Source: Levilactobacillus enshiensis (lineage in GTDB: Bacteria; Bacillota; Bacilli; Lactobacillales; Lactobacillaceae). From it: a stretch of DNA of 64,000 bases. The position numbers and the translations under genes are program-made. The stretch is from positions 1-64,000 of the forward strand of contig NZ_SULH01000001.1 of NCBI RefSeq assembly GCF_007115095.1. The letters are read 5' to 3'. This document shows positions 1 to 64,000 of the stretch, piece after piece. The notes beneath the pieces are model-generated. The model was given only the letters and a program-made list of their open reading frames with translations. It had not been told where the DNA came from and did not search any database. Each line of letters starts with the position of its first letter. Positions within the stretch are counted from its first letter, which is position 1.

Positions 1-3000
1 ATGCAATTACAGTTACGCCTAAGAGCAATAACTACACCTTTGAAGTGACACAAGGAACATTCACAATCAAAAAGCGAGCTGTTACGGTTCAGATTGAAAA
101 TCAGAGTAAAACTTACGATGACGATGTTTCGACAGACCCAGCTTTGGGTTGGAAAGTTGTTTCTGAACAAGGTTTGGCCCCCAACGAGACAAGCGACGTG
201 TTAAATGTAAAGTTGAATCAACAAGCAGGTGAAACAATTGGTCACCATGCCATTACAGGGACTTTCGACAATGCTAACTATGATGTTCATTTTATCGATG
301 GGAACCTCTTGATTAATCCACGCGTGGTTGGACTTATCGTTGACCCCCAAGGAAAGACGTACGGTGATGATGATGCGGATCACCCTTTGACTTGTAGACT
401 TGCAGATGGTTCGACCCTTGCGGCTGGCCAAAAACTGACAGACTTGGTAACTTTGACACGTGATATTGGCGAAAATGTCGGTGATTATGCTATTACAGTC
501 ACTCCTAAGAGCAATAACTACACCTTTGAAGTGACGCAAGGAACCTTCACGATTAACCAGCGTTCTCTCACGGTTCAGACTGATAATCAACAGAAGGTAT
601 ATGGTGAAAAGGATCCGCAACTGACTTGGCAAGTTTCTGAGTCGACGCCACTGCTAAAGGGTGATTCATTGGCGGACTTACAAGTTGCGCTTCAGCGACA
701 GTCTGGTGAGAATACCGGTCGTTACACAATTAGTGGTGAAGGGACTGCTAAGAACTATGCGATTACAGTTGTTGACGGCACCCTTGCGATTGATCCACGG
801 CCAGTAGCCGTCACCATTGATAAACAAACGAAGGTCTACGGTAACATTGCCCCTGAGTTAACATGGCATGTGAGTGAGCAGACGCCGCTAGCTACCAGCC
901 AGCAACCAGCTGACTTACAGTTGAGTTTGAGTTGTGGCACTGCCAGAGACGTGGGGGCCTACACCATTTCAGGAACGGCTGCGAACACTAACTTCTTAGT
1001 CACAGTTACCAATGGGACTTTAGAGGTGACTAAGCGGCCCGTTACAGTATCCGTGACCAATCAGACTAAGACGTATGGCGATGCTGATAAACCATTTACG
1101 CTAAAAGATGGTCAATCCGTTGTCGTTAATGGCGATTCTGAAGCAGCGTTGGGTGTCACCTTAACGCGGCGTTCCGGTGAAAACGTGGATACCTATGCCA
1201 TCACAGGCTCGTCAGCGAGTCAGAATTATGAGGTGACTGTCACCCCTGGAACGCTAGACATCATCAAACGGAAAGTAACCGTTACCGCTGATACGCAGTT
1301 GAAGACCTATGGTGAAGATGACCCAACGTTGACGTTGACCAAGGACAGTGACGATGTATTGGTCAACCACGATTCAGAAAAAGCACTCGGCGTTACCTTG
1401 ACGCGGGTTGCTGGTGAAAATGCTGGGACTTATAAGATTAGTGGCACGGCCGATAGTCAAAACTATGATGTCACGGTCGACCCTGGAACGTTCAAGATTG
1501 CGCCAAAGGTGGTAACGGTCACCGCAGCTGATAAATCCAAGACATTTGGCGAAGCTGATCCAACATTAACCTTGGTGGATCCATCTGCTCAATTAGTAAA
1601 TGGTGATTCGGAAGCCGCTTTGGGCGTGAAGTTAACACGCCAAGCGGGTGACACAGTTGGGGAGTATGAAATCACTGGGACAGCAACTAATCGGAACTAT
1701 ACGACGAATGTTTTATCAGGGACGCTAACGATTAAGCCAGCTGCAGCACAAGTCAAAGTTGATGATTCAAATATTGTCTACGGGAACATGCCCGCGTTTA
1801 TGGGACGGTTTAGTTTCCTGCGAATGGCCTACAGTTTTGCGCCAGAGGATTTGATGATTATCAATTCGCAGAAGCAGGTCGTTGCGTTAGCTGACTTGCA
1901 AGCCGGTAATTACACGCTCCAGTTAACGAAGCAAGCACAGAAAAACTTAGCCGCGCAACATCCAAACCATGATTTTACGAAATTTAGTCTGGGCCAGTTA
2001 AGCGTCGCTAAGCGGCCAGTTACGGTTCAAGTGGCTAACCAGGAAATGTATGCTGGCCATCAGAACCCTGAGAATCAGACGAAATTGGTCGATGGTTCAC
2101 TCGTCGATGACGCGTCGAAGCTGGGCTTGCAATACGAGGAACCAAATAGCAAAGAAGTGGGGACCTACACAATTGGTGTCAAGGCCGACAATCCAAACTA
2201 TGCGGTGACGGTTATCCCTGGTGAGTTGAAGGTCCTGGGTAAGGACGTTGATTCAGCTGGCAATGTGACGATAACGGAAAAAGATCCGGCTGGTAACGTG
2301 GTTAAGGTCGTCAAGCAGTGGCACGATGGGAGTCAAACGACTTTCACCTATGATCCAGTCACGAAAGACCGGGCGGTACATGAGCAGAAGGACGGTAAGC
2401 CAGTTGACCAACAAAAGATTGCTCCTGATTCTGCGCCGGTGACGTTACCTGATGATGGTCATACGGTTACCGTGGTTAGTCTTGATCCGACCACGAAAGA
2501 GCCGGAGTTTGACCACAAGACAACTGATCAAACGACAGACGCAAGCGGCAATGTGACGACCACGACGAAAAACGCCACGGGCGATGTCGTTAAGGTCGTC
2601 AAGCAGTGGACGGACGGTAGTAAGACTATCTATACCGCCGATCCAGCCACGGGCAAGCAGACGGTTACTGAGCAAAAAGACGGTAAGACAGTCGCCCAGC
2701 AGACGATTGCACCAGACTCAGCACCAGCAACGTTGCCGAGTGGTGACAACAGTAAAACAACGGTTACTCCTGGGAAGCCAGGCGCACAACCGACGATTGA
2801 CCACTACACAACGACCAAAGACGTTGACAAGTCTGGTAACGTGACGCACACGACGAAGGACGCCGAAGGCAATGTCGTTAAGGTCACGAAGGATTGGCAT
2901 GACGGTGGCAAGACGATTTACACCTACGATCCCAAGACTGGCAAACAAACAGTTACGGAACAAAAGGACGGTAAGACAGTCGCCCAGCAGACGATTGCTC

Positions 3001-4619
3001 CTGATTCAGCGCCAGCAACGTTGCCGAGTGGTGACAACAGTAAGACAACGGTTACTCCTGGGAAGCCAGGCACGCAACCAACGATTGACCACTACACGAC
3101 GACCAAAGACGCCGACAAGTCTGGTAACGTGACAACTACGGTCAAGGATGCACAGGGGAATGTCGTCAAGGTCACGAAGGATTGGCATGACGGTGGCAAG
3201 ACAATTTACACTTACGATCCTAAGACTGGCGACCAAACAGTCACGGAACAGAAGGATGGTAAGACGGTTGCGCACCAAGCAATCGCCCCTGATTCAGCGC
3301 CGGTAACGTTGCCGAGTGGTGACAACATTGAAACAACGGTGACTCCCGGGAAGCCAGGCGGGCAACCAACGATTGAGCATTACACAACGACCAAAGTTGT
3401 CGACAAGTCGGGTAACGCGACGGCCACGACGAAAGATTCTGCTGGTCACGTCGTCAAGATTGACAAGCAGTGGCCAGATGGCAGTGGCATTGTGTATACC
3501 GCCAATCCGACAACTGGCAAACAGACCATCAGTATACAAAAGAATGGCCAGACGATTGCGCAACAGACCATCAAGCCGGATTCCATAGCAACCACGTTAC
3601 CGGATGGTGCCAGTGGTGAAATTATCGTTAAGTACGATCAAGCGGCCAACATGCCGACATTTGATCACTATACGACGACTAAAACTACCGATGCCAGCGG
3701 TAACGTGACGGCCACGACGAAGAATGCGACTGGCAAGGTCGTCAAGATCACGAAGCAGTGGACCGATGGCAGCACCACGACTTACACCGATGATCCAACG
3801 ACTGGCGACCGGACCATTACCGAATCGCGGAATGGCAAGACGGTTAAGCACCTCACGATTGCTCCCGGCATTACGGAAGTGACCTTGCCGGACGGGACGG
3901 GTGGCAAGACGATTGTTAAATTCAGTCAGTCAGCCGCCATGCCGACCTTCAGTCATTATCCGGCAGTTAGCTATACGGCGCCGGCAGTGCCAACAAGTGA
4001 TGCCGGTAAGACCGTGAAGATTACCAAGCAGTGGCAAGATGGCAGCAAAGTCATCTACACCTACAATCCGGTAACCGGTAAACGGCTACTCCGTGAGTTG
4101 AAGAATGGCCACCTGATTGAACAACGAACCGTTGCCCCCGGGTTGTTACTCGCAATTTTACCTGATGGCAAGAATGCTTCGATCATCGTTAAGTTTGATG
4201 CGTCCGGCACGCACCCAGTCTTTACGCGGCAACTTGCCGGCGCATCTGGCAGACGCCACTTGACGCCACGGAAAAAGGCAGTGAAGAGCGCTGGCACGCG
4301 CAAAGGTGAAGACTTACATGAGCGGATGACCGCACCGAAGTTAACGCTTCGGGGTGCAAATGGGAGTCGCCATGTTCAGTCACCAGCGGGACGTACGCGC
4401 AAGCTTGCTGGGACTGAACGTGTTCGAACGTTGCAGCAAGCCGTGACTAAGCAGCAAGCCGTACAACGGCAAACCAGTCAGCAGCAGGCCAGTCAGCAAC
4501 AAGCCGAGTTACCACAGACGGGCCAGAAGAATGAGAGCTTCTTGGTACGACTAGGAGCTGTGTTATTGGCTTTGCTAGTGACACCGTTTGTTCGGCGGCG
4601 GTCACATGAATCACGTTAA
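1..4619 (+). CDS. MBG-repeat LPXTG wall-anchored adhesin (5' truncated by window edge)
   Basis: Surface adhesin, C-terminal 1,538 or so residues. The frame is open from base 3, so the gene starts before the window. The N-terminal half visible here is a series of about 75-80-residue MBG-type repeats, each with a KTYG/KVYG-like signature and ending in YxITVxxGTL/F-type strands (to about base 1740). A non-repeat block follows (about 1740-2250), then near-identical 96-residue repeats (2260-4218). The end carries a Gln/Ser-rich segment, the sortase signal LPQTG at base 4509, a hydrophobic helix and an RRRSHESR tail. MBG-repeat proteins of lactobacilli are known or suspected mucus/host adhesins; sortase A would anchor it to peptidoglycan. 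The identity of the ligand cannot be read from sequence. A good terminator follows directly. Confidence 0.9.
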   Translation, partial: AITVTPKSNNYTFEVTQGTFTIKKRAVTVQIENQSKTYDDDVSTDPALGWKVVSEQGLAPNETSDVLNVKLNQQAGETIGHHAITGTFDNANYDVHFIDGNLLINPRVVGLIVDPQGKTYGDDDADHPLTCRLADGSTLAAGQKLTDLVTLTRDIGENVGDYAITVTPKSNNYTFEVTQGTFTINQRSLTVQTDNQQKVYGEKDPQLTWQVSESTPLLKGDSLADLQVALQRQSGENTGRYTISGEGTAKNYAITVVDGTLAIDPRPVAVTIDKQTKVYGNIAPELTWHVSEQTPLATSQQPADLQLSLSCGTARDVGAYTISGTAANTNFLVTVTNGTLEVTKRPVTVSVTNQTKTYGDADKPFTLKDGQSVVVNGDSEAALGVTLTRRSGENVDTYAITGSSASQNYEVTVTPGTLDIIKRKVTVTADTQLKTYGEDDPTLTLTKDSDDVLVNHDSEKALGVTLTRVAGENAGTYKISGTADSQNYDVTVDPGTFKIAPKVVTVTAADKSKTFGEADPTLTLVDPSAQLVNGDSEAALGVKLTRQAGDTVGEYEITGTATNRNYTTNVLSGTLTIKPAAAQVKVDDSNIVYGNMPAFMGRFSFLRMAYSFAPEDLMIINSQKQVVALADLQAGNYTLQLTKQAQKNLAAQHPNHDFTKFSLGQLSVAKRPVTVQVANQEMYAGHQNPENQTKLVDGSLVDDASKLGLQYEEPNSKEVGTYTIGVKADNPNYAVTVIPGELKVLGKDVDSAGNVTITEKDPAGNVVKVVKQWHDGSQTTFTYDPVTKDRAVHEQKDGKPVDQQKIAPDSAPVTLPDDGHTVTVVSLDPTTKEPEFDHKTTDQTTDASGNVTTTTKNATGDVVKVVKQWTDGSKTIYTADPATGKQTVTEQKDGKTVAQQTIAPDSAPATLPSGDNSKTTVTPGKPGAQPTIDHYTTTKDVDKSGNVTHTTKDAEGNVVKVTKDWHDGGKTIYTYDPKTGKQTVTEQKDGKTVAQQTIAPDSAPATLPSGDNSKTTVTPGKPGTQPTIDHYTTTKDADKSGNVTTTVKDAQGNVVKVTKDWHDGGKTIYTYDPKTGDQTVTEQKDGKTVAHQAIAPDSAPVTLPSGDNIETTVTPGKPGGQPTIEHYTTTKVVDKSGNATATTKDSAGHVVKIDKQWPDGSGIVYTANPTTGKQTISIQKNGQTIAQQTIKPDSIATTLPDGASGEIIVKYDQAANMPTFDHYTTTKTTDASGNVTATTKNATGKVVKITKQWTDGSTTTYTDDPTTGDRTITESRNGKTVKHLTIAPGITEVTLPDGTGGKTIVKFSQSAAMPTFSHYPAVSYTAPAVPTSDAGKTVKITKQWQDGSKVIYTYNPVTGKRLLRELKNGHLIEQRTVAPGLLLAILPDGKNASIIVKFDASGTHPVFTRQLAGASGRRHLTPRKKAVKSAGTRKGEDLHERMTAPKLTLRGANGSRHVQSPAGRTRKLAGTERVRTLQQAVTKQQAVQRQTSQQQASQQQAELPQTGQKNESFLVRLGAVLLALLVTPFVRRRSHESR
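2260..4218 (+). repeat. In-frame tandem repeat, 288-bp (96-aa) period
   Basis: Within the adhesin, units begin near 2263, 2551, 2839, 3127, 3415 and 3703, with a shorter degenerate one near 4000. Each unit carries a GNVxxTxKDAxGxVVKV block, a KTIYTYDPxTG block and a PDSAPxTLP block. Units 2-4 are very similar at DNA level, for example the stretch around 2691-2830 against 2979-3118. This suggests recent expansion by recombination. Confidence 0.9.
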
Positions 4620-4654
4620 AAAAATAGTCTGGTTAGCAATGACCTGATAAGTCT

Positions 4655-4690
4655 AAAAAACCGCCCTGCAACCTGAGGACGGTTTTTTAG
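4655..4690 (+). terminator. Rho-independent terminator after adhesin gene
   Basis: A-run, then a CCGCCCT...GAGGACGG hairpin (one G-T-type pair) followed by TTTTTT, 35 bases after the adhesin stop codon. Confidence 0.85.
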
Positions 4691-5084
4691 TTAGACTAAC
4701 TTATTTAGCTGTGCTGGCAGCATCTTCAATTAGACGTTGCGTCTTGAAAGATAGGCGTTATTTGAACAATTGGTGTGTAAAAAGACTAAGCTCAAAGTGA
4801 TAGTGATTTGAAGAACGAGGAGTGAGGAGCCGATTTAAAAAAAATGTGAAAAAAAGATAGTTGCGCGGGGTAGCCAATCTATTGAGGGTGGTAATTGTCT
4901 ATTTTTTACAAAGTTGACGATTAGTCAGTTACTTTTGAAGAACGGATGCCGGCAACAGATGGGTTGCCAGCAAAAATACTGATTATAAGTAGTAGAAATA
5001 GTCGGTACTGTGGCCCGTATAAACCCGGGCATGAACGATGTGGGGCCTTTAGAATATTTTAATAATATTACAGTTCTCACCCCG
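4691..5084. other. Gene-free stretch with two small hairpins
   Basis: No credible ORF. It holds a hairpin GGCAAC/GTTGCC (4952-4969) and a longer GGCCC/GGGCC pairing (5012-5047) containing a CCCG...CGGG core, just before the strong promoter at 5085. No known riboswitch consensus was recognised. Confidence 0.4.
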
Positions 5085-5113
5085 TTGACACAATTCTGTA
5101 ACAATAATATAAT
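5085..5113 (+). promoter_or_regulatory. Perfect consensus sigma-A promoter
   Basis: TTGACA (5085-5090), 17-base spacer, TATAAT (5108-5113), 34 bases ahead of the secreted repeat protein start. Both hexamers match consensus, implying strong expression. Confidence 0.9.
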
Positions 5114-5146
5114 AGTTGTAATCTTTGGATAGGGGAGTTGGATATT

Positions 5147-5878
5147 ATGAAAAAATCATTAACGCTTATGACTGTTTTAGCTTTGGTAGCACCTTTAGCG
5201 CTGGCTGTACCAGCCTCAGCTAAGGGCACGACAACTGCAACAACGACTGCTGCAACGACGAAGGGGAAGACCTACACGATTGTGTCTTCTAACTTCTTCA
5301 AGAAAGCCAAGACGTACCACACGAAGGACGCTAAGCCAGTTGTTTACAAGGCAGCGATTGCTGCAGACCGGCCAACCATGACGTTAACCACTAAGGGGAA
5401 ATTAAAGGCGGGCACAACTTACAAGGTTACGAAGCAAGCTAAATTAAAGATCAACGCTAAGAAGACCCAAAAGTACAGTTACGTTAAGGGCCAAGGCTGG
5501 GTCGTTGCTAGCCAATTAACTGCAGGCAAGTTCAAGGCTGCTGACGGTAACGGTGTGAAGGATGCCAAGACGACCGCTGCTAAAGTAACGAAGGGTAAGA
5601 CTTACACAATCGTGTCTTCTGACTTCTTCAAGAAAGCCAAGACGTACCATACGAAAGATGCTAAGCCAGTTGTTTACAAGGCAGCGATTGCTGCAGACCG
5701 GCCAACGATGACGTTGACGGCTAACGGTAAATTAAAGGCCGGCACGACTTACAAGGTCACGAAGCAAGCTAAGTTAAAGAGTTCAGCTAAGAAGACCCAA
5801 ACGTACAGCTACGTTAAGAGTCACGGCTGGGTATTAAAGAGTGATTTAACCAGCGGCCAATTCAAGAACGCTGACTAG
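5147..5878 (+). CDS. Secreted two-repeat SLAP/SH3-like surface protein
   Basis: 243-residue exported protein. The ATG at 5147 is chosen over the in-frame TTG at 5138 because AGGGGAG (5131-5137) is 9 bases upstream of the ATG. A signal peptide (KK, hydrophobic core, cleavage after PASA) is followed by a Thr-rich spacer and two nearly identical 110-residue repeats (330-bp period; about 5258 and 5588). Each repeat begins GKTYTIVSS and ends with a Tyr/Trp-rich QxYSYVKxxGWV element. The layout resembles lactobacillar SLAP/SH3-type wall-binding repeats, so non-covalent wall attachment is likely; no enzyme domain is visible. It sits behind a consensus promoter and before two inverted repeats, hence is probably a single-gene, highly expressed unit. 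Very Lys-rich (basic). Confidence 0.75.
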   Translation: MKKSLTLMTVLALVAPLALAVPASAKGTTTATTTAATTKGKTYTIVSSNFFKKAKTYHTKDAKPVVYKAAIAADRPTMTLTTKGKLKAGTTYKVTKQAKLKINAKKTQKYSYVKGQGWVVASQLTAGKFKAADGNGVKDAKTTAAKVTKGKTYTIVSSDFFKKAKTYHTKDAKPVVYKAAIAADRPTMTLTANGKLKAGTTYKVTKQAKLKSSAKKTQTYSYVKSHGWVLKSDLTSGQFKNAD

Positions 5879-5964
5879 TTGGGGAACTAGAAAATCGTTC
5901 AAATGGTCACTGAAGTAAGGAAATTGAGAATATTTGGTAACCACTAACTCGGTTTGCCATTAAG

Positions 5965-6010
5965 ATAGGGCCTCAGATCTGATGAGTTTTCAGATTTGAG
6001 GCCCTATTTG
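5965..6010 (+). terminator. Strong inverted repeat / terminator
   Basis: ATAGGGCCTCAgATCTG and its complement (17-base arms, near perfect) around an ATGAGTTTT loop, 87 bases after the stop of the secreted repeat protein. The following T-run is short. Confidence 0.7.
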
Positions 6011-6070
6011 TGTGGTGTGGACATCGTTGTGCCGATTGCACATTCAGTTCATATTTGGTTGGTGTACCAA

Positions 6071-6117
6071 CGTTAAAACGACCAGCACTGATTTTCGTGG
6101 GCTGGTCGTTTTAAACG
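6071..6117 (-). terminator. Bidirectional terminator
   Basis: CGTTAAAACGACCAGC ... GCTGGTCGTTTTAAACG hairpin, with an A-run on the left arm giving a T-run for the leftward gene that ends at 6142. Confidence 0.75.
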
Positions 6118-6141
6118 TTACAAGAGATTTAAGCGGCGATA

Positions 6142-7101
6142 CTACTTAGCTGGCGTCAGGTAGTTTGCCCGCAGTTGCTTTAATTGCGTGTTGGATAAGC
6201 CTAGACCCTTGTGGAGGAAGTTATCCATGCTACCGTACTTGGTGTTGATGGCCTTGTACATGGTATCGATGTAGGACTTCTTCACACCATTTTGATCCTT
6301 GAAGTTGGCGATGACGGTTGGTGTCAGCGCCTTGCCTTGTGCCTTCCAACCGGCTTCTTGCTTTTGCAGGTTTTCGGCGTTAGTTTTGGCTAAGTAGGTG
6401 TTGGACTTTAAGTAATCGGTAGTAATCGCTTTTCTATTAAAGTTAAGGGCAGAGAGCACCAGAGCAGTTCCCATCCCGGCGCGGTCCTTACCTGCTGAAC
6501 AGTGCCACAGAACGGCCTTGTTCTTAGGGTTCTTCAGTAATTGATGGAACAAGGACTTGTAAGCCTTGCGACCTTGGGCAGTCGTGATGGCGTCGTGGTA
6601 AGACTTCTTCATCATCTTATCGCCGGCGTTCTTCTTGGAGAAGTCGGGGAAGGCTGGGAAGGCCTTGAAAACATTGGCTTTGACCAACTTAACGCCCTTA
6701 ATTTTAACATCGGGGCTCTTTTGTTGTTCAACGACCGTTCGCAGGTCAACATCGGTGGCAACGTGATAAGTCTTAACCAGCTTTTGTTGGTCGGACTTGG
6801 ACAGAGTGGACAGACCATTAGAACGAATTAAGCGGTGAACCTTGATCTTTTGACCATTTTGGTTGATGTAACCACCTAAATCACGGGCATTGGAAGCGCC
6901 TTGAAGTTTGATATGGGTTGACTTTCCCGCCACAGTTTTGGCCTTAGCGTGTTTCGGCGCTTTGGCTTTCTTAGTGGCTTTAGTGGTCTTAGTCGTTTGG
7001 GTCGTTTTCGCAGCGGCCGTGAGGGTTGATAATGGTTGTTGCCAACCTAAAGTAGTGGTCAACAGTAAGGCAGTAACGAGTGTGCTTAATCGTTTGTTCA
7101 T
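6142..7101 (-). CDS. Secreted tyrosine-type phosphatase (Y_phosphatase3 family), copy 1
   Basis: 319-residue exported dual-specificity/tyrosine-type phosphatase of the Y_phosphatase3 (LipA/MptpB-like) family. The ATG at 7101 is preferred to the upstream in-frame ATG at 7200 because it has an AGGAGGAA ribosome site and opens a signal peptide (MNKRLSTLVTALLLTTTLGW). A Lys/Thr-rich spacer (about 31-62) leads to a conserved NARDLGGY motif (71-78), the LIRSN motif (91-95) and the P-loop HCSAGKDRAG (200-209), with catalytic Cys201 and Arg207 present. Members hydrolyse phosphotyrosine, phosphoserine or phosphoinositides; in a lactobacillus the extracellular substrate is unknown. It is a close tandem paralogue of the gene at 7349-8275, with the same orientation and a similar promoter. 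Confidence 0.88.
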   Translation of the reverse strand: MNKRLSTLVTALLLTTTLGWQQPLSTLTAAAKTTQTTKTTKATKKAKAPKHAKAKTVAGKSTHIKLQGASNARDLGGYINQNGQKIKVHRLIRSNGLSTLSKSDQQKLVKTYHVATDVDLRTVVEQQKSPDVKIKGVKLVKANVFKAFPAFPDFSKKNAGDKMMKKSYHDAITTAQGRKAYKSLFHQLLKNPKNKAVLWHCSAGKDRAGMGTALVLSALNFNRKAITTDYLKSNTYLAKTNAENLQKQEAGWKAQGKALTPTVIANFKDQNGVKKSYIDTMYKAINTKYGSMDNFLHKGLGLSNTQLKQLRANYLTPAK

Positions 7102-7150
7102 AATACGAATTCCTCCTCTGTGTTTGGTACAGTTTCTAGAATACAAAGTG

Positions 7151-7179
7151 GATGTAAAGGGGAGGTGTAGATTGTGTAA
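7151..7179 (-). promoter_or_regulatory. Candidate promoter of phosphatase copy 1
   Basis: Minus strand TTACAC (7179-7174), 17-base spacer, TACATC (7156-7151). The same TTTTACACAATC block, 17-base spacing and a CTGTACCAAA block before the ribosome site recur ahead of copy 2. Confidence 0.55.
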
Positions 7180-7285
7180 AGGTATCAGGCACCACATCAA
7201 TCAGCTATGTAAATCGTTATAAAAGGGAATTGTGACCGTGAAATGATGGGTTCTTCAATAATATAGGTAAATTGGCCAGTCTACA

Positions 7286-7325
7286 GAAAAATGCGACATC
7301 TTCTTGTGAGGACGTCGCATTTTTT
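7286..7325 (-). terminator. Bidirectional terminator between the two phosphatase genes
   Basis: AAAAATGCGACATC ... GACGTCGCATTTTT hairpin with T-runs on both strands, just beyond the 3' end (7349) of phosphatase copy 2. The two paralogues are therefore separate transcription units. Confidence 0.85.
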
Positions 7326-7348
7326 CTTATAACCTAGTTAGGTTGCGC

Positions 7349-8275
7349 TTACTTGGCTGGTGTCAGGTAGTTTGCTTGCAATGACTTCAGTTGGGCATTG
7401 GTTAAGCCAAGTCCTTTGTTGAGGAACTTCGCCATACTGCCATACTTCGCATCAATGGCCTTGTAGGTGGCGTTCAGGTACGCTTTTTGAACCCCGTTTT
7501 CATCCTTGAAGTTGGCAATGACGGTCGGTGTCAGCGTCTTGCCTTGGGCCTTCCAGCCAGCTTCTTCTTTTTGCAGATTTACCTTGTTCGTTTGAACGAG
7601 ATAGGTGTTGGACTTTAAGTAGTCCTTGGTGATGGCAGCTCTGCTGAACCCAAGGGCAGAGAGGATAAATGCGGTCCCCATGCCAGCACGATCCTTACCC
7701 GCGGAGCAGTGCCACAGAACAGCCTTGTTCTTAGGATTGATCAGTAGTTGATGGAATAGTGATTTGTAGGCTTTACGGCCTTGCGCCGTGGTCACGGCAT
7801 CACGATAGGTTGTTTCCATCATTTGATTAGCAGCATTCTTTTTAGTGAAGTCAGGTAATGGTGGAAATTCCTTGAAGACGTTAGCCTTGACCAACTTGAC
7901 GCCCTTCATCCGAACGTCAGGACTCTGCTTTTGTTCACTGATCGTTCGCAGGTCGACATCGGTTGCAACGTGGTAGGTCTTGACGAGCTTGGTCTGGTCG
8001 GCTTTAGTTAAGGTGGAGAGGCTGTTGGAGCGAATCAAGCGGTGAACCTTGATCTTTTGGCCCTTCGAGTTGACGTAACCGCCGAGATCACGGGCATTGG
8101 ATGCGCCTTGTAAGTTGATGTGGGTGGATGTTGTGGCAACGGTCTTCCCCTTGACCTTTGCCGTCTGCGTGGTTCTCGCCTTAGCAGCGGCGGTGACGGT
8201 CGCCAACGGTTGCTGCCAGCCGAAAGTAGTTGCTAACAACATCGCCGTTACTAAAGTATTCAATCTCTTATTCAT
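7349..8275 (-). CDS. Secreted tyrosine-type phosphatase (Y_phosphatase3 family), copy 2
   Basis: 308 residues from the ATG at 8275 (AGAGGAGGAG site just upstream; the longer frame to 8395 lacks one). Signal peptide MNKRLNTLVTAMLLATTFGW, a shorter basic spacer than copy 1, NARDLGGY (60-67), LIRSN (80-84) and the intact active-site loop HCSAGKDRAG (189-198; Cys190, Arg196). The two copies differ mainly in the spacer and scattered substitutions. Both keep every catalytic residue, so neither is decaying. Expected to act outside the cell or in the wall; the substrate (phosphoprotein, phosphoinositide or wall phosphomonoester) is unknown. Confidence 0.88.
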   Translation of the reverse strand: MNKRLNTLVTAMLLATTFGWQQPLATVTAAAKARTTQTAKVKGKTVATTSTHINLQGASNARDLGGYVNSKGQKIKVHRLIRSNSLSTLTKADQTKLVKTYHVATDVDLRTISEQKQSPDVRMKGVKLVKANVFKEFPPLPDFTKKNAANQMMETTYRDAVTTAQGRKAYKSLFHQLLINPKNKAVLWHCSAGKDRAGMGTAFILSALGFSRAAITKDYLKSNTYLVQTNKVNLQKEEAGWKAQGKTLTPTVIANFKDENGVQKAYLNATYKAIDAKYGSMAKFLNKGLGLTNAQLKSLQANYLTPAK

Positions 8276-8324
8276 TTTGCGAACTCCTCCTCTAAATTTG
8301 GTACAGCCCTTAGGATAGTTGGCG

Positions 8325-8353
8325 AATGTAACGAGATCATGTTGATTGTGTAA
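8325..8353 (-). promoter_or_regulatory. Candidate promoter of phosphatase copy 2
   Basis: Minus strand TTACAC (8353-8348), 17-base spacer, TACATT (8330-8325), aligned with the upstream region of copy 1. Confidence 0.55.
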
Positions 8354-8635
8354 AAATATGGGGTAACCTGATAATCCGGCAATGTAGTCAGTCATTGAAC
8401 CGCCTAAGAATAGTGCAATGTTAGTTGCTGCGAGTGTTTAACCGATCAAAGGTGGTTTGTAAAGATGATGATCAAATTTAGTGTGCGGCGGGCGTGATGA
8501 CGTGGTCGATTTTGTGGGCGAAATGGGTTCTGAACCCGAGATTGTTGGAAAAAGTAAAAAGGCAGCGACACACTCGCAATCGAGTTGATCGATACCTTAC
8601 TTGAATGACTATAGTAGTTTTAGAATATTCAGTAG
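8354..8635. other. Gene-free stretch
   Basis: No plausible coding frame, promoter pair or strong hairpin was seen, apart from a weak CACTCGCAATCGAGTTG pairing near 8570. Confidence 0.4.
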
Positions 8636-9271
8636 TTATTTGCCGTCCACCAAGGAGTGAGGCTGCCCCTCTTGTCGGAAGACGCGTTGCACGGCTGGCC
8701 GTTGTCGCATGCGAGTGTCGAAGGCTTTCAGCTGAGGAAAATCAGCAAAACTGTAATCCAGCCGTTGCATCCAGTTGGTTATGACGAAGAGGTAGGGGTC
8801 GGCCACGGAAAAGTTGTCGCCTAGCAGATACGGACCATTTGCCGCCAACTGATGTTCTACGAAGACTAAGCGCGGCTGCACTCGCGTCCATACCAGTTGC
8901 TTAGATTCCGCCGTATTGGGTAGCCAGTTGCCCTGGCGGAAGGGAGAAATGAAGTTCTTGTGCAGCTCCGTTGCGATGTAGTTCAGCCAGACGCGCTGCT
9001 CCCAGTAGGCGGGGGTCGCATATGCCGGCATCAGTGGCGATTGGGTACCGATGAATTCGAGGATCACGGCGCATTCCGTCAACAGGGGATGATCATCAAC
9101 TTTGAGGGCGGGGACGTAGGATTTGGGAGTTACCTGATTGTAATCACCCTGAGTCCACGTCTTGTCATCCAGATTGACCTTTTCTAAGTGATAGGGCAGG
9201 CCGAGTTCTTCGAGTAAAATGTGGGGCGCCATGGGACTTGCACCAGCAGCGTAAAATAACGTTAACTTCAT
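8636..9271 (-). CDS. Glutathione S-transferase family protein
   Basis: 211 residues, the usual GST length. An N-terminal thioredoxin-fold half ([20 protein letters not shown]..., the cis-Pro region SYVPALKVD near 51-59 and the following [10 protein letters not shown]) is followed by an all-helical C-terminal half containing the [11 protein letters not shown] motif typical of GST C-domains. It looks like the beta/Gst-like class that conjugates or reduces electrophiles in the cytoplasm. Lactobacilli rarely make glutathione but import it; a glutathione peroxidase gene is also in this window (63012). The start ATG has TAAGGAGTGA 10 bases upstream. Monocistronic. Confidence 0.82.
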
Positions 9272-9434
9272 TTTTGATCATCACTCCTTAACTGTAATGT
9301 TATCAGTATAGCTGGCGGCGATGATTAACCTAAGTAAGTTGACTCGGCTAAGTTGGCTGTGAAGAGATAGTCGTCCACAGTCATAATCTGTGTTTAATAT
9401 CGCAATAAATGATTAAATAGAGGAGAACCTAAAA

Positions 9435-9461
9435 ATGAAAGTCGGTGGAGACCTTGTCTGA
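9435..9461 (+). other. Eight-codon ORF at the expected start of the GT8 gene
   Basis: AGAGGAG (9419-9425) is well placed for the ATG at 9435, but that frame reads only eight codons and stops with TGA at 9459. The glycosyltransferase frame begins one base out of register. Either it is a tiny leader ORF or, more simply, a one-base insertion near 9444 broke the start of the gene. Confidence 0.5.
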
Positions 9462-10311
9462 TGAAATCAATCTTTTGGTCACCCTCAACGCGGGCTATTT
9501 GGCGCCGTTAAAGGTGATGCTCTACTCGGTACACGCAAATAATCCGGACGAACAGATTCACTTGTGGTTGGTGCACGCCAGTCTGACACCAGCGGAAGTC
9601 GCTGAGATTCAGACGCTAACAGACGCCTTCAGTTGGCAGTTCAGCAACGAACGGGTACAGACGGATTTTGCTGCCGGGGTGCCGTTGATCAAACGTTATC
9701 CCAAAGAGATGTATTTCCGGCTACTAAGCGGCCAAATTTTGCCACCAACGGTTAAACGCGTCATCTATTTGGACCCCGATTTGTTGGTCATTAATCCGTT
9801 GCGGCCACTCTGGGAGTTGAATTTGGATGGGCATATGTTGGCGGCCGCTGTCCATCGCGGCGTTACCAATCTGGTCGATAGCGTGAATCAGCTGCGGCTA
9901 GGAACCACGACCAGTTATTTTAACTCTGGGGTGCTGGTGATCGATCTCGACCAGGCGCGGGCCAAAATCAAGCTAAACGACATTACCACCATGATCGAAG
10001 AACACCAGAGTGAACTCCTTTTGCCAGATCAGGATGTCCTGAACTTCTTATACGGGTCAGATATCGTTGAAATTCCTGAGGAAATCTGGAATTACGATAC
10101 GCGGAAATATTTAACGTATCAAACACGGAGTCTCAATGAACACGAAATCCATTGGGTGATGGCCAATACGGTCATTCTGCACTACTGTGGCACGCCCAAA
10201 CCCTGGGAGGCCAATAGCGACAGCAAGTTTACCGGGCTATTCCTCAACTACCAGCAGCAAGTTCAGCGGCTGATTGCTAAGCTGACGCCGGTTGTTGTGG
10301 ATGAAAATTAA
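9445..10311 (+). CDS. Family 8 glycosyltransferase (start possibly frameshifted)
   Basis: 288 residues from a GTG at 9445. GT8 enzymes are retaining transferases that use UDP-glucose or UDP-galactose; lactobacillar ones usually decorate lipooligosaccharide-like polymers, wall glycans or glycoproteins. The N-terminal strand INLLVTLNAGYLAPLKVML and the metal-binding YLDPDLLV (DxD) are clear, followed by YFNSGVLVIDL, LPDQDVLNFLY and the C-terminal HYCGTPKPW segment. All hallmark motifs are intact. No membrane segment, so cytoplasmic. The GTG start has no suitable ribosome site, while the ATG at 9435 with a good site is in another frame, so expression may be impaired or the true start is TTG at 9454. 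Confidence 0.85.
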   Translation: METLSDEINLLVTLNAGYLAPLKVMLYSVHANNPDEQIHLWLVHASLTPAEVAEIQTLTDAFSWQFSNERVQTDFAAGVPLIKRYPKEMYFRLLSGQILPPTVKRVIYLDPDLLVINPLRPLWELNLDGHMLAAAVHRGVTNLVDSVNQLRLGTTTSYFNSGVLVIDLDQARAKIKLNDITTMIEEHQSELLLPDQDVLNFLYGSDIVEIPEEIWNYDTRKYLTYQTRSLNEHEIHWVMANTVILHYCGTPKPWEANSDSKFTGLFLNYQQQVQRLIAKLTPVVVDEN

Positions 10312-10329
10312 GTGAGCAGTAATGAAAAC

Positions 10330-10361
10330 GGACTAGGCCGCTCAGCGACTTAGTCTTTTTT
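10330..10361 (+). terminator. Rho-independent terminator after GT8 gene
   Basis: GACTAGGCCGCT/AGCGACTTAGTC hairpin followed by TTTTTT, 19 bases after the stop. Confidence 0.8.
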
Positions 10362-10636
10362 AGTGGCAATAGCTGCCAATTGAAAACGAAACTAGTGAAT
10401 CACCTTGAAGAAAATTCCCCGGACACGAGTAAACCACAATGCTTCACGGTGAAAATCTGGTATACTGAGAACGAAATTTGAATTTTGAATTCATTTTCTG
10501 GGAAAGCAAGTCGTGGCAACCGATAGAAGGGTCGTGGGTGAGCACAAACGGTCGATTTCGGAATAGAATTTGCAAGCAGTATGGGCTATGAAAAATGATT
10601 TGTACAAATATTGGGTCGTACCACTTTAGAAAAAGG
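10362..10636. other. Upstream region of phosphoketolase gene
   Basis: No gene. It contains a cre-like but imperfect TTGAAAACGAAACT (around 10379-10392) and is AT-rich; carbon-source control is plausible but not shown. Confidence 0.3.
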
Positions 10637-10664
10637 TTGACTTTTTCGAAAAGTTTAGTATAGT
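10637..10664 (+). promoter_or_regulatory. Promoter of phosphoketolase gene
   Basis: TTGACT (10637-10642), 16-base spacer, TATAGT (10659-10664). The start codon lies 79 bases downstream of the -10 box, leaving an untranslated leader of about 70 bases. Confidence 0.75.
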
Positions 10665-10743
10665 TAAGGAATACAAATTGACTCTGACTCATTGATGTTA
10701 ATTTAGAAGATGCAACTCAACGACACGAAGGAGTGTAGAATTC

Positions 10744-13203
10744 ATGGCAGTAGATTTTGATTCCAAGTCTTACTTGGAAAAAGTTGACGCTTGGTGGCGT
10801 GCTACGACGTACCTTTCCGGTGGTATGATCTTCCTGAAGAGCAACCCATTGTTCTCAGTAACGAACACACCAATCCAAAAGGATGACGTTAAGGTTAAGC
10901 CTATCGGACACTGGGGTACTATTTCAGGACAAACGTTCCTGTATGCCCACGCTAACCGTCTGATCAACAAGTACGGCTTGAACATGTTCTATATCGGTGG
11001 CCCTGGTCATGGTGGTCAAGTAATGGTTACCAACTCTTACTTGGACGGCACGTACACGGATGCTTACCCTGAAATCACTCAGGACCTTGAAGGGATGTCA
11101 CGTCTGTACAAGCGGTTCTCATTCCCTGGTGGAATTGGTTCCCACATGACTGCCCAAACGCCTGGTTCACTCCATGAAGGTGGAGAACTTGGTTACTCAC
11201 TTTCACATGCAACTGGTGCTGTTTTAGACAACCCAGACCAAATTGCCTTTACGGTAGTTGGTGATGGGGAAGTTGAAACCGGCCCTGCTATGACTGCATG
11301 GAACTCCATCAAGTTCTTGAACCCTAAGAATGATGGTGCCGTATTACCTATTCTTGACTTAAACGGATTCAAGATTTCCAACCCAACTCTCTTCTCACGG
11401 ATGAGCGACGAAAACATCGCGAAGTTCTTCGAAGGTTTAGGCTGGTCACCTCGTTTCCTTGAAAACGACGATATCCATGATTACATGACTTACCACGAAA
11501 AAGCTGCTAAGTTATTTGACCAAGCTATCGCTGACATTCAACAAATCCAAAAGGATGCGCGTGAAAACGGCAAGTACGAAGATGGGACTATCCCAGCTTG
11601 GCCAGTCGTTATCGCTCGTTTGCCAAAGGGTTGGGGCGGTCCTCAAAAGAACCCAGCCGGCGAACCAATCGAAGGCTCCTTCCGTGCTCACCAAGTTCCA
11701 CTTGGCTTAGCACAAGGCAAGCTTGACGAACTTCCAGAATTCGAAGCTTGGATGAACTCATACAAGCCTACTGAATTATTCAATGCCGATGGTTCATTGA
11801 AGGCAGAAGTCGCTGACTTCGCTCCTAAGGGCGACAAGCGGATGGCTGCTAACCCAGTTGCCAATGGTGGCCGTGTTCGCGGTGCCAAGGCCGACATGCT
11901 CGACCTGCCTAACTGGAAAGACTTCGCTAACGACATCAACGAAAATAACCGTGGGACGCAATTGCCAGATGGCAACAAGAACATGGATATGAACGTTCTG
12001 TCAACCTTCTTCGCTGGCGTTGCTACGAAGAACCCATCATCATTCCGGATCTTCGGACCTGATGAAACGATGTCTAACCGTCTTTGGGAAATGTTCAAGA
12101 TTACGAACCGTCAATGGATGAGTAAGGTCAAGGAACCAAATGACCAATACGAAGCTCCTGAAGGCCGTATCTTGGATGCCCAATTATCAGAACACCAAGC
12201 TGAAGGTTGGCTTGAAGGTTACACCTTAACTGGTCGTACCGGTGTGTTCACGTCTTACGAATCATTCTTGCGGGTTGTCGACTCAATGACGACGCAACAC
12301 TTCAAGTGGATCCGTCAGGCCGCTGCAGAACCATGGCGTAACGATTACCCATCCCTGAACTTGGTTTCGACTTCCACTGTGTTCCAACAAGACCACAACG
12401 GTTACACCCACCAAGACCCAGGTATGCTGACTCACTTGGCTGAAAAGAAGTCTGACTTCATCCGCCAATACCTGCCAGCTGATGGGAACACGTTGTTAGC
12501 TGTCTTTGACCGTGCCTTCAAGGACCGTCAAAAGGTTAACCACATCGTTGCTTCCAAGCAACCTCGTCAACAATGGTTCTCCGTTGCCGAAGCCGAAGAA
12601 CTGGCTAACACCGGTTTGAAGACTATCGACTGGGCTTCCACTGTTGCTGAAGGCGAAGATGCTGATATCGTCTTTGCTTCTGCTGGTGTTGAACCAACCA
12701 TCGAAACGTTGGCTGCTGTTGACTTGATCAACGATGCTTTCCCAGCTGTTAAGATGCGTTACGTCAACATTGTTGAATTAGAACGTCTGCAAAAGAAGAA
12801 CGGGCCTCTTAACGATGACCGTGCCTTGAGCGACGCTGAATTCAGTTCATTCTTCGGCGAATCCGGGACTCCTGTTGTCTTTGGTTTCCACGGTTACGAA
12901 GACTTGATCGAATCAATGTTCTACGAACGTCAACACTTAGGCTTACACGTTCATGGTTACCGTGAAGACGGTGACATCACGACTGCTTACGACATGCGTG
13001 TCTACTCCGAACTTGACCGGTTCCACCAAGCCAAGGACGCTGTTAACACCTTGATTGCTAAGGGTGTTATCGACGAAGCTGCCGGTAAGGCCTTCGACGC
13101 CAAGATGGACACTATCTTAGCTAAGCACATGAAGATCACTCGTGACGAAGGTCGCGATATCGAAGAATTTACGAAGTGGCAATGGACGCCATTAAAGAAG
13201 TAA
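10744..13203 (+). CDS. xpkA: Xylulose-5-phosphate/fructose-6-phosphate phosphoketolase
   Basis: 819 residues, full family length. The TPP-dependent enzyme cleaves xylulose-5-P (and often fructose-6-P) with phosphate to acetyl-P plus glyceraldehyde-3-P (or erythrose-4-P). It is the key step of heterolactic fermentation and acts in the cytoplasm. N-terminal XFP_N with IGGPGHGG and SFPGGIGSH, the TPP/metal motif GDGEVETGP and a following [12 protein letters not shown]; central pyrimidine-binding part with FGPDE and [16 protein letters not shown]-terminal domain to the end. The gene stands out by strongly biased codon use (GAA, GAC, AAC, CGT), as expected for one of the most abundant proteins. 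AAGGAG lies 10 bases before ATG. Strong promoter and tandem terminators flank it. Both xpkA and xfp are used as names. Confidence 0.97.
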
Positions 13204-13234
13204 TTTTCTTTAATCAACGTTAATTAAAACTCGG

Positions 13235-13268
13235 GAGACCAGCTCAGAAATGAGTTGGTCTCTTTTTT
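13235..13268 (+). terminator. Terminator of phosphoketolase gene
   Basis: GAGACCAGCTC AGAAAT GAGTTGGTCTC hairpin followed by TTTTTT. Confidence 0.9.
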
Positions 13269-13341
13269 GTTCTTTGGCAACCGTACTTCAGGGTAAAAAT
13301 ATGGTTGGCGACTGTTCGACTTGTCGGGTCATCCTTAACAG

Positions 13342-13390
13342 ATCACAAAAGGTGCGTTCTGAGAGTGATTCTCGAACGCACTTTTTGTGA
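13342..13390. terminator. Second strong hairpin downstream of phosphoketolase gene
   Basis: TCACAAAAGGTGCGTTCTGAG (arm) and CTCGAACGCACTTTTTGTGA around a short loop. T-runs occur on both strands, so it can act in either orientation. Confidence 0.7.
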
Positions 13391-13480
13391 CCACTATTAA
13401 GATTAAAATTCCTAAAATACCAGCCATGCCGGTTCAGCAATACTAGGACTAAAGCTAGGCAACCTGGTGATCTTCCAGCC

Positions 13481-13534
13481 CACAGCAGGTGGAATCCCTG
13501 GCAGCCAGAGTGCGCTCAATCTAGACTAATTTAA
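13481..13534 (+). repeat. Dispersed 54-bp intergenic repeat, copy 1
   Basis: The reverse complement of this segment matches 30732-30785 at 49 of 54 positions without gaps. It lies between the phosphoketolase terminators and the tetR 3' end. Confidence 0.8.
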
Positions 13535-13547
13535 GGGATGAATCCAG

Positions 13548-14099
13548 TCAGAATGATGCCAACCCGGGGGCAATCAAGCGCCAAACAAGTTCAAACCGAT
13601 GCTGATAGTCCGGTGAGTTCCAGCTGTCCTTAAAGTTCGGTAGCGTGAAAGCGGAGAACGCGGCCAGAATCGTTTCCGCTCGTTCAAAATTGGCATCGTG
13701 ATAGCCTAAGATGTCGTCAATACTGCGATAGGCGCTAGTCAGCACGGTTCGCAGGGCCGCCGGATTGTTGTCGATGTAACGGGTATTGAGGGTAAACATC
13801 TGGGGGTTCGCGTGATACGCTTGCTTTTTGGCAGTCACGAAGGCCCAGAGCCAGGCGTGGAGTTGCTGCTCTGGCGGGAGGGTGGTGTCGACCGTGATCT
13901 GGTTGATAATGGTTCGTTGAAACCAGGCGGCGGCAACGGCTTCCCACAGGTCACGTTTATTTTGGAAATGTTTGTAAAGGGCGGCGTGCGTGATACCTAA
14001 TTCCTGAGCGAGTTGGTCTAAGGTCACCGCTGCGTTACCAGTTTGCATGATGAGTTTTTCAGCAACGGCGATGATTTTGGTGCGGGTCAGTTGTGCCAT
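13548..14099 (-). CDS. TetR family transcriptional regulator
   Basis: 183-residue repressor-type protein. The N-terminal TetR helix-turn-helix (about 5-55) has the typical VTLDQLAQELGITHAALYKH and FQNKRDLWEAVA; the C-terminal ligand domain is not recognisable beyond a TetR_C fold. ATG at 14099 has AAGGAGG 11 bases upstream. It is divergent from the MDR oxidoreductase at 14238 over a 138-bp gap containing an AGTAAC-n14-GTTACT inverted repeat, so it most likely represses itself and that oxidoreductase until a small (possibly carbonyl/quinone) inducer binds. Confidence 0.88.
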   Translation of the reverse strand: MAQLTRTKIIAVAEKLIMQTGNAAVTLDQLAQELGITHAALYKHFQNKRDLWEAVAAAWFQRTIINQITVDTTLPPEQQLHAWLWAFVTAKKQAYHANPQMFTLNTRYIDNNPAALRTVLTSAYRSIDDILGYHDANFERAETILAAFSAFTLPNFKDSWNSPDYQHRFELVWRLIAPGLASF

Positions 14100-14155
14100 G
14101 AGTTGCGTGACCTCCTTGGATAGCTTTCTTTCTAGTGTAGCACAAAATGGCTAAA

Positions 14156-14195
14156 AGTAACTTTATTTGATTTTTGTTACTAAATGCGATAAACT
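14156..14195. promoter_or_regulatory. TetR operator candidate overlapping divergent promoters
   Basis: Inverted repeat AGTAAC (14156-14161) / GTTACT (14176-14181). The rightward promoter TTGATT (14167-14172), 17-base spacer, TAAACT (14190-14195) is interleaved with it. Leftward elements (TTACTT, then TACACT near 14134) overlap its left arm. Confidence 0.5.
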
Positions 14196-14237
14196 TTGGA
14201 AAAAGTTAGCAGCACATCCAAGGGGGATAATTTAACT

Positions 14238-15239
14238 ATGCAGGCAGCACAATTAGACAAGTACCAATCAGATTTCAAACTCGTGGTCCGAGAGGTGCCG
14301 ACACCAGAAATTACGGCTACCGAGGTGCTCGTGCAGGTCAGGGCGGCAGCAGTCAATCCTTTGGAAATGCTGATCGGAACCGGTAGCGTCAAGCTGATTC
14401 AAGACTATGCGCGGCCCGTTACCATGGGGAACGAGTTGTCTGGTATCGTGACGGCCGTGGGCAACCAAGTAGCCGATTTTAAGGTGGGCGACCGGGTTTA
14501 CGCCCGTCTGCCACTCACCAAGATTGGTGCCTTTGCCGAATACGTAGCGGTCGACCAACAGGCGTTGGCACCGATGCCAGCTGGGATGGACTTTGACCAC
14601 AGTGCTGCAGTACCCTTAACCGGTTTGACGGCATATCAGGGCCTCCATGAAGAGCTGGGTGCCCGGCCTGGACAATCAGTGATGATTCCTGGTGGGTCCG
14701 GCTCATTTGGCCAAATGGCGATTCCAATTGCCAAGGCGATGGGGTTGAAGGTCAGCGTTAGCGGGAACGCCCGGGCCAAGGAACAATTGTTGGCGCAGGG
14801 CGTCACCAACTACTTTGACTATCACAAAGAGAATTATTGGGAAGAACTTGACCCCGTTGATTACGTGATCGACACCATTGGTCCTAAGGAATACGCCCAT
14901 GAATTGCAAGTGTTGAAGCGCGGCGGTCGGCTGTTATCTCTCCGGATGGGACCTAACCGGCAATTTGCTAAGGATCGTCATTTACCATTCTGGAAGACGA
15001 CTCTCCTCACGCTGGCCGGCTTGAAGTTTGATCGACAGGCCAAACAGGTTGGCGGTCAGTATCGGTTTATCTTCGTCAGAAGCGATGGCAAGCAGTTACG
15101 GACCATTACGAGATTGGTAGAGGAAGCGCAAATCGTGCCAGTAATCGACCCAACGCCCTTTAAGTTAGCCGATATCAATGAGGCCCTTAAGTTAGTCGCC
15201 ACCGGTCACCCCAAGGGGAAAGTCTTGATTCACTTTTAG
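14238..15239 (+). CDS. NADP-dependent MDR-type oxidoreductase (quinone oxidoreductase-like)
   Basis: 333 residues from the ATG at 14238 (AAGGGGGA at 14220-14227); the longer frame to 14196 lacks a site. Medium-chain dehydrogenase/reductase: GroES-like N-terminal half (VNPLEMLIGTG, GNELSGIVTAVG, VGDRVYARLP), then the Rossmann NAD(P) site PGGSGSFGQMAIPIAKAMG. The structural and catalytic zinc cysteines of true alcohol dehydrogenases are absent, placing it with zeta-crystallin/quinone oxidoreductase-like enzymes that reduce quinones or enones with NADPH. Divergent TetR gene suggests induction by a reactive carbonyl or quinone. Confidence 0.85.
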   Translation: MQAAQLDKYQSDFKLVVREVPTPEITATEVLVQVRAAAVNPLEMLIGTGSVKLIQDYARPVTMGNELSGIVTAVGNQVADFKVGDRVYARLPLTKIGAFAEYVAVDQQALAPMPAGMDFDHSAAVPLTGLTAYQGLHEELGARPGQSVMIPGGSGSFGQMAIPIAKAMGLKVSVSGNARAKEQLLAQGVTNYFDYHKENYWEELDPVDYVIDTIGPKEYAHELQVLKRGGRLLSLRMGPNRQFAKDRHLPFWKTTLLTLAGLKFDRQAKQVGGQYRFIFVRSDGKQLRTITRLVEEAQIVPVIDPTPFKLADINEALKLVATGHPKGKVLIHF

Positions 15240-15311
15240 CGGTTTACTTTTACACGGGAACACGCCATAATTACTGATATATTGTGTAAATTGGTAAGCG
15301 GGGTGAACAGG

Positions 15312-16256
15312 GTGCAGAGTAATCAGCGAATTGCGGAATTAATGGTCCAGTTGATGGCGGGCAAGACGTTACAGGCGGAGAAAATCGCCGCCAAGTATGC
15401 CGTCAGCGCACGAACCAGTCAACGGGACTTTGCCTACATTCGCCGGGCGCTGTCTGAGTACACCGTGGGGGACTTAATTGAGAAACACGGCACCTACCGG
15501 CTGTCCCAACGGAGTGAAGAGACGGATGCCGCGATGGTGCTGGCCATGAGTAACATTCTGTTAGGCTCGCGCGCACTGAACCAAACGGAGTTGTCGGGGA
15601 CCCTTGATTACCTCAGCTCTGGGCTGGCACCAGCGATGCAAACTATTATCCGTCAGCAACTTACATCAGCACGGGGCAGCTACATGCCGTTATCGCGCAG
15701 CAAACCGCTATTGCACATGTTAAGAGAAGTCGCCAGTTGCATTACAAAAAATCAGCGGCTGGTGTTCACTTACCGTAGTAGTCAAGCTGGGGAGACGCAT
15801 GCTAAGGTGCATCATGCCAAACCGATTGCGTTATTTTTTGAGACCTATTACTTTTATGTGGCAATGCTGAGTGAGGAGCATGCGGGGTATTGGCTGTACC
15901 GCTTGGATCGCATTCAGACCATTCAGGAAAAATTGCCAGGTGAGAAGCACCATTTCGATGACCGCTACTCACTACAGGAACACCGGAACTACGCGTATCT
16001 ATTAGATTCAGGAGCGCTCACGCAGATTCGGTTTCGTTACTATAATTATGCGCAGACGGCCCTCGACCATTTTCCAGCCTCCCGCGTGGTCAAAGAATAT
16101 CCAGATGGCAGTTGCGACATCGAAGCTTACGTGAAAATTGACGGTGCCATCCTGTGGTTACTCAGTCAGGGAGCAGCCTTACGTGTGCTATCGTCAGTCT
16201 CGCTGGTGGACCAGATGCGTGCAACTTTACAGGCGACTTTAGAACAATACGACTAG
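15312..16256 (+). CDS. HTH/WYL-domain transcriptional regulator
   Basis: About 314 residues. An N-terminal HTH_11/DeoR-like winged helix (RIAELMVQLMAGKTLQAEKIAAKY...SARTSQRDFAYIRRAL) is followed by a linker and a WYL domain (KPIALFFETYYFYVAMLSEE ... YRLDRIQTI) plus the C-terminal WCX-like extension. WYL regulators bind nucleic acids or small ligands; many control defence or DNA-damage genes, others sugar metabolism. The GTG at 15312 is picked because GCGGGGTGA precedes it; GTG at 15303 and TTG at 15282 are in frame alternatives. Stands alone, 72 bases after the oxidoreductase, and ends in a terminator. Confidence 0.8.
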   Translation: MQSNQRIAELMVQLMAGKTLQAEKIAAKYAVSARTSQRDFAYIRRALSEYTVGDLIEKHGTYRLSQRSEETDAAMVLAMSNILLGSRALNQTELSGTLDYLSSGLAPAMQTIIRQQLTSARGSYMPLSRSKPLLHMLREVASCITKNQRLVFTYRSSQAGETHAKVHHAKPIALFFETYYFYVAMLSEEHAGYWLYRLDRIQTIQEKLPGEKHHFDDRYSLQEHRNYAYLLDSGALTQIRFRYYNYAQTALDHFPASRVVKEYPDGSCDIEAYVKIDGAILWLLSQGAALRVLSSVSLVDQMRATLQATLEQYD

Positions 16257-16260
16257 TACC

Positions 16261-16299
16261 AACGCTTAGTAGTGATCAAACTACTAGGCGTTTTTTTCA
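16261..16299 (+). terminator. Terminator of WYL regulator gene
   Basis: AACGCTTAGTAG / CTACTAGGCGTT hairpin followed by a seven-T run, right after the stop codon. Confidence 0.88.
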
Positions 16300-16340
16300 T
16301 GGCTGCCCTAAAAGTGACATATTATGTCGCCATCGTTTTG

Positions 16341-16346
16341 TATAAT
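16341..16346 (+). promoter_or_regulatory. -10 box ahead of the secreted-protein array
   Basis: TATAAT at 16341-16346 preceded by TTG; only a poorly spaced TGACAT (16315-16320) is available as -35. It is the only convincing promoter element before the seven-gene array. Confidence 0.45.
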
Positions 16347-16401
16347 GAGGCTTGTGAGTGGATTCTGATTATTGATAGAAACATAAGGAGGAGAGTTACA
16401 A

Positions 16402-16956
16402 ATGAAACTAGCAAAAGTAATTGGTTCATTATTAGTTGTGGGAACGATGGGGGCCGTTGCAATCGTCACCACACCAACGGCGACGGCACAAGCCAAGACC
16501 ACTTATTTGAAAACGCTGCCTAAGTCAATCCGGGGCACCTGGTACTACTATGAGGGTGGTCACTATCAAACGGATACGATTACCGCTAAGACTTGGAAGA
16601 ACCAGATATATTATGGCAAAAAAATGAACACGAGTACTTATACCCTGCATCAACCCAGCGTTAAGGGGAAGGCAAGTTGGATTTATGCGACTAAGAGTAG
16701 TAAGGGAACCGTCAGAATTGATGATTGGCCGTTATATAAGGGTAAGGCAGCGATGAAGGATTTTGGTAAACGCTACCTTACTGGTTTTAAAGCAACGACT
16801 AAGACCTATCAAGGAAGGAAAATCAAAGCACTTTCGCAAGTAGCCTACTCGTCACTTCCACGGATTACAAACTACTCATTCACCAGTAAGAAATTAGCCA
16901 AGCATTTTAATCCCAAGGGCCTGAGCTTCTACGACCGAATGGATCAACAGAAATAA
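16402..16956 (+). CDS. Small secreted protein, family A member 1
   Basis: 184 residues with a clear signal peptide (MKLAKVIGSLLVVGTMG..., cleavage after ATAQA). No recognised function. Shared with two neighbours (18158, 19304): an N-terminal LPKSIRGTWYYYEGGHY block in which R-G/R-TW-Y and E-x-G are invariant, an ITAK block, then a C-terminal TKTYQGRKIKAL and SKKLAKHFNPKG block. Rich in Lys, Tyr, Trp and predicted beta structure, suggesting a small beta-barrel, which is inference. It opens a tight run of seven same-strand secreted genes and has the best ribosome site (AAGGAGGAG) of the run. It is the most divergent A member, lacking the KKWP motif of the others. Confidence 0.7.
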   Translation: MKLAKVIGSLLVVGTMGAVAIVTTPTATAQAKTTYLKTLPKSIRGTWYYYEGGHYQTDTITAKTWKNQIYYGKKMNTSTYTLHQPSVKGKASWIYATKSSKGTVRIDDWPLYKGKAAMKDFGKRYLTGFKATTKTYQGRKIKALSQVAYSSLPRITNYSFTSKKLAKHFNPKGLSFYDRMDQQK

Positions 16957-17009
16957 ATAGATTTGTTGTAACGGTGAAAAGATGATGCAGAATGGAAGGA
17001 AGAATTTAA

Positions 17010-17555
17010 ATGAAAAAGTGGTTCAAACAAGTTTTGTTGGGGATGGCGTTGGTTGTCGGCTTCTTGGTTGTTGGTCTTGGTTCACCAGCTAAAGCACAAG
17101 CCGAGGCGCTTCCACATTTTGCTAGTCGGACGATTACATACCGGATTACGACGAAGAGCAAGGCTTACAAGAATGCGTGGACGAATGCCCTGAAGCAGTG
17201 GGGAAAGCTTGGCGTAGTCAAGTTTGTCCCAGCAACAGGGACTGCAAAGCCGGATTTTCAATTGGGAGCGGCTAACCTTAGTGATAATAGGAGTGACCAT
17301 TACGATACTACGCAAAGCATTGTGGAAAACTCTGAAGATGACATTGTTGTGAGGTATAAACTTAGCCTGAACCGGCGTGGTAAAAAGTCTGGCATTAAGA
17401 GGACAGCCATGGGTGCTATCGGTATCACACTTGGCTTAGAGACACCTAGCAAAAAGGCGAACAGTGCGCTGAAACCAGGGAAGAAGGCACCATCTAAGCC
17501 AACCAAACTGGATAAAAAGAATTTACAGAAAGTATATAAAGGTGTTCCTTACTAA
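17010..17555 (+). CDS. Secreted matrixin-like protein with erased zinc site, family B member 1
   Basis: 181 residues: signal peptide (cleavage after KAQA), then a matrixin-like frame: SRTITYRI (39-46), a helix with AWTNALKQWGKLGVVKFVP (57-75), a central variable region, and a C-terminal part aligning with the zinc-binding helix, Met-turn and last helix of the intact matrixin at 58664. HELGHALGLDH of that protein corresponds to GAIGITLGLET (135-145), so all three zinc His and the catalytic Glu are replaced while GxxLGL and the final LDKKNLQKVY helix persist. It cannot be a zinc protease; binding, inhibition or a structural surface role is possible but unproven. 53 bases after the first A gene, 30 before the next B gene. 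Confidence 0.72.
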   Translation: MKKWFKQVLLGMALVVGFLVVGLGSPAKAQAEALPHFASRTITYRITTKSKAYKNAWTNALKQWGKLGVVKFVPATGTAKPDFQLGAANLSDNRSDHYDTTQSIVENSEDDIVVRYKLSLNRRGKKSGIKRTAMGAIGITLGLETPSKKANSALKPGKKAPSKPTKLDKKNLQKVYKGVPY

Positions 17556-17585
17556 GCGCTAGGAACAGTAAAGGAAGAAAATAAA

Positions 17586-18143
17586 ATGGAAACGTGGTTA
17601 AAACGATTAATCGTGAGCACAGCACTGATTGTCGGCTGCCTGATTGGCCTTAGTACATCGGTTAATGCGCAGGCAAGTAGAACATTTCCCAGTCGAACAA
17701 TTACCTACCGCATCACTTCGAGCAGTCCCTACTACAAGAGTGTCTGGACGAAGGCAATCAAACGGTGGAATCACTTGCGGGTGGTTAAGCTAGTCAAGGC
17801 AGACGCTAACGCGGGTATGCCAGATGTTCAGATGACGACTACGCCGGGCGACAAGGGATCTTCTTACATGCTGATTTTAGATGAAGGTGATGATGATGCA
17901 CCTAGTCAGCGTACGACTTATAAAATTCAGCTGTATCGCAAGTTCATGAAATCCTGGTATTTTGACAAAGGTGATCGGGTTCAACTGGCAACGCGTACCA
18001 TCGGTGATGTAATGGGGCTGAAGACATCGAGTGATCCGAATAAGTTTGATAGTGTGATGAATACAACGACCTTTTCGTCTGCTAAACCAACGAAACGCGA
18101 TAAGAAGAATTTACAGAAATTGTACAAGAACGTCGCTTACTAA
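17586..18143 (+). CDS. Secreted matrixin-like protein with erased zinc site, family B member 2
   Basis: 185 residues; signal peptide ending VNAQA. Same frame as its neighbours: SRTITYRI (36-43), VWTKAIKRWNHLRVVKLV (53-70), then RTIGDVMGLKT (137-147) at the position of the zinc motif (His to Arg, Glu to Thr, His to Asp, His to Thr). The Met-turn-like DSVM (155-158) and the C-terminal KRDKKNLQKLY helix are retained. This copy therefore still shows its protease ancestry most clearly downstream of the zinc helix. It has an acidic patch (DEGDDDAP, 99-106) not present in the other members. 14 bases separate it from the following family A gene, and the B-A junction is nearly identical to the one at 19256. 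Confidence 0.72.
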   Translation: METWLKRLIVSTALIVGCLIGLSTSVNAQASRTFPSRTITYRITSSSPYYKSVWTKAIKRWNHLRVVKLVKADANAGMPDVQMTTTPGDKGSSYMLILDEGDDDAPSQRTTYKIQLYRKFMKSWYFDKGDRVQLATRTIGDVMGLKTSSDPNKFDSVMNTTTFSSAKPTKRDKKNLQKLYKNVAY

Positions 18144-18157
18144 AGGAGAAAATTATC

Positions 18158-18694
18158 GTGAAATTACTTAAAGCAACCAGTATTTTGCTGGCAGCAACCA
18201 CTTTTGGTGCTGCATTGGTAGCAGTGACTCCTGCAGCCACTGCCCATGCGGCAAAAAGAACGATGTTGAAGTCATACCCGAAGAATATGCGGCGGACTTG
18301 GTATCGTTACGAAAAGGGCCAGTATGTTTCGACGAAGATTACCGCTAAAAAGAATAGTGGTGTCGTGTTACATTACTTCAATCCGAATAAGAAGTGGCCA
18401 ACAATCACCAAGAAAAATCTATATTGGGCCTATGCTTATAAGATGAATAACGGTGTAATTGGTTCTGGCCCTTGGGGATCAATCAAATCTGAAAACTGGA
18501 CAACGGTCAATGATCTTGGTGCTTTGTTCGATCAAAAAGTGACGACTAAGACCTATAAAGGCAAAAAAATTAAGGTGCTTAAGGAACTTTATGCGAATTC
18601 GCAACCAGCCACTTGGCGGTATTCTTACACCTCGAAGAAGCTCGCAAAGCATTTCAATCCTAAAGGGACTGTTTTGTGGGCAGCAGATAAGTAA
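18158..18694 (+). CDS. Small secreted protein, family A member 2
   Basis: 178 residues from a GTG with TAAAGGAG 9 bases upstream. Signal peptide (KLLKATSILLAATTFG..., cleavage after AHA), then YPKNMRRTWYRYEKGQY, an ITAK block, KKWPTITKKN, a GSGPWG segment and the family C-terminus (TKTYKGKKIKVLKELYANS, SKKLAKHFNPKGT). It is the closest relative of the gene at 19304; the first 130 bases including the ribosome site are almost identical, so the two arose by recent duplication. Function unknown; exported, probably wall- or medium-located. Confidence 0.7.
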   Translation: MKLLKATSILLAATTFGAALVAVTPAATAHAAKRTMLKSYPKNMRRTWYRYEKGQYVSTKITAKKNSGVVLHYFNPNKKWPTITKKNLYWAYAYKMNNGVIGSGPWGSIKSENWTTVNDLGALFDQKVTTKTYKGKKIKVLKELYANSQPATWRYSYTSKKLAKHFNPKGTVLWAADK

Positions 18695-18752
18695 AATGGA
18701 GGAGAAATAATATAAGAAATTGATTGAATAATTTGAGAAGGGAAGAACTGAA

Positions 18753-19289
18753 GTGAAAAAATGGGTTAAGCAACTCATGATGGGCATGGCTGTCGTGGTT
18801 GGCCTTTTGGTGATTGGGTTTGGCTCACCAGTTAATGCACAAGCTAAAAAAGATTCACATTTGCCAAGCCGGACGATTACATATCAGATTGTGACGACGA
18901 GTCCGACTTACCGGCAGGCGTGGACTGATGCGCTCAAGCAATGGGGGAAACTCCACGTCGTTCGTTTTGTCCCAACTACGGAAACGGCAACCGTTCAGTT
19001 AGGAACATTTACGTCGAAGAACAAAAAGAATGTGTTCAAGACGGATCAACGGACGACCTACACGCAGACAGGCGTCTTTTCAACCTACAAATTGGACATG
19101 AATCGGCGCGTTATCAAAAAGGCCGATACCCCTAAAATGGCAAACAAAGCCATCGGCATCTTCCTGGGATTACAGCCAACCAGTAAAAAGGCCAACAGTA
19201 TCTTGAGCCCGCGGAAGAAGGCGCCTGCTAAGCCAACGAGGCTGGATAAACAGCATTTACAGAAATTGTACAAGAACGTCGCTTACTAA
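18753..19289 (+). CDS. Secreted matrixin-like protein with erased zinc site, family B member 3
   Basis: 178 residues from a GTG start (AAGGGAAG site). Very similar to member 1 at the N-terminus (MKKWVKQLMMGMAVVVG, SRTITYQI, QAWTDALKQWGKLHVVRFVP) and C-terminus (KKAPAKPTRLDKQHLQKLY). The zinc-motif position reads KAIGIFLGLQP (132-142): no His, no Glu. The 58-base gap before it is AT-rich and contains no terminator, so transcription from upstream is expected to continue. The middle (about 80-125) is the least conserved part between B members, where a ligand-specific surface could lie. Confidence 0.72.
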   Translation: MKKWVKQLMMGMAVVVGLLVIGFGSPVNAQAKKDSHLPSRTITYQIVTTSPTYRQAWTDALKQWGKLHVVRFVPTTETATVQLGTFTSKNKKNVFKTDQRTTYTQTGVFSTYKLDMNRRVIKKADTPKMANKAIGIFLGLQPTSKKANSILSPRKKAPAKPTRLDKQHLQKLYKNVAY

Positions 19290-19303
19290 AGGAGAAAAAT
19301 ATA

Positions 19304-19828
19304 GTGAAACTACTTAAAGCAACCAGTATTTTGCTGGCAGCAACCACATTTGGCGCTTCGTTAGTAGCAGTGGCTCCTGCAGCCACCGCCCATGCGGCCA
19401 ACAAAACGATGCTTAAAGCATACCCCAAGAATATGCGCCGGACTTGGTATCGCTACGAGAAAGGCCACTACGTCAAGGAACGGATTACGGCTAAGACTAA
19501 TGATGGGGACAAGCTCCATTACGTTAATCCAAAGAAAAAATGGCCGAAAGTCACTAAGAAAAATAGAAATTGGATCTACGCCTTCCGTACGAACAAAGGT
19601 GTCGTTGGCACAGGTCCTTGGTGGGGATTTGAGACCAACTGGGAGAGCCTGAATGACGTTGGTAGTATGAAGGGTGAACAAGTTGTTACGAAGACTTATC
19701 AAGGTAAGAAAGTTAAGGTGCTTAAGGAAATTTACTCCAATTCGGCACCATTAGTTTGGGGTTATTCCTATCCAACCAAGCAAATGGCCAAGCATTTTAA
19801 CCCTAAAGGGACCGTTTTGTGGTCTTAG
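19304..19828 (+). CDS. Small secreted protein, family A member 3
   Basis: 174 residues from a GTG 14 bases after the B gene, with the same TAAAGGAG site as member 2. Signal peptide ending AHAAN, YPKNMRRTWYRYEKGHY, ITAK, KKWPKVTKKN, GTGPWWG and the C-terminal TKTYQGKKVKVLKEIYSNS and KQMAKHFNPKGT blocks. It ends abruptly with VLWS, a few residues shorter than member 2. No known domain recognised. Confidence 0.7.
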   Translation: MKLLKATSILLAATTFGASLVAVAPAATAHAANKTMLKAYPKNMRRTWYRYEKGHYVKERITAKTNDGDKLHYVNPKKKWPKVTKKNRNWIYAFRTNKGVVGTGPWWGFETNWESLNDVGSMKGEQVVTKTYQGKKVKVLKEIYSNSAPLVWGYSYPTKQMAKHFNPKGTVLWS

Positions 19829-19854
19829 AATTAACATCCTAAAGGAGAAATAAT

Positions 19855-20565
19855 ATGATGAAAAAATTTGTTAAAGCAAGTGTCTTAGCAACGTTGAGTT
19901 TAGGTCTAGTCGTACCAGCTGCAACCACATCGGCTAGTGCCAAGAGTCGTGTCAAGGTCATTTCAACGACCAGCGTGGCGAAGCAGGCCTACCACGGGAA
20001 AAAGGGAAACATTTACACGAGTGCCAAGCTGAACAAGCGTCACTACGTCATGAAAAATTATAAGTACACGACTTGGTACGTGACGAAGCAAGCGGTTATT
20101 AAGAACAACGGCAAGAAGGGGACTTTGGCCTACGTCAAGGCGGGCAATAAGGCTGGTTGGATCTATAAGAAGTATTTGACCGCGGGCAAGGCACCGGTGA
20201 ATAAAGCTAAGATTTTAGCCAACGATTCCGTTTCGTTTAACCGGGCGATGATGTCGGCTAGTGAACAAATCCAAGACTCAACAAGTGAAAATTATGATAG
20301 CTATAAGGATATGGGCAGTCAACTAACATATGCCTTTTTTGAATACGACGGCGACGTAGCTGAAATTAATTTGGACAGAACAGCAATGTTAAAGGTTTAC
20401 AATTTGTTTGAAGGTCGGTTTAGCAAATCTCAAAATGCAGATTTAGCTGCAATGGCTAGTCAAATAGAAAACCTACAAGTTACAGGAGATAATCAGGACT
20501 TGTCAGCAACTAAAGTAACAACATTTGGAACAACTCTTGGGGGCTTAATTCAGACTCTGGGTTAG
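19855..20565 (+). CDS. Secreted SH3/SLAP-like protein with unrelated C-terminal region
   Basis: 236 residues (ATG 19855; ATG 19858 equally possible) with AAAGGAGAAA upstream. Signal peptide MKKFVKASVLATLSLGLVVP..., cleavage after SASA. Residues about 30-115 form one wall-binding-like repeat reminiscent of the 5147 protein (Lys/Tyr-rich, TTWYVTKQAV, TLAYVKAGNKAGWIYKKYL). The C-terminal half (about 120-236) is different in composition: acidic, Ser/Asn/Gln-rich, and AT-richer at DNA level from about 20200. After its TAG stop the same frame continues into a family A C-terminus, so the gene looks like a mosaic. Last complete gene of the secreted-protein array. Confidence 0.65.
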   Translation: MMKKFVKASVLATLSLGLVVPAATTSASAKSRVKVISTTSVAKQAYHGKKGNIYTSAKLNKRHYVMKNYKYTTWYVTKQAVIKNNGKKGTLAYVKAGNKAGWIYKKYLTAGKAPVNKAKILANDSVSFNRAMMSASEQIQDSTSENYDSYKDMGSQLTYAFFEYDGDVAEINLDRTAMLKVYNLFEGRFSKSQNADLAAMASQIENLQVTGDNQDLSATKVTTFGTTLGGLIQTLG

Positions 20566-20646
20566 CTAGAAGTAAGGAAAAAATCGAAGAAGTTGGCCAA
20601 ACACTTCGATCCTAAAGAAATCGTGTTACGGGTCGAGAGTGAATAA
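20566..20646 (+). pseudogene. C-terminal remnant of a family A gene
   Basis: Directly after the TAG at 20563, in the same frame, the sequence reads KKSKKLAKHFDPKEIVL and stops at 20644-20646. This matches the terminal block SKKLAKHFNPKGTVL of the family A proteins, with no start codon or ribosome site of its own. It marks a deletion or recombination event that replaced the body of a fourth A gene. Confidence 0.75.
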
Positions 20647-20715
20647 CAAGAAATAGGCAAACAATACTGCTACAACGTCGCTCTAAGCAATCGACTTAAA
20701 ATGATGATCCTAATA

Positions 20716-20753
20716 AAACAGGGCAAACCTTCATGCGGGAGGTTTGTCCTGTT
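20716..20753. terminator. Bidirectional terminator
   Basis: AAACAGGGCAAACCT / GAGGTTTGTCCTGTTT hairpin between the rightward secreted-protein array and the leftward ABC operon; usable by both. Confidence 0.8.
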
Positions 20754-20766
20754 TGTGTTTGGTCGT

Positions 20767-22008
20767 TTATTTTTGAGTACGTTTCAATTGGGCCTGCAAC
20801 TGAGCTAGGCCCTTCTCTGGCGTCACTTCCAGCGTACTCAATTGGCTGACGGTCTGGTTGACCGCATTCAACTGGGTGCTGTAACCGGAGAAGGTTTTGT
20901 CTTGGAAGCCAATTGGCAGGGACTTGACCGCCGCTTTCGCCGTTGGATTTTGGACTAAATATTGACGGTAGCCTCGGCTCCGCAACGCCGTCTTGGTCAG
21001 TGGCAGGTAGCCCGTGGCCTTGGCCCACTTTACCGTTTCGCGGTTGGTCAACAGAAACTGCATGAAGGCCGCGGCGCCCTTGCGTTGAGCTTGGGATGCC
21101 GACTTGAAGAGCACGAGGTCGTTGCCAGCAATACTAGTCGCAGACTTTCCACGATAGCTGGGGAGGACGGCCGTTCTCCAGTGGAGACCCTTGGGCGTGC
21201 TAGCCGTCATGATGCCAAGGGCCGCGGATGAGCCGCTATAGAAGAGGGTCTTGCCCTTGAAAAATTTGACGTTGCCAAAGCCGTCCGTGCCCGCCGTCGT
21301 GGCCGTTTTTTGCTTGAGCATGTCCGTAAGCACGTGGGTTGCCGCTACCATTCGTGGATTGGTCAACTGGGGATGCGGGGTCATTAGCGGCGTCCCAGCT
21401 TGCATGGCTAAATTGTTCAGTTCCGCCGTGAAACTCTGGTCGAGGGCGAGGCCGGTCAATCCCTTGGCTTTGGCCTGAACACTTTCTCGTTGGAGTTCAC
21501 CCCAAGTTCGGGGTACCCGGAAACCATTTTTCTTGAGTAAATCGCGATTGTAGAAGAGAATCCGTGCTGACTTGGAAAATGGCCAAGCGTACGTTTTCCC
21601 TTGATATTGGCTGGATTGGCGCAGACTGGGGACCACCTGATTGAGCTTGGCCGGGTCAACGTAGGCGTTCAGCGGGACGATAAAGTTGCCACGAACGTAG
21701 TCGGGAACGTTGGTGTAGGTCGTCTGCGCCATAGTTGGCAGCGTCTGCGATTTGGCCGCAGCCGTAATTTTTTGCTGGACGTTGCCGAAGTTGCCTTCTG
21801 AGCTGCCAACGACTTTATAGGTCGACTGCGACTGGTTGAAATCCTGAATCATTTTGTTAAGTGCTTGCTGGTGATCACCGGTCATGCCGTGCCAGAAGGT
21901 AATGGTCACGCGTTTGCTGGTGGCCGCTTTTGGCTGAGAACAGGCGCTCAATGCCCCCAAAAGCAGGATGGCGCTGAGGCTGGTTAAGAAGTAACGAAAT
22001 AATTTCAT
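20767..22008 (-). CDS. ABC transporter substrate-binding lipoprotein (family 1, UgpB-like)
   Basis: 413 residues. Lipoprotein signal with lipobox LSAC (Cys23), then a type-1 extracellular solute-binding fold: VTITFWHGMTGDHQQALNKM, the GSSEGNFGNVQQKI segment and PTMAQTTYTNVPDYV. The FWHGMTG opening is typical of UgpB-like proteins that bind sn-glycerol-3-phosphate or glycerophosphodiesters; a maltodextrin-type sugar is the alternative. It is the last gene of a leftward four-gene operon (ATPase, permease, permease, binding protein), with ATGA overlap to the preceding permease. Being last with its own weak AAAGG site is unusual only in that binding proteins are often first; ugp operons of Firmicutes do show this order. 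Confidence 0.85.
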   Translation of the reverse strand: MKLFRYFLTSLSAILLLGALSACSQPKAATSKRVTITFWHGMTGDHQQALNKMIQDFNQSQSTYKVVGSSEGNFGNVQQKITAAAKSQTLPTMAQTTYTNVPDYVRGNFIVPLNAYVDPAKLNQVVPSLRQSSQYQGKTYAWPFSKSARILFYNRDLLKKNGFRVPRTWGELQRESVQAKAKGLTGLALDQSFTAELNNLAMQAGTPLMTPHPQLTNPRMVAATHVLTDMLKQKTATTAGTDGFGNVKFFKGKTLFYSGSSAALGIMTASTPKGLHWRTAVLPSYRGKSATSIAGNDLVLFKSASQAQRKGAAAFMQFLLTNRETVKWAKATGYLPLTKTALRSRGYRQYLVQNPTAKAAVKSLPIGFQDKTFSGYSTQLNAVNQTVSQLSTLEVTPEKGLAQLQAQLKRTQK

Positions 22009-22835
22009 AGTGACTTGCCTTTCGATTGGGAGGTGGTGATTCCCAGAACTAGATATTTTTGAAGCCCGAAGTAGAGCAGAATCAAGGGGAGAATGACGCA
22101 GACGGTCGCTGCCATTAACAGGGGATAGTTGGTGCCTTGTTCACTGGTAAACGCCATGAGGCCCACGGGGAGCGTACGTAACCGGTCGTCGTTGATGACG
22201 ATTAGGGGCCACATGAACGCATTCCACGAGCCGATGACCTGCAGCAACGCCACGGCCGTAATGACGGGTCGATTGGTGGGAACCAGGACGTGCCACAAGT
22301 ATTGCCAGTCGCTGGCACCGTCGATGTGGGCCGCGTAATACAGCGTCTTGGGCTGTGCGCGGAAGGCCTGATGCAGCGTGATGAACATGAAGATGCTAGC
22401 CAGCCACGGCACAATTAGGGCGGCGTAGGTGTTGATCCAGTGGAGGTGCGCCAAGGTGACGAAGTTGGGAATCAGCAGGAGCTCACCGGGAACCAGCATC
22501 AGGGCCAGCAGCAGGCCAAAGAGGATACGGCGACCGTAGAATTGAAGATGGGTAAAGGCGAAGGCGGCCAGAATGCTGGTGAGCAGTTGGCCAGCCGTTG
22601 TGACACTGGTGACCAGCAGGGAGTTGAGACAGTAGCGCGCAAATGGCGCTGCCTGCCAGATGCGGTGGTAGTTGTCCCACTGGAGGGCTTGTGGCAGCCA
22701 GTGGGTCGGCACACTGAGCGTGGTGCTGGCGGGTTGCAGGCTGGTCAGTAGCATCCAAATGAAGGGGAGCAACATGAGTCCCGCCCCCAGCAACAGGCAG
22801 AGAATGCGAGTACCGTTTAGCAGGCGCTTCGTCAT
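22005..22835 (-). CDS. ABC transporter permease (UgpE/MalG-like)
   Basis: 276 residues from the ATG at 22835, which overlaps the previous stop as ATGA; a GTG at 22844 is possible. Six predicted membrane helices of the binding-protein-dependent transport family. The EAA loop is visible as AAHIDGASDWQYLWHVLVPTNRP, which contacts the ATPase. The N-terminal LLPFIWMLLTSLQP is characteristic of the MalG/UgpE side. Forms the channel with the permease at 22832-23731. Confidence 0.88.
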   Translation of the reverse strand: MTKRLLNGTRILCLLLGAGLMLLPFIWMLLTSLQPASTTLSVPTHWLPQALQWDNYHRIWQAAPFARYCLNSLLVTSVTTAGQLLTSILAAFAFTHLQFYGRRILFGLLLALMLVPGELLLIPNFVTLAHLHWINTYAALIVPWLASIFMFITLHQAFRAQPKTLYYAAHIDGASDWQYLWHVLVPTNRPVITAVALLQVIGSWNAFMWPLIVINDDRLRTLPVGLMAFTSEQGTNYPLLMAATVCVILPLILLYFGLQKYLVLGITTSQSKGKSL

Positions 22836-23731
22836 CGCGACCACCGCCCTAACCGCCGGTAAATGCCATAAGTGAGGAGCGTCAAACTACCAACAAAGAG
22901 AAAGAGGATTAGGCCGCTAGCTGCAGCGATGGTGACCTGATTTTCGACGTAAGATTTTTGATAGAGGTAGTACATCATGGTGAGGTCAGCGTTGCCCGGA
23001 CCAGCTGAGCCGTGAAAGAGCGCGTAAACTTGGTCGAACACTTTAAAATTGGTGACGCTGGTGTTGATCACAATCAGCACGGTCATCGGCAGCAGGAGGG
23101 GCCAGGTGACGTTAGTGAATCGCTGCCAGGCAGTGGCGCCGTCCAGTGTGGCAACTTGCGCGTAACGCTGGTCGAGGTGGTTGAGACCGGCTAAAAATAA
23201 AATGATATTGACGCCCAGTCCCTGCCAGATACAGACCATGCTGAGGACCAACAATGCGTAACGGGGGTCATTGAGCCAGTCGATGGCGTGCAGACCGAAT
23301 TTTTCCAAAATGGCGTTTAGCAGGCCACCGTCGAGACGAAAGATCCAATTCCAGACGAGACCAATGGCAACGGTCGAGGTGACGAATGGCAGAAAGTAGA
23401 TGGATCGTAATAGGCCAGCCAAGCGTTCACTGCGGTTAAGGCCGAGCGCAATCAGCAGGGATAGGGCCACCGTGATCGGCATGACCAGCAGGACCAGAAT
23501 CAGGGTGTTACGGACAGCCAGATGAAAGGTCGGGTCGTGCCAGAGGTAGGCGAAATTTGCCCAGCCCAACGCGCGGACCTGATTGGTATAGTAATTGTAT
23601 TTGGTATAACTACTCATCAGCAAGGCGTTGATCAGTGGCCAAACGGTGAACATCAAGGTAATGATGAGCAGCGGTGCTAGGTAGAGCGCGGCCCGCAACG
23701 TTGACTTGAGGGTGGGACGGGAATTGATCAT
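22832..23731 (-). CDS. ABC transporter permease (UgpA/MalF-like)
   Basis: 299 residues from the ATG at 23731, again in an ATGA overlap, preceded by GGGGGCGG. Typical first-permease features: LAPLLIITLMFTVWPLINALLMSS opening hydrophobic segment (about 15-38), then FVTSTVAIGLVWNWIF and the EAA-type loop VATLDGATAWQRFTNVTWPL. Membrane-embedded partner of the permease above. The longer reading to 23755 would overlap the ATPase gene by 28 bases and lacks a better site. Confidence 0.88.
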   Translation of the reverse strand: MINSRPTLKSTLRAALYLAPLLIITLMFTVWPLINALLMSSYTKYNYYTNQVRALGWANFAYLWHDPTFHLAVRNTLILVLLVMPITVALSLLIALGLNRSERLAGLLRSIYFLPFVTSTVAIGLVWNWIFRLDGGLLNAILEKFGLHAIDWLNDPRYALLVLSMVCIWQGLGVNIILFLAGLNHLDQRYAQVATLDGATAWQRFTNVTWPLLLPMTVLIVINTSVTNFKVFDQVYALFHGSAGPGNADLTMMYYLYQKSYVENQVTIAAASGLILFLFVGSLTLLTYGIYRRLGRWSR

Positions 23732-24768
23732 TGGTCCGCCCCCGTCCAGAGACAATCACCGGTCGCCGCAAAGAGCAGGCAACCTTGACGGTCAACGGTG
23801 ATAGGCAGCGTTGACCGGTCAGTGCGCGGAATGGCGGTGCTGACGAGACGGGGCGCGGCCTGGAGACTAGTCAGCGTGTCGCGGCCGAGTTGTCGTTGCT
23901 GAATGACGGTTGCCGTGAACTGAGCCTCAGTGGGTGCCGAGGCTAACTGTAAGGCCTCGCTGCGGATGCCGAGGGTCGTGGCCTGTGCCAACACGGCTGC
24001 TGGTAAACTGGCGCGCAGTGGTGTTGGCAGGGTAGCAACTGGCCACAAGTTGAGCTGCGGCCGACCGATGAACTGCGCCACCGTCAGATTTCGGGGCTGG
24101 GCGTAGAGGTCGTGGCCCGTGCCAACTTGTTGCAGTTGACCATTTGCCAGTAGCATGATGTGATCGGCAATCTGCAGGGCGTCTTCCTGATTGTGGGTGA
24201 CGAAGAGGGTCGTGACGCCGGTGGCCCGCTGTACATTATGGATGACCGTACGCAGTTCTTCGCGCAGCGTGGTGTCGAGGCTGGAGAGCGGTTCATCGAG
24301 TAATAAAAGCTGGGGATGTTTAGCTAAGGCTCTGGCCAGGGCGACGCGTTGCTGTTGGCCGCCGGAAAGTTCACGTGGCAATTTAGCAAGTTGATCGGTG
24401 ATTTGGACCAGATCAGCTAACTCGGCGACGCGTTGTTGACGAGCCGCCTTTTTTACGTGGGCCATTTTCAGGGGAAAAGCGATGTTGTCGTTCACGCTGA
24501 GGTGTGGGTAGAGTGCATAGTCCTGAAAGACCATCCCAATATTGCGGTGGCGGCTGTCTTGCCGGGTCACGTCGGTCTGGTCGAAGAGAATCTGACCAGC
24601 ATCGGGGGTCAGGAGTCCCGCCAGTAGATTGAGGATGGTCGACTTCCCACTGCCGCTAGGGCCAAGGAGGGCCACTAGCTCGCCGTCCGGAATGGTACAG
24701 GTAAAATTTTTAAGTATGGTGGCAGGTGGATCGTAAGCCAGGGTCACGTTGTGGAGCGTTGCGCGCAT
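23728..24768 (-). CDS. ABC transporter ATP-binding protein (UgpC/MsmK-like)
   Basis: 346 residues. Walker A GPSGSGKST (about 36-44), Q-loop VFQDYALYPHLSV, signature LSGGQQQRVALARAL, Walker B LLLLDEPLSSLD and switch His in VTHNQEDAL, followed by a shorter than usual TOBE/OB regulatory tail (about 240-346). Energises uptake by the two permeases. ATG has AGGAGGGG just upstream. First gene of the operon; a minus-strand TATAAT (24824-24819) is the only clear promoter element, about 50 bases before the start. Confidence 0.92.
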   Translation of the reverse strand: MRATLHNVTLAYDPPATILKNFTCTIPDGELVALLGPSGSGKSTILNLLAGLLTPDAGQILFDQTDVTRQDSRHRNIGMVFQDYALYPHLSVNDNIAFPLKMAHVKKAARQQRVAELADLVQITDQLAKLPRELSGGQQQRVALARALAKHPQLLLLDEPLSSLDTTLREELRTVIHNVQRATGVTTLFVTHNQEDALQIADHIMLLANGQLQQVGTGHDLYAQPRNLTVAQFIGRPQLNLWPVATLPTPLRASLPAAVLAQATTLGIRSEALQLASAPTEAQFTATVIQQRQLGRDTLTSLQAAPRLVSTAIPRTDRSTLPITVDRQGCLLFAATGDCLWTGADQ

Positions 24769-24818
24769 GGAACCCCTCCTTTTAGGCAGCTATTTTGGGC
24801 CGGTACACAATCTGTTTC

Positions 24819-24824
24819 ATTATA
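24819..24824 (-). promoter_or_regulatory. -10 box of the ABC transporter operon
   Basis: TATAAT on the minus strand; the nearest -35-like TTGATA (24851-24846) is 21 bases away, too far for a standard promoter, so an activator may be needed. Confidence 0.4.
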
Positions 24825-25060
24825 AACTATCGTGGAAGCGGGTGGTATCAATATTTTTGCTAGCGGACGATTTACGGGTCTTCATGAATTCAGTTGACTA
24901 GTTGTGGGAAAATCTGGACCATTGAAAATGGCCGAGTGGCGGCAATCGTTGATATAACAATATTTGTAAGACGTTTTGGTTTGACCTGTCGGCGACATCT
25001 GCTAAAGTTGGGATTAACAAATAACGGGTGATTAATCCTTGGGGATAAGGGGAATGGCAG

Positions 25061-25234
25061 ATGCAAAAGAACATGCGGCGGCACAGCTTTTTGGGGGATC
25101 TGTTGGCGATTCTCGGAATCGTGATTGTTCTTTACGGGATGATGTTTCAGGAGACAGTTGCAGCGACAGCGGCGTTGATTGGCTTTGCCTTGATCGTGTT
25201 TAGTCAGGACGTTGGACGGTCGCTGTTTAAGTAG
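25061..25234 (+). CDS. 57-residue membrane protein
   Basis: Short ORF from the ATG at 25061 with AAGGGGAA 9 bases upstream, stop TAG at 25232. It opens with MQKNMRRHSFLGDLLAILG, a basic cytoplasmic start, then has two hydrophobic segments (about 11-28 and 33-48) joined by a FQET turn. No family recognised. It is followed 17 bases later by another small membrane protein, and both precede the two-component system, so a joint unit is possible. Confidence 0.65.
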   Translation: MQKNMRRHSFLGDLLAILGIVIVLYGMMFQETVAATAALIGFALIVFSQDVGRSLFK

Positions 25235-25251
25235 GTGATGAAGGGAAGTCG

Positions 25252-25602
25252 ATGATGGCAAAGTGGTGGCTGGTCATACGAACAGTTTTGTTGCTCGGTT
25301 ATTTATTGTGGTTGCGCTGGGTGTTTCGCACGGGCACTTATCACGGCTTATTGAGTTGGGTAGGACTGATCCTACTAGTCGCGATTTGGGTCGGCGACAG
25401 ACGGTATCACCAATCCCGCTATACGGCGATGAGTTGGCTGTGGCAGGGGGCGGTGGATGTCGTCTTGGCTGTTGTGATACAGGTTGTCCTGGTGCCACTC
25501 TGGGGTTTTGCATGGTATCAACCAGTTATTTTGGCACTCCTGGTCATTGGTCGGGGGGTGTCCGCATATCGGTTGGGGCGCCAACCGACCGGTCAAGTCT
25601 AG
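25252..25602 (+). CDS. 116-residue multi-pass membrane protein
   Basis: ATG at 25252 or 25255 after AAGGGAAG. Four hydrophobic segments (about 5-24, 32-47, 62-84, 88-105) rich in Trp and Leu; WVGDRRYHQSRY forms a charged loop in the middle. No recognised domain. A role as sensor accessory or bacteriocin-immunity-like protein is imaginable but unsupported. 126 bases separate it from the response regulator. Confidence 0.65.
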   Translation: MMAKWWLVIRTVLLLGYLLWLRWVFRTGTYHGLLSWVGLILLVAIWVGDRRYHQSRYTAMSWLWQGAVDVVLAVVIQVVLVPLWGFAWYQPVILALLVIGRGVSAYRLGRQPTGQV

Positions 25603-25728
25603 CACGATGACTCTTTTAGAATTGGTTTAGAAAGTCAGTGAGCGACTCGTTAGTCGGCTAAAAGATGGTAGAATAAACCCATTAACACGTATAACTGAAA
25701 TGACAGTTATCGAGGGGGAAGCCATAGT

Positions 25729-26436
25729 TTGAAAGTGACCATACTTTTAGTAGAAGATGAAGAGGGGCTGCGGACGCTACTGAGTGCCGAGCTCGGGTTT
25801 GAAGAGTACACCGTGATTGCCTGTGCAAGCGGTGAGGACGCCCTGAAGCAGTTTGCGCAGCATCAGGCGGAGATTTCGCTGATCATTTTAGATTGGATGT
25901 TACCGGGAATCGATGGCCTGGGCGTTTTACGTAAGATTCGGCGCCACTATGACGTGCCCATCATGATGATGACGGCTAGAAATTACGTGGGGGACAAGGT
26001 CTCCGGCTTGGATGCTGGGGCCGACGATTACATCACCAAACCCTTTGAAACGGAAGAACTGTTAGCCCGGATTCGCGTCATTTTACGGCGCAACGTTGTT
26101 AAGAATATCAATGACAAGAAATTCCGGGTGGGACCCATCTCGCTAGACACCAAGACGCGGCAGGTCTTTGGCAACGATGTGGAGATTCAGTTGACCCAAC
26201 GGGAATTCGACCTGATGCTGGTCTTTATGCAACATGAGAATGAGGTCATGACCCGTGATGACTTGCTGGATGCCGTGTGGGGAACCAGTTTCGAGGGGCA
26301 GATCAACATTGTGGATGTTTACGTTCGCTATCTGCGGAATAAACTGAAGGCCGGCGTCTCTGGACAGCTGATTCAGACCGTGCGGGGTGTCGGGTACAGA
26401 TTGACGGGCGATGGCGATGAAGAAAAGCATATTTAA
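25729..26436 (+). CDS. OmpR/PhoB-family response regulator
   Basis: 235 residues from a TTG (AGGGGGAAG site about 9 bases before). Receiver domain with acidic Asp10/Glu11, phospho-acceptor Asp55 (IILDWMLPG), conserved Thr in MMMTAR and Lys104 (ITKPF); C-terminal winged helix with QLTQREFDLML, LLDAVWG and VDVYVRYLRNKL...VRGVGYRL. Binds DNA when phosphorylated by the kinase encoded next, whose start overlaps its 3' end by 20-26 bases. Target genes are unknown; by closeness to ArlR/CsrR-type systems, envelope functions are the likeliest guess. Confidence 0.93.
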   Translation: MKVTILLVEDEEGLRTLLSAELGFEEYTVIACASGEDALKQFAQHQAEISLIILDWMLPGIDGLGVLRKIRRHYDVPIMMMTARNYVGDKVSGLDAGADDYITKPFETEELLARIRVILRRNVVKNINDKKFRVGPISLDTKTRQVFGNDVEIQLTQREFDLMLVFMQHENEVMTRDDLLDAVWGTSFEGQINIVDVYVRYLRNKLKAGVSGQLIQTVRGVGYRLTGDGDEEKHI

Positions 26437-27802
26437 TAGCAGTGCCGCCAAGATTACCAAAGTTTATGCGTTACTGCTACTTGGCATCACCGTAATTTTA
26501 AGCAGTGTGATCATTTCCGTTGTCGGGATGAAACAGTTTCAGGTCCAGCGCCACGATGCATTGGGCATCGTCCGCGGGCTAAAACGGAGCTTCATTGCGA
26601 ACCGCAATGATTGGTATTGGTGGCGACTGGGCAGTTGGATGGATACGGACACGACCTTTGTCCGTATCAGTGTGGCCCAACGGGGGAAACGACAGCACTA
26701 CTTGTATTCACCCAATGCCAAGGCTTTTTTGGCGGCTAAGGACCGGCAGGCGGTGACCCAACTGACTGCTAATACGCGCTATGCCGCGAAAATTGGCTTG
26801 TTTTATCACGTCCGCGCGTCGGACCTGTCGACCAATAAGACCGACCCGAGTGTGCGGTATGATATTTGGGTCAAGCTGAATGGGCTTATGGCGTTACTGT
26901 GGTTGTTGATCCGTTTGATCTTACTGATTGCGTTAGCCTTTCTGATAATTGGCACCTGGTTCATTTACCTGTTGGCCCGTAAGTTGAATCAGCCATTAGT
27001 TGAGCTGACGGGCACGACGAAGGTCATCAATGAAGATATTTCGAATAACTATGAGCGGCAATTGCCGGTGCCGGATTCACCTCAGGAAGTCCACGATTTG
27101 ACCGTGGCCTTCAACCAGTTACTGCAATCGTTGCGTGATCAGGAACAGGCGGATCGACGCTTTGTTTCCAATGCATCACATGAGTTGAAGACGCCGATTG
27201 CGACGATTCGGGGGTACGTATCGTTGGTTGATCGGCGTGGGACGGCCCATCCGGAGGTCATTCCGACTGCCTTAAAATACATTGATCAGGAGTCGGAACG
27301 CATGCAACGGCTGGTGGAGAGTCTATTGAAACTTTCACGGGCCAACCAGTTGGAGTTGAAAACGACGGCTGTTGACCTGAGTGTGGTGGTCCAGGCGACC
27401 GCCACGCATTATGGTGAATCTATGGCGCGCGCAATCGTGACGCAGATTCAGCCGCAAGTCACGGCGCAAGCCCATCAGGATAGCGTTGAACAGATTCTGG
27501 TTAGCCTACTGAACAATGCCCAGAAATATTCGCCAGCGGAGGCGCCAATTGTCGTCAGTTTGACAACGAATGACCAAGCCGTTACCCTGGCTGTTGCTGA
27601 CCAGGGAATGGGCGTACCAGATGAGCAAAAGAAATTGATTTTTGGACGCTTTTACCGCGCCAGCAGCGTTCGCAACAGCATCGCTGGCAATGGGTTAGGT
27701 CTAGCCATCGTGCAACAGTTGGTCACACTAAGTCACGGCCAGATTGAGGTGCGGGACAATCAGCCACAGGGAAGTATTTTTGTGGTGACCTTGCCACGGT
27801 AA
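26411..27802 (+). CDS. Sensor histidine kinase (ArlS-like)
   Basis: 463 residues (ATG 26411; ATG 26417 equally possible). TM1 about 17-39, extracytoplasmic sensor region about 40-155, TM2 about 160-188, HAMP about 188-245, HisKA with SHELKTPIATIRGY (His257), then HATPase_c with N-box NNAQKYSP, DQGMGVP and GNGLGLAIV. All kinase motifs are intact. The extracellular loop is Trp/Arg-rich and carries no known sensor domain. Translationally coupled to the response regulator. Confidence 0.93.
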   Translation: MAMKKSIFNSSAAKITKVYALLLLGITVILSSVIISVVGMKQFQVQRHDALGIVRGLKRSFIANRNDWYWWRLGSWMDTDTTFVRISVAQRGKRQHYLYSPNAKAFLAAKDRQAVTQLTANTRYAAKIGLFYHVRASDLSTNKTDPSVRYDIWVKLNGLMALLWLLIRLILLIALAFLIIGTWFIYLLARKLNQPLVELTGTTKVINEDISNNYERQLPVPDSPQEVHDLTVAFNQLLQSLRDQEQADRRFVSNASHELKTPIATIRGYVSLVDRRGTAHPEVIPTALKYIDQESERMQRLVESLLKLSRANQLELKTTAVDLSVVVQATATHYGESMARAIVTQIQPQVTAQAHQDSVEQILVSLLNNAQKYSPAEAPIVVSLTTNDQAVTLAVADQGMGVPDEQKKLIFGRFYRASSVRNSIAGNGLGLAIVQQLVTLSHGQIEVRDNQPQGSIFVVTLPR

Positions 27803-28478
27803 CCGTTTCTGAGAAATTCTCAGTTTGAACTCTTTTAATATAGATAGAATCCCTGCCGATGACTGTGTAGAATTAAGTTCAGTTAATTGGAAAGGGATTT
27901 TATTTTCGTTAACGTGGCGAACAAGCCACTGGTGAGAATGATTATTTAGGGGAATGATCGTTGTCAGCGGTGTGCGGGGCCAAGGGGTAAGCAGAATAGA
28001 AGTAGACATGGTTATCGGGGTAAAGAAAATGAGATTTGGTGCAATCATCATGGGGATGAGCGGTTGTGCCAGTAGTTATTGACAGTAACGATAAAGCGTG
28101 CGGCTTCATTGGTAGACCAAACCTGTTTGGGATTGCAGGCTTGGATGACGAACCACGTCGGGGAAACTGAGTTGGGGAACTCAGTGACGTGACGAAGCGG
28201 CACTTTCAAAACTAGGCCCAGTGTCTTGTACCGGTCGGATGATGGGGGTTATCTCGACGGCGATAGGGAAACTGAGACTAGGCACGTAACGACTAAATTG
28301 ACAAAGGAACACGTTGGGAGCTGAATCTGAGGAGATTTCGGCTCTTTTTGCGTTTCATGATGCCACCTGATCGAGCCATTGTTTGTTCACCGAGAATTCT
28401 AATTGTTTTCGTCAAACAAAGATTGCTTATCGTTTTTCGATATTCTACAATAGCCGCAATTCTTGGGGAGGAATGAAT
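27803..28478. other. Long gene-free, hairpin-rich region; candidate ncRNA
   Basis: A CTGAGAAATTCTCAG palindrome (27809-27823) follows the kinase stop and may end its transcript. No ORF fits the rest. Between 28060 and 28349 there is a strong hairpin (28154-28191: CACGTC/GACGTG outer and ACTGAGTT/AACTCAGT inner arms), a GGGAAACTGAG repeated at 28161 and 28266, and a terminator (28318-28349). A transcript ending at that terminator would encode nothing, hence a small RNA or an untranslated regulatory leader is suspected. Confidence 0.45.
28318..28349 (+). terminator. Terminator without an obvious upstream gene
   Basis: GAGCTGAATC / GATTTCGGCTC hairpin followed by TTTTT, 130 bases before the DUF2975 gene start and more than 500 bases after the kinase stop. 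Confidence 0.75.
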
Positions 28479-29054
28479 ATGACAAAAAAATTAATGAAAG
28501 CAATCAGCGCGTTGAACTCACTGTGTTACGTGACTTACTTAGCCAGTTTCTTCTTGTTTTTAGCCCCGTTAAGTAGCTGGTATCGTGCTTGGCGCGGCCA
28601 AACGGCAACAACGATTCTGCATGGTCAAAATTTCTTATCCGTGACGGCCCATCCAACCGTCTCGGCGGCGGTGGTGGCTAGTTTTCCTAGCTGGGGGTAT
28701 GCCGGTTTGATGACGGTTGGGATTGTACTGATGACAATTGGGGAGTTACGCTTCTTAAAGGCATTTATGAAAATTCTGGACAGCCTGATGACGGGAGATT
28801 ATTTCACAGCAGCAAATGCGGTGGCGTTACGCCAAATGGTCACTGCGCAATTTTGGCAAATTGGGGGAACCTTCTGCTTAGCCGTGGCCAATCAATTGAC
28901 GACGAGTTGGTTAGGTCGGGTTGGCAATGGCACCTTTTCTGCAAACTGGTCAGATCTGGGCAATAGCCTGATTGGGCCATTAATTTTGACGATTATTTAT
29001 GCGTTGTACAGTCGCGCAGTGGGACTGAAAACGGAAAATGATCTGACCGTGTGA
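28479..29054 (+). CDS. DUF2975 family membrane protein
   Basis: 191 residues from the ATG at 28479 with GGGGAGG 7 bases upstream (ATG 28473 is too close to the site). Four hydrophobic segments, with the two central ones connected by a FLKAFMKILDSLMTGDYFTAAN loop typical of DUF2975. Such proteins are regularly paired with a tiny YozG-like helix-turn-helix regulator, as here (29068). Function is not established; a membrane partner of the regulator is likely. Confidence 0.8.
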   Translation: MTKKLMKAISALNSLCYVTYLASFFLFLAPLSSWYRAWRGQTATTILHGQNFLSVTAHPTVSAAVVASFPSWGYAGLMTVGIVLMTIGELRFLKAFMKILDSLMTGDYFTAANAVALRQMVTAQFWQIGGTFCLAVANQLTTSWLGRVGNGTFSANWSDLGNSLIGPLILTIIYALYSRAVGLKTENDLTV

Positions 29055-29067
29055 AGGGGGAATGATC

Positions 29068-29277
29068 ATGATTAAATTGACCCTCAATGTCGTGATGGCC
29101 CAACGCAATATTTCTAGTAATGACCTGGCTGAGCAAGTGGGGATTACGCCGACGAATCTATCAATCTTGAAGACCGGAAAGGCGCGGGCCATTCGGTTTT
29201 CAACGTTAGAGAAGCTGTGTGCAGTGTTGGCCTGTCAACCGGGCGATATTCTCATGTACGTGCCTGATGAAGGTTAA
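29068..29277 (+). CDS. Small XRE/YozG-like HTH regulator
   Basis: 69 residues from ATG 29068 (AAGGGGG site ends 29060; ATG 29062 also in frame). Single helix-turn-helix: NISSNDLAEQVGITPTNLS as DNA-reading helices, then STLEKLCAVLACQPGDIL, the hallmark C-terminal helix of this family. Located 13 bases after the DUF2975 gene in one unit, a conserved pair in Firmicutes. Probably autoregulates the pair. Confidence 0.88.
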   Translation: MIKLTLNVVMAQRNISSNDLAEQVGITPTNLSILKTGKARAIRFSTLEKLCAVLACQPGDILMYVPDEG

Positions 29278-29550
29278 CCGTGTGGGGGGAGTGGTGACGA
29301 CTGTCAGGGCTTCCCTTTTTTAATGTATAAATGCAGAAGAAATGATAATAGTTAATACTTAAACTAGATTCGTTACTGACAATGTTTACATAATTCAGCA
29401 CTTTTCATTTTCTGGTAGTAGTTTTTGAGTATAAAAAGGATTATATTCGCTATATATTATTGGGAAGTGGTGCCTTCAAATGGAAATGAAGACATCGCTT
29501 TTCACGGCTTCTGAAGTTGACGTGCAAAATTTAATGAAGAGGGTTTATTA

Positions 29551-30681
29551 ATGACATGGTCTCATTGGCAGGTGCCACCATTTATTACCAGTGTGTTCTT
29601 CGTTCTGGGCGTGCTGACACTGTACTGGGTCTCCTATAACTGGATTGCGTCGTGGTTTCATGCTAGGCGGATCAACGTTAAGGATGATGATGTGAGTACG
29701 TGGTACGGCATTATTTACATGCTAGTCTTTGTCTTTGGTATTCAAACATTTATCGTCGGGACCAATGATTCCTGGCAGTTTATGAATTTTCAATTGATTG
29801 CGATGATTTTCTGTGCGTACTTTTTAAATATTCACGTCCGCTATTACTTTTTCTTTCCGATTCTGTTTATCTACATGATCTTTAATGGGTCGATGGGATA
29901 TTGGCAGTCGTGGGGACACGCCTTTACCATGATGATTTTCTTTTGGGTTTTAAATGTGATTCGCGTAAAATACCGTAGTCAGCGGATTGCGCCGGCTGTC
30001 TACCTTTTAGTCGGGGTGCCGTTCGGCGGGGTGCTGTGGCTCTGGATGAAGTTGAAGTTTAATTTTTCCTGGGTGACGTTAGGTCAAGAATGGGCCTATT
30101 TGATCATCTTTGAAATTTTGCTCTACGCGTATGTGTCGATGATTACGCATGACAGCGAGATCAAGGTGCGGTTAGCGCGGTTCGCTAGCCACGATGCGTT
30201 GACGAAGACGGAAAATTTTGCCGCCTATACCGATACCATGGACCACTTCTTTGAGGACAGTTCGAAGACGGGGGCACCGCTTTCCATGATGATGTTTGAT
30301 ATTGACCACTTCAAGCATATCAATGACACGTACGGCCACTCGGTGGGGGATGAGGTTTTGCGCAAGGTTGCTGAGACCGTTCAAACGGTAATTACCGCCA
30401 ATGACCCCAATGTTCGTTTCTATCGCACCGGGGGCGAGGAGTTCAACCTGTTATTCCCGGGCTACGATGTGACCAGCACCAACGCCATCGTTGAGCAGAT
30501 CTTTATGGCGGTCAACCACTTAGAGATTCATGCAGGTGGCCAGGTCATCCAAATTTCCATTTCGGTGGGGGTCTCCGCCATTACGGGCAATGACCAGTCG
30601 CCAATGGATTTCTACAATCGGGTCGACAAGAATCTGTATCACTCTAAGCGAAACGGTCGGATGCAGGTGACGGTTGCTTAA
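29551..30681 (+). CDS. Membrane-bound GGDEF diguanylate cyclase
   Basis: 376 residues. About six membrane helices (residues 10-195), then a GGDEF domain (about 213-376) starting SHDALTKTENF. The metal site FDIDHFKHIND (249-259) and active loop GGEEF (294-298) are intact, so synthesis of c-di-GMP from two GTP is expected. The inhibitory I-site RxxD, normally five residues before GGEEF, is not present (DPNV instead), suggesting no product inhibition. No EAL or PilZ protein is found in this window. The ATG is preceded by GAAGAGGG. Likely monocistronic. Confidence 0.9.
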   Translation: MTWSHWQVPPFITSVFFVLGVLTLYWVSYNWIASWFHARRINVKDDDVSTWYGIIYMLVFVFGIQTFIVGTNDSWQFMNFQLIAMIFCAYFLNIHVRYYFFFPILFIYMIFNGSMGYWQSWGHAFTMMIFFWVLNVIRVKYRSQRIAPAVYLLVGVPFGGVLWLWMKLKFNFSWVTLGQEWAYLIIFEILLYAYVSMITHDSEIKVRLARFASHDALTKTENFAAYTDTMDHFFEDSSKTGAPLSMMMFDIDHFKHINDTYGHSVGDEVLRKVAETVQTVITANDPNVRFYRTGGEEFNLLFPGYDVTSTNAIVEQIFMAVNHLEIHAGGQVIQISISVGVSAITGNDQSPMDFYNRVDKNLYHSKRNGRMQVTVA

Positions 30682-30731
30682 CTAAAGATAAAATTCAGGT
30701 CTCATCTCAGTATTGGTAAGCAGTCGTACCG

Positions 30732-30785
30732 TTAAATTAGTCTAAATTGGGCGCACTCCGGCTGCCAGAAATTCCACCTGCTGTG
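30732..30785 (-). repeat. Dispersed 54-bp intergenic repeat, copy 2
   Basis: Gapless match (49/54) to the reverse complement of 13481-13534, located 51 bases after the diguanylate cyclase stop codon. Confidence 0.8.
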
Positions 30786-30907
30786 GTGACTTGAGCATTT
30801 CAGATGGTTGGGCGATAAATGCGCAGCTGGTGTCGAGGAGAATGCCGGCAATAATCGTTGGCAGAAATGAGAATTGTGACCGATCCGCTGATATTTAGGA
30901 ATCGCGA

Positions 30908-30936
30908 TTGTATCTCGGCATGATTTGTGCTAATCT
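30908..30936 (+). promoter_or_regulatory. Promoter of the asnS T-box transcript
   Basis: TTGTAT (30908-30913), 17-base spacer, TAATCT (30931-30936) with an extended TGC before the -10 box. Confidence 0.6.
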
Positions 30937-30954
30937 GACAACAGTTGAATAAAG

Positions 30955-31231
30955 TTAAAAACGATAGGAATGGACAGCGCCGAATCGGTCACGGGTGTTT
31001 AGCGAGCTAAGGAGAGTGAGAGCTTAGTCAACCGCCCGATACGGATAACCCCATTTTTGTTGCCGGCTGAAATCTGGTGTGAGAGTAGGCTGAGCCGTTA
31101 CCGCAACGTTATTGAGCGGTGCGTATGTCATGTACGTTTATTAAAGTTGGTTTTGAATCAAAAACAATTTGGGTGGTACCGCGGAAGACTCTTTCGTCCC
31201 TAGTTTCTAGGGATGGTGAGTCTTTTTTTGT
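30955..31231 (+). promoter_or_regulatory. T-box riboswitch controlling asparaginyl-tRNA synthetase
   Basis: Leader of about 300 bases ahead of asnS containing the T-box core GGGTGGTACCGCGG (31171-31184), immediately followed by the terminator GACTC...TCCCTAG/CTAGGGA...GAGTC and seven T (31187-31229). Uncharged tRNA-Asn should pair through its acceptor end with the T-box bulge and favour the antiterminator. The specifier codon was not proven; an AAC at 31047-31049 in GGATAACCCC is a candidate and fits asparagine. Confidence 0.92.
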
Positions 31232-31250
31232 GGCCACAGAAGGAGAATAA

Positions 31251-32645
31251 ATGATGACAGAAGTTTTAGTTAAAGATCTATTTGGCGCAACACATTTTGC
31301 CGAAAGCGAAGAAGTTGTCTTACACGGTTGGGTAAAGACGGTGCGGGGATCTAAGCGCGTCGGGTTTATCGAATTAAGCGATGGCTCCACAATCAAAAAT
31401 GCGCAGATCGTCATGAAGAGCGACATCGAAAACTATGCAGAATTAACCAAGTTACCTTTGAGCTCCACGATTAAAGTTGTGGGGACGGTGTTGTACACGC
31501 CAGATGCCAAACAACCATTGGAAGTGCACGCCAAGGAAATCGTGTTGGAAGGCTCTTCCGACAATGATTACCCCTTACAAAAGAAGAAGCATTCCTACGA
31601 ATACCTGCGGACGATGGCCCACTTGCGGCCACGGACCAACACGTTCTACGCGGTGTTCCGGATTCGCTCCTTAGCTGCGTTTGCCATTCACCAGTACCTA
31701 CAAGGCCACGGCTTTACCTACGTCAACACGCCAATCATTACTAGTAGTGACAGTGAAGGGGCCGGGGAAATGTTTCGGGTCACGACATTGGACATGAACA
31801 ACTTGCCCAAGACGGAAGACGGTAAGGTCGATGACCACGCCGACTTCTTCAAGAAGGAAACGAACCTGACCGTTAGTGGCCAGTTACCAGTTGAAGCCTT
31901 CGCCTTAGCTTTGCGGGATGTTTACACGTTCGGTCCTACTTTCCGGGCAGAAAACTCTCATACGGCGCGCCATGCCTCAGAGTTCTGGATGATCGAACCC
32001 GAAATGGCTTTCGCTGACCTGCAAGATGTCATCAATGAATCCGAAGGGCTATTGAAGTACGTTGTTAACTACTTGCTTGAAAATGCGAAGGACGAATTGG
32101 ACTTCTTGAACGGGGCTGTCGATGAGGGCTTGTTGGACCGTTTGCACCAAACGACTAACGAAAAGTTCGCCCAAGTTACCTACACGCAAGCCATTGAACA
32201 GTTGGAAAAGGCACCCGTTAAATTCGACGTTCCCGTTTACTGGGGGCTCGACTTACAGGCGGAACATGAACGTTACCTGTGCGAACAGGTCTACAAGCGC
32301 CCAACCTTCTTGACGGATTATCCTAAGGAAATCAAGGCCTTCTACATGCGCGACAACGACGACGGCAAGACCGTTGCTGCTGCTGACTTGTTAGTTCCAC
32401 GGATCGGTGAATTGATCGGTGGCAGTCAACGTGAAGAACGTTACGCTGAAATGGCTGAAAAGATCAAGAACCACAACTTGCCACAAGAAGAATACCAGTG
32501 GTACCTCGACCTGCGGAAGTACGGCGAAACACCGCACTCCGGCTACGGGATCGGGTTCGAACGGTTATTGATGTACGTGACCGGGATGGAAAACATCCGC
32601 GACGTCATCCCTTACCCACGGACACCGGGTAACGCTGAATTCTAA
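31251..32645 (+). CDS. asnS: Asparaginyl-tRNA synthetase
   Basis: 464 residues (ATG 31251; ATG 31254 gives better spacing to AAGGAG at 31240-31245). Class IIb synthetase charging tRNA-Asn in the cytoplasm. OB-fold anticodon-binding domain ([21 protein letters not shown]) followed by the catalytic core with motif 2 ([19 protein letters not shown]) and motif 3 ([15 protein letters not shown]). It groups with AsnRS rather than AspRS by the short N-terminal domain, the absence of a GAD insertion and the Asn-type T-box. Ends in a strong terminator. Confidence 0.95.
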
Positions 32646-32657
32646 ACGAGATAATGA

Positions 32658-32693
32658 AAAAGACCGATTTCGCTGGGGAGTCGGTCTTTTTTT
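32658..32693. terminator. Bidirectional terminator between asnS and the Rrf2 gene
   Basis: AAAAAGACCGA / TCGGTCTTTTTTT hairpin with T-runs in both directions between two converging genes. Confidence 0.88.
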
Positions 32694-32694
32694 G

Positions 32695-33123
32695 TTAGGC
32701 CTCTAATCGCTGAAGTAGCGTGACGTCGTTTAAAATATCCTGCAACGTAATCTTAGCCATCTTGGCCTCAGCAGCGGCTTGAATCTCGGCGTAGTAGTTG
32801 GTGAGTACCTTGGGTACGGTCTTGCCCACCGGACATTTCTGCGACGTGTGGGTATCAACGTTAAGCAGAGGAGCCTGGTTAGGCAAGGTGGCGTAGATAT
32901 CACGCAATGTGATGGCATCGGGTTTCCGGGATAAGGCGAGCTGTGTCGGCCCATGGGTAGGTTCGAGGAGGTCGTGACGTTTTAAGTTGGCCATGATCTT
33001 ACGAATTAAACTGGGTGACGTTTCAAGACTACTGGCGATTTCCTGGCTGGTCATTTTTTTACCCTCAAAATAGGCGATGTAAACCAGAACGTGAATGGTG
33101 TCGCTGAATTGTGTGTTAGCCAT
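32695..33123 (-). CDS. Rrf2 family transcriptional regulator
   Basis: 142 residues from ATG 33123 (AGAGGGGA upstream); the longer frame to 33141 adds six residues without benefit. Rrf2 winged helix: SDTIHVLVYIAYFEGKKM, MTSQEIASSLETSPSLIRKI as recognition helices, RDIYATL and C-terminal dimer helix. Only one Cys (Cys97, in QKCPVG) rather than the three of IscR/NsrR, so no classic iron-sulfur cluster; this fits the YwnA/CymR-like, thiol- or ligand-sensing type. Divergent from the NADP-binding oxidoreductase at 33289, its likely target. Confidence 0.88.
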   Translation of the reverse strand: MANTQFSDTIHVLVYIAYFEGKKMTSQEIASSLETSPSLIRKIMANLKRHDLLEPTHGPTQLALSRKPDAITLRDIYATLPNQAPLLNVDTHTSQKCPVGKTVPKVLTNYYAEIQAAAEAKMAKITLQDILNDVTLLQRLEA

Positions 33124-33209
33124 GAGTTCCCCTCTCTTCATATTCTTGTATTATATTCTATAACAGTTTTAGATAAAAAGCATTCAAAAAGATTATATGA
33201 GCTAATAAA

Positions 33210-33238
33210 TTGACAATTAAAACGGAATGTCGTATCTT
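33210..33238 (+). promoter_or_regulatory. Promoter of the oxidoreductase next to Rrf2
   Basis: TTGACA (33210-33215), 17-base spacer, TATCTT (33233-33238), 50 bases ahead of the start codon. Confidence 0.75.
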
Positions 33239-33288
33239 GAAAGTGTACTTAAAAATAATACAAAAAAACAAATCAGGGGGTCTGCATT

Positions 33289-33864
33289 ATGGCAGCAATT
33301 ACAATTTTTGGTAAGGGAAACATGGGTCAAGCAATCGGCGACGTCTTTACACAGGGTGGTAACCAGGTTAGCTTTATCGACTCTAAGGATCCGGTTGAAA
33401 ATTTAGGCGAGATTATTGTTTTGGCTGTACCATACCCAGCCGCAATTAGCATTGTTAAGGCCAACCAAGCCGCTTTAGCTGGCAAGGTCGTTGTGGATAT
33501 CACGAACCCCTTGAACTTTGAAACTTGGGACGAATTAGTGGTCCCAGCTGACAGCTCCGCAACGGCACAGATTGCCGAATTGTTGCCAGAGTCTAAGGTG
33601 CTGAAGGCCTTCAACACGACCTTTGCCGCAACCTTACAGAGTCGTAAGGTCAGTGGGCAAGCACAGACGACCGTGATGGCTGCCGGTGACGATGCCGCTG
33701 CTAAGCAATTGCTCGGCGATGCCTTGACCGATAGCGGCGTGGCATTCGTTGATGCAGGCTCCTTGAAGCGGGCCCACGAACTGGAAAGCTTTGGCTTCTT
33801 ACAAATGACCTTAGCGGCCGGCGAAAAGATTGGCTGGACTGGTGGCTTTGCAGTTCTGAAGTAA
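33289..33864 (+). CDS. NADPH-binding oxidoreductase of the F420-reductase-like family
   Basis: 191 residues. N-terminal Rossmann motif ITIFGKGNMGQAIG, then ILAVPY-type segment (IIVLAVPYPAAISIV), DITNPLNFETWDE and VLKAFNTTFA, all marks of the NADPH:F420 oxidoreductase-like (NAD_binding F420) family. In lactobacilli, which lack F420, members are thought to be NADPH-dependent reductases of flavin or other substrates; the real substrate is unknown. Codon use is strongly biased as in the phosphoketolase gene, so it is probably abundant. AGGGGG upstream, consensus -35 promoter, divergent Rrf2 regulator. Confidence 0.82.
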   Translation: MAAITIFGKGNMGQAIGDVFTQGGNQVSFIDSKDPVENLGEIIVLAVPYPAAISIVKANQAALAGKVVVDITNPLNFETWDELVVPADSSATAQIAELLPESKVLKAFNTTFAATLQSRKVSGQAQTTVMAAGDDAAAKQLLGDALTDSGVAFVDAGSLKRAHELESFGFLQMTLAAGEKIGWTGGFAVLK

Positions 33865-33895
33865 CCGATTGAATTGATCATTAAATGGTGACAGA

Positions 33896-33932
33896 AAGTT
33901 CCAGAATCGAAAGGTGATTCTGGAACTTTTTT
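33896..33932 (+). terminator. Terminator of the oxidoreductase gene
   Basis: AAAGTTCCAGAATC / GATTCTGGAACTTTTTT hairpin. Confidence 0.9.
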
Positions 33933-33979
33933 GGCGTTCATTGTCATATGTAATGGTCGCAGTGAAGCTTGATAGGGTC

Positions 33980-34020
33980 AAAAAAACGCTCAGAACAGTC
34001 CCGGAGGCGTTCTGAGCGTT
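33980..34020 (-). terminator. Terminator of the zinc alcohol dehydrogenase gene
   Basis: AACGCTCAGAAC / GTTCTGAGCGTT hairpin; the A-run on its left gives TTTTTT on the minus strand. Confidence 0.88.
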
Positions 34021-34037
34021 ACTTTGATTAGCGTTAA

Positions 34038-35078
34038 TTAGTCAACCACAATCAGTGACTTGATTGCTTCACGGTTGGTCATGGCTTGGTAAGCGTCATC
34101 GATATCATCGAGGGCAAATTCCTTGGTGAAGACCTTACCAGGGTGAATGTCGCCGTCCAACACAGCCTTCAACAAGACTTGCTTGTCGTAGGTCGTGACG
34201 GAAGCGGGGCCACCAGCAATGATCGTGTTGGTGTAGAAGGAGGTGGTCATGTCCATCTTAGGTTCATGTGGTAGGCCAACCCGGCCGACAATAGCACCTG
34301 GACGGGCAACCTTCATGGCCGTGTCGTTGGACAATTCAGTCCCGACACATTCCAAGACAGCATCGGCACCAGCACCATTGGTCAATTCAAGGACTTTGGC
34401 AACGGCGTCATCGCCCCGTTCAGAGACGATGTCAGTTGCGCCAAATTCGGTAGCGAGTTGTTGGCGATCAGCGTGGCGACTCATGGCAATGATCCGCTTG
34501 GCGCCGCGCATTTGAGCGGCAATGACACCACAGAGACCAACGGCCCCGTCACCGACAACGACGACCGTGTCACCCGTTTTAACGTTAGCAACGCGGGCGG
34601 CGTGGTAACCAGTAGCCATAACGTCGGCAAGGCTCAAGAGAGACTTGAGCATGGCATCGCTGTAGTCGGCTGGCTTGCCAGGAATCTTAACCAAAGCCCA
34701 TTCGCCGTGTTGGAAACGAATGTACTCGGATTGTACGCCGTTACTGAAGTTGTCGGTGTGGTTTTGGCAGACGCCATCAAAGCCGGCAAGACAAGCAGCA
34801 CAGTGACCGCAGCCGTGGGTAAATGGGGCAATAACGAAGTCGCCGGGTTTAACGGTCGTGATGTCGGTCCCGACTTCTTCGACGATTCCGATGGCCTCGT
34901 GACCGGAGTTTTCGGAATGGGCAGCCTTATCTTCTAAGCCGCGGTAAGCCCACAGGTCGGAGCCACAGACACAGGTCCGAACAACGTGAATGATGACGTC
35001 GTCGGGTGCCTGAATCGTTGGTTTATCAATGTTTTCGATTTCAACTTTGCCAGGTTTCATAAAAATAGTGGATTTCAT
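34038..35078 (-). CDS. Zinc-dependent alcohol dehydrogenase
   Basis: 346 residues. MDR family with catalytic zinc ligands visible: Cys in RTCVCGSDLW, His-Glu in SGHEAIGIVEEVG, and the structural-zinc lobe GCGHCAACLAGFDGVC. Rossmann site VVVVGDGAVG. Oxidises or reduces primary/secondary alcohols or polyols with NAD(P)H in the cytoplasm; in a heterofermenter it may regenerate NAD+ from aldehydes. ATG 35078 has GGAGGATATAAA directly upstream. Highly biased codons, monocistronic, ends in a clear terminator. Confidence 0.92.
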   Translation of the reverse strand: MKSTIFMKPGKVEIENIDKPTIQAPDDVIIHVVRTCVCGSDLWAYRGLEDKAAHSENSGHEAIGIVEEVGTDITTVKPGDFVIAPFTHGCGHCAACLAGFDGVCQNHTDNFSNGVQSEYIRFQHGEWALVKIPGKPADYSDAMLKSLLSLADVMATGYHAARVANVKTGDTVVVVGDGAVGLCGVIAAQMRGAKRIIAMSRHADRQQLATEFGATDIVSERGDDAVAKVLELTNGAGADAVLECVGTELSNDTAMKVARPGAIVGRVGLPHEPKMDMTTSFYTNTIIAGGPASVTTYDKQVLLKAVLDGDIHPGKVFTKEFALDDIDDAYQAMTNREAIKSLIVVD

Positions 35079-35370
35079 TTTATATCCTCCTAATTGGTTC
35101 TACAGAAATTTTAAGCGTTTCCAGTTGGCTTGTAAAGAATCCTTACTTTCTATTGCAAAGGGTAACTACCGATTAGTTTAGCCTTATGACGGTACGATGT
35201 CTAATACCTATCTGGTATTGCTGGGTATGCGTATGGGGTATGGATTGGGCTAATGTTCTATTTTAAATTAGTAGTATAACTTTCAGAAAAACTAATTTTA
35301 AATGTATTTAATATTCAAACGTTGTAATAATTATTAGGCATTTTCTATACAAATAGCGATTTTTGTAGGG
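35079..35370. other. AT-rich gene-free stretch
   Basis: No ORF. Several short GGTAT/ATACC elements (35205-35245) and AT-rich sequence; no consensus promoter for the leftward dehydrogenase was identified with confidence. Confidence 0.3.
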
Positions 35371-35461
35371 AGGTAAAGGTTATGTAGTCAAATAGTACAA
35401 GCTTAGTAAAGCGCCACATTTGTGTTAAGCCTTCAGGTAAACTTGGTCTTATCCTATTTCG
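35371..35461 (+). promoter_or_regulatory. Upstream element shared by the two giant phosphatase genes, copy 1
   Basis: Aligns without gaps to 45940-46030. Conserved blocks are GTAAAGGTT-TGTAG, GTACA-G--TTAGT, GGTAAACT and CTATTTCG; first and last blocks are 81 bases apart in both copies. Likely holds promoter and operator; TATCCT (35450-35455) is a possible -10 box. Confidence 0.6.
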
Positions 35462-35533
35462 GTTCGTTTAGGGGAAAGTTCTATAGGGTTATACCAGATA
35501 GGATAATTAATCATGGAGAGGGTTTGAAAAATA

Positions 35534-38500
35534 GTGACAAAGCGAAGCAGACAATTGAGTGCAGCACTTACCACCGCCTTAGTACTTATGCCATTGATGA
35601 CGCCTGTAGCACAGGCGAAAATGGGGGTATCTCATCAAGTCTTATCTTCTGAGGTAGCTACTGGACTCAAAAAGGACACAGAGAATAGTGTGACAACGTC
35701 CAGTAAAAAACATACGATCGAGAAAACGGATACGCAGTTAGCAAAAGGTGTCACCGAAGAAAAATTAACATATAATAATTCAAAAGGTGAACGAACTGTA
35801 ATGCAGACGGTATCCGTTGATTTAAAAGGTACAGGAGCAAGTTTGTATGCTGGTACACCGGATGATGGCAAGGGGTTTGCACGACAAAAAGTAACTGATC
35901 AGGTGAAGGCTGCTGAAAAGAATGGTCATCAGGTTGTTGCGGGAGTTAACGCGGACTTCTTTAGTATGACTACTGGGGAACCTTCAGGAGTAGTTGTTAA
36001 AAATGGTGAAGTACTGCATGACAAGAAACCAGGAAATAAGGAGTCCTTCTTCGGTATTACTAAGGATGGAACACCAATGATTGGTGATCAAGATTTATAT
36101 TTGAAAGTGAGTAAAGAACAAGGATTCAAACAGGCTCTCGGAGGTCTAGGAATCCTAGTAAAAGATGGTGAAATCAACAAGGACTTTAAAGGGATGGATG
36201 ATGAGCGGTCAGCCAGAACTGCTATTGGTATTCGAAAGGATAAGACAGTTTTCTTTGTAACGATTGATGGTAAACAGTCTGGATATTCTAATGGTATTTC
36301 TGATCTTGAACTAGCACAGACGATGAAAGATCAAGGAGCTGTTGATTCCCTGAATCTTGATAGTGGGGGTTCGGCAACGTATCTATCGAGAACGCCTGGT
36401 GATAAGACAGTTAGTCTGAAAAATAGGCCATCTGATGGAGACGAACGAACGGTCGCTAATAGTTGGTTAATTTTGACTGATGAAGAATCAGACCATAAGT
36501 TTAATAGTGCTTACGTAACCCCTAAAGATAAAGTCTATTCGCCAAAATCAGAGGTAGATTTTTCAGCGAAGGGTGTAGATAAAGCGGGGTACAATGCGGA
36601 CTTACCAACAAGTGAGTTAAGTTGGTCGATAAATGACAAGACACTTGGTAGCATTGATGAAAAGAGCGGGAAATTTCTTTCTAGCGGAAAACCAGGTGAT
36701 GTCACTGCTACGCTTAGTAAAGGTGGCAAAGAGGTTGGTAGTTCTACCATTACAGTGGCAATACCAGATGAAATTGATTTCTTAAACAAGAGTGTCAGCT
36801 TAAAAACCGGATCGACACATTCTTTAGGTATGAAAGTTCGGTATAAAGACCGCGATGTCATTTTGAAACCAAATGATATTGTATGGAATGTTCCTAAAGA
36901 AATTGGAAAAATGAATGATAAAAATCAATTAGAAACGGCTAGTGGACATGCAAAGGGGACCGTTACGGCAACAATTTCTGGAACTAAAGTGTCAAACTCA
37001 CTAGACGTTGAGATTGGACAGCTGCCAGAAGTCTTATATGATTTTGAAAAAGGTCTAGGTGATTGGAAAGTTGACAGTTCAAAGCGTGGAGAAGTCAATA
37101 AGTTAGATTTAGCAAGTGAAGCGAATGGTCAGGTCAGATTTGGCGATCATGCGCTTGAAGTAAAGTTCGGTTTTAGTACTGCACAAAAAGAATCGACCTT
37201 AGGTGCATATGCTGGCCCGGCTGAAAAGAAGGACATTCCAGGATCACCTACTGCTATTGGAATGTGGGTGTATGGAACGCCTGAATCACAAGGCTACTGG
37301 TTAAGAAGTCAGATTTATGATGGCAAGGGTACTCCCAAGCCACTTAACTTTACAGATGAAAGTACGGGAATTGATTGGTTAGGTTGGAAGTATGTGGAGG
37401 CTCAGATTCCAGATAATTATGAAGGTCCATTTGCCACATTCCCTAACCAAGTGGTTCGAGTAATGTTGTTGAAATCAGGAACAGCTGGCCACGCAATGCG
37501 TAATGGAAGTATTTTTGTCGATAACGTTCGTGCAGTTTATGGGGCAAATGTTGATGATTTGAAGAGTCCAATTGTGGACAGTATTTCTGCTGATGGTGGA
37601 AGCTATTCTGGAAATAAGCTCACGATTACCACAAAGATTCATGATGATATGAAGGACCCGAATGCAACTGGTATTGATTGGGATCGGAACAAAATCTATA
37701 TTGACGGTAAGGACTATACTGTTGATGGATCTAGATATAGTTATGATAAGGATGGCAACTTTACAGTTAAAAATTACCAATTTGCCGATGGAATTCACCA
37801 TATTCGCGTTTCAATTTTTGACAGATTTGGGAACCGTACGGACAAAGATGCTTATTTTGAAATTCATGCGGGAAATAAAACACGGGTTAGTTTTCAAGCA
37901 TCGAATGACTCAAAGACTAAGTTAGGTGGAACGGCAAGTTTTGATTTGAACGCTGATGATCTATCTAATATTAAGTCTGGTGAGTTTACCGTTCAATTAG
38001 CAAAAGGATTTCCTGTAAAGAGTGTCGAGTTCCCTAACGAATCAAAAGACAATAGCTTTGACTATGATAAAGAATCCGGTATTTTGAAGATACACGTGAA
38101 GGATACTACAGGCAGTAAGGACGTTAAAGGATCACTTGCCCATATAACAGTTGACGTTCCTAAAAACACACCAAGTGGAATGAAACTAAGCTACCAATTA
38201 GTAACAGGAACTGCCAAATTTGGTGATTTGAATGACAATGCGGACATAGTTAATACTTTTTCGTCTAAACCAAGTGACTTAGCAATTCAAGCGGATTATG
38301 GATTAGTTATGAATCAATACATTGTTGGTGAAAAGGGAAGCTTAAAAGTTATTGGATCAGATCAAAAGGCGGTTTCAGGGGCAACGATTGTTATGACTTC
38401 TGCGGATGGAAAAGCTGAAGAGATTGGCAAAACAGATGATGAGGGAAATCTTGAGAGTGAGAAGTTAACAAAAAAGGAAGGCCATTTTAAACTGACAGCA

Positions 38501-40909
38501 ACTAAAGACGGAAGTAGTAGTTTTGAAACAGCTGCACAAGCGTTCACGCCAGTTAAGGATGAAAAGCCATCAAATCTTTTAGCGGGGGCAACACAGGATC
38601 CTACTACACAGAAAACGATTACTTGGTTTTCTAATCCCGTGAAGGGAAATACAGAAACTATTATGCAAGTAGCGACTGATGCTGACTTTAAGAGTAAAGG
38701 TGATGAGGCATTCAGAAATTATAATGGGGAACGGAAAGTGTTTACCTACGTTAGTGATAGCAAGGCAGTTCGAGTGAACAGTGTAACAGCCAAGGGGCTC
38801 AAGCCAGGGACCACCTACACATATCGAGTAGGTGATGGGACAACATGGTCTGAAACACGTCATTTCAAAACACTAACTGATAGTGATCATTTAAGCTTTA
38901 ATGTCTTTGGTGATACACAAGTAAATGCGAGTGATCAGCTTGGAGACTTTGACAAGATTATTCAGCACTTGGAAACGGCAAAAGACAAGCCTGACTTTGC
39001 AATTCACGTTGGAGATTTTAATGATGATCAGTCAATTTTCAATGAAGCTGATGTAACTTCACAGATGTTTGATAAGCATCCAGTGTATGATTCTCTTGAT
39101 ATGATTCATGTCTTGGGAAACCATGAGTATATGGGGGATGACGGAAGTAAAGCAACGATGATGTTGGGGACACCAGCCCATAACGGTGCAGCAGTTAACC
39201 GAAAGGGAACGTTCTCAGTTGACTATGGTAATATGCATATCGCATCGTTAGGATGGACTGATGATGCGGAAGAAATGAAGCAAGAATTAGATTGGTTACG
39301 TAAAGATATGAAGGATTCTAAGAAAACTTGGAAAGTTGTTGCAACACATCAACCACCATATAATAAAAATCCAGCTGATTCACGATCAACGATGTTTAAT
39401 AAAATGTTGCCACCAGTTTGTGATGAACTAGGAATTGACGTTGTCTTTAGTGGACATGATCATTCCTATGGTCGAACGAAACCACTGGTTGCCGGTAAAG
39501 AAAATAAGAATGGGACTACCTATATTTCTGCCGGGCACACAGGTGACAAGACTTATGATATTTTACCTAATGAAAAGAGTGTCTGGGATTATATTCAGAA
39601 GCCAGAGGAGAAGAAACAAAAAGTTTATCTTTCAGTTCAAGTTGTTGGCGGTAAGATGAACTTGATTACGCGTGATCCGGATGATAAGGAAGTTGATAAG
39701 GCTACTTTGACGGCTCATAGTATGCAAGATAGTGGTCAAAAACCGGGAACATCTGCAGGTAGTGGCAATACAGATAAACCGGGTTCCAATACGGGGAGTG
39801 GTTCTGCTGGCAAACCAGGATCAGGTAATGGTGGACATACCGATGGTTCCAATACGGGTGACACTAATAAACCAGGTTCAGGCTCAAACAGTAACAATGG
39901 CCATAAACCGGGTATCACCAAACCAGGATCAGGTAATGATGGACACACCGATGGATCTAATACTGGTGACACTAATAAACCAGGTTCAGGCTCGAACAGT
40001 AATGGTGGTCATAAGCCAGGTGTTACCAAACCAGGATCAGGTTCTAATAGCGGGAATACAACAGGAACACATACTGGTATTAATAAACCAACCCTTACTG
40101 GCAATAAGCCAGGTCTAAGTACGGAAACTGGTGCTAATCATAATTCAACAATACCTACAAGCAATGGTGGTAATCACAATAATTCGATGAGTGGTACGGG
40201 AAGTCATTACAGTACTAGCGCAAATGAACAACCAGTTCAGCACAGAAATAAATTATTAGAAAAGGTTGTGGCATTAAAGGGAATTGCACTGTATAAGACT
40301 GTAAACTTTTCTAAGAAGAATAGGATTATTAGTTACACAAAACAAAATCGAATGCATCGGCCAGAGTTTAAGGTATTAGGGATTTCTAAATCTAAAGATG
40401 GACATTTACGGTATCATGTGCGTGATCTAAATAAGAATTCTAAGGGGTATGGTAAAACAGGTTATATTACTGCCAGCAGTAAGTACGTACAGTCTGCAGA
40501 GTATACAAAGAAAGTTAAGCTATTAACGGTAATTAACATTCATGGAATTAAGTCTTATTTGAATGCCAAATTGACTGGTAAGGCAAAGCATCATTACAAT
40601 CAGGGACAATTCTTAAAAGTTAAACGCATTGTTCATCAGGGGAGGACCGTTAAATTCCAGTTAACTAATGGACAATATGTTTCTGCCAATAAGCACGATG
40701 TTCAAGCTGGAAAAGTCAATAAGCCTAAGTCAGTAACTGCTAAGACTACCATTAATTTGTATGGTGATACTAACTTTAAACACAAGCTTCGTCATGTACC
40801 ATCAGGAACAAAGCTAAAGATTAAAGGTTGGGATTACTCTGATAAAGGTATTTTACATTACAGAGTTCAAGGAGGATTTATTACAGCTAGTCACAGTTTA
40901 ATCAAATAA
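35534..40909 (+). CDS. Giant secreted phosphodiester glycosidase-metallophosphatase with wall-binding tail, copy 1
   Basis: 1,791 residues from a GTG (GGAGAGGG about 12 bases before). Signal peptide ends PVAQA. Order: NAGPA-type phosphodiester glycosidase (about 85-340; VNADFFSM, LNLDSGGSATYL), two Ig-like domains (to about 490), a carbohydrate-binding-like jelly roll (LYDFEKGLGDW...), an Ig-like domain, a cohesin-like domain, a SpaA/Cna-like segment, an FN3 domain (about 1020-1115), then a calcineurin-like phosphatase (1120-1330) with GDTQ, HVGDFNDD, LGNHEYMGDDG, ATHQPPYN and GHDHSYGR. A Gly/Ser/Asn/Pro linker (1400-1565) with a repeated HTDGSNTGDTNKPGSGSN unit precedes DUF5776 and SH3/SLAP-like repeats. 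Probably acts on the wall surface, first on a sugar phosphodiester, then on the phosphomonoester. AT-richer than its paralogue. Confidence 0.85.
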   Translation: MTKRSRQLSAALTTALVLMPLMTPVAQAKMGVSHQVLSSEVATGLKKDTENSVTTSSKKHTIEKTDTQLAKGVTEEKLTYNNSKGERTVMQTVSVDLKGTGASLYAGTPDDGKGFARQKVTDQVKAAEKNGHQVVAGVNADFFSMTTGEPSGVVVKNGEVLHDKKPGNKESFFGITKDGTPMIGDQDLYLKVSKEQGFKQALGGLGILVKDGEINKDFKGMDDERSARTAIGIRKDKTVFFVTIDGKQSGYSNGISDLELAQTMKDQGAVDSLNLDSGGSATYLSRTPGDKTVSLKNRPSDGDERTVANSWLILTDEESDHKFNSAYVTPKDKVYSPKSEVDFSAKGVDKAGYNADLPTSELSWSINDKTLGSIDEKSGKFLSSGKPGDVTATLSKGGKEVGSSTITVAIPDEIDFLNKSVSLKTGSTHSLGMKVRYKDRDVILKPNDIVWNVPKEIGKMNDKNQLETASGHAKGTVTATISGTKVSNSLDVEIGQLPEVLYDFEKGLGDWKVDSSKRGEVNKLDLASEANGQVRFGDHALEVKFGFSTAQKESTLGAYAGPAEKKDIPGSPTAIGMWVYGTPESQGYWLRSQIYDGKGTPKPLNFTDESTGIDWLGWKYVEAQIPDNYEGPFATFPNQVVRVMLLKSGTAGHAMRNGSIFVDNVRAVYGANVDDLKSPIVDSISADGGSYSGNKLTITTKIHDDMKDPNATGIDWDRNKIYIDGKDYTVDGSRYSYDKDGNFTVKNYQFADGIHHIRVSIFDRFGNRTDKDAYFEIHAGNKTRVSFQASNDSKTKLGGTASFDLNADDLSNIKSGEFTVQLAKGFPVKSVEFPNESKDNSFDYDKESGILKIHVKDTTGSKDVKGSLAHITVDVPKNTPSGMKLSYQLVTGTAKFGDLNDNADIVNTFSSKPSDLAIQADYGLVMNQYIVGEKGSLKVIGSDQKAVSGATIVMTSADGKAEEIGKTDDEGNLESEKLTKKEGHFKLTATKDGSSSFETAAQAFTPVKDEKPSNLLAGATQDPTTQKTITWFSNPVKGNTETIMQVATDADFKSKGDEAFRNYNGERKVFTYVSDSKAVRVNSVTAKGLKPGTTYTYRVGDGTTWSETRHFKTLTDSDHLSFNVFGDTQVNASDQLGDFDKIIQHLETAKDKPDFAIHVGDFNDDQSIFNEADVTSQMFDKHPVYDSLDMIHVLGNHEYMGDDGSKATMMLGTPAHNGAAVNRKGTFSVDYGNMHIASLGWTDDAEEMKQELDWLRKDMKDSKKTWKVVATHQPPYNKNPADSRSTMFNKMLPPVCDELGIDVVFSGHDHSYGRTKPLVAGKENKNGTTYISAGHTGDKTYDILPNEKSVWDYIQKPEEKKQKVYLSVQVVGGKMNLITRDPDDKEVDKATLTAHSMQDSGQKPGTSAGSGNTDKPGSNTGSGSAGKPGSGNGGHTDGSNTGDTNKPGSGSNSNNGHKPGITKPGSGNDGHTDGSNTGDTNKPGSGSNSNGGHKPGVTKPGSGSNSGNTTGTHTGINKPTLTGNKPGLSTETGANHNSTIPTSNGGNHNNSMSGTGSHYSTSANEQPVQHRNKLLEKVVALKGIALYKTVNFSKKNRIISYTKQNRMHRPEFKVLGISKSKDGHLRYHVRDLNKNSKGYGKTGYITASSKYVQSAEYTKKVKLLTVINIHGIKSYLNAKLTGKAKHHYNQGQFLKVKRIVHQGRTVKFQLTNGQYVSANKHDVQAGKVNKPKSVTAKTTINLYGDTNFKHKLRHVPSGTKLKIKGWDYSDKGILHYRVQGGFITASHSLIK
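39780..40080 (+). repeat. Gly/Ser/Asn-Pro linker repeat in copy 1
   Basis: The DNA encoding HTDGSNTGDTNKPGSGSN is present twice (near 39835 and 39943, 108 bases apart) plus degenerate copies; it separates the enzymatic part from the wall-binding tail. Confidence 0.8.
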
Positions 40910-40930
40910 TAGATGAAGTAATAATGTATG

Positions 40931-40969
40931 TTAAAGAGACCAATTCCATTTTGGAATTGGTCTCTTTAA
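40931..40969 (+). terminator. Terminator of giant phosphatase copy 1
   Basis: TTAAAGAGACCAATTCC ATTTT GGAATTGGTCTCTTTAA, perfect 17-base arms; the T-run is inside the right arm. Confidence 0.85.
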
Positions 40970-41250
40970 TATATTGGTACTGTCACTCGTAGCTGTGAAA
41001 CAATTGGTTGAACACATTTTCTGTGTGCAGATGGAGCGCAAAGGTAGATATTTGTGTTTCCAAATTATTAATTAACGTATTGGACAATTTTAGTTAGGTT
41101 TATCCGTTCATTCGGTGGAAAAGCTTAACGTTGGAAATGAAAACTGTTAAACAAAACATAATGAAACTGTTAGAATGATCCTTTTGCATAGCACATTTAG
41201 TAGCCCAGCAAACCACTCCGCCACAAAATTAATCACAAGCTGGCCAATCT
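40970..41250. other. Gene-free stretch
   Basis: No ORF or strong hairpin seen; AT-rich ahead of the DUF998 promoter. Confidence 0.3.
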
Positions 41251-41261
41251 AGTGATAAAAC

Positions 41262-41271
41262 TTGTTATAAT
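41262..41271 (+). promoter_or_regulatory. Extended -10 promoter of the DUF998 gene
   Basis: TGTTATAAT (TG-n-TATAAT), no good -35 needed; 36 bases before the start codon. Confidence 0.55.
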
Positions 41272-41306
41272 GGAAATCATAGTGGAATGAGGCAGTGGAG
41301 GGAAAC

Positions 41307-42485
41307 ATGAAAAGTAAGGATTTTCAGTTAAAAATACCGCCAGAAGTTAGCGAGCAACTTAAGCTAACTGACAAAACGCCAGTTAAACTGGTGGTGAAGC
41401 GGGATCGGTTAGTCGTGCAACTTGAGGAGCCACGGCTGCAGCTTTTTCAAAATCGAGTTCTGATTTGGCCAGTTGCAACGGCGTTATTAACCAGCATTGG
41501 ATTCTATATTTTTTGTTTGTGGCAGGGGTTGAGCAGCGTGCCATTGGTGGGAGACCGGTCATTAGCGACTGCTATTATTGTGCTAGAAGTTATTATGGGA
41601 ACGTTATTGTTTGCCGGCTTTTTTATTCGTGACCGGAATAACCCGCAAAATCACTTCACGAAAAATATATATTGGCGAAATTTCCCAGTGATCGTGCTGT
41701 CATTTGCCTTAATCTTAGCTTTAGTTTTGGTGGGGAGCATGTGGTTGCTGGGCGTTCTGTTTAAAGGGGCAATCTTTGGAACCGCGACGGCCAGTATTAT
41801 CATGTTTGCTTTTGGCTTGGTCACGAATTCGGCGATGGTCTACTTTGCCTTGATTGTGGATGCCGGTGTGTTGTCAACGGTGCTCGTGTTAGTGATCATC
41901 AGTGGCGTGGTAATTGCGATGGCTGTGAACAACCAGAAATACTGGTGGCAGCATAACCTGAGTTTTTTAGGAACTAGCAATGCTTCCAGTGGTTGGCAAT
42001 TCAATGCGACACTGATTTTTTCGGCATTACTGATGATTGCGTTGATCGACTATCTATTTGTGAGTTTACACGAATTCTTTCCCCGGTCGCGGCGATTATT
42101 GGTGTTGCGCATTCTGCTGACCTTGACCGCGGTCGATTTAGGACTGGTCGGCGTCTTTCCAAACAATGTGAACTCACATGACCTGCATGATGAAGTGGCC
42201 ATTTTCCTGGTTTACTTTATTATTGCTTTGATTATCGGTGTTCGGTGGCTCTTACCGAACATTACGAAGGATTTCTTGTATTTGTCCTATGGCGTCGGTA
42301 TCGCCCTGGTCGTGGCAGACCTGTTATTTCAAGTTTTTGGGTACTTCTCGTTGACGGCGTTTGAAATGGTTGGTTTCGTGATTGCCTTTGGCTGGTTACT
42401 GATGTTGCTTGATCGGATCGAAGCGTTGATCAATTCTGGGACTGAAGGTTTAATTGAACTGGAATCGGAGTCTGTAAAAGAATAG
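41307..42485 (+). CDS. AbrB-like / DUF998 membrane protein
   Basis: 392 residues from ATG 41307 (GTGGAGGGA upstream; the frame could be extended to the GTG at 41295, which is part of the site). Residues 1-45 resemble a SpoVT/AbrB-type swapped-hairpin segment (FQLKIPPEVSEQLKL, VKLVVKRDRLVVQL); the rest has about ten membrane helices with a DUF998-like C-terminal half (HDLHDEVAIFLVYF). Such AbrB-DUF998 fusions are seen in lactobacilli; function unknown. Whether the AbrB part still binds DNA at the membrane is open. Confidence 0.7.
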   Translation: MKSKDFQLKIPPEVSEQLKLTDKTPVKLVVKRDRLVVQLEEPRLQLFQNRVLIWPVATALLTSIGFYIFCLWQGLSSVPLVGDRSLATAIIVLEVIMGTLLFAGFFIRDRNNPQNHFTKNIYWRNFPVIVLSFALILALVLVGSMWLLGVLFKGAIFGTATASIIMFAFGLVTNSAMVYFALIVDAGVLSTVLVLVIISGVVIAMAVNNQKYWWQHNLSFLGTSNASSGWQFNATLIFSALLMIALIDYLFVSLHEFFPRSRRLLVLRILLTLTAVDLGLVGVFPNNVNSHDLHDEVAIFLVYFIIALIIGVRWLLPNITKDFLYLSYGVGIALVVADLLFQVFGYFSLTAFEMVGFVIAFGWLLMLLDRIEALINSGTEGLIELESESVKE

Positions 42486-42489
42486 TGAT

Positions 42490-42528
42490 TAAAAAGACGG
42501 CCACCTGGTTTGGGTAGCCGTTTTTTAA
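42490..42528. terminator. Bidirectional terminator
   Basis: AAAAAGACGGC / GCCGTTTTTT hairpin between converging genes 41307 (+) and 42532 (-). Confidence 0.85.
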
Positions 42529-42531
42529 TCG

Positions 42532-43077
42532 TTATTTGGACTGGTGGGTAAGCTGGCTGAGGTTGTGACTGAGGCGGCGAACAGTGGCCATCTTATGAGC
42601 TTGGTTAAGCTGACGCGTGATTTTGGTTAGCGTGGTCGTTGCCGTTTGATCTTGGCGGAAGGAATGGACGATCATGCTGTCATAAGTGACGTTGCCAGTT
42701 GCTGTGAGCTTAAACCAGTTTGGTTCCAGGTTCTTTTCAGCAGTCGTGATATTTTTATCGGGCCAGACTAGATATTTGTCGGGATTGTGGGTGAGATAGC
42801 GTTCAACCTGCCAACCCAGCTGGAAGTCGGACAATTCCTGCCAACGTTGTAACTTGGTGTATTTGACAGCAAAATAAATGATACAGGTCGCCCGGAGCTG
42901 CGAGTTGTGGTTAAGCTCAGTAACGGTGAGTGGCCGCAAACTGTTATGCTTTTTCGGTGCCGTCTTGGTTGTGGGATGTGGTTCAGCCGGCGTGACGGCC
43001 TGGTGCCAAGCCAGCGCGCTGACAGCTAGGCTAACGACTAGAAGTACACTGACTAGTAAGATGAGACGTCTTTTCAT
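42532..43077 (-). CDS. Exported protein of unknown function
   Basis: 181 residues with an N-terminal signal anchor (KRRLILLVSVLLVVSLAVSALAW) followed by a Pro/Thr-rich segment and a soluble domain (about 45-181). There is no Cys lipobox. Short motifs such as LQRWQELSDFQLGWQVERYL and FKLTATGNVTYDSM look like a conserved lactobacillar hypothetical family, but no domain was recognised. The ribosome site (AGAATGGA) is weak. Single gene, ends at a terminator shared with the DUF998 gene. Confidence 0.65.
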   Translation of the reverse strand: MKRRLILLVSVLLVVSLAVSALAWHQAVTPAEPHPTTKTAPKKHNSLRPLTVTELNHNSQLRATCIIYFAVKYTKLQRWQELSDFQLGWQVERYLTHNPDKYLVWPDKNITTAEKNLEPNWFKLTATGNVTYDSMIVHSFRQDQTATTTLTKITRQLNQAHKMATVRRLSHNLSQLTHQSK

Positions 43078-43206
43078 GGTAATCCATTCTTTCTCAAATT
43101 AGATGATGAATCTAGTTTACGGGAATCAGTAAGTGAGAACAATAAATGCCGAAAAAAATGACTAACCCTTAAGTAATGGATTAGCCAAGAACGTGATGTT
43201 TAAATT

Positions 43207-43605
43207 TTAGTACCAGTGGTGACTCTGCCAGAAACGCTTGGCATGTGTCCAAGTTCCGTAACGACCGGCAACGTAAGAGTTAGCGGTCCGTTCCTGATTG
43301 ACTGGGGAAAGGTCGCCGTGTAAGTAAGCCTTTAATAATTGGTAACGACCGTAACAGTTTCCATTTCGAGCGGTGTACCGGTAGCTGGATTCACGCTTGG
43401 CAATCCAGTTCTTCGCGGCCTTTTGCTTCTTGGACAGGCCAGCATTAATCGCTGCGATTTGCTTCTTTTGACTAGCGGAAAGCGTTGCTGCTTGGGCGGT
43501 CGTTGTTTGTTCTGGTAAAATGTTAGCTGCGACGTCAGTGACCATACCGAACGAAAAGCCGAATAGTAATAAGAGTGTTGCAAATTTTAGTTTTAGTTTT
43601 GACAT
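43207..43605 (-). CDS. Apf-like secreted transglycosylase-family wall protein
   Basis: 132 residues: signal peptide (hydrophobic 9-23, cleavage after AQAA at 40), a Lys-rich helix, and the aggregation-promoting-factor C-terminal domain starting AKNWIAKRESS (Glu72 is the lysozyme-like catalytic candidate), then NGNCYGRYQLL, ERTANSYVAGRYG and a terminal WTHAKRFWQSHHWY. True Apf proteins are 200-300 residues with a LysM or Gln/Ser-rich spacer; this one is reduced to signal plus domain, so wall attachment may differ. AGGGAG precedes the ATG. Apf proteins affect cell shape, aggregation and adhesion. Confidence 0.85.
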   Translation of the reverse strand: MSKLKLKFATLLLLFGFSFGMVTDVAANILPEQTTTAQAATLSASQKKQIAAINAGLSKKQKAAKNWIAKRESSYRYTARNGNCYGRYQLLKAYLHGDLSPVNQERTANSYVAGRYGTWTHAKRFWQSHHWY

Positions 43606-43850
43606 TTTTATATAACTCCCTGACTTGTCTCTTAATACTAACTAGCATACCCGATTAGTATTGCAGTCATGTTACTAGGGAATTAAAAGGTCGTCACATC
43701 TGTTAGTTTTATACGTAGGTGGGATGCATTAAAATCGTTCAGAATCAACGACTGGCGTACGTTAGAGGCTTGATTACTATAACTGCAAATGAATCGCCAG
43801 AAAATAAAAATCGACCCGCAATCTCTAAAGAGGGCGGACCGATTGATAGG

Positions 43851-44678
43851 TCAACGAATTAATCCAAAGTAACTGATGACGATAATTCCTAGGCCGATAC
43901 GGTACCAGCCGAAAGGTTTAAAGTCATTATTCCGAATGTAATTTAGCAGGAATTTAATTGACAGGTAGGCAACCACAAATGAGACCACCACACCGGTGAA
44001 AAGAACCAGCAACTGACTACCGGTAAAGGTATTGCCGCTAACGAAGTATTTTAACACCTTAAGCAGTGAGGCACCGAACATGGTCGGAATTGCCAAAAAG
44101 AATGAAAATTCAGTGGCCACGTAGCGGGAAGCGCCGATGAGGATAGCGCCTAAGATGGTTGCCCCAGAACGAGATGTCCCTGGAACTAGTGAAAGCACCT
44201 GAAAGAGACCGATCATCAAGGCTAGTTTGTAAGAAATCTGGTTGAGATCCGCAAAGCGCGGGCGTCTCTTCTGATTGAAGTTTTCAATTACAATGAAGAG
44301 AATGCCGTAGATAATCAGGGTTGCAGAAATAACTTGCCAACTGGTCAGGTGAGCGTCCATCCAGTCATTCAAGGGTAGACCAACGATGACTGAAGGTAAG
44401 ACGGCGACGATAACCTTAAACCAGAGTGTCCAGGTTTGGTTACGTTCAAGCTGGTCTTTACCTGGCGCCCATGGATTGAGTTTATTGAAGTAGAGCACCA
44501 AGACAGCCAGAATCGCGCCCAGTTGGATAACCACCATGAACATATTGATAAAGGCAGTCGATTCATTTAATTTAACGAATTCATCGGCCAAGTAAAGGTG
44601 ACCGGTGGAACTGATCGGTAGAAACTCAGTAATTCCTTCGACGATGCCGAGAATGACGGCTTTAATAATTTCTAACAC
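43851..44678 (-). CDS. uppP: Undecaprenyl-diphosphate phosphatase
   Basis: 275 residues from a GTG at 44678, chosen because AAAGGAG lies 8 bases upstream and the family starts with [15 protein letters not shown]. Recycles the lipid carrier for peptidoglycan and teichoic acid synthesis and gives bacitracin tolerance. Signature motifs: [15 protein letters not shown] (14-28) and [10 protein letters not shown] with catalytic Arg/Ser, and about eight membrane helices. The frame is open further upstream to 44753, but that part is unlike UppP. Confidence 0.95.
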
Positions 44679-44778
44679 GGCGAGTCTCCTTTGTAAGTGC
44701 AGGATGAAGTAAGTAACTTCAATCATAGGTAATGACTGTGTAGAAGGCGTCACGTTTATGTAAAATCTCTGTAAATTA

Positions 44779-44817
44779 AAATGACCACCGCAAACGTTGG
44801 GCGATGGTCATTTTAGA
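44779..44817 (-). terminator. Terminator of the 44818 membrane protein gene
   Basis: AAAATGACCACCGC / GCGATGGTCATTTT hairpin between the leftward genes. Confidence 0.8.
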
Positions 44818-45729
44818 TTAGTCATTCTCAATCGTGACCTGTAAGCGACTCTGTAACTGACGGTAGATCACGACGGTGCCAAGAAAGAATGTTGCTGCTA
44901 GAAACGCGGATAGGGGTAGTCGGTGGAACATGCTAATTGGGAGTACCAACGCTAGTAACGGAAAGGCATAGGCGGCAGGTAATTTGACACGCAGTAGTTG
45001 TAGTAAAACAAAGACTAATGGCAAACTGATCAGGGTCGTCAGTAACCAAGAAGCCAGCAGAAGGTGAACCAGCACGCCAATGGTTGCCGCACCGCCTAGG
45101 GCAATCACGTGTTTAATTGCCAATTTTACAGAATAGGTGGGCATCTGAGAGACTTCGAAAAAGACGACTAGGACAGGAGGAATGCCTGCCATCTGGGGGT
45201 AGCCGCAAGCCCAAACAATGATGACCCAAAGTAAAGCGGTGAGGCTAAAGCCCAGCATGTGAGAGAACCGGAGTGGGTGGCCTGCAGGAAGCCCTTTATA
45301 GTGCCCCTGAATTAAAACACCAAGCATTAATAATGCAGTAAATAGAAAAATGGCGAGAATAAAAGACCAATGGGTGGCGTTAATAATGATGGGCAATAGG
45401 CCGGTTGCGAAGGCGGGGGCTAAGGTCGAGTTTAGAATTCGGAGCAAGATCAGGATTAAAACCAGGGTTAAGAGGACTTTCTCCGGATAGCTAATGGTTG
45501 CTTGGTTGACCAAGAAACCAATGACTGCGGTTCCAGATGGGGCAAGGAATAGCTTGATGGGTTGACGAATCCAAGTCTTGTTTTGATAAATCCACGTGCC
45601 GGTTGTAAGGGCGGCAATTTCTGGCAGGATGATTTCGGCATCATGGCGTAAAGTAGCGGTGGTAACCATGAGGAGAACAAAGGCAAAACCAATAAGATAA
45701 TTGCCAAGCTCTCGTTTTGTGAGTGACAT
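44818..45729 (-). CDS. Multi-pass membrane protein of unknown function
   Basis: 303 residues from the ATG at 45729 (AAGGAGG 12 bases upstream, a little far). About nine hydrophobic helices; a conserved-looking FSHMLGFSLTALLWVIIVWACGY segment (about 165-188) and PPVLVVFFE. The alternation of short loops with PAAYAFPLLALVLP near the end is reminiscent of HPP/FUSC-like integral membrane proteins, but this is only resemblance. No binding motif seen. Confidence 0.6.
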   Translation of the reverse strand: MSLTKRELGNYLIGFAFVLLMVTTATLRHDAEIILPEIAALTTGTWIYQNKTWIRQPIKLFLAPSGTAVIGFLVNQATISYPEKVLLTLVLILILLRILNSTLAPAFATGLLPIIINATHWSFILAIFLFTALLMLGVLIQGHYKGLPAGHPLRFSHMLGFSLTALLWVIIVWACGYPQMAGIPPVLVVFFEVSQMPTYSVKLAIKHVIALGGAATIGVLVHLLLASWLLTTLISLPLVFVLLQLLRVKLPAAYAFPLLALVLPISMFHRLPLSAFLAATFFLGTVVIYRQLQSRLQVTIEND

Positions 45730-45939
45730 GTGAGTTGCAAGCCTCCTTAGACTGTTGTTTTCTGAAAGGTAAATTGAATTTAGCACAAGTGATTATGATT
45801 CTAACATATATTTTCAGAAAATTCAGGTCACAGAAGTGATGAAAGTAGTTGGAGAAATGTCAGTAATCATCGATTTAAATACATAGAAAATTATGAATGC
45901 GTCTGCTGTAATCGCTGTTATATAGGCTTTTTAATAAAC
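45730..45939. other. AT-rich intergenic stretch
   Basis: Separates a leftward membrane protein from the rightward giant gene; no ORF or hairpin of note. Confidence 0.3.
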
Positions 45940-46030
45940 ACGTAAAGGTTGTGTAGATGAATTGTACAGGGTTAGTGTAGTTACCCAAATCGCATGAAAA
46001 CTCGGGTAAACTGTGCAGTATGCTATTTCG
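45940..46030 (+). promoter_or_regulatory. Upstream element shared by the two giant phosphatase genes, copy 2
   Basis: Gapless counterpart of 35371-35461; TATGCT (46019-46024) occupies the place of TATCCT in copy 1. The start codon is 73 bases after CTATTTCG here and 80 in copy 1. Confidence 0.6.
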
Positions 46031-46095
46031 ATTATGAACGGTCGAAGTGCCAAATTGTATATTTGCAGACAAATTCAGAAGGGATTTTGAGATAG

Positions 46096-49000
46096 ATGAC
46101 TACCCGAGGAAGACAATTACGAGCAACACTCGCAACTGCTCTAGTATTGATGCCATTGCTGACACCGGTGGCGCATGCGCAAACGAGTATGACCCATCAG
46201 ATTTTGGCAAGTCAAGTGGCGGCTAAGGCTGAAACCACCAAAGCCGTAGATGTAAAGGGGAATACGTTTGAACAAACTGGAAATCAATTAGCCTCAGGAA
46301 TCAAAGAAACCAAGGTAACCTACAAGAACACGGCAGGTGATCGTACGGTCATGCATTCTGTATCGGTCGATTTAAAGGATAAGACCGCTGGATTGTACGC
46401 CGGGACAATGGATGATGGCAAAGACATCGGTTTACAGACGGTTCGCGGTGAAGCCGAGGCAGCAATCAAAAATGGTCATCAAGTAGTTGCCGGGCTTAAC
46501 GCGGATTTCTTTAACATGGGAACGGGTGAACCGTCCGGAAGTGTCGTTAAGGATGGTGTCGAAATTCATGCGGCAAAGGCAGATAGTGGCGAAGCCTTCT
46601 TTGGGGTTAAGAAGAATGGTGAAGCCATGATTGGCGATCAGGGGCAATATGACGCCGTGAAGGGTGATTTACAACAAGCCTTGGGTGGTTTAGGAATCTT
46701 GGTGAAACAAGGTGTCGTTCAGACTGGTCTGACACAGTATGGCGATAACTTTGCTGCCCGTAGCGCTGTGGGTATTCGTGCAGATGGCACTGTGTTCTTC
46801 GTCACCATTGATGGGAAGCAATCGCCGTACTCTAATGGAATGACAACGGCGGAACTCGCAGAGACGATGAAGGACCAAGGCGCCGTTGACGCATTGAACC
46901 TTGATGGTGGTGGGTCCGCAACGTACTTATCCCGAACACCGGGTGACAAAGACTTGAGTTTAAAGAACAAGCCTTCCGATGGTGAAGAGCGTAAGGTTGC
47001 CAACAGTTGGCTGATTACGACAACTGAAAAGTCTGACCATACTTTTGACCGTGCACAGGTAACGCCTAAGGATCAAGTGTACACGCCAGAGTCAACTATC
47101 AATTTCACGGCCAAAGGGGTCGATAAGGCTGGTTATGATGCAGAATTACCGGCTGACGCAACTTGGTCGCTACAAGACAAGAGCTTAGGTGAAATCGATG
47201 CGAAAACCGGTGCGTTTAAGTCAAATGGTAAAAGTGGTGACGTTACCGCTAATTTAGTTCATGACGGTAAAACGGTTGGTCAAGCAACGGTCACGGTGGC
47301 AACGCCAGATACGATTGAATTCTTAAACAAGAAGTTGAGTTTAAAGACGGACTTTGTCGCCTCATTGGGAATGACTGCCCGTTATAAGGGCCGCGATGTC
47401 ACATTGAAGGCCGGCGATATCGACTGGAACTTGCCTGCAGAGTTAGGGACAATTGACGATAAAAACCAGTTACATACGGCTGGTAAGCATGCCAAGGGAA
47501 CGATTACGGCGACGGTTGCTGGCACTAAGATTTCAGAATCATTAGAAGTTCAAATTGGGCAATTGCCTGTTGTTCTGTATGATTTTGAAAATGGACTAGG
47601 TGATTGGTCAGTTGGAAGCGCCAAGCGTGGGGAACAAAATAACTTGTCACTAGCAAGTCCAGAGAATGGACAGGTTCGCTTTGGAGACCACGCTATGGAG
47701 GTCAAATTCGACTTCACAACTGGACAACAGGGAACTACGTTAGGTGCTTACGCTGGGCCAAAAGATAAGAAGGAAATTCCGGGCGTTCCAACAGCAATTG
47801 GAATGTGGGTTTATGCAACACCTGAAGCACAGGGTTACTGGCTAAGAAGCCAAATTTACGATGGCAGTGGGGGATTTAAGCCGCTCAACTTTACTGATCA
47901 AAAGAAGGGAATCGACTGGCTCGGTTGGAAGTATGTGGAAGCCGAAATTCCAGCTAATTATCAAGGACCATATGCGACTTATCCTTCACAAGTTGTGCGG
48001 ATTATGGCGTTAAAGTCTGGTGCCCCAGGTGGCTCACCACAGACCAAAGGAAGCATTTATGTTGATAATATTCGGGCGGTATACGGTGCTAACGTTGACG
48101 ATTTGAAGAGTCCAATTGTGGATAATATTTCCGTTGATGGCAAGACGTTTAAAGATGGTAATATTACAATCACGACCAAGGTACATGACAACCAAGATGA
48201 CCCCAACATGACGGGCATCGACTGGGAAAAGAACAAGATCTATATTGATGGTCAAGATATGACCAGCGATGGTACCAAGTACACCTTCGATCCGGATGGT
48301 ACGTTTACACTGAAGGGTTACCAATACGCTAATGGTACGCACCACGTTAAGGTATCCGTGTACGATAAGTTTGGCAACCGGACGGATAAGGATGCTTACT
48401 TTGAAGTTCACACGAGCAACGAAACTGGAATTAGCTTAGAGGTTGCCAAAAATGTATCGGCTAACTTGGGTAGCACGGTTGGCTTTGACATCATGGCGGA
48501 GAATCTAGCTAAAATTAAGTCTGGCGAATTCACAATTAACGTCGGAAAAGGTTTCCCAGTTAAGGATGTTAAATTTGCCAATGCGTCTAAAGATAATACC
48601 TTTGAATATGACGAAGGTACTGGAATCCTAAAACTACACATTAAGGAAAATAGCCAAGCAAAAGGCACAAACAAGTCGCTGGCACATGTAACGTTAAATA
48701 TTCCGACGGCTACCGAGGCAGATGCAAAACTTGTCTTACAACTTACCAAAGGAACTGCCGAATTTGTCGATGCACCTAACGCAGACATGCTGAGTACTTT
48801 TGCATCGAAGCCAACGCCAATTAAGATTGCAGCCAGTTATCAAATGAAGCTGGGCCAAATGATTGTTGGGGCAGCAGGCACGTTAACTGTAGTTGATGCG
48901 CACAACAAGCCAGTTGGTGGCGCAGTGGTGACGATGACAACGGATGATAAGTCGGTTGAAGTTGGCAAGACTGATAGTCAGGGTCGACTTAAGAGTGACA

Positions 49001-51201
49001 AGTTAACCGAAAAAGCGGGTAAGTTTACGTTGACTGCAGCTATTGGTAGCCATAGTAGTTTCCCAATGCCAGCCCAAGCATTTGCGCCAGTAAAGTCAGA
49101 TACACCTTCTAACTTGCTGACAGGGGCGACGCAAGATCCAACGACGCAAAAGACGGTTACCTGGTTCTCTAATCCTATCGTCGGGAAGCAAGCAGCAATC
49201 ATGCAAATTGCGCCTTCTAAGGATTATGCGGATAAAAAGGAAAAGGCATTTAAGGACTATAAGGGTGAACAAAAGACATTTACCTACGTCAGTGATAGCA
49301 AGGCAGTTTCTGTAAATAGTGTGACTGCCAAAGACCTGAAGCCAGGAACTGACTACACTTTCCGCGTTGGAAATGGCGAGAAATGGTCCGCACCACGCCA
49401 ATTTAAGACGTTAACGGATAGTAAGCAGTTGCGCTTTAATATCTTCGGTGATACGCAGGTCAGCAACGCAGAGCAGTTAGCCGACTTTGACAAGATTATT
49501 CAACGGTTGGAAACAGCTGAACATAAACCGGACTTTGCATTACATGTCGGTGACTTTAACGATGATCAAGCCGTTTTTAATGAGGCTGACATTACGTCAC
49601 AGATGTTTGATAACCATCCCGTGTATGACTCCCTAGATATGATTCACGTCTTAGGGAACCATGAATACATGGGGGATGATGGTAGCAAGGCAACGGCAAT
49701 GCTGGGAACCCCAAGCCATAACGGCGCACCAGTCAACAAGAAGGGAACCTTCTCGGTTGACTACGGTAATATCCACATTGCTTCATTGGGATGGACGAAC
49801 AACGTTGATGAAATGAAGCAAGAATTAGATTGGTTACGCCAAGACATGCAAGCTTCTAACAAGACTTGGAAGATTGTGGCGACCCATCAACCACCATACA
49901 ACAAGAACCCATCTGATTCTGAATCAACGATGTTCCGGAAAATGTTACCACCGGTTTGTGATGAATTAGGTATCGATGTTGTCTTCAGCGGTCATGATCA
50001 TTCCTATGGTCGAACGAAAAAACTTTTTGACAACAAGGAGAATGCAACCAAGGGGACCACGTATCTCGCAGCGGGACATACTGGGGATAAGACGTATGAT
50101 ATCTTACCAAACGAGCCAGGAGCTTGGGCCTTCTTACAAGCTGAAAAGGATAAAAATCAAAAAGTCTATTTGACGGCCGAAGTTAATGACAACCAGATGA
50201 AGATTATTACGCGTGATCCAGATGGTAACCAAGTGGATGCGGTCGATTTAATTGCTAATAAGCATCCACAAACGATTACGGATGGTAACAATGGTCAAGG
50301 TGGTGGGACTGATACAGGCAAGCCAACGCCACCAACAAAGCCAACGGAACCAGGCAAGCCAACGCCACCGACAAAACCGACGGTACCAAGTAAGCCAACA
50401 CCACCAACGACGCCAACAGTGCCGGGCAAGCCAACATTACCAACGCATGAAACACCGGCTACAAAACCAACGACTCCTGCAAAGCCAACAGTAACGGCGG
50501 AGACTTCAAAGCCAACGACGTCAACTTCGGCACACAAGAAGTCAACACCATCTGTTGTTACTGCTGTTAAGGGTATGGCCCTTTACCGGAAACCAGACTT
50601 CTCCAAGTCGGGGCGGATTGTGGCTTACCGGCAACAAGCACAAATGCACCAGCCGCAGTTTAAGGTCCTAGGGACAGCTAAGTCTAAAGCAGGGCATTTG
50701 CGTTACCATGTTCGCGATGTGAACAAAAAGTCTAAGAGCTATGGTAAGACTGGGTATATCACGGCTAGTTCCAAGTACATTCAGTCGGCAACATATACCA
50801 AAGCTGCTAAGATGATTACAGTGATCAACGCCAAGGGACTCAATGCTTATAGCAACGGCAAACTGTCTGGTAAGACGAAGCATCATTATCGTCAAGGCCA
50901 GGTGTTAAAGGTGAAACGAATTGTCCGTCAAAATGGCAAGTACAGTTTCCAATTAACCAATAAACAGTACGTTTCAGCTAATAAGCAAGACGTTCAAACT
51001 GGTAAGCACACGAAGCCAAAGACAATTACGGTAAAACAGAGTATCAATCTTTACCGTGATGTTAACTTCAAGCACAAACTGCACCAAATCTCAGCGAAGA
51101 CGGTGCTTAAAGTGACTGGTTGGGATTACTCTAACAAGGGTGTTCTCCACTACCGAGTTGCTGGCGGCTACGTTACTGCTAGTCATGCTTTAGTCAAGTA
51201 A
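46096..51201 (+). CDS. Giant secreted phosphodiester glycosidase-metallophosphatase with wall-binding tail, copy 2
   Basis: 1,701 residues from an ATG (AAGGGA 12 bases before). Same architecture as 35534: signal peptide ending VAHA; NAGPA glycosidase (GLNADFFNMG, LNLDGGGSATYL); Ig-like domains; jelly-roll (LYDFENGLGDW); cohesin-like and SpaA-like parts; FN3; calcineurin-like phosphatase with GDTQ, HVGDFNDD, LGNHEYMGDDG, ATHQPPYN and GHDHSYGR (about 1115-1305). The linker is different: Pro/Thr-rich with repeated GKPTPPTKPT (1401-1481), a wall-spanning type. The tail is a DUF5776 repeat (VRDVNKKSKSYGKTGYIT) and SH3/SLAP-like repeats. LNLDGGGS is LNLDSGGS in copy 1. NAGPA-type domains remove GlcNAc-1-phosphate-like caps from phosphodiesters; a teichoic-acid or phosphoglycan substrate is inference. 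Confidence 0.86.
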   Translation: MTTRGRQLRATLATALVLMPLLTPVAHAQTSMTHQILASQVAAKAETTKAVDVKGNTFEQTGNQLASGIKETKVTYKNTAGDRTVMHSVSVDLKDKTAGLYAGTMDDGKDIGLQTVRGEAEAAIKNGHQVVAGLNADFFNMGTGEPSGSVVKDGVEIHAAKADSGEAFFGVKKNGEAMIGDQGQYDAVKGDLQQALGGLGILVKQGVVQTGLTQYGDNFAARSAVGIRADGTVFFVTIDGKQSPYSNGMTTAELAETMKDQGAVDALNLDGGGSATYLSRTPGDKDLSLKNKPSDGEERKVANSWLITTTEKSDHTFDRAQVTPKDQVYTPESTINFTAKGVDKAGYDAELPADATWSLQDKSLGEIDAKTGAFKSNGKSGDVTANLVHDGKTVGQATVTVATPDTIEFLNKKLSLKTDFVASLGMTARYKGRDVTLKAGDIDWNLPAELGTIDDKNQLHTAGKHAKGTITATVAGTKISESLEVQIGQLPVVLYDFENGLGDWSVGSAKRGEQNNLSLASPENGQVRFGDHAMEVKFDFTTGQQGTTLGAYAGPKDKKEIPGVPTAIGMWVYATPEAQGYWLRSQIYDGSGGFKPLNFTDQKKGIDWLGWKYVEAEIPANYQGPYATYPSQVVRIMALKSGAPGGSPQTKGSIYVDNIRAVYGANVDDLKSPIVDNISVDGKTFKDGNITITTKVHDNQDDPNMTGIDWEKNKIYIDGQDMTSDGTKYTFDPDGTFTLKGYQYANGTHHVKVSVYDKFGNRTDKDAYFEVHTSNETGISLEVAKNVSANLGSTVGFDIMAENLAKIKSGEFTINVGKGFPVKDVKFANASKDNTFEYDEGTGILKLHIKENSQAKGTNKSLAHVTLNIPTATEADAKLVLQLTKGTAEFVDAPNADMLSTFASKPTPIKIAASYQMKLGQMIVGAAGTLTVVDAHNKPVGGAVVTMTTDDKSVEVGKTDSQGRLKSDKLTEKAGKFTLTAAIGSHSSFPMPAQAFAPVKSDTPSNLLTGATQDPTTQKTVTWFSNPIVGKQAAIMQIAPSKDYADKKEKAFKDYKGEQKTFTYVSDSKAVSVNSVTAKDLKPGTDYTFRVGNGEKWSAPRQFKTLTDSKQLRFNIFGDTQVSNAEQLADFDKIIQRLETAEHKPDFALHVGDFNDDQAVFNEADITSQMFDNHPVYDSLDMIHVLGNHEYMGDDGSKATAMLGTPSHNGAPVNKKGTFSVDYGNIHIASLGWTNNVDEMKQELDWLRQDMQASNKTWKIVATHQPPYNKNPSDSESTMFRKMLPPVCDELGIDVVFSGHDHSYGRTKKLFDNKENATKGTTYLAAGHTGDKTYDILPNEPGAWAFLQAEKDKNQKVYLTAEVNDNQMKIITRDPDGNQVDAVDLIANKHPQTITDGNNGQGGGTDTGKPTPPTKPTEPGKPTPPTKPTVPSKPTPPTTPTVPGKPTLPTHETPATKPTTPAKPTVTAETSKPTTSTSAHKKSTPSVVTAVKGMALYRKPDFSKSGRIVAYRQQAQMHQPQFKVLGTAKSKAGHLRYHVRDVNKKSKSYGKTGYITASSKYIQSATYTKAAKMITVINAKGLNAYSNGKLSGKTKHHYRQGQVLKVKRIVRQNGKYSFQLTNKQYVSANKQDVQTGKHTKPKTITVKQSINLYRDVNFKHKLHQISAKTVLKVTGWDYSNKGVLHYRVAGGYVTASHALVK

Positions 51202-51222
51202 ATCAGCTAGAATAGATTGCAA

Positions 51223-51255
51223 GGGAGTCATTACGTGATGTAGTGACTCTTTTTG
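51223..51255 (+). terminator. Terminator of giant phosphatase copy 2
   Basis: GAGTCATTAC...GTAGTGACTC hairpin followed by TTTTT. Confidence 0.85.
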
Positions 51256-51352
51256 CGTTCTGGGTCTCAGAAGGCCTACGCTTCACCCAATAAAGGTGTA
51301 AAATCAAACTACGATTTTACTTCTCGTCAATCTCAAGAAAGCAGGTTAAAAC

Positions 51353-52177
51353 ATGTTTCAGGACATTGCCCCTAAAGTCTTCGACAATCACTATGAACAG
51401 CGGCGAGCACCACGCGCTGATGATTACGTCGTTATTTACAATGATCGTCAGGTTGTCATGTATCAAGCGCGTGCGTTGCCGAAGTTTCAGGAAGTCACGG
51501 TCAAATGGCAGTTGCGGCCAAGCCAGATGACGTACCTCTTTCAAATCGACCAAACAGCGTTTTATTTGGTGGCGGCTAAAGTCGCGCCCGATACAGACTA
51601 TCAATACACAAATGCTCGGGCCTTTCGTAATTTTTCACCGACCTGGTTAGGTTATGCAGGCGCGACCGCTGCTCACCTGGGTTGGTGGTATGAGACTAAC
51701 CAGTTCTGTGGTCGATGTGGGCACGCCATGGTTCCCGACCAGCAAGAACGGGCCATGGATTGTCCGCAGTGTGGGCAGAAAATATATCCGCGAATTTCGC
51801 CAGTTGTGGTGGTCGGGGTTACCAGCGGCGATAAGATTTTGTTGACGAAATACCTAACGGGTTACCAACCATACACGTTGATCTCTGGTTTCGTTGAAAT
51901 TGGTGAGACCCTTGAAGATGCCGTGCGCCGTGAGGTTCATGAAGAGGTGGGACTAGATATTCGCAACATTCATTACTATGGTAGCCAGCCCTGGGCCTTC
52001 TCCGAGTCGCTACTTATGGGCTTCTTCGCCGAGCTGGACCAGCCGGAAGCCATTCAATTGGAACATGATGAATTGGCCCAAGCCAAGTGGTTTGATCGCA
52101 ACGACACTCCCGATGAAGGAGCCAAGTTTATTTTAGCTTGGGAAATGCGACAGGCGTTCCGGCATGCGCAAGCCTAA
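51353..52177 (+). CDS. nudC: NAD(+) diphosphatase, Nudix family
   Basis: 274 residues, standard for NudC. Hydrolyses NAD(H) to NMN(H) and AMP and removes NAD caps from RNA. Rudimentary N-terminal domain, a zinc ribbon with CGRCG (about 119-123) and CPQCG (137-141), the Nudix box GFVEIGETLE...REVHEEVGL and the family-specific SQPWAFSESLLMGF. All metal-binding Glu are present. AGCAGG site is modest. 75 bases upstream of the methionine aminopeptidase gene, with a possible promoter (TATACTG) in between. Confidence 0.94.
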   Translation: MFQDIAPKVFDNHYEQRRAPRADDYVVIYNDRQVVMYQARALPKFQEVTVKWQLRPSQMTYLFQIDQTAFYLVAAKVAPDTDYQYTNARAFRNFSPTWLGYAGATAAHLGWWYETNQFCGRCGHAMVPDQQERAMDCPQCGQKIYPRISPVVVVGVTSGDKILLTKYLTGYQPYTLISGFVEIGETLEDAVRREVHEEVGLDIRNIHYYGSQPWAFSESLLMGFFAELDQPEAIQLEHDELAQAKWFDRNDTPDEGAKFILAWEMRQAFRHAQA

Positions 52178-52251
52178 GCCACTGGAATTTTTCTTTTCGG
52201 TCAGGTAAGGTATACTGAAATTAAGCACAACTACCGTTCAGGAGGGACACT

Positions 52252-53049
52252 ATGATTACACTAAAATCAACCCGTGAAATTAACGGCATGCAGGCCGCTG
52301 GCGACATTTTGGCCGGCCTCTTTCACGCGTTAGCCGATTACATCAAGCCCGGTATTACGACTTGGGACATCGACCACTTTTCTTACCAATACATTATTGA
52401 CCACGACGCTACGCCAGGAGAACTGAATTTTGAAGGCTACAAGTACTCGACCTGTGTCAGCGTCAATGACATGATCTGTCACGGTTGTCCCAGCAAAGAC
52501 ATTCTGATTAAGCAGGGCGACTTGATCAAAGTCGATACAGTCATCGACTACCACGGCTACCTCAGTGACGCTTGCCACGCTTTTGTGGCGGGTGAAGCTT
52601 CTGCCGAGGTTCAAAAATTAATGGATGTGACGCTGAAATCCCTGTATCTCGGTATCGACCAAGCCGTTGTCGGTAATCGTATCGGTGATATTGGCCATGC
52701 CATTCAAGCCTATGCCGAAGATGAATTGGGCTACGGCGTCGTACGTGACTACGTGGGCCATGGCATCGGGCCAACCATGCATGAAGATCCAGACGTTCCC
52801 CATTATGGTAGAGCAGGCCACGGGACGCGGTTAAAGGCCGGCATGACCATTACCATTGAACCGATGATCAACGTGGGCGATTGGGGCTGTAGTGATCCCG
52901 CCGATGATGGTTGGACGATTCGGACCATCGATGGTAGTTTGAGCTGCCAGTATGAACACACGCTGGTCGTGACCGACAATGGCCCAAAGATTTTGACGTC
53001 GTTTGACCATGAGTTGGATGCGAAGTATTTGTGGCAAGCAACGGACTAA
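52252..53049 (+). CDS. map: Type I methionine aminopeptidase
   Basis: 265 residues. Removes the initiator Met from nascent proteins. Pita-bread fold with metal ligands in KVDTVIDYHGYLSDACHAF (two Asp), GHGIGPTMHEDP (His), TIEPMINVG (Glu) and CQYEHTLVV (Glu). The second ligand region reads LSDACH instead of the usual HGDxxxT, a variation seen in lactobacillar second MetAP copies, so this may be the accessory enzyme. CAGGAGGGA precedes the ATG. Confidence 0.92.
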   Translation: MITLKSTREINGMQAAGDILAGLFHALADYIKPGITTWDIDHFSYQYIIDHDATPGELNFEGYKYSTCVSVNDMICHGCPSKDILIKQGDLIKVDTVIDYHGYLSDACHAFVAGEASAEVQKLMDVTLKSLYLGIDQAVVGNRIGDIGHAIQAYAEDELGYGVVRDYVGHGIGPTMHEDPDVPHYGRAGHGTRLKAGMTITIEPMINVGDWGCSDPADDGWTIRTIDGSLSCQYEHTLVVTDNGPKILTSFDHELDAKYLWQATD

Positions 53050-53172
53050 TGACGATTTTGTTACGATTTCTAAGAATGTCGCTATTGCGTATAATTGATC
53101 AGTACGTCGGCTAGTTTCTTTAGTCGGCGTGCTGATTTTTTTGTCACTAATTTGTTGAAGGCGTGTTTATTT

Positions 53173-53429
53173 TTGAAATTTCAACAACGGTTACCACAGA
53201 ACTTACGGGAAACAATCTTATTTATGGCGATTATCTCACTGATTTCAGTCAACCTGATTGCACCGGTCAGATTACGACAGACCCCATCATTCATTTTGTA
53301 GTGAAATGGCCCCGGAATTTCACCATTGCTTTTATCATTGAGGCCTTCATTGTCCAACCCATCGCCCGTTTTGTGATGGCTAACGTCCACCGTTTTGCAA
53401 CAAATAGTGTGTCAAATAAGGTGCGTTAA
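53173..53429 (+). pseudogene. Frameshifted DUF2798-type membrane protein gene
   Basis: A first frame (TTG at 53173) reads LPQNLRETILFMAIISLISV and LIAPV, then runs to a stop. The expected continuation lies in another frame: WPRNFTIAFIIEAFIVQPIA and RFVMANVHRF, ending at 53429. Together they match the two-helix layout of DUF2798 proteins (helix one, hinge, then a second helix with V/A-P-A-R/K end). The switch falls between about 53270 and 53310. One frameshift is enough to explain it; a sequencing error is the alternative. Confidence 0.6.
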
Positions 53430-53512
53430 ACGCCGTCATGCCGCGAATGCTACAAACCCGAGCTTGTCGATTAACGTCATTTTCGGTAAGCTATTTTGTG
53501 GAGGCGGGGCTA

Positions 53513-54154
53513 ATGAACTTTGCGGACAACTTAAAAAGTGTCCGGCATCAGCAAGGGATGACGCAAGCGGATGTCGCGACCGAATTACATGTTTCACGGA
53601 AGACCATTTCAAGTTGGGAAAATGGGCGAACCTATCCGGACATCCTAACGCTGGTAAAACTAGGGGACGTTTATCAGATTTCACTAGATCGTTTGATGAA
53701 AGAGGACTTGGGAATGGCACAACATTATCAACATCAAGAAAAGGTTAGTCGGTGGAATGACCGCGTCGTGGAAACGACCATTTATGCGAATATTGCGTTT
53801 CTATTTCTCACTTATATCTTGCTCTTTTTACCAGGACATCGGTTGGGGGCACTTGCTGGTTGCTTAATGTTAATCAATCTGATTATTTTGGCTCCAGCCT
53901 ACCATGACTTCGCTGCGTGGCGAGTTCATGGCTGGCACCTGGCCTTAATCACGATCATGGCAATTATTCTGAACACGGTCATCGTGGTCACAGTTAGTGG
54001 GCAACCGGAAGCTAGCTTGTTAGCATCGAATGCAGCCAACGGCGCCGCGAGTGCCGGGTACGCCGTTGGTTACGTGGTTGGCCGCGTTATTTGTGTTGGG
54101 ACCTTAACGGTTAGCGGCATTTTTGCCATCTATGGACGGGCTAAGCCAGTATAA
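53513..54154 (+). CDS. XRE-family HTH regulator with membrane domain
   Basis: 213 residues from ATG 53513 (GGAGGCGGGG upstream; earlier in-frame starts lack a site). Residues 1-62 are a Cro/CI-type helix-turn-helix (MTQADVATELHVSRKTISSW, NGRTYPDILTLVKLGDVY); a linker leads to four hydrophobic helices (about 85-210). Membrane-bound XRE proteins of this layout occur widely in lactobacilli, often regulating a small neighbouring membrane gene; here the neighbour is the broken DUF2798 gene. Ligand and targets unknown. Confidence 0.85.
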   Translation: MNFADNLKSVRHQQGMTQADVATELHVSRKTISSWENGRTYPDILTLVKLGDVYQISLDRLMKEDLGMAQHYQHQEKVSRWNDRVVETTIYANIAFLFLTYILLFLPGHRLGALAGCLMLINLIILAPAYHDFAAWRVHGWHLALITIMAIILNTVIVVTVSGQPEASLLASNAANGAASAGYAVGYVVGRVICVGTLTVSGIFAIYGRAKPV

Positions 54155-54223
54155 ATTGGCCTATACCAAGTGCCTTTCTCATGGTATAGTTGACCTAAAC
54201 GAAAATCAGAGGGGCGAAGCGAT

Positions 54224-55033
54224 TTGTACAAGATTATTACGAGTGATTTAGATGAAACGTTGCTGCGAAAAGATGGCACGGTCTCACAGGCCAACATCGA
54301 CGCAATTACCGCGGCCTCGGCGCAAGGGGTTAAATTTGTTCCCAATACGGGCCGGAGTTTTACCAGTATTCAGGACTTGCTGCAACAACTGCATCTTTAT
54401 CAGCAGCCGAATGAATACGTCGTCTCGTACAACGGTGGTGCCGTGATCGAGAACCAAGGCAACCGCGTCATTGTCAGCAATGCCATGCCATTTGACGAGG
54501 CACAGCGGGTCTTTGACATCATGCGCCAGTACGATGTCGACATTCACGTCTACACGCTAGATCACTTGTATATTTATCAGCCACGGACTGACGATAGGCA
54601 TTATTTGCAAACGCGGGGCGTTCACTTCGACGAAATGGTGGGAGCGTTTGACCAATTTAAGGATGATCAGATTATGAAGGTCATCGCCATGAATCCGAAC
54701 TTCAGTGTGCGACAGGAGATGTTGCAGGCCGTGACGGCGGCCTTTGATGGGCAGATCAACTGTACTTACTCTTCGGGAATCTACATGGAGGTCAACCATT
54801 TCGGCGTCGATAAGGGGACTGCGATTCTGGACCTTGGTAAGCAACTGGGCGTGACGGCCGCTGAAATCATTGCTATTGGGGATAATGCCAATGACTTGGG
54901 CATGCTGACGAAGGTCGGGTTGCCAATTTCAGTGGCGAATGGCATCGATGAGGTCAAGCAAGTTGCGAAATTTGTCACGCCGAACGACTACGAACGTGGC
55001 GTTGCGGATGCCATTGAAAAGTTTATTTTATAA
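54224..55033 (+). CDS. Cof-type HAD-IIB family phosphatase
   Basis: 269 residues from a TTG (AGAGGGGCGAAG upstream). Haloacid dehalogenase fold with motif I SDLDETLL (Asp nucleophile and acid/base), motif II PNTGRSF, motif III Lys in FGVDKGTAI and motif IV IGDNANDLGML. The C2B cap is between motifs II and III. Cytoplasmic enzymes of this class dephosphorylate sugar phosphates, FMN/PLP or act in pyrimidine metabolism; the substrate cannot be assigned from sequence. Confidence 0.9.
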   Translation: MYKIITSDLDETLLRKDGTVSQANIDAITAASAQGVKFVPNTGRSFTSIQDLLQQLHLYQQPNEYVVSYNGGAVIENQGNRVIVSNAMPFDEAQRVFDIMRQYDVDIHVYTLDHLYIYQPRTDDRHYLQTRGVHFDEMVGAFDQFKDDQIMKVIAMNPNFSVRQEMLQAVTAAFDGQINCTYSSGIYMEVNHFGVDKGTAILDLGKQLGVTAAEIIAIGDNANDLGMLTKVGLPISVANGIDEVKQVAKFVTPNDYERGVADAIEKFIL

Positions 55034-55040
55034 TGTAGCA

Positions 55041-55072
55041 GGGCCGGAAAATTAACTTCCTGGCCTTTTTTG
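55041..55072 (+). terminator. Terminator of HAD phosphatase gene
   Basis: GGGCCGGAA / TTCCTGGCC hairpin followed by TTTTTT. Confidence 0.8.
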
Positions 55073-55078
55073 TCCGAC

Positions 55079-55107
55079 TTGACAGGTTCCACAATCTCCC
55101 GTATGGT
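55079..55107 (+). promoter_or_regulatory. Promoter of the leader peptide-MFS transcript
   Basis: TTGACA (55079-55084), 17-base spacer, TATGGT (55102-55107). Confidence 0.8.
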
Positions 55108-55141
55108 AGGACAATATTACACTGAGAGGGGGGCTAGCCTC

Positions 55142-55207
55142 ATGAATTTAGAAAAATTAATGGCGTGTGTCCCCGCAAACGGGCAAGGACGTTTTTCCGT
55201 AGAGTAA
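55142..55207 (+). CDS. 21-residue leader peptide ahead of the MFS drug pump
   Basis: Short ORF with a strong GAGAGGGGGG site 9 bases before its ATG, beginning MNLEKLMACVPANG and ending FSVE, stop TAA at 55205. It sits between a consensus-type promoter and the transporter and its last codons form the left arm of a hairpin that hides the transporter's ribosome site. This is the layout of ribosome-stalling leader peptides of cat, erm and cmlA genes. No sequence similarity to a known leader was recognised. Confidence 0.6.
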   Translation: MNLEKLMACVPANGQGRFSVE

Positions 55208-55238
55208 ATTTTAAGGAGAAATACGATGAAAAACGTCC
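55187..55238 (+). promoter_or_regulatory. Candidate translational attenuator hairpin
   Basis: GGACGTTTTTC (55187-55197) pairs perfectly with GAAAAACGTCC (55228-55238), 11 base pairs. The loop contains the transporter's AAGGAG (55213-55218), and its start codon is at the stem foot. A competing hairpin is possible between GTCC (55169-55172) or CCCG (55172-55175) and the GGAC/CGGG segment upstream. Confidence 0.65.
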
Positions 55239-56425
55239 GTCACACTGTCCCATCATTGGGATTAATTATTGTCCTCGTTGGTTTTCCACAAATCAGCGAA
55301 TCTATCTTTACCCCGGTCTTGCCGCAGCTCCAGCGTGCCTTTGCTGTGAGCGCCAACCGGGTACAATTGACCATGAGCACCTACTTCATTGCGTTTGCCA
55401 TCGGGGTCCTTATTTGGGGCCAGTTAGCCGATAAATGGGGGCGTCGTCCGGCTATGTTAGCGGGGATCGCCGTTTACCTGCTTGGCAATTGCGGCTTATA
55501 TTTGAGCGGTAGTTTCCTCCCGTTTTTAGGCTGGCGGTTAGTTCAAGCCTTCGGGGCCAGTGCAGGTTCTGTAGTCACGCAGACGATTATGCGCGAGAGT
55601 TTTAACGGCATCACGGGGGCCAAAATCTTTGCTCGCACCAGTGCCGCCATGGCGTTAGCTCCGGCTCTAGGGCCACTGATCGGCGGCCTGGTTCAGACGT
55701 ATCTTGGATACCGTAGCGTCTTTGCCACACTGATAACGATGGCGGTCGCTGTGGGGATGTATGCTCTGAGTCGGCTCCCCGAAACGCGGCCGATTCAGGC
55801 GACCACGCCGCGGGTTGATCAGCGGCAAGTTGTTGGCCGTTTGCTGACCGACCCCGTCGTTTGGGGGTACGGTATCTTGATTGGTGGGATCAACGGTATT
55901 CTGTTTAGCTACTACGCGGAGGCGCCGTTTATCTTCATGACCCATTTTGGCTATTCTGCGGTCCACTATGGCTGGTTGGGGCTGGTGCTGGCGAGTGCCA
56001 GTCTGTTAGGGGCGGTCGTCGTCAACTTTGCATTGAACTTCTGGTCACCAGAACGGGCTGCGATGGCAGGCCTCTTGTTGAGCGTCATTGCTGGCGGCGG
56101 TCTACTCGTTGCGGCTGTTCTGCAGTCAGCAATCGCCATGATTGGGGGCATCTTCATCACCTTTTTAGGCTTAAATATCACGTTACCCAATGCCTTAAAC
56201 CGGGCGTTGGTCGGTTATGAAGCCGTTATGGGGAGTGCCAGTGGTTGGTTCAGTTTGGGCTACTATTTGCTGGTCAGCGCTGTGACGTACGGCATGAGTC
56301 TGGTTCACAATGGCTCAATCGTCACGTTACCCGTCTACATGCTGGTGACCTGTGTGGTGATGCTCGTCGTGTATGGGCGACTGGGACGCCGACGAGAAGA
56401 AGCGGGTGTCGTTGCAGACGATTAA
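55226..56425 (+). CDS. Bcr/CflA-type MFS drug efflux transporter
   Basis: 399 residues, 12 predicted helices. MFS signature between TM2 and TM3 (GQLADKWGRRPAML) and the drug/H+ antiporter motif C region in TM5 (ALAPALGPLIGGLV). FTPVLPQLQRAFAVS and MSTYFIAFAIGVLIWG match the Bcr/CflA branch (bicyclomycin, chloramphenicol, sulfonamide). Proton-driven export through the membrane. Expressed from the promoter at 55079 through the leader peptide region, hence probably inducible by a ribosome-targeting drug. Ends with a strong terminator. Confidence 0.9.
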   Translation: MKNVRHTVPSLGLIIVLVGFPQISESIFTPVLPQLQRAFAVSANRVQLTMSTYFIAFAIGVLIWGQLADKWGRRPAMLAGIAVYLLGNCGLYLSGSFLPFLGWRLVQAFGASAGSVVTQTIMRESFNGITGAKIFARTSAAMALAPALGPLIGGLVQTYLGYRSVFATLITMAVAVGMYALSRLPETRPIQATTPRVDQRQVVGRLLTDPVVWGYGILIGGINGILFSYYAEAPFIFMTHFGYSAVHYGWLGLVLASASLLGAVVVNFALNFWSPERAAMAGLLLSVIAGGGLLVAAVLQSAIAMIGGIFITFLGLNITLPNALNRALVGYEAVMGSASGWFSLGYYLLVSAVTYGMSLVHNGSIVTLPVYMLVTCVVMLVVYGRLGRRREEAGVVADD

Positions 56426-56439
56426 TTGTAAATGACACG

Positions 56440-56475
56440 ATGACCTCCTGGTGGAATCTGGGAGGTCATTTTTTA
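56440..56475 (+). terminator. Terminator of MFS gene
   Basis: ATGACCTCC / GGAGGTCAT hairpin followed by TTTTTT. Confidence 0.92.
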
Positions 56476-56559
56476 TAAAATTATTTGTAAGACGTTCTCG
56501 CAGAATCCAGCCTGAAGTTATGCTAAACTGGCTGTGAAATTCAGAGAGGAGTCGGAACC

Positions 56560-56742
56560 GTGCAGAAGAAGTTAGAAACATTGGCATTTAGTGGACCCTT
56601 GAAGTTGAAGCGAGATAGCGTGAGTGACAAGAAAGTGACTGTTGAGGCTAAAGTGGACCTAGATACCGGAGCGGTCCAGCTAGTGGTGAGTGATCGCGAC
56701 TTGCAGCGGTTACGGCAGGACGCTCAGCAAAGCTGTCGGTAA
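56560..56742 (+). CDS. 60-residue conserved-looking small protein
   Basis: GTG start with an ideal AGAGAGGAG site 8 bases upstream. Charged, soluble, predicted beta-beta-beta-alpha (KVTVEAKVDLDTGAVQLVV, then SDRDLQRLRQDAQQ). No recognised family. It has its own terminator downstream, which supports expression as a single gene. No neighbour suggests a role. Confidence 0.65.
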   Translation: MQKKLETLAFSGPLKLKRDSVSDKKVTVEAKVDLDTGAVQLVVSDRDLQRLRQDAQQSCR

Positions 56743-56765
56743 CAATTGACAATAGAATGTGGTAC

Positions 56766-56803
56766 ATGCAGTTGTTGGCCTGCGGGCTGGCAACTGCTTT
56801 TTA
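56766..56803 (+). terminator. Terminator after small gene
   Basis: GCAGTTGTTGGCC / GGGCTGGCAACTGC hairpin followed by TTTTT. Confidence 0.85.
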
Positions 56804-56961
56804 GATTCTGGAAAACTTAGCGGCCATAATTAGTCAACTTGATTAATGGCCACAACTTTAACTAACCGTAGGGCCGAACGGCTAGCTAGCGAATTAAATA
56901 TGACGCCAGTTGCATTAAAGTTCGTTTATTTTTAATTTTTGTAGCTTTTTCAGCGTTGCTC

Positions 56962-56970
56962 TGTTATAGT
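56962..56970 (+). promoter_or_regulatory. Extended -10 promoter of the NCS2 permease gene
   Basis: TGTTATAGT; no purine-riboswitch consensus was found in the 70-base leader. Confidence 0.5.
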
Positions 56971-57038
56971 TTTGAATGTATTAGTTAACGATTTCTGACT
57001 ATAATTTTATTAATATTCGCTTTTAGGAGGAATCCACC

Positions 57039-58496
57039 GTGGATAAGTTTTTCAAGCTTAAAGAATCAGGAACCACTGTTGGCACCGAAGTTGTTGCCGG
57101 CATCACGACGTTCTTCGCGATGTCGTATATTTTATTCGTCAATCCGCAAATCTTAGGCCAGACCGGCATGCCACAACAGGCGGTCTTTTTGGCGACCATC
57201 ATTGCCTCAGTTGCCGGCACGTTGGTCATGGGACTATTCGCAAACGTTCCTTACGCCTTGGCGCCCGGAATGGGGTTGAACGCGTTCTTCACTTATACCG
57301 TAGTGATGGGGTTGGGCTTCAAGTGGCAACAAGCCCTGGCCCTAGTCTTCTTCTGTGGTATTATCAATATCATTATTACCGCCACTAAGATTCGGAAAAT
57401 GCTGATTTCGGCAATTCCGATGAATCTGCAACTTGCTATCAGTGGTGGGATTGGAGCCTTCATTGCTTACGTCGGCTTGAAAAATGCGAACTTCCTGCAG
57501 TTTACCAGTGATGCTAGTAACATCCTGTCCATTAACGGTAAGGCGTTTGATGCGACCCAAAAGGCGTTTAGCCAAGGTGTCGGCACCGTTGTGACCGGTG
57601 GGGGAATCGTTCCGGCATTGGAAAATTTTAATTCACCAGCGTTGGTCTTAGCGTTGATTGGTTTGGTAATTACCGTCATCTTCAAGGTACGGAAAGTTCC
57701 CGGCGCGTTATTGATCGGGATTTTAGCCACCACGGTAATTGGGATTCCCATGGGCGTGACGAATCTTCATTTAGCTAGCAGTTATTCGATTGGTTCCTCC
57801 GTTCATCAGTTGGGCACGACTTTCTTAGCGGCATTTTCTCACGAAGGGATGGGGTCATTATTTGCCGAGCACAACCGGGTCATCTTGGTGCTCATGACGA
57901 TCCTGTCGTTTAGCTTATCCGACACCTTCGATTCATTGGGGACGTTTATTGGTACGGGGCGTCAAACTGGTATCTTCTCCGGGACCAAGGAACTCGAATT
58001 GGAAGGCCAACCCGGATTCAAGTCCAAGCTGGACAAGGCCTTATTCGCTGATTCCATCGCAACTGGGGTGGGTTCCATCTTCGGGACGTCTAACCTAACG
58101 ACTTACGTGGAAAGCTCCGCGGGGATCGGTGCCGGTGGGCGAACCGGATTGACCAGTGTTGTGGTTGCCATTCTCTTCCTCTTGAGTTCGCTGGCTTCAC
58201 CATTGCTCTCGATCATTCCGACCGCCGCAATTGCGCCATCCTTGATTCTGGTGGGAATCATGATGATGAGCTCGCTCAGTAAGATTCCATGGCACGATTT
58301 AAATGAAGCCATTCCAGCTTTCATGACTACGTTTATCATGGCGTTTGCCTACAACATTACCTACGGAATCGCCGCTGGGTTCATTTTCTACTGCCTGGTG
58401 AAAGTCGTCTTGGGTAAGGCCAAGGAAGTTCACCCATTGATTTGGATCGTTTCCATTCTGTTTATCATTAACTTTACGGTATTAGCTTTAGTTTAA
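57039..58496 (+). CDS. NCS2-family (AzgA/PbuG-like) purine permease
   Basis: 485 residues from a GTG with AGGAGG 8 bases upstream. Proton-linked uptake of guanine, hypoxanthine or adenine. The N-terminal AGITTFFAMSYILFVNPQIL, ALAPGMGLNAFF and the central FSLSDTFDSLGTFIGTG are hallmarks of the AzgA subfamily (COG2252). About 12-14 helices. Monocistronic with its own terminator. Confidence 0.92.
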   Translation: MDKFFKLKESGTTVGTEVVAGITTFFAMSYILFVNPQILGQTGMPQQAVFLATIIASVAGTLVMGLFANVPYALAPGMGLNAFFTYTVVMGLGFKWQQALALVFFCGIINIIITATKIRKMLISAIPMNLQLAISGGIGAFIAYVGLKNANFLQFTSDASNILSINGKAFDATQKAFSQGVGTVVTGGGIVPALENFNSPALVLALIGLVITVIFKVRKVPGALLIGILATTVIGIPMGVTNLHLASSYSIGSSVHQLGTTFLAAFSHEGMGSLFAEHNRVILVLMTILSFSLSDTFDSLGTFIGTGRQTGIFSGTKELELEGQPGFKSKLDKALFADSIATGVGSIFGTSNLTTYVESSAGIGAGGRTGLTSVVVAILFLLSSLASPLLSIIPTAAIAPSLILVGIMMMSSLSKIPWHDLNEAIPAFMTTFIMAFAYNITYGIAAGFIFYCLVKVVLGKAKEVHPLIWIVSILFIINFTVLALV

Positions 58497-58503
58497 ATTG
58501 TAC

Positions 58504-58547
58504 CCAAGAACGTCGGCATCGGTCTGTAGATCGGTGACGGCGTTTTT
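58504..58547 (+). terminator. Terminator of NCS2 permease gene
   Basis: AACGTCGGCATCG / CGGTGACGGCGTT hairpin with a seven-T tail. Confidence 0.85.
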
Positions 58548-58663
58548 TTGCGCCAATGAAAGTAAAGTGAAAACTAGCGAGCCTAACTAGTTGATGTCCA
58601 CAACTAGAAGTCCTAAAATCTAAACGGAATTAAGTATTTCGACAGAGAGCGGGAAGGGACGAA

Positions 58664-59374
58664 GTGAGGTTGAAAATTTTTAGGCGATTCATGTTGGTCA
58701 TGACGTTGGCAGTAGGCCTCTTTGTCGTCAGCAATTGGCGTTCACTCAGCTATTACCGAACCGCGTTAGCGACGTTGGCAACGGGGCTAGTGACTGGCAA
58801 GACGACCACGACGCAGTCCGCCGACTATCGGTCGAGTGGGTATATTTTGCGAAATACCACTGATGCAGCGACTCAGACCGGGGCGAACAACACGCCGGTC
58901 GAAGAGGCCATGCAGGGGGTCCTCTTGCAGAAAACGTATCGTTACCATTACGCGGTGGGAACGCCAGCACGCGTCAAACAAAAGTTCAACACGGCCATTC
59001 GGGTCTACAATCAGACCGGCATCGTCAAATTGACAGCCGGCAAAGCGAAAGCCAATGAGAATCAGGTCACGCTGAGTGCTTATCGCAAGGAAGAGGAACT
59101 CAGGCAAGGAACCGTAGAGTTGGGGCACGGTGGCCCTCAGATTACACAGCGCATCAGTTGGCGGGGCATTCAAACCACCAACACCGGTCAAGCCAAATTG
59201 AATGTGACTTATACGCAGGCAGTTAAGCTATCCGTGGCGGTGCACGAATTAGGTCATGCCCTAGGACTCGACCACAGTTCTGACAGGGACTCCGTGATGA
59301 CTGCCATTGATCATGGGAACACGCAGTTGTCGACGGCCGATGTGAAGAGCTTGAAGAGCATTTACGACAAGTAA
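58664..59374 (+). CDS. Exported matrixin-type zinc metalloprotease
   Basis: 236 residues from a GTG (GGGAAGGGA upstream). Signal anchor about 7-24, a spacer to about 85, then the matrixin catalytic domain (about 90-236): central strand and helix (VKQKFNTAIRVYNQTGIVKL), zinc site HELGHALGLDH (194-204; His194, His198, His204, Glu195) and Met-turn SVM (210-212), with the final helix DVKSLKSIY. All catalytic residues are intact, in contrast to the three B proteins at 17010-19289 and the protein at the right edge. Likely a membrane-anchored or released peptidase acting at the surface; substrates unknown. Confidence 0.9.
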   Translation: MRLKIFRRFMLVMTLAVGLFVVSNWRSLSYYRTALATLATGLVTGKTTTTQSADYRSSGYILRNTTDAATQTGANNTPVEEAMQGVLLQKTYRYHYAVGTPARVKQKFNTAIRVYNQTGIVKLTAGKAKANENQVTLSAYRKEEELRQGTVELGHGGPQITQRISWRGIQTTNTGQAKLNVTYTQAVKLSVAVHELGHALGLDHSSDRDSVMTAIDHGNTQLSTADVKSLKSIYDK

Positions 59375-59452
59375 GACCTGAATATAACCGGCGGACCGCT
59401 CCTCTGACGACAGGTATCTAACTACGGTGAAAAAGGTCCAAAGTATAGTAGC

Positions 59453-59713
59453 AACAACGGTGGGGCTAAAACTAGGTAACTTGGTGGTTGAGTCGCCTTA
59501 CCGGCCGGCAGATATGGGCTGGATCGGTGCGAACACAACTTGAAGCCTCGGAAACCACGAGTCTACAAGCTTGGTTTTCTATTAAGCCAGTAAGCAGATC
59601 ACTTACTGGCTAAGTAGAACGACGCGCCTGAGCCCATATCTGCCGACCTTTCGGCTTACATAGTTTGCGTAGACAACACTGAGAATAACCGCAACCGTCG
59701 TTATCTTTTTTTT
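59453..59713. ncRNA. Structured non-coding element (candidate sRNA or MITE-like insertion)
   Basis: No ORF in the 417-base gap. CGGCAGATATGGGCT (59506-59520) is repeated perfectly inverted at 59631-59645. Inside lies a 9-bp perfect hairpin GCCAGTAAG/CTTACTGGC (59586-59610). Outside, AACAACGGT (59453-59461) pairs with ACCGTCGTT (59694-59702, one mismatch), followed by an eight-T run (59706-59713). The nested stems ending in a T-run look like a folded RNA; 15-bp ends 140 bases apart could also be a miniature inverted-repeat element, but no target duplication was seen. Confidence 0.5.
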
Positions 59714-59725
59714 GATCTAACAGAA

Positions 59726-59771
59726 AACGCCCAGACAACAGTGCAAAGGGGCCGTTGTCTGGGCGTTTTTA
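59726..59771 (-). terminator. Terminator of the 5'-nucleotidase gene
   Basis: AACGCCCAGACAAC / GTTGTCTGGGCGTT, perfect 14-bp arms. A-rich on the left and five T on the right. Confidence 0.92.
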
Positions 59772-59791
59772 AATGCAGTTAAATGCTGATG

Positions 59792-61594
59792 TTAGGCCAG
59801 TGGGACTTTTCGGTCTAATTTTGGTGTGGTGATTGGGCTATGTGTTTGAAGGTAAGTCGTCAGCAGGTCAATATCCTGACCGGCGTTATCCACGATTGTG
59901 CCGTGAGTAAAGGCGGCGTAACCGTCACCACCCGTTGAGAGGTAGTCATTGGTTAAGACGTGATACTTCTGAGTCGGGTTGATAGCGTCACCCTTAGCCG
60001 TTTTCACATCGGAGACCGTGAAGAGTTGGTCACCGGTGGTCGCTGGACTGTACTTGTAAGTTAATCCGGAAATTTGCAGGAAGTAGAGCTGGGACTTGGT
60101 GTACTGCTCGTTCAACAGGTCAATGAGGTCTTTCCCGGTCATTTCAACGATAGGCTGGCTATTGCCATAGGGTTGCATGTCGTACAGCGTTCCCAACGTG
60201 ACTTTGCCAGCAGGGTTAACGTTCATATCGCTACGGATGGAGTCATTACTAGTCACAGCGAAGTCGACCGAATGGTTCTGTTCATTCGCGGTCGTTCGTT
60301 GCGCATCGACTACCACGTAGGCTGCGGCGGATTCTTTGTTGGCAGATAGCTCGTTACTGATGGTCTTGCCACCGGCGACAGACCCAACTTCCGTGTTGAT
60401 GATTGGTGCCACGCGGTGGTTGGCGTCGGCAATGATGCTGTTGATCTTCTTAACGGTCTTGTCTTTGGCAAACGTAGCAGTGGGGTCATCCTTCAATGAA
60501 AAGACAGGGCTGACCTTTGCCTTGACACTACTTTTGACAAAATCATGGGTCTTAGTGCTCAGCTTAGCCGTAATGTTGGCGTAGCCACGACCCTGCATCC
60601 CAGCTTGGACCACGGGCACACCCTTCACGCGACCATTAGCATACTGGTGGCTGTGACCAGCAAAGAAGATGTCAACACTGTTTTTCGGATCAATCTTGTT
60701 AAGTTGCTTGAGGTCGTTGACGGCATCACCAGTGGTCTTGCCATTCTGGGTGACTGCCCCGGTATGACCGAGAACCACGATGGCCTTAACGCCCTTAGCC
60801 CGCAACTGCTTATCGTATTTAGCAATCGTCTTGGCTTCATTAAGTAGCTTGTAGTTCTTGGCGATGCCCGGTAGATTGGTATTTAAAATACCAATGTAGC
60901 CGACCTTGACCGTGGCCTTAGTCTTGGGATCCGTTATCTTTTTGATCGTGTAGGGTTTCCAATTAGCGGGAATCTTGTTGGTCTTTTTATCACGAACGTT
61001 AGCAATCACGATTTGCATGCCGGTCTTCACGAACGGATATTTCTTAATAGCTTGGACCTGTTGGGGATTCTTGATGCCGGTGGTGCTAGGCTTTTTCCCA
61101 TTAACGAGGTTGCCATATTGATTGAGGCCGTGGTCAAATTCGTGATTACCGATGACGCCAACCTTGACCTTCATGGCCTTCAACGTACTTAGTGTTGGGC
61201 CATCATCAAGGAGGGCTGAATTGGCGGGACTAGCGCCGACCATATCACCGGACTGAACGCGCACGGTGACGCCGTTGGCATGGGATTTCTTAAATGACGT
61301 CTGTGCTTGATCGAGGTAACCGCCTAGGCGGGCAACGGTCCCGGCACCTTCGATCGTCTTGCTATCCATAAAGAGTTTCCCGGTCGCCTGTAACCCACCG
61401 TGGAGATCGTTAATCCCTAAGAACTGAACGGGAATCTGAACGTTCTTAGCCTGCTTAACTGTTTTTGCTTTTTTAGCGTATGCCGTGGTTTGCGGGCTTA
61501 GTGACGACGACGGACTCATTAATCCACCGGCTACTGCGCCTAAGCACCCTAATGCACCTAATATGTATAACGTTTTACCTGACAAACTAGCCAT
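59792..61594 (-). CDS. Secreted 5'-nucleotidase / cyclic phosphodiesterase family protein
   Basis: 600 residues. Signal peptide (LYILGALGCLGAVAGGLM..., cleavage about TAYA). Calcineurin-like phosphatase domain with FLGINDLHGG, the Asp of VQSGDMVGASPANSAL, IGNHEFDHGLNQY, VLGHTGAV and AGHSHQYANG, then a 5'-nucleotidase C-terminal domain (about 390-585; NDSIRSDMN, TLYDMQPYGNSQPIVEMTG, GDGYAAF). Dephosphorylates extracellular nucleotides or cyclic nucleotides to nucleosides plus phosphate. Unlike many relatives it has no LPXTG or SLH at the C-terminus, so is probably released or held ionically. GGGAGG site. The purine permease nearby could take up products. Confidence 0.92.
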   Translation of the reverse strand: MASLSGKTLYILGALGCLGAVAGGLMSPSSSLSPQTTAYAKKAKTVKQAKNVQIPVQFLGINDLHGGLQATGKLFMDSKTIEGAGTVARLGGYLDQAQTSFKKSHANGVTVRVQSGDMVGASPANSALLDDGPTLSTLKAMKVKVGVIGNHEFDHGLNQYGNLVNGKKPSTTGIKNPQQVQAIKKYPFVKTGMQIVIANVRDKKTNKIPANWKPYTIKKITDPKTKATVKVGYIGILNTNLPGIAKNYKLLNEAKTIAKYDKQLRAKGVKAIVVLGHTGAVTQNGKTTGDAVNDLKQLNKIDPKNSVDIFFAGHSHQYANGRVKGVPVVQAGMQGRGYANITAKLSTKTHDFVKSSVKAKVSPVFSLKDDPTATFAKDKTVKKINSIIADANHRVAPIINTEVGSVAGGKTISNELSANKESAAAYVVVDAQRTTANEQNHSVDFAVTSNDSIRSDMNVNPAGKVTLGTLYDMQPYGNSQPIVEMTGKDLIDLLNEQYTKSQLYFLQISGLTYKYSPATTGDQLFTVSDVKTAKGDAINPTQKYHVLTNDYLSTGGDGYAAFTHGTIVDNAGQDIDLLTTYLQTHSPITTPKLDRKVPLA

Positions 61595-61762
61595 GTTGTT
61601 GGCCTCCCTGAAATATAATGATAACGCTTACAAATATGATAGTAGCATAATTAAAGCGGATAAACAATATTACCCTTGTTCGAGTTTGTTCTTTTTTCTA
61701 TCCACAAGAGGGCCGCCTTGCGGTAGACTGGAAATAAGGTGACTTGAGAAGTGAGGGGATAG

Positions 61763-62389
61763 ATGATGGTAAATGAGACGGGGAAGTTAGTGCAACACGG
61801 TCTACGGACGGAATATTTTTCGACGGCTTGGATGGTCTTTGAATTTTCAGTGGGATTGTATTCCGGACTAAAGGCGGGGTCAATTTTACTGATTGCCTTT
61901 GGCCTGGACAGTTGTTTGGAGATCATCTCTGGGAGTGCGTTGATCTGGCGACTGCGTAAAGCGGCTAAGGGGGCACCAGCAGCCGAGATTGAACGTGCTG
62001 AGCGGCAGTCATCGTTGATTGTGGGCACGGTATTGCTGCTGTTGGCGCTTTACGTGACCGGCGTAGCCATTACCAATTTGGTGCTGCATCAAGCCGCGGA
62101 TAGTAGTCTGTCCGGTATCGGTATCGCGATTGCCTCGGTGATCTTAATGCCGTTGTTGGCGTTGCGGAAACGAACCTTGGGTAAGCAACTCCACTCGCCA
62201 GCATTGATGGAAGATGGCATGTGTAACGTGACCTGTGCCTACATGGCCGCCACGGTGCTGATCGGTGCGACTTTGACGGCGTGGGTCGGTTGGTGGTGGA
62301 GCGATTCCGTTGCCGCATTGGTCCTGGTCTACTTCATTGCGAGTGAGGGCTGGGAGGCATTTCAAGTTGGCTGTGGTCGCGCGGCGTAA
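61763..62389 (+). CDS. Cation-diffusion-facilitator-like membrane protein
   Basis: 208 residues, five or six helices. The SAGSxA-like first segment (GLYSGLKAGSILLIAFGLDSCLEIIS) and the late DSVAALVLVYF resemble the transmembrane part of CDF metal transporters, but the C-terminal cytoplasmic domain is absent and metal ligands are poorly kept (GxxSC instead of HxxxD in TM2, MEDGMCN instead of HxxxD in TM5). Annotated relatives are called 'cation transporter'; metal transport is not assured. AGGGGAT upstream; 33 bases before the next gene. Confidence 0.65.
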   Translation: MMVNETGKLVQHGLRTEYFSTAWMVFEFSVGLYSGLKAGSILLIAFGLDSCLEIISGSALIWRLRKAAKGAPAAEIERAERQSSLIVGTVLLLLALYVTGVAITNLVLHQAADSSLSGIGIAIASVILMPLLALRKRTLGKQLHSPALMEDGMCNVTCAYMAATVLIGATLTAWVGWWWSDSVAALVLVYFIASEGWEAFQVGCGRAA

Positions 62390-62422
62390 GGTGGAGAGTT
62401 CATTTTTTGAGGAGGAGTTTCT

Positions 62423-62923
62423 GTGCCAGTACAGAATGGCTTATTAGTGATCAACGTGCAAAATGGGTACCAGCAAGCAGTCGGCTATGATGAAGTGGTT
62501 GCTAAAATTAATCGGCGCTTGGACGTGTACCATCACGCGCACCATCCCGTAATTTTTTTACAGCGCACGGATGATGCCTTCGTGTATGGAAGTCCGTCGT
62601 GGGAATTGGACGCACGGTTACAGGTGCAACGTGACGTGATTGTGCTCAACTATCAGACGGATATTTTCTTTGAAACGGGGTTAGTGGAACGACTACGACA
62701 TCTGAACATTAACAGCCTTGAGGTGTGCGGGTTGCAGACCGAGCTGGCCGTGGACACGGCAATTCGTGTGGGCCACAACCAAGGGTTTCAGATGGCGATT
62801 CAGTCGGGATTGGCAACGACCTTTGCTACCCCGGAATTGACAGCGGAACAGATTCGTTGCCACCACGAACGTGTCTGGGCGCAGGGCTTCGCCACGGTTT
62901 ACACGCAGCCCCTAGCAAAATAG
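62423..62923 (+). CDS. Isochorismatase-fold protein lacking the catalytic triad
   Basis: 166 residues from a GTG (GAGGAGGAG site). Clear isochorismatase/cysteine-hydrolase fold: NGLLVINVQNGYQQ, HPVIFLQRTD, GSPSWELD, IFFETGLVERL, EVCGLQTELAVDTAIRVG. Compared with the Asp-Lys-Cys triad of the family, the Asp of VIDVQ is Asn11, the Lys before xxDxFxxT is Asn76 and the Cys of QTxxCVD is Ala109. The gene is otherwise open and well started, so it seems kept as a non-catalytic protein. Terminator follows. It may share a transcript with the CDF-like gene. Confidence 0.78.
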   Translation: MPVQNGLLVINVQNGYQQAVGYDEVVAKINRRLDVYHHAHHPVIFLQRTDDAFVYGSPSWELDARLQVQRDVIVLNYQTDIFFETGLVERLRHLNINSLEVCGLQTELAVDTAIRVGHNQGFQMAIQSGLATTFATPELTAEQIRCHHERVWAQGFATVYTQPLAK

Positions 62924-62934
62924 AAGCTAATGAC

Positions 62935-62976
62935 AAACGATTGTTGTATGATAAACTTGTGCACAATCGTTTTTTT
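62935..62976 (+). terminator. Terminator of isochorismatase-fold gene
   Basis: AACGATTGT / ACAATCGTT hairpin plus TTTTTT. Confidence 0.88.
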
Positions 62977-63011
62977 AGTTCAACTAATTCAATGTGAAAG
63001 GGTGACGGGTT

Positions 63012-63485
63012 ATGGCAACGATTTATGAGTTTAAGGAAACTGAAATGAGTGGTAAGACCATTGACTTCAAAGACTATCAGGGCAAAGTATTACTGATTGT
63101 TAATACGGCCAGTAAGTGTGGACTAGCTCCCCAACTAGAGGGGATCGAGGCACTGTACAAGCAGTATCATGATCAAGGATTTGAGGTGCTTGGGTTGCCG
63201 TCCAATCAATTCCACCAGGAACTAGACTCAGACGAAGCCACCAGTGACTTTTGTCAAATGCATTATGGGGTAACCTTTCCGATGACTAAAAAGATTGCGG
63301 TCAATGGAGATGACGAGGACCCGCTGTTCACCTACCTCAAGGCGACCGCGGGCCACGGACGGATCAAATGGAACTTCACGAAGTTTCTGATTGGTCGCGA
63401 TGGTCAGTTGATCGACCGTTACGCGCCAGTGACCAAGCCAGAGAAGGTTGAGCCGGATATTGTTAAGGCTTTGGCGGAAAAATAA
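63012..63485 (+). CDS. gpo: Glutathione peroxidase family protein (thiol peroxidase)
   Basis: 157 residues. Reduces H2O2 or lipid hydroperoxides. Thioredoxin fold with peroxidatic Cys36 in NTASKCGLAPQ, the Gln in LGLPSNQF and the WNFTKFLI motif (Trp/Asn), giving the Cys-Gln-Trp-Asn tetrad. Bacterial members of this type generally use thioredoxin rather than glutathione. GAAAGGGTGA upstream. The symbol gpo follows lactic acid bacterial usage. Confidence 0.92.
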   Translation: MATIYEFKETEMSGKTIDFKDYQGKVLLIVNTASKCGLAPQLEGIEALYKQYHDQGFEVLGLPSNQFHQELDSDEATSDFCQMHYGVTFPMTKKIAVNGDDEDPLFTYLKATAGHGRIKWNFTKFLIGRDGQLIDRYAPVTKPEKVEPDIVKALAEK

Positions 63486-63496
63486 TAGGTATGCTA

Positions 63497-63551
63497 AAAA
63501 GGATTATCCGTTGTTGGCCGGCTTATGGTCAGTCTGGGTAATCCTTTTACG
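63497..63551. terminator. Bidirectional terminator
   Basis: AAAAGGATTATCC / GGGTAATCCTTTT hairpin between converging genes gpo (+) and the right-edge matrixin-like gene (-). Confidence 0.88.
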
Positions 63552-63578
63552 ATTAATTATTTAGTTGGTGATAGTCGC

Positions 63579-64000
63579 TTATTTGACGCCTTTATATGCT
63601 GCCTTTAAGTTAGCTCGGTCAAATGACGTGATTGTCTGACTGCCACCCATGATACTATTATCAGAATCAACATAATTTAAACCTAGTGCAGAGCCTAATT
63701 CGGCTGTCGCAAACTGAATAATTTGAGTATCCGAATAATTGTATTTTTTAATATAATGCCTACTTAAACGAATTTGAGTATTCATAATACTACCTCCAAA
63801 TAAACTGGAGTTATTCCTATCTGGTGCATCATGCTTTATATTTTTAACAGATGTTATTCTAATATCTGCCTTACTTTTTTTCTTTGTGTTTACTAATTTT
63901 ATTACGCCATTCGTTTCCCAATTCTTGACAGCAGCCTTAAATATTCCACGATAGTGTTTTGAAGTTGAATCAATATGATAAGTAATTTTCTTTGAATCGA
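63579..64000 (-). CDS. Matrixin-like protein with altered zinc site (start beyond window)
   Basis: The minus-strand frame is open from the window edge (64000) to the stop at 63579, about 140 residues. No stop interrupts it, so the ATG at 63785 is internal. Visible: KITYHIDSTSKHYRGIF, AAVKNWETNGVIKL, KADIRIT, then TAELGSALGLNYVDSDNSIM and a final FDRANLKAAYKG helix. The zinc motif HELGHALGLDH is AELGSALGLNY here: Glu stays, all three His are replaced, while the Met-turn NSIM remains. A fifth matrixin-fold protein of the window and the fourth without a zinc site. Markedly AT-richer than its neighbours in its 5' part. Confidence 0.8.
   Translation of the reverse strand, partial: DSKKITYHIDSTSKHYRGIFKAAVKNWETNGVIKLVNTKKKSKADIRITSVKNIKHDAPDRNNSSLFGGSIMNTQIRLSRHYIKKYNYSDTQIIQFATAELGSALGLNYVDSDNSIMGGSQTITSFDRANLKAAYKGVK

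Follow-up and report, generated by a model that had tools for sequence, protein, structure and literature searches.

The window, the first 64,000 nucleotides of contig NZ_SULH01000001.1 of Levilactobacillus enshiensis, holds an array of small secreted proteins of two families (A and B) and an SH3-like protein (S), preceded by a regulator gene. The array and the features of the window that bear on it are the following:

15282..16256, + strand: WYL/WCX-domain transcription regulator (Pfam) adjoining the array, its likely regulator
16261..16292, + strand: terminator-like stem 3' of the WYL gene (13-pair stem and T run)
16316..16346, + strand: array promoter element, with the palindrome GACATATTATGTC (16316-16328), 12 bases, and TATAAT (16341-16346)
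16402..16956, + strand: A1, secreted, predicted beta-barrel family, motif RGTWY (ORF, alignment)
17010..17555, + strand: B1, zinc-less matrixin-like secreted protein, GAIGITLGLET (ORF, alignment)
17586..18143, + strand: B2, zinc-less matrixin-like secreted protein, RTIGDVMGLKT (alignment, predicted structure)
18158..18694, + strand: A2, A family, barrel-like (alignment, predicted structure)
18753..19289, + strand: B3, zinc-less matrixin-like secreted protein, KAIGIFLGLQP (Pfam M10, alignment)
19304..19828, + strand: A3, A family (alignment)
19855..20565, + strand: S, secreted SH3-like protein, a label taken from the earlier note and a sequence pattern
20581..20646, + strand: A-gene remnant, C-terminus only, reading KSKKLAKHFDPKEIVLRVESE (translation)
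20716..20754, + strand: terminator-like stem closing the array (17-pair stem)
58664..59374, + strand: intact secreted matrixin, HELGHALGLDH, a comparison copy outside the array (Pfam M10, 5e-12)
63579..64000, - strand: dead matrixin, 3' part, AELGSALGLNY, unlinked to the array; the gene runs past the window

The open reading frames bear out the order A-B-B-A-B-A-SH3 (16402-20565), followed by an A remnant and all on the + strand, that the earlier note had described, as well as its tight gaps of 14-58 bases (53, 30, 14, 58, 14, and 26 in order). Its count of seven exported proteins stands if the SH3-like protein is included, A and B numbering three each; judged by eye, the array proteins begin with Sec-type signal sequences. 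For the claim that no terminator lies within the array, the evidence is weak: the two longest terminator-like stems do bracket it, but terminator matches were no more numerous than in shuffles (5 vs a mean of 4.3). The GC content of the array is 0.39-0.46, compared to 0.49-0.58 in most flanking windows, and the B2-A2 and B3-A3 junctions have a 252-base repeat in common (87%).

By profile comparison and predicted fold, the B proteins are matrixin homologues. HELGHALGLDH of the intact copy at 58664 aligns with GAIGITLGLET, RTIGDVMGLKT, and KAIGIFLGLQP of B1, B2, and B3, as proposed beforehand. The Pfam matrixin profile matches B3 over positions 5-158 of 159 (E 0.0043) and four of the nine B-lineage proteins in all (best E 9e-5), B1 and B3 falling below the curated cut-off, and an hhalign comparison of the B alignment with intact relatives reached 99.6% (E 1e-23, 147 columns). 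The AlphaFold model of B2 (pLDDT 86.3, pTM 0.85), whose input alignment contained no intact matrixin, gave a best Foldseek E of 5e-7 with MMPs on top, and matched karilysin (VIA; Z 14.2, 3.2 Å over 137 residues). The metzincin catalytic-domain fold is found in this predicted, not solved, structure, and the expectation that the matrixin fold was kept in B agrees with all four comparisons; the model of B2, the one B structure predicted, is that of a matrixin. Searched by sequence, the solved structures gave nothing for B beyond weak matches to matrilysin, and for A chance matches alone. The intact copy in the genome with the highest identity to the query lies on contig C8 (L010 1357-1926) rather than at 58664.

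Matrixins require three His and a Glu. The zinc ligands and the catalytic Glu are gone from B in the alignment, as the earlier note had seen: the HExxHxxGxxH motif with its Glu occurs in 0/9 B-lineage rows, in which the three ligand positions are free of His throughout, with few His elsewhere. The second His has become Asp (the Asp of AIGD) in 7/9 proteins, and 7/9 keep the Met of the Met-turn, which is Leu in B1 and B3. Among all 33 dead matrixin rows, G8 and L9 are kept in 33/33, G4 in 27/33, and the Met-turn Met in 20/33. The matrixin set comprised the B3 tblastn matches in 35 genus genomes plus a chosen part of the family matches and is not exhaustive; further M10 matches in the L. enshiensis genome were left out, and a window fragment (63579-63785, a piece of L011 5580-6116) was dropped before counting. 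One protein with the motif plus a 4-residue insertion (L171) is counted as intact in neighbour and element counts (102) and is absent from the 101 plain-motif rows. Since only open frames were counted among the dead rows, their openness is no evidence. The dead rows are also related to each other, the three window B genes making three rows at one locus, so that row-based tests overstate independence.

On trees, one or two origins are enough to account for the 33 dead proteins. If the motif columns are taken out, two changes become necessary, and a single one suffices in only 12% of bootstrap trees, although the AU test does not reject a single dead clade (p: 0.43); these trees and the test excluded four very long branches, of which one was a dead row. 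On this phylogenetic ground, the loss of catalysis is old, and the idea of many independent losses was dropped because one or two origins suffice. The dN/dS ratio (NG86) is 0.10-0.39 in 11 dead pairs vs 0.03-0.065 in seven intact pairs: dead matrixins are under purifying selection, looser than that on intact copies. The claim that the lineage was multiplied and maintained fits the 33 dead proteins on trees and dN/dS values below 1, and B shows both marks of a pseudoprotease, i.e.: loss of catalytic residues in a homologue of an active family, and retention by selection.

What ties the array to unlinked loci is a shared promoter element, a new finding here; the earlier note had seen neither this element nor the WYL regulator. 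Within the 64 kb window the array element is the only such site, at up to three mismatches in all. The exact palindrome consensus occurs at three sites in the 3.07 Mb genome, a count without locus-choice bias: before the array, before the B gene on contig C54, and before a dead matrixin on contig C1. The last of these genes is the one at 63579..64000, whose palindrome occupies contig positions 64175-64187. When up to one mismatch is allowed, the palindrome lies upstream of 17/33 dead vs 0/102 intact genes (Fisher 7e-13, on related rows; the shuffles for these counts preserve base composition only). Genus-wide, there are 119 sites with up to two mismatches in 29/35 genomes, compared to nine for the reversed pattern. 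They precede A, dead-matrixin, and SH3-like genes, in a tally that covers a subset of the 119 sites at loci partly chosen for holding A or matrixin genes and is to that extent biased. The palindrome is missing or weak before 16/33 dead genes, a count that includes the three B genes of the window, which lie within the operon, and two genes behind gene X, whose element has three mismatches; several other dead genes have the palindrome, with TATAAT absent at the fixed distance. Among 96 contexts, the element precedes 22 frames classed as other and three A frames that lack a loose signal-peptide pattern. This regular expression is passed by 43% of background ORFs, and the counts based on it were discarded as evidence because it is too loose.

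The product of 15282..16256 has a WYL domain (Pfam, 3.8e-9) with a C-terminal WCX domain (1.1e-6). Its orthologues (57-87% identity) occur in 19 other genus genomes, and at 14/19 of these loci A, S, or dead-matrixin genes stand beside the WYL gene. Conversely, 26/119 palindrome sites have a WYL gene no more than 3 kb away (0.5 expected), and three lead straight into WYL-family genes. Orthologues above 57% identity are absent from some site-bearing genomes, e.g. G012 and G015. Most likely, the regulator beside the array and its paralogues switch the palindrome-TATAAT promoter, to which they would bind.

Our preferred reading, to which we give a probability of roughly 0.6, is that WYL regulators control a genus-wide regulon in which secreted, non-catalytic binding proteins abound, and that the array forms one of its units. 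This reading draws on computed results: the homology and predicted fold of B, the loss of catalytic residues, purifying selection, the shared element, and the clustering with WYL genes. In the mechanism we propose, mostly small secreted Levilactobacillus proteins would be switched at the palindrome-plus-TATAAT promoter, where the WYL regulator and its paralogues would act. B proteins would be pseudo-matrixins, with the metzincin fold kept and the three zinc ligands and catalytic Glu erased, maintained for binding instead of cleavage; the old cleft may serve them to bind A, which in this array is probably cotranscribed with B, or some other protein. The earlier note had put forward binding, inhibition, or competition as putative surface tasks. 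Arrays would change through recombination between paralogues, and their proteins may act at the cell envelope or on neighbours. A bolder version, speculative and rather doubtful, would have the genus use the protease-dead matrixin fold for a family of secreted recognition modules, combined freely with barrel and SH3-like partners in the arrays and governed by a single WYL-sensed switch; the resulting surface system would diversify, and would serve to exclude phages or rivals or to remodel the envelope.

The alternative that survives best, though it has a minority chance, is that A derives from a protease inhibitor or partner and that A and B now form a purely structural or sensing pair at the cell wall. 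Their neighbourhood is not peculiar to this strain: a contig scan of genomes with B3 alone found no relative, but with the B alignment instead it revealed B near A on the same strand in five other species, L. koreensis, L. andaensis, L. brevis, L. angrenensis, and L. hammesii. The second L. enshiensis locus (C54) also has B near A, the A copy being decayed there, so that 6/7 B loci have a same-strand A within 2.5 kb and the seventh has a decayed copy. A adjoins B directly in this array, L. koreensis, and L. andaensis; S stands between them in two of the five species, and two genes do in L. hammesii. By rows, A lies within 2.5 kb of 8/9 B, 3/24 other dead, and 3/102 intact matrixins (the last with weak scores), and S within 2.5 kb of 5/9, 5/24, and 1/102; the excess of A near non-B dead rows is not significant (p: 0.08).

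In favour of such a pair, the A2 model takes a barrel-like form in which the first long strand carries [GR]TWY, and it also has a short turn and a helix at the C-terminus. A GxW motif on the first strand is a hallmark of calycins and lipocalins. Of 53 A homologues, 27 have GTWY (as has A1), 14 RTWY (as have A2 and A3), and nine no pattern match. The best structural rows for the model include fatty-acid-binding proteins and lipocalins, but the best Z is only 5.2 (86 residues, a bile-acid-binding protein), and Foldseek found nothing under E 0.001; Pfam and NCBIfam gave nothing convincing for A or the SH3-like protein. The A proteins are predicted barrels, possibly calycin-like. Published precedents exist for proteases with an inhibitor or partner: Listeria Mtz-Tim, Tannerella potempin-KLIKK, and serralysin-Inh (PMC8235301, PMC7296668, PMC9486555). 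In Mtz-Tim, with its own regulator, the gene of a secreted metzincin adjoins that of a secreted partner resembling a metzincin inhibitor, and the pair acts on the cell wall; in the potempin-KLIKK operons, a secreted protease gene directly follows a small inhibitor gene, and karilysin, a matrixin, is one KLIKK protease. Our array shares the gene pairing and lacks the active protease. As described in these sources, Mtz is active and cleaves its partner, which is a TIMP-like lipoprotein, under a CI/Cro-like regulator, and the KLIKK proteases are active, with no sequence link to A found. Against a dedicated pair, A is far more widespread than B (31/35 genus genomes vs 6), most A genes have no dead matrixin nearby, and B and A of L. 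hammesii are separated by a second element, which probably gives them separate transcripts. The earlier suggestion of A as a pair for B is sustained as a recurring adjacency; A is not simply the partner of B, since it is so much more widespread and occurs with SH3 and without B at the orthologous site.

It is unlikely, in our view, that the array encodes secreted effectors or shields that diversify for competition or phage exclusion, as a set of variable surface modules with a WYL switch like those of phage-defence loci. Array content does differ between close species at a fixed site: between the WYL and transporter genes, the genus has nothing, A, S, A-S, A-S-A, or the present array. At the orthologous site, L. 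koreensis and L. andaensis have A and SH3, without B, and the element stands before the A gene of this slot too. In L. koreensis, a full A lies between S and the transporter gene, where L. enshiensis has its remnant (20581-20646), and S is 50-51% identical to S of the L. brevis and L. angrenensis B cassettes. Recombination between paralogues is visible: in L. koreensis and L. andaensis, the first A gene resembles A1 for roughly 120 bases from its start (75-85%) and A2 from there on (68-90%), the pattern that would result if a crossover had removed B1 and B2, the direction not being proven. A recent insertion of B at the array site is weakened by this chimera. The raised dN/dS would also fit effectors or shields, weak constraint being another possible meaning. 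Among WYL regulators, BrxR, part of a phage restriction system, resembles ours in having a WYL domain beside the genes it probably controls, but the targets here include secreted-protein arrays (PMC9122589). However, these are pure associations; in Pfam and NCBIfam no immunity-like membrane gene, exporter, or toxin-like domain was recognised in the array, tblastn of B3 against plasmids found no match, and PHROGs gave no convincing match for A2, B2, S, or gene X, leaving a phage origin without support here.

That the dead matrixins are relaxed paralogues heading for loss, slow pseudogenes in a recombining array, is more improbable still. Looser selection, the A remnant at 20581, the decayed A at the C54 locus, the sister species without B at the same site, and a dead-type match with an internal stop (G015:C17, L043; outside the 33-row set) all speak for decay, but both methods put dN/dS below 1 in 11/11 chosen dead pairs, 7/9 B-lineage proteins have replacement residues in common (e.g. 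the Asp of AIGD), and a specific promoter element has been kept. Finally, the retained fold and Met-turn might let B bind metal or cleave via another site, which the lack of His at the ligand positions and its scarcity elsewhere make very improbable.

The preferred reading, of B as a binding protein within a regulon, sets it apart from both kinds of relatives. Bacterial matrixins (Pfam PF00413, e.g. karilysin) are numerous in Lactobacillus (PMC12587646); B shares their fold, secretion signal, GxxLGL core, and in most cases Met-turn, but has lost all zinc ligands and the catalytic Glu and falls into one or two separate clades. M12 ADAM pseudopeptidases are likewise metzincins with the Met-turn typically kept, zinc ligands replaced, and binding roles (for B, a presumed one), whereas B proteins are small, bacterial, and encoded in gene arrays (PMC11266112). 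The passages available from that source name pseudopeptidases of families M1, M12, M13, M14, and M16 and give no M10 example, and the metzincin pseudoproteases in the papers found in one library of open-access literature are ADAM-type proteins of animals. Small pseudo-matrixins that form an old, radiating clade in bacteria and have a recognisable promoter switch would offer a simple system for following a protease fold after the loss of catalysis. The shared element makes scattered anonymous secreted genes one candidate regulon, whose inducer and regulator are open to direct testing.

The 3.07 Mb genome from which the window comes carries, at 16402-20565, seven ORFs running in one direction in the order A1, B1, B2, A2, B3, A3 and S, where A is a family of secreted, predicted beta-barrel proteins, B are zinc-less matrixin-like secreted proteins and S is a secreted SH3-like protein. 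The gaps between these ORFs measure 14-58 bases, and the GC content of the block is below that of most of its surroundings. A WYL/WCX regulator gene lies upstream and an ABC transporter gene (so labelled from sequence) lies downstream on the opposite strand. Three further features accompany the array:

16261-16292, terminator-like stem
20581-20646, C-terminal A remnant, after S
20716-20754, terminator-like stem

The B proteins are matrixins that have lost their catalytic residues. The Pfam match to the B proteins is weak; an alignment-to-alignment comparison of the B lineage (nine related dead proteins including B1, B2 and B3) with nine intact Lactobacillaceae matrixins gave 99.6% probability (E 1e-23, 147 columns). 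The structure model, which among B1-B3 covers B2 alone and was built from an input alignment free of intact matrixins, reached pLDDT 86.3 and pTM 0.85. Human MMPs were its top Foldseek matches (E 5e-7), and a second aligner placed karilysin (Z 14.2, 3.2 A, 137 residues) level with snapalysin (Z 14.1). None of the nine B-lineage proteins has a histidine at any zinc-ligand position or a glutamate where the catalytic one would be. All nine keep the core glycine and leucine, and seven keep the Met-turn methionine; the second ligand histidine has become aspartate, making AIGD, also in seven, with isoleucine at this position in B1 and B3.

The dead state is old and maintained. Among 136 distinct matrixin-like frames in the collected loci, 101 have the full HExxHxxGxxH motif, one has the motif with an insertion, one is a fragment and 33 are dead, having lost the zinc motif. 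In the tree, a single branch (support 99/84) separates the 33 dead rows from all others. Once the motif columns are taken out, two changes give the best fit, and monophyly of the dead rows passes the AU test (p 0.43). Nested among the dead rows is the B lineage, nine proteins in one clade (support 100/99), present in 6/35 genus genomes (the window genome, L. koreensis, L. andaensis, L. brevis CD0817, L. angrenensis and L. hammesii). Nothing outside the genus scored like it among 251 sampled family genomes, the next-best group there reaching about 100 bits versus at least 230 for the B lineage. For close pairs picked by hand, NG86 dN/dS was 0.10-0.39 in 11 dead pairs and 0.03-0.065 in seven intact ones, values that are rough because several pairs have dS above 1; YN00 estimates were higher (0.15-0.62 for dead and 0.05-0.10 for intact pairs, one intact pair not being computable). 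A further dead-type copy with a stop within the match (L043 1528-1956, genome G015, contig C17), near the L063/L064 group, was left out of the dead count. In genus g20, secreted matrixins that keep the zinc motif also occur as tandem genes (L215 4581-11826 in genome G190, and loci L216-L219), six of them side by side in G190.

Promoter comparison revealed the palindrome GACATATTATGTC (position 16316), with a spacing of 12 bases to TATAAT; the window has no second site of this kind. Its consensus, GACAYAWTRTGTC, occurs exactly three times in the whole genome: before the array, before the B gene on contig C54 and before a dead matrixin at C1:63585; this genome has a fourth dead matrixin, on contig C34, and that one lacks the palindrome. 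Allowing one mismatch gives 14 genome sites versus 5 for the reversed pattern. If TATAAT must follow at the set spacing and two mismatches are permitted, there are five sites (two for the reversed control): the three exact ones, one at an A homologue on contig C12 and one at a gene whose close relative in genome G002 shows a borderline match to the CAP domain. The palindrome, with one mismatch or none, precedes 17/33 dead and 0/102 intact matrixin genes (Fisher 7e-13; shuffled rate 0.4%). The 16 dead genes without it include B1-B3, which lie behind the array element, and two behind gene X (a small secreted protein family), itself with a weaker copy.

Across the genus we counted 119 element sites in 29/35 genomes (control: 9). 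In 96 distinct contexts from the collected loci, a sample weighted towards loci with A or matrixin genes (intact matrixins among them), the first gene was A in 34, S in 11, a dead matrixin in 13 and some other gene in 35, with no first gene in three; it was never an intact matrixin. Such sites are rare in other genera of the family; one in genus g20 precedes a gene for an A homologue by about 37 bases. In another genus (G269:C16:13265-13313) two element matches on opposite strands overlap in one palindrome, as would be seen at a divergent promoter. Proteins of about 400 residues without obvious signal sequence recur behind the element (L305, L308, L310, L311 and L313; no Pfam match in the one scanned). 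A secreted 336-residue protein stands behind it in five genomes (L297, L306, L320, L326 and L264; borderline CAP match in the one copy scanned), in three of them with a WYL paralogue some 5-6 kb away.

The WYL gene adjoining the array (15282..16256, forward strand) is the likely regulator, judging from gene and site positions. Twenty-six of the 119 element sites have a WYL gene no more than 3 kb away, where 0.5 are expected. A site is near 15/20 orthologues, counting that of the window genome, and near 8/32 other WYL genes; the orthologous sites are not independent, and each paralogue counts as a case of its own. Three sites run directly into WYL-family genes, as would fit self-regulation. Some genomes, for example G012 and G015, have element sites and no close WYL orthologue.

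Within 2.5 kb, an A gene accompanies 8/9 B rows, 3/24 other dead rows and 3/102 intact rows; the figures for S are 5/9, 5/24 and 1/102. For the non-B dead rows alone the excess of A is not significant (p 0.08) and that of S is (p 0.0009). The sole B without an intact A is that on contig C54, with a decayed A directly behind it. This locus shares its neighbour, a gene which we take to be pgi, with the cassettes of four other species: L. koreensis and L. andaensis have LPxTG protein-B-A there, and L. brevis and L. angrenensis have X-B-S-A. The genes concerned are:

L009 (contig C54), 7950-8260, decayed A gene with stops and no N-terminus, behind the intact B of the second B locus
L009, 9071-11086, LPxTG-type protein directly upstream of B, pgi locus
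L102, 5833-7743, the same; collagen-binding and SpaA domains (the one copy scanned)
L103, 5864-7744, the same
L104, 7437-7964, family X, small secreted protein; core NRWxYKLTNVKAKR
L105, 7418-7984, and L078, the same

Family X heads the X-B-S-A cassette and also has the element in another species. In L. hammesii B and A are separated by two genes and a second promoter element. A by itself is common in the genus (31/35 genomes). In L065, L066 and L069 a dead-matrixin group has, about 750 bases downstream, a gene for a protein of about 330 residues whose N-terminal part is of S type.

The array site itself is fixed and its content changes. Orthologues of the WYL gene (57-87% identity) occur in 19 other genus genomes, and in 17 of these loci, all 19 having been read, the transporter gene follows; of the two exceptions, one has no transporter gene and one is at a contig end. 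The stretch from WYL to transporter is empty or carries A, S, A-S, A-S-A or a longer run, and A, S or dead-matrixin genes adjoin WYL in 14/19 loci, with dead matrixins immediately before it in L. hammesii and genome G022. The site reads WYL-A-S-A in L. koreensis (WYL identity 87%) and WYL-A-S in L. andaensis (86%). In both species the first A gene is a mosaic, A1-like for its first ~120 bases and A2-like thereafter, which is the expected product of an A1 x A2 crossover deleting B1 and B2. In the window array the B2-A2 and B3-A3 junctions are each covered by a copy of a 252-base repeat (87% identity). From the mosaic and the repeat it follows that the array changes by exchange among its own members.

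The A2 model is confident and barrel-like, with a pLDDT of 84 in the best of five models and 54 in the worst. Its best structural matches are mostly fatty-acid-binding proteins and lipocalins; these score Z 5.2 or below, so that calycin membership is just a lead.

Parallels are found in pairs of neighbouring genes. Listeria Mtz-Tim comprises a secreted metzincin encoded beside a small partner and acting on the cell wall (PMC8235301), the KLIKK proteases of Tannerella are encoded after their potempin inhibitors (PMC7296668), and the I38 family, which inhibits serralysins, consists of calycin barrels (PMC9486555). The proteases described there are active, whereas B has no catalytic residues. In a 2024 review of inactive metallopeptidases, the passages that a search brought up give cases from M1, M12, M13, M14 and M16, with no M10 example among them (PMC11266112). 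A 2025 survey attributes about 15% of bacterial MMP sequences to Lactobacillus, and the word "inactive" was not found in its main text (PMC12587646).

We propose that the array is an operon of non-catalytic secreted binding proteins, part of a regulon under WYL control. The molecular reading that fits most naturally would be that the old substrate cleft of B, its residues replaced, now binds a protein, the first candidate ligand being A from the same array. These proteins might act in the envelope, against phages or against rivals; the turnover of the array and the raised dN/dS favour, and no more than favour, a changing partner.
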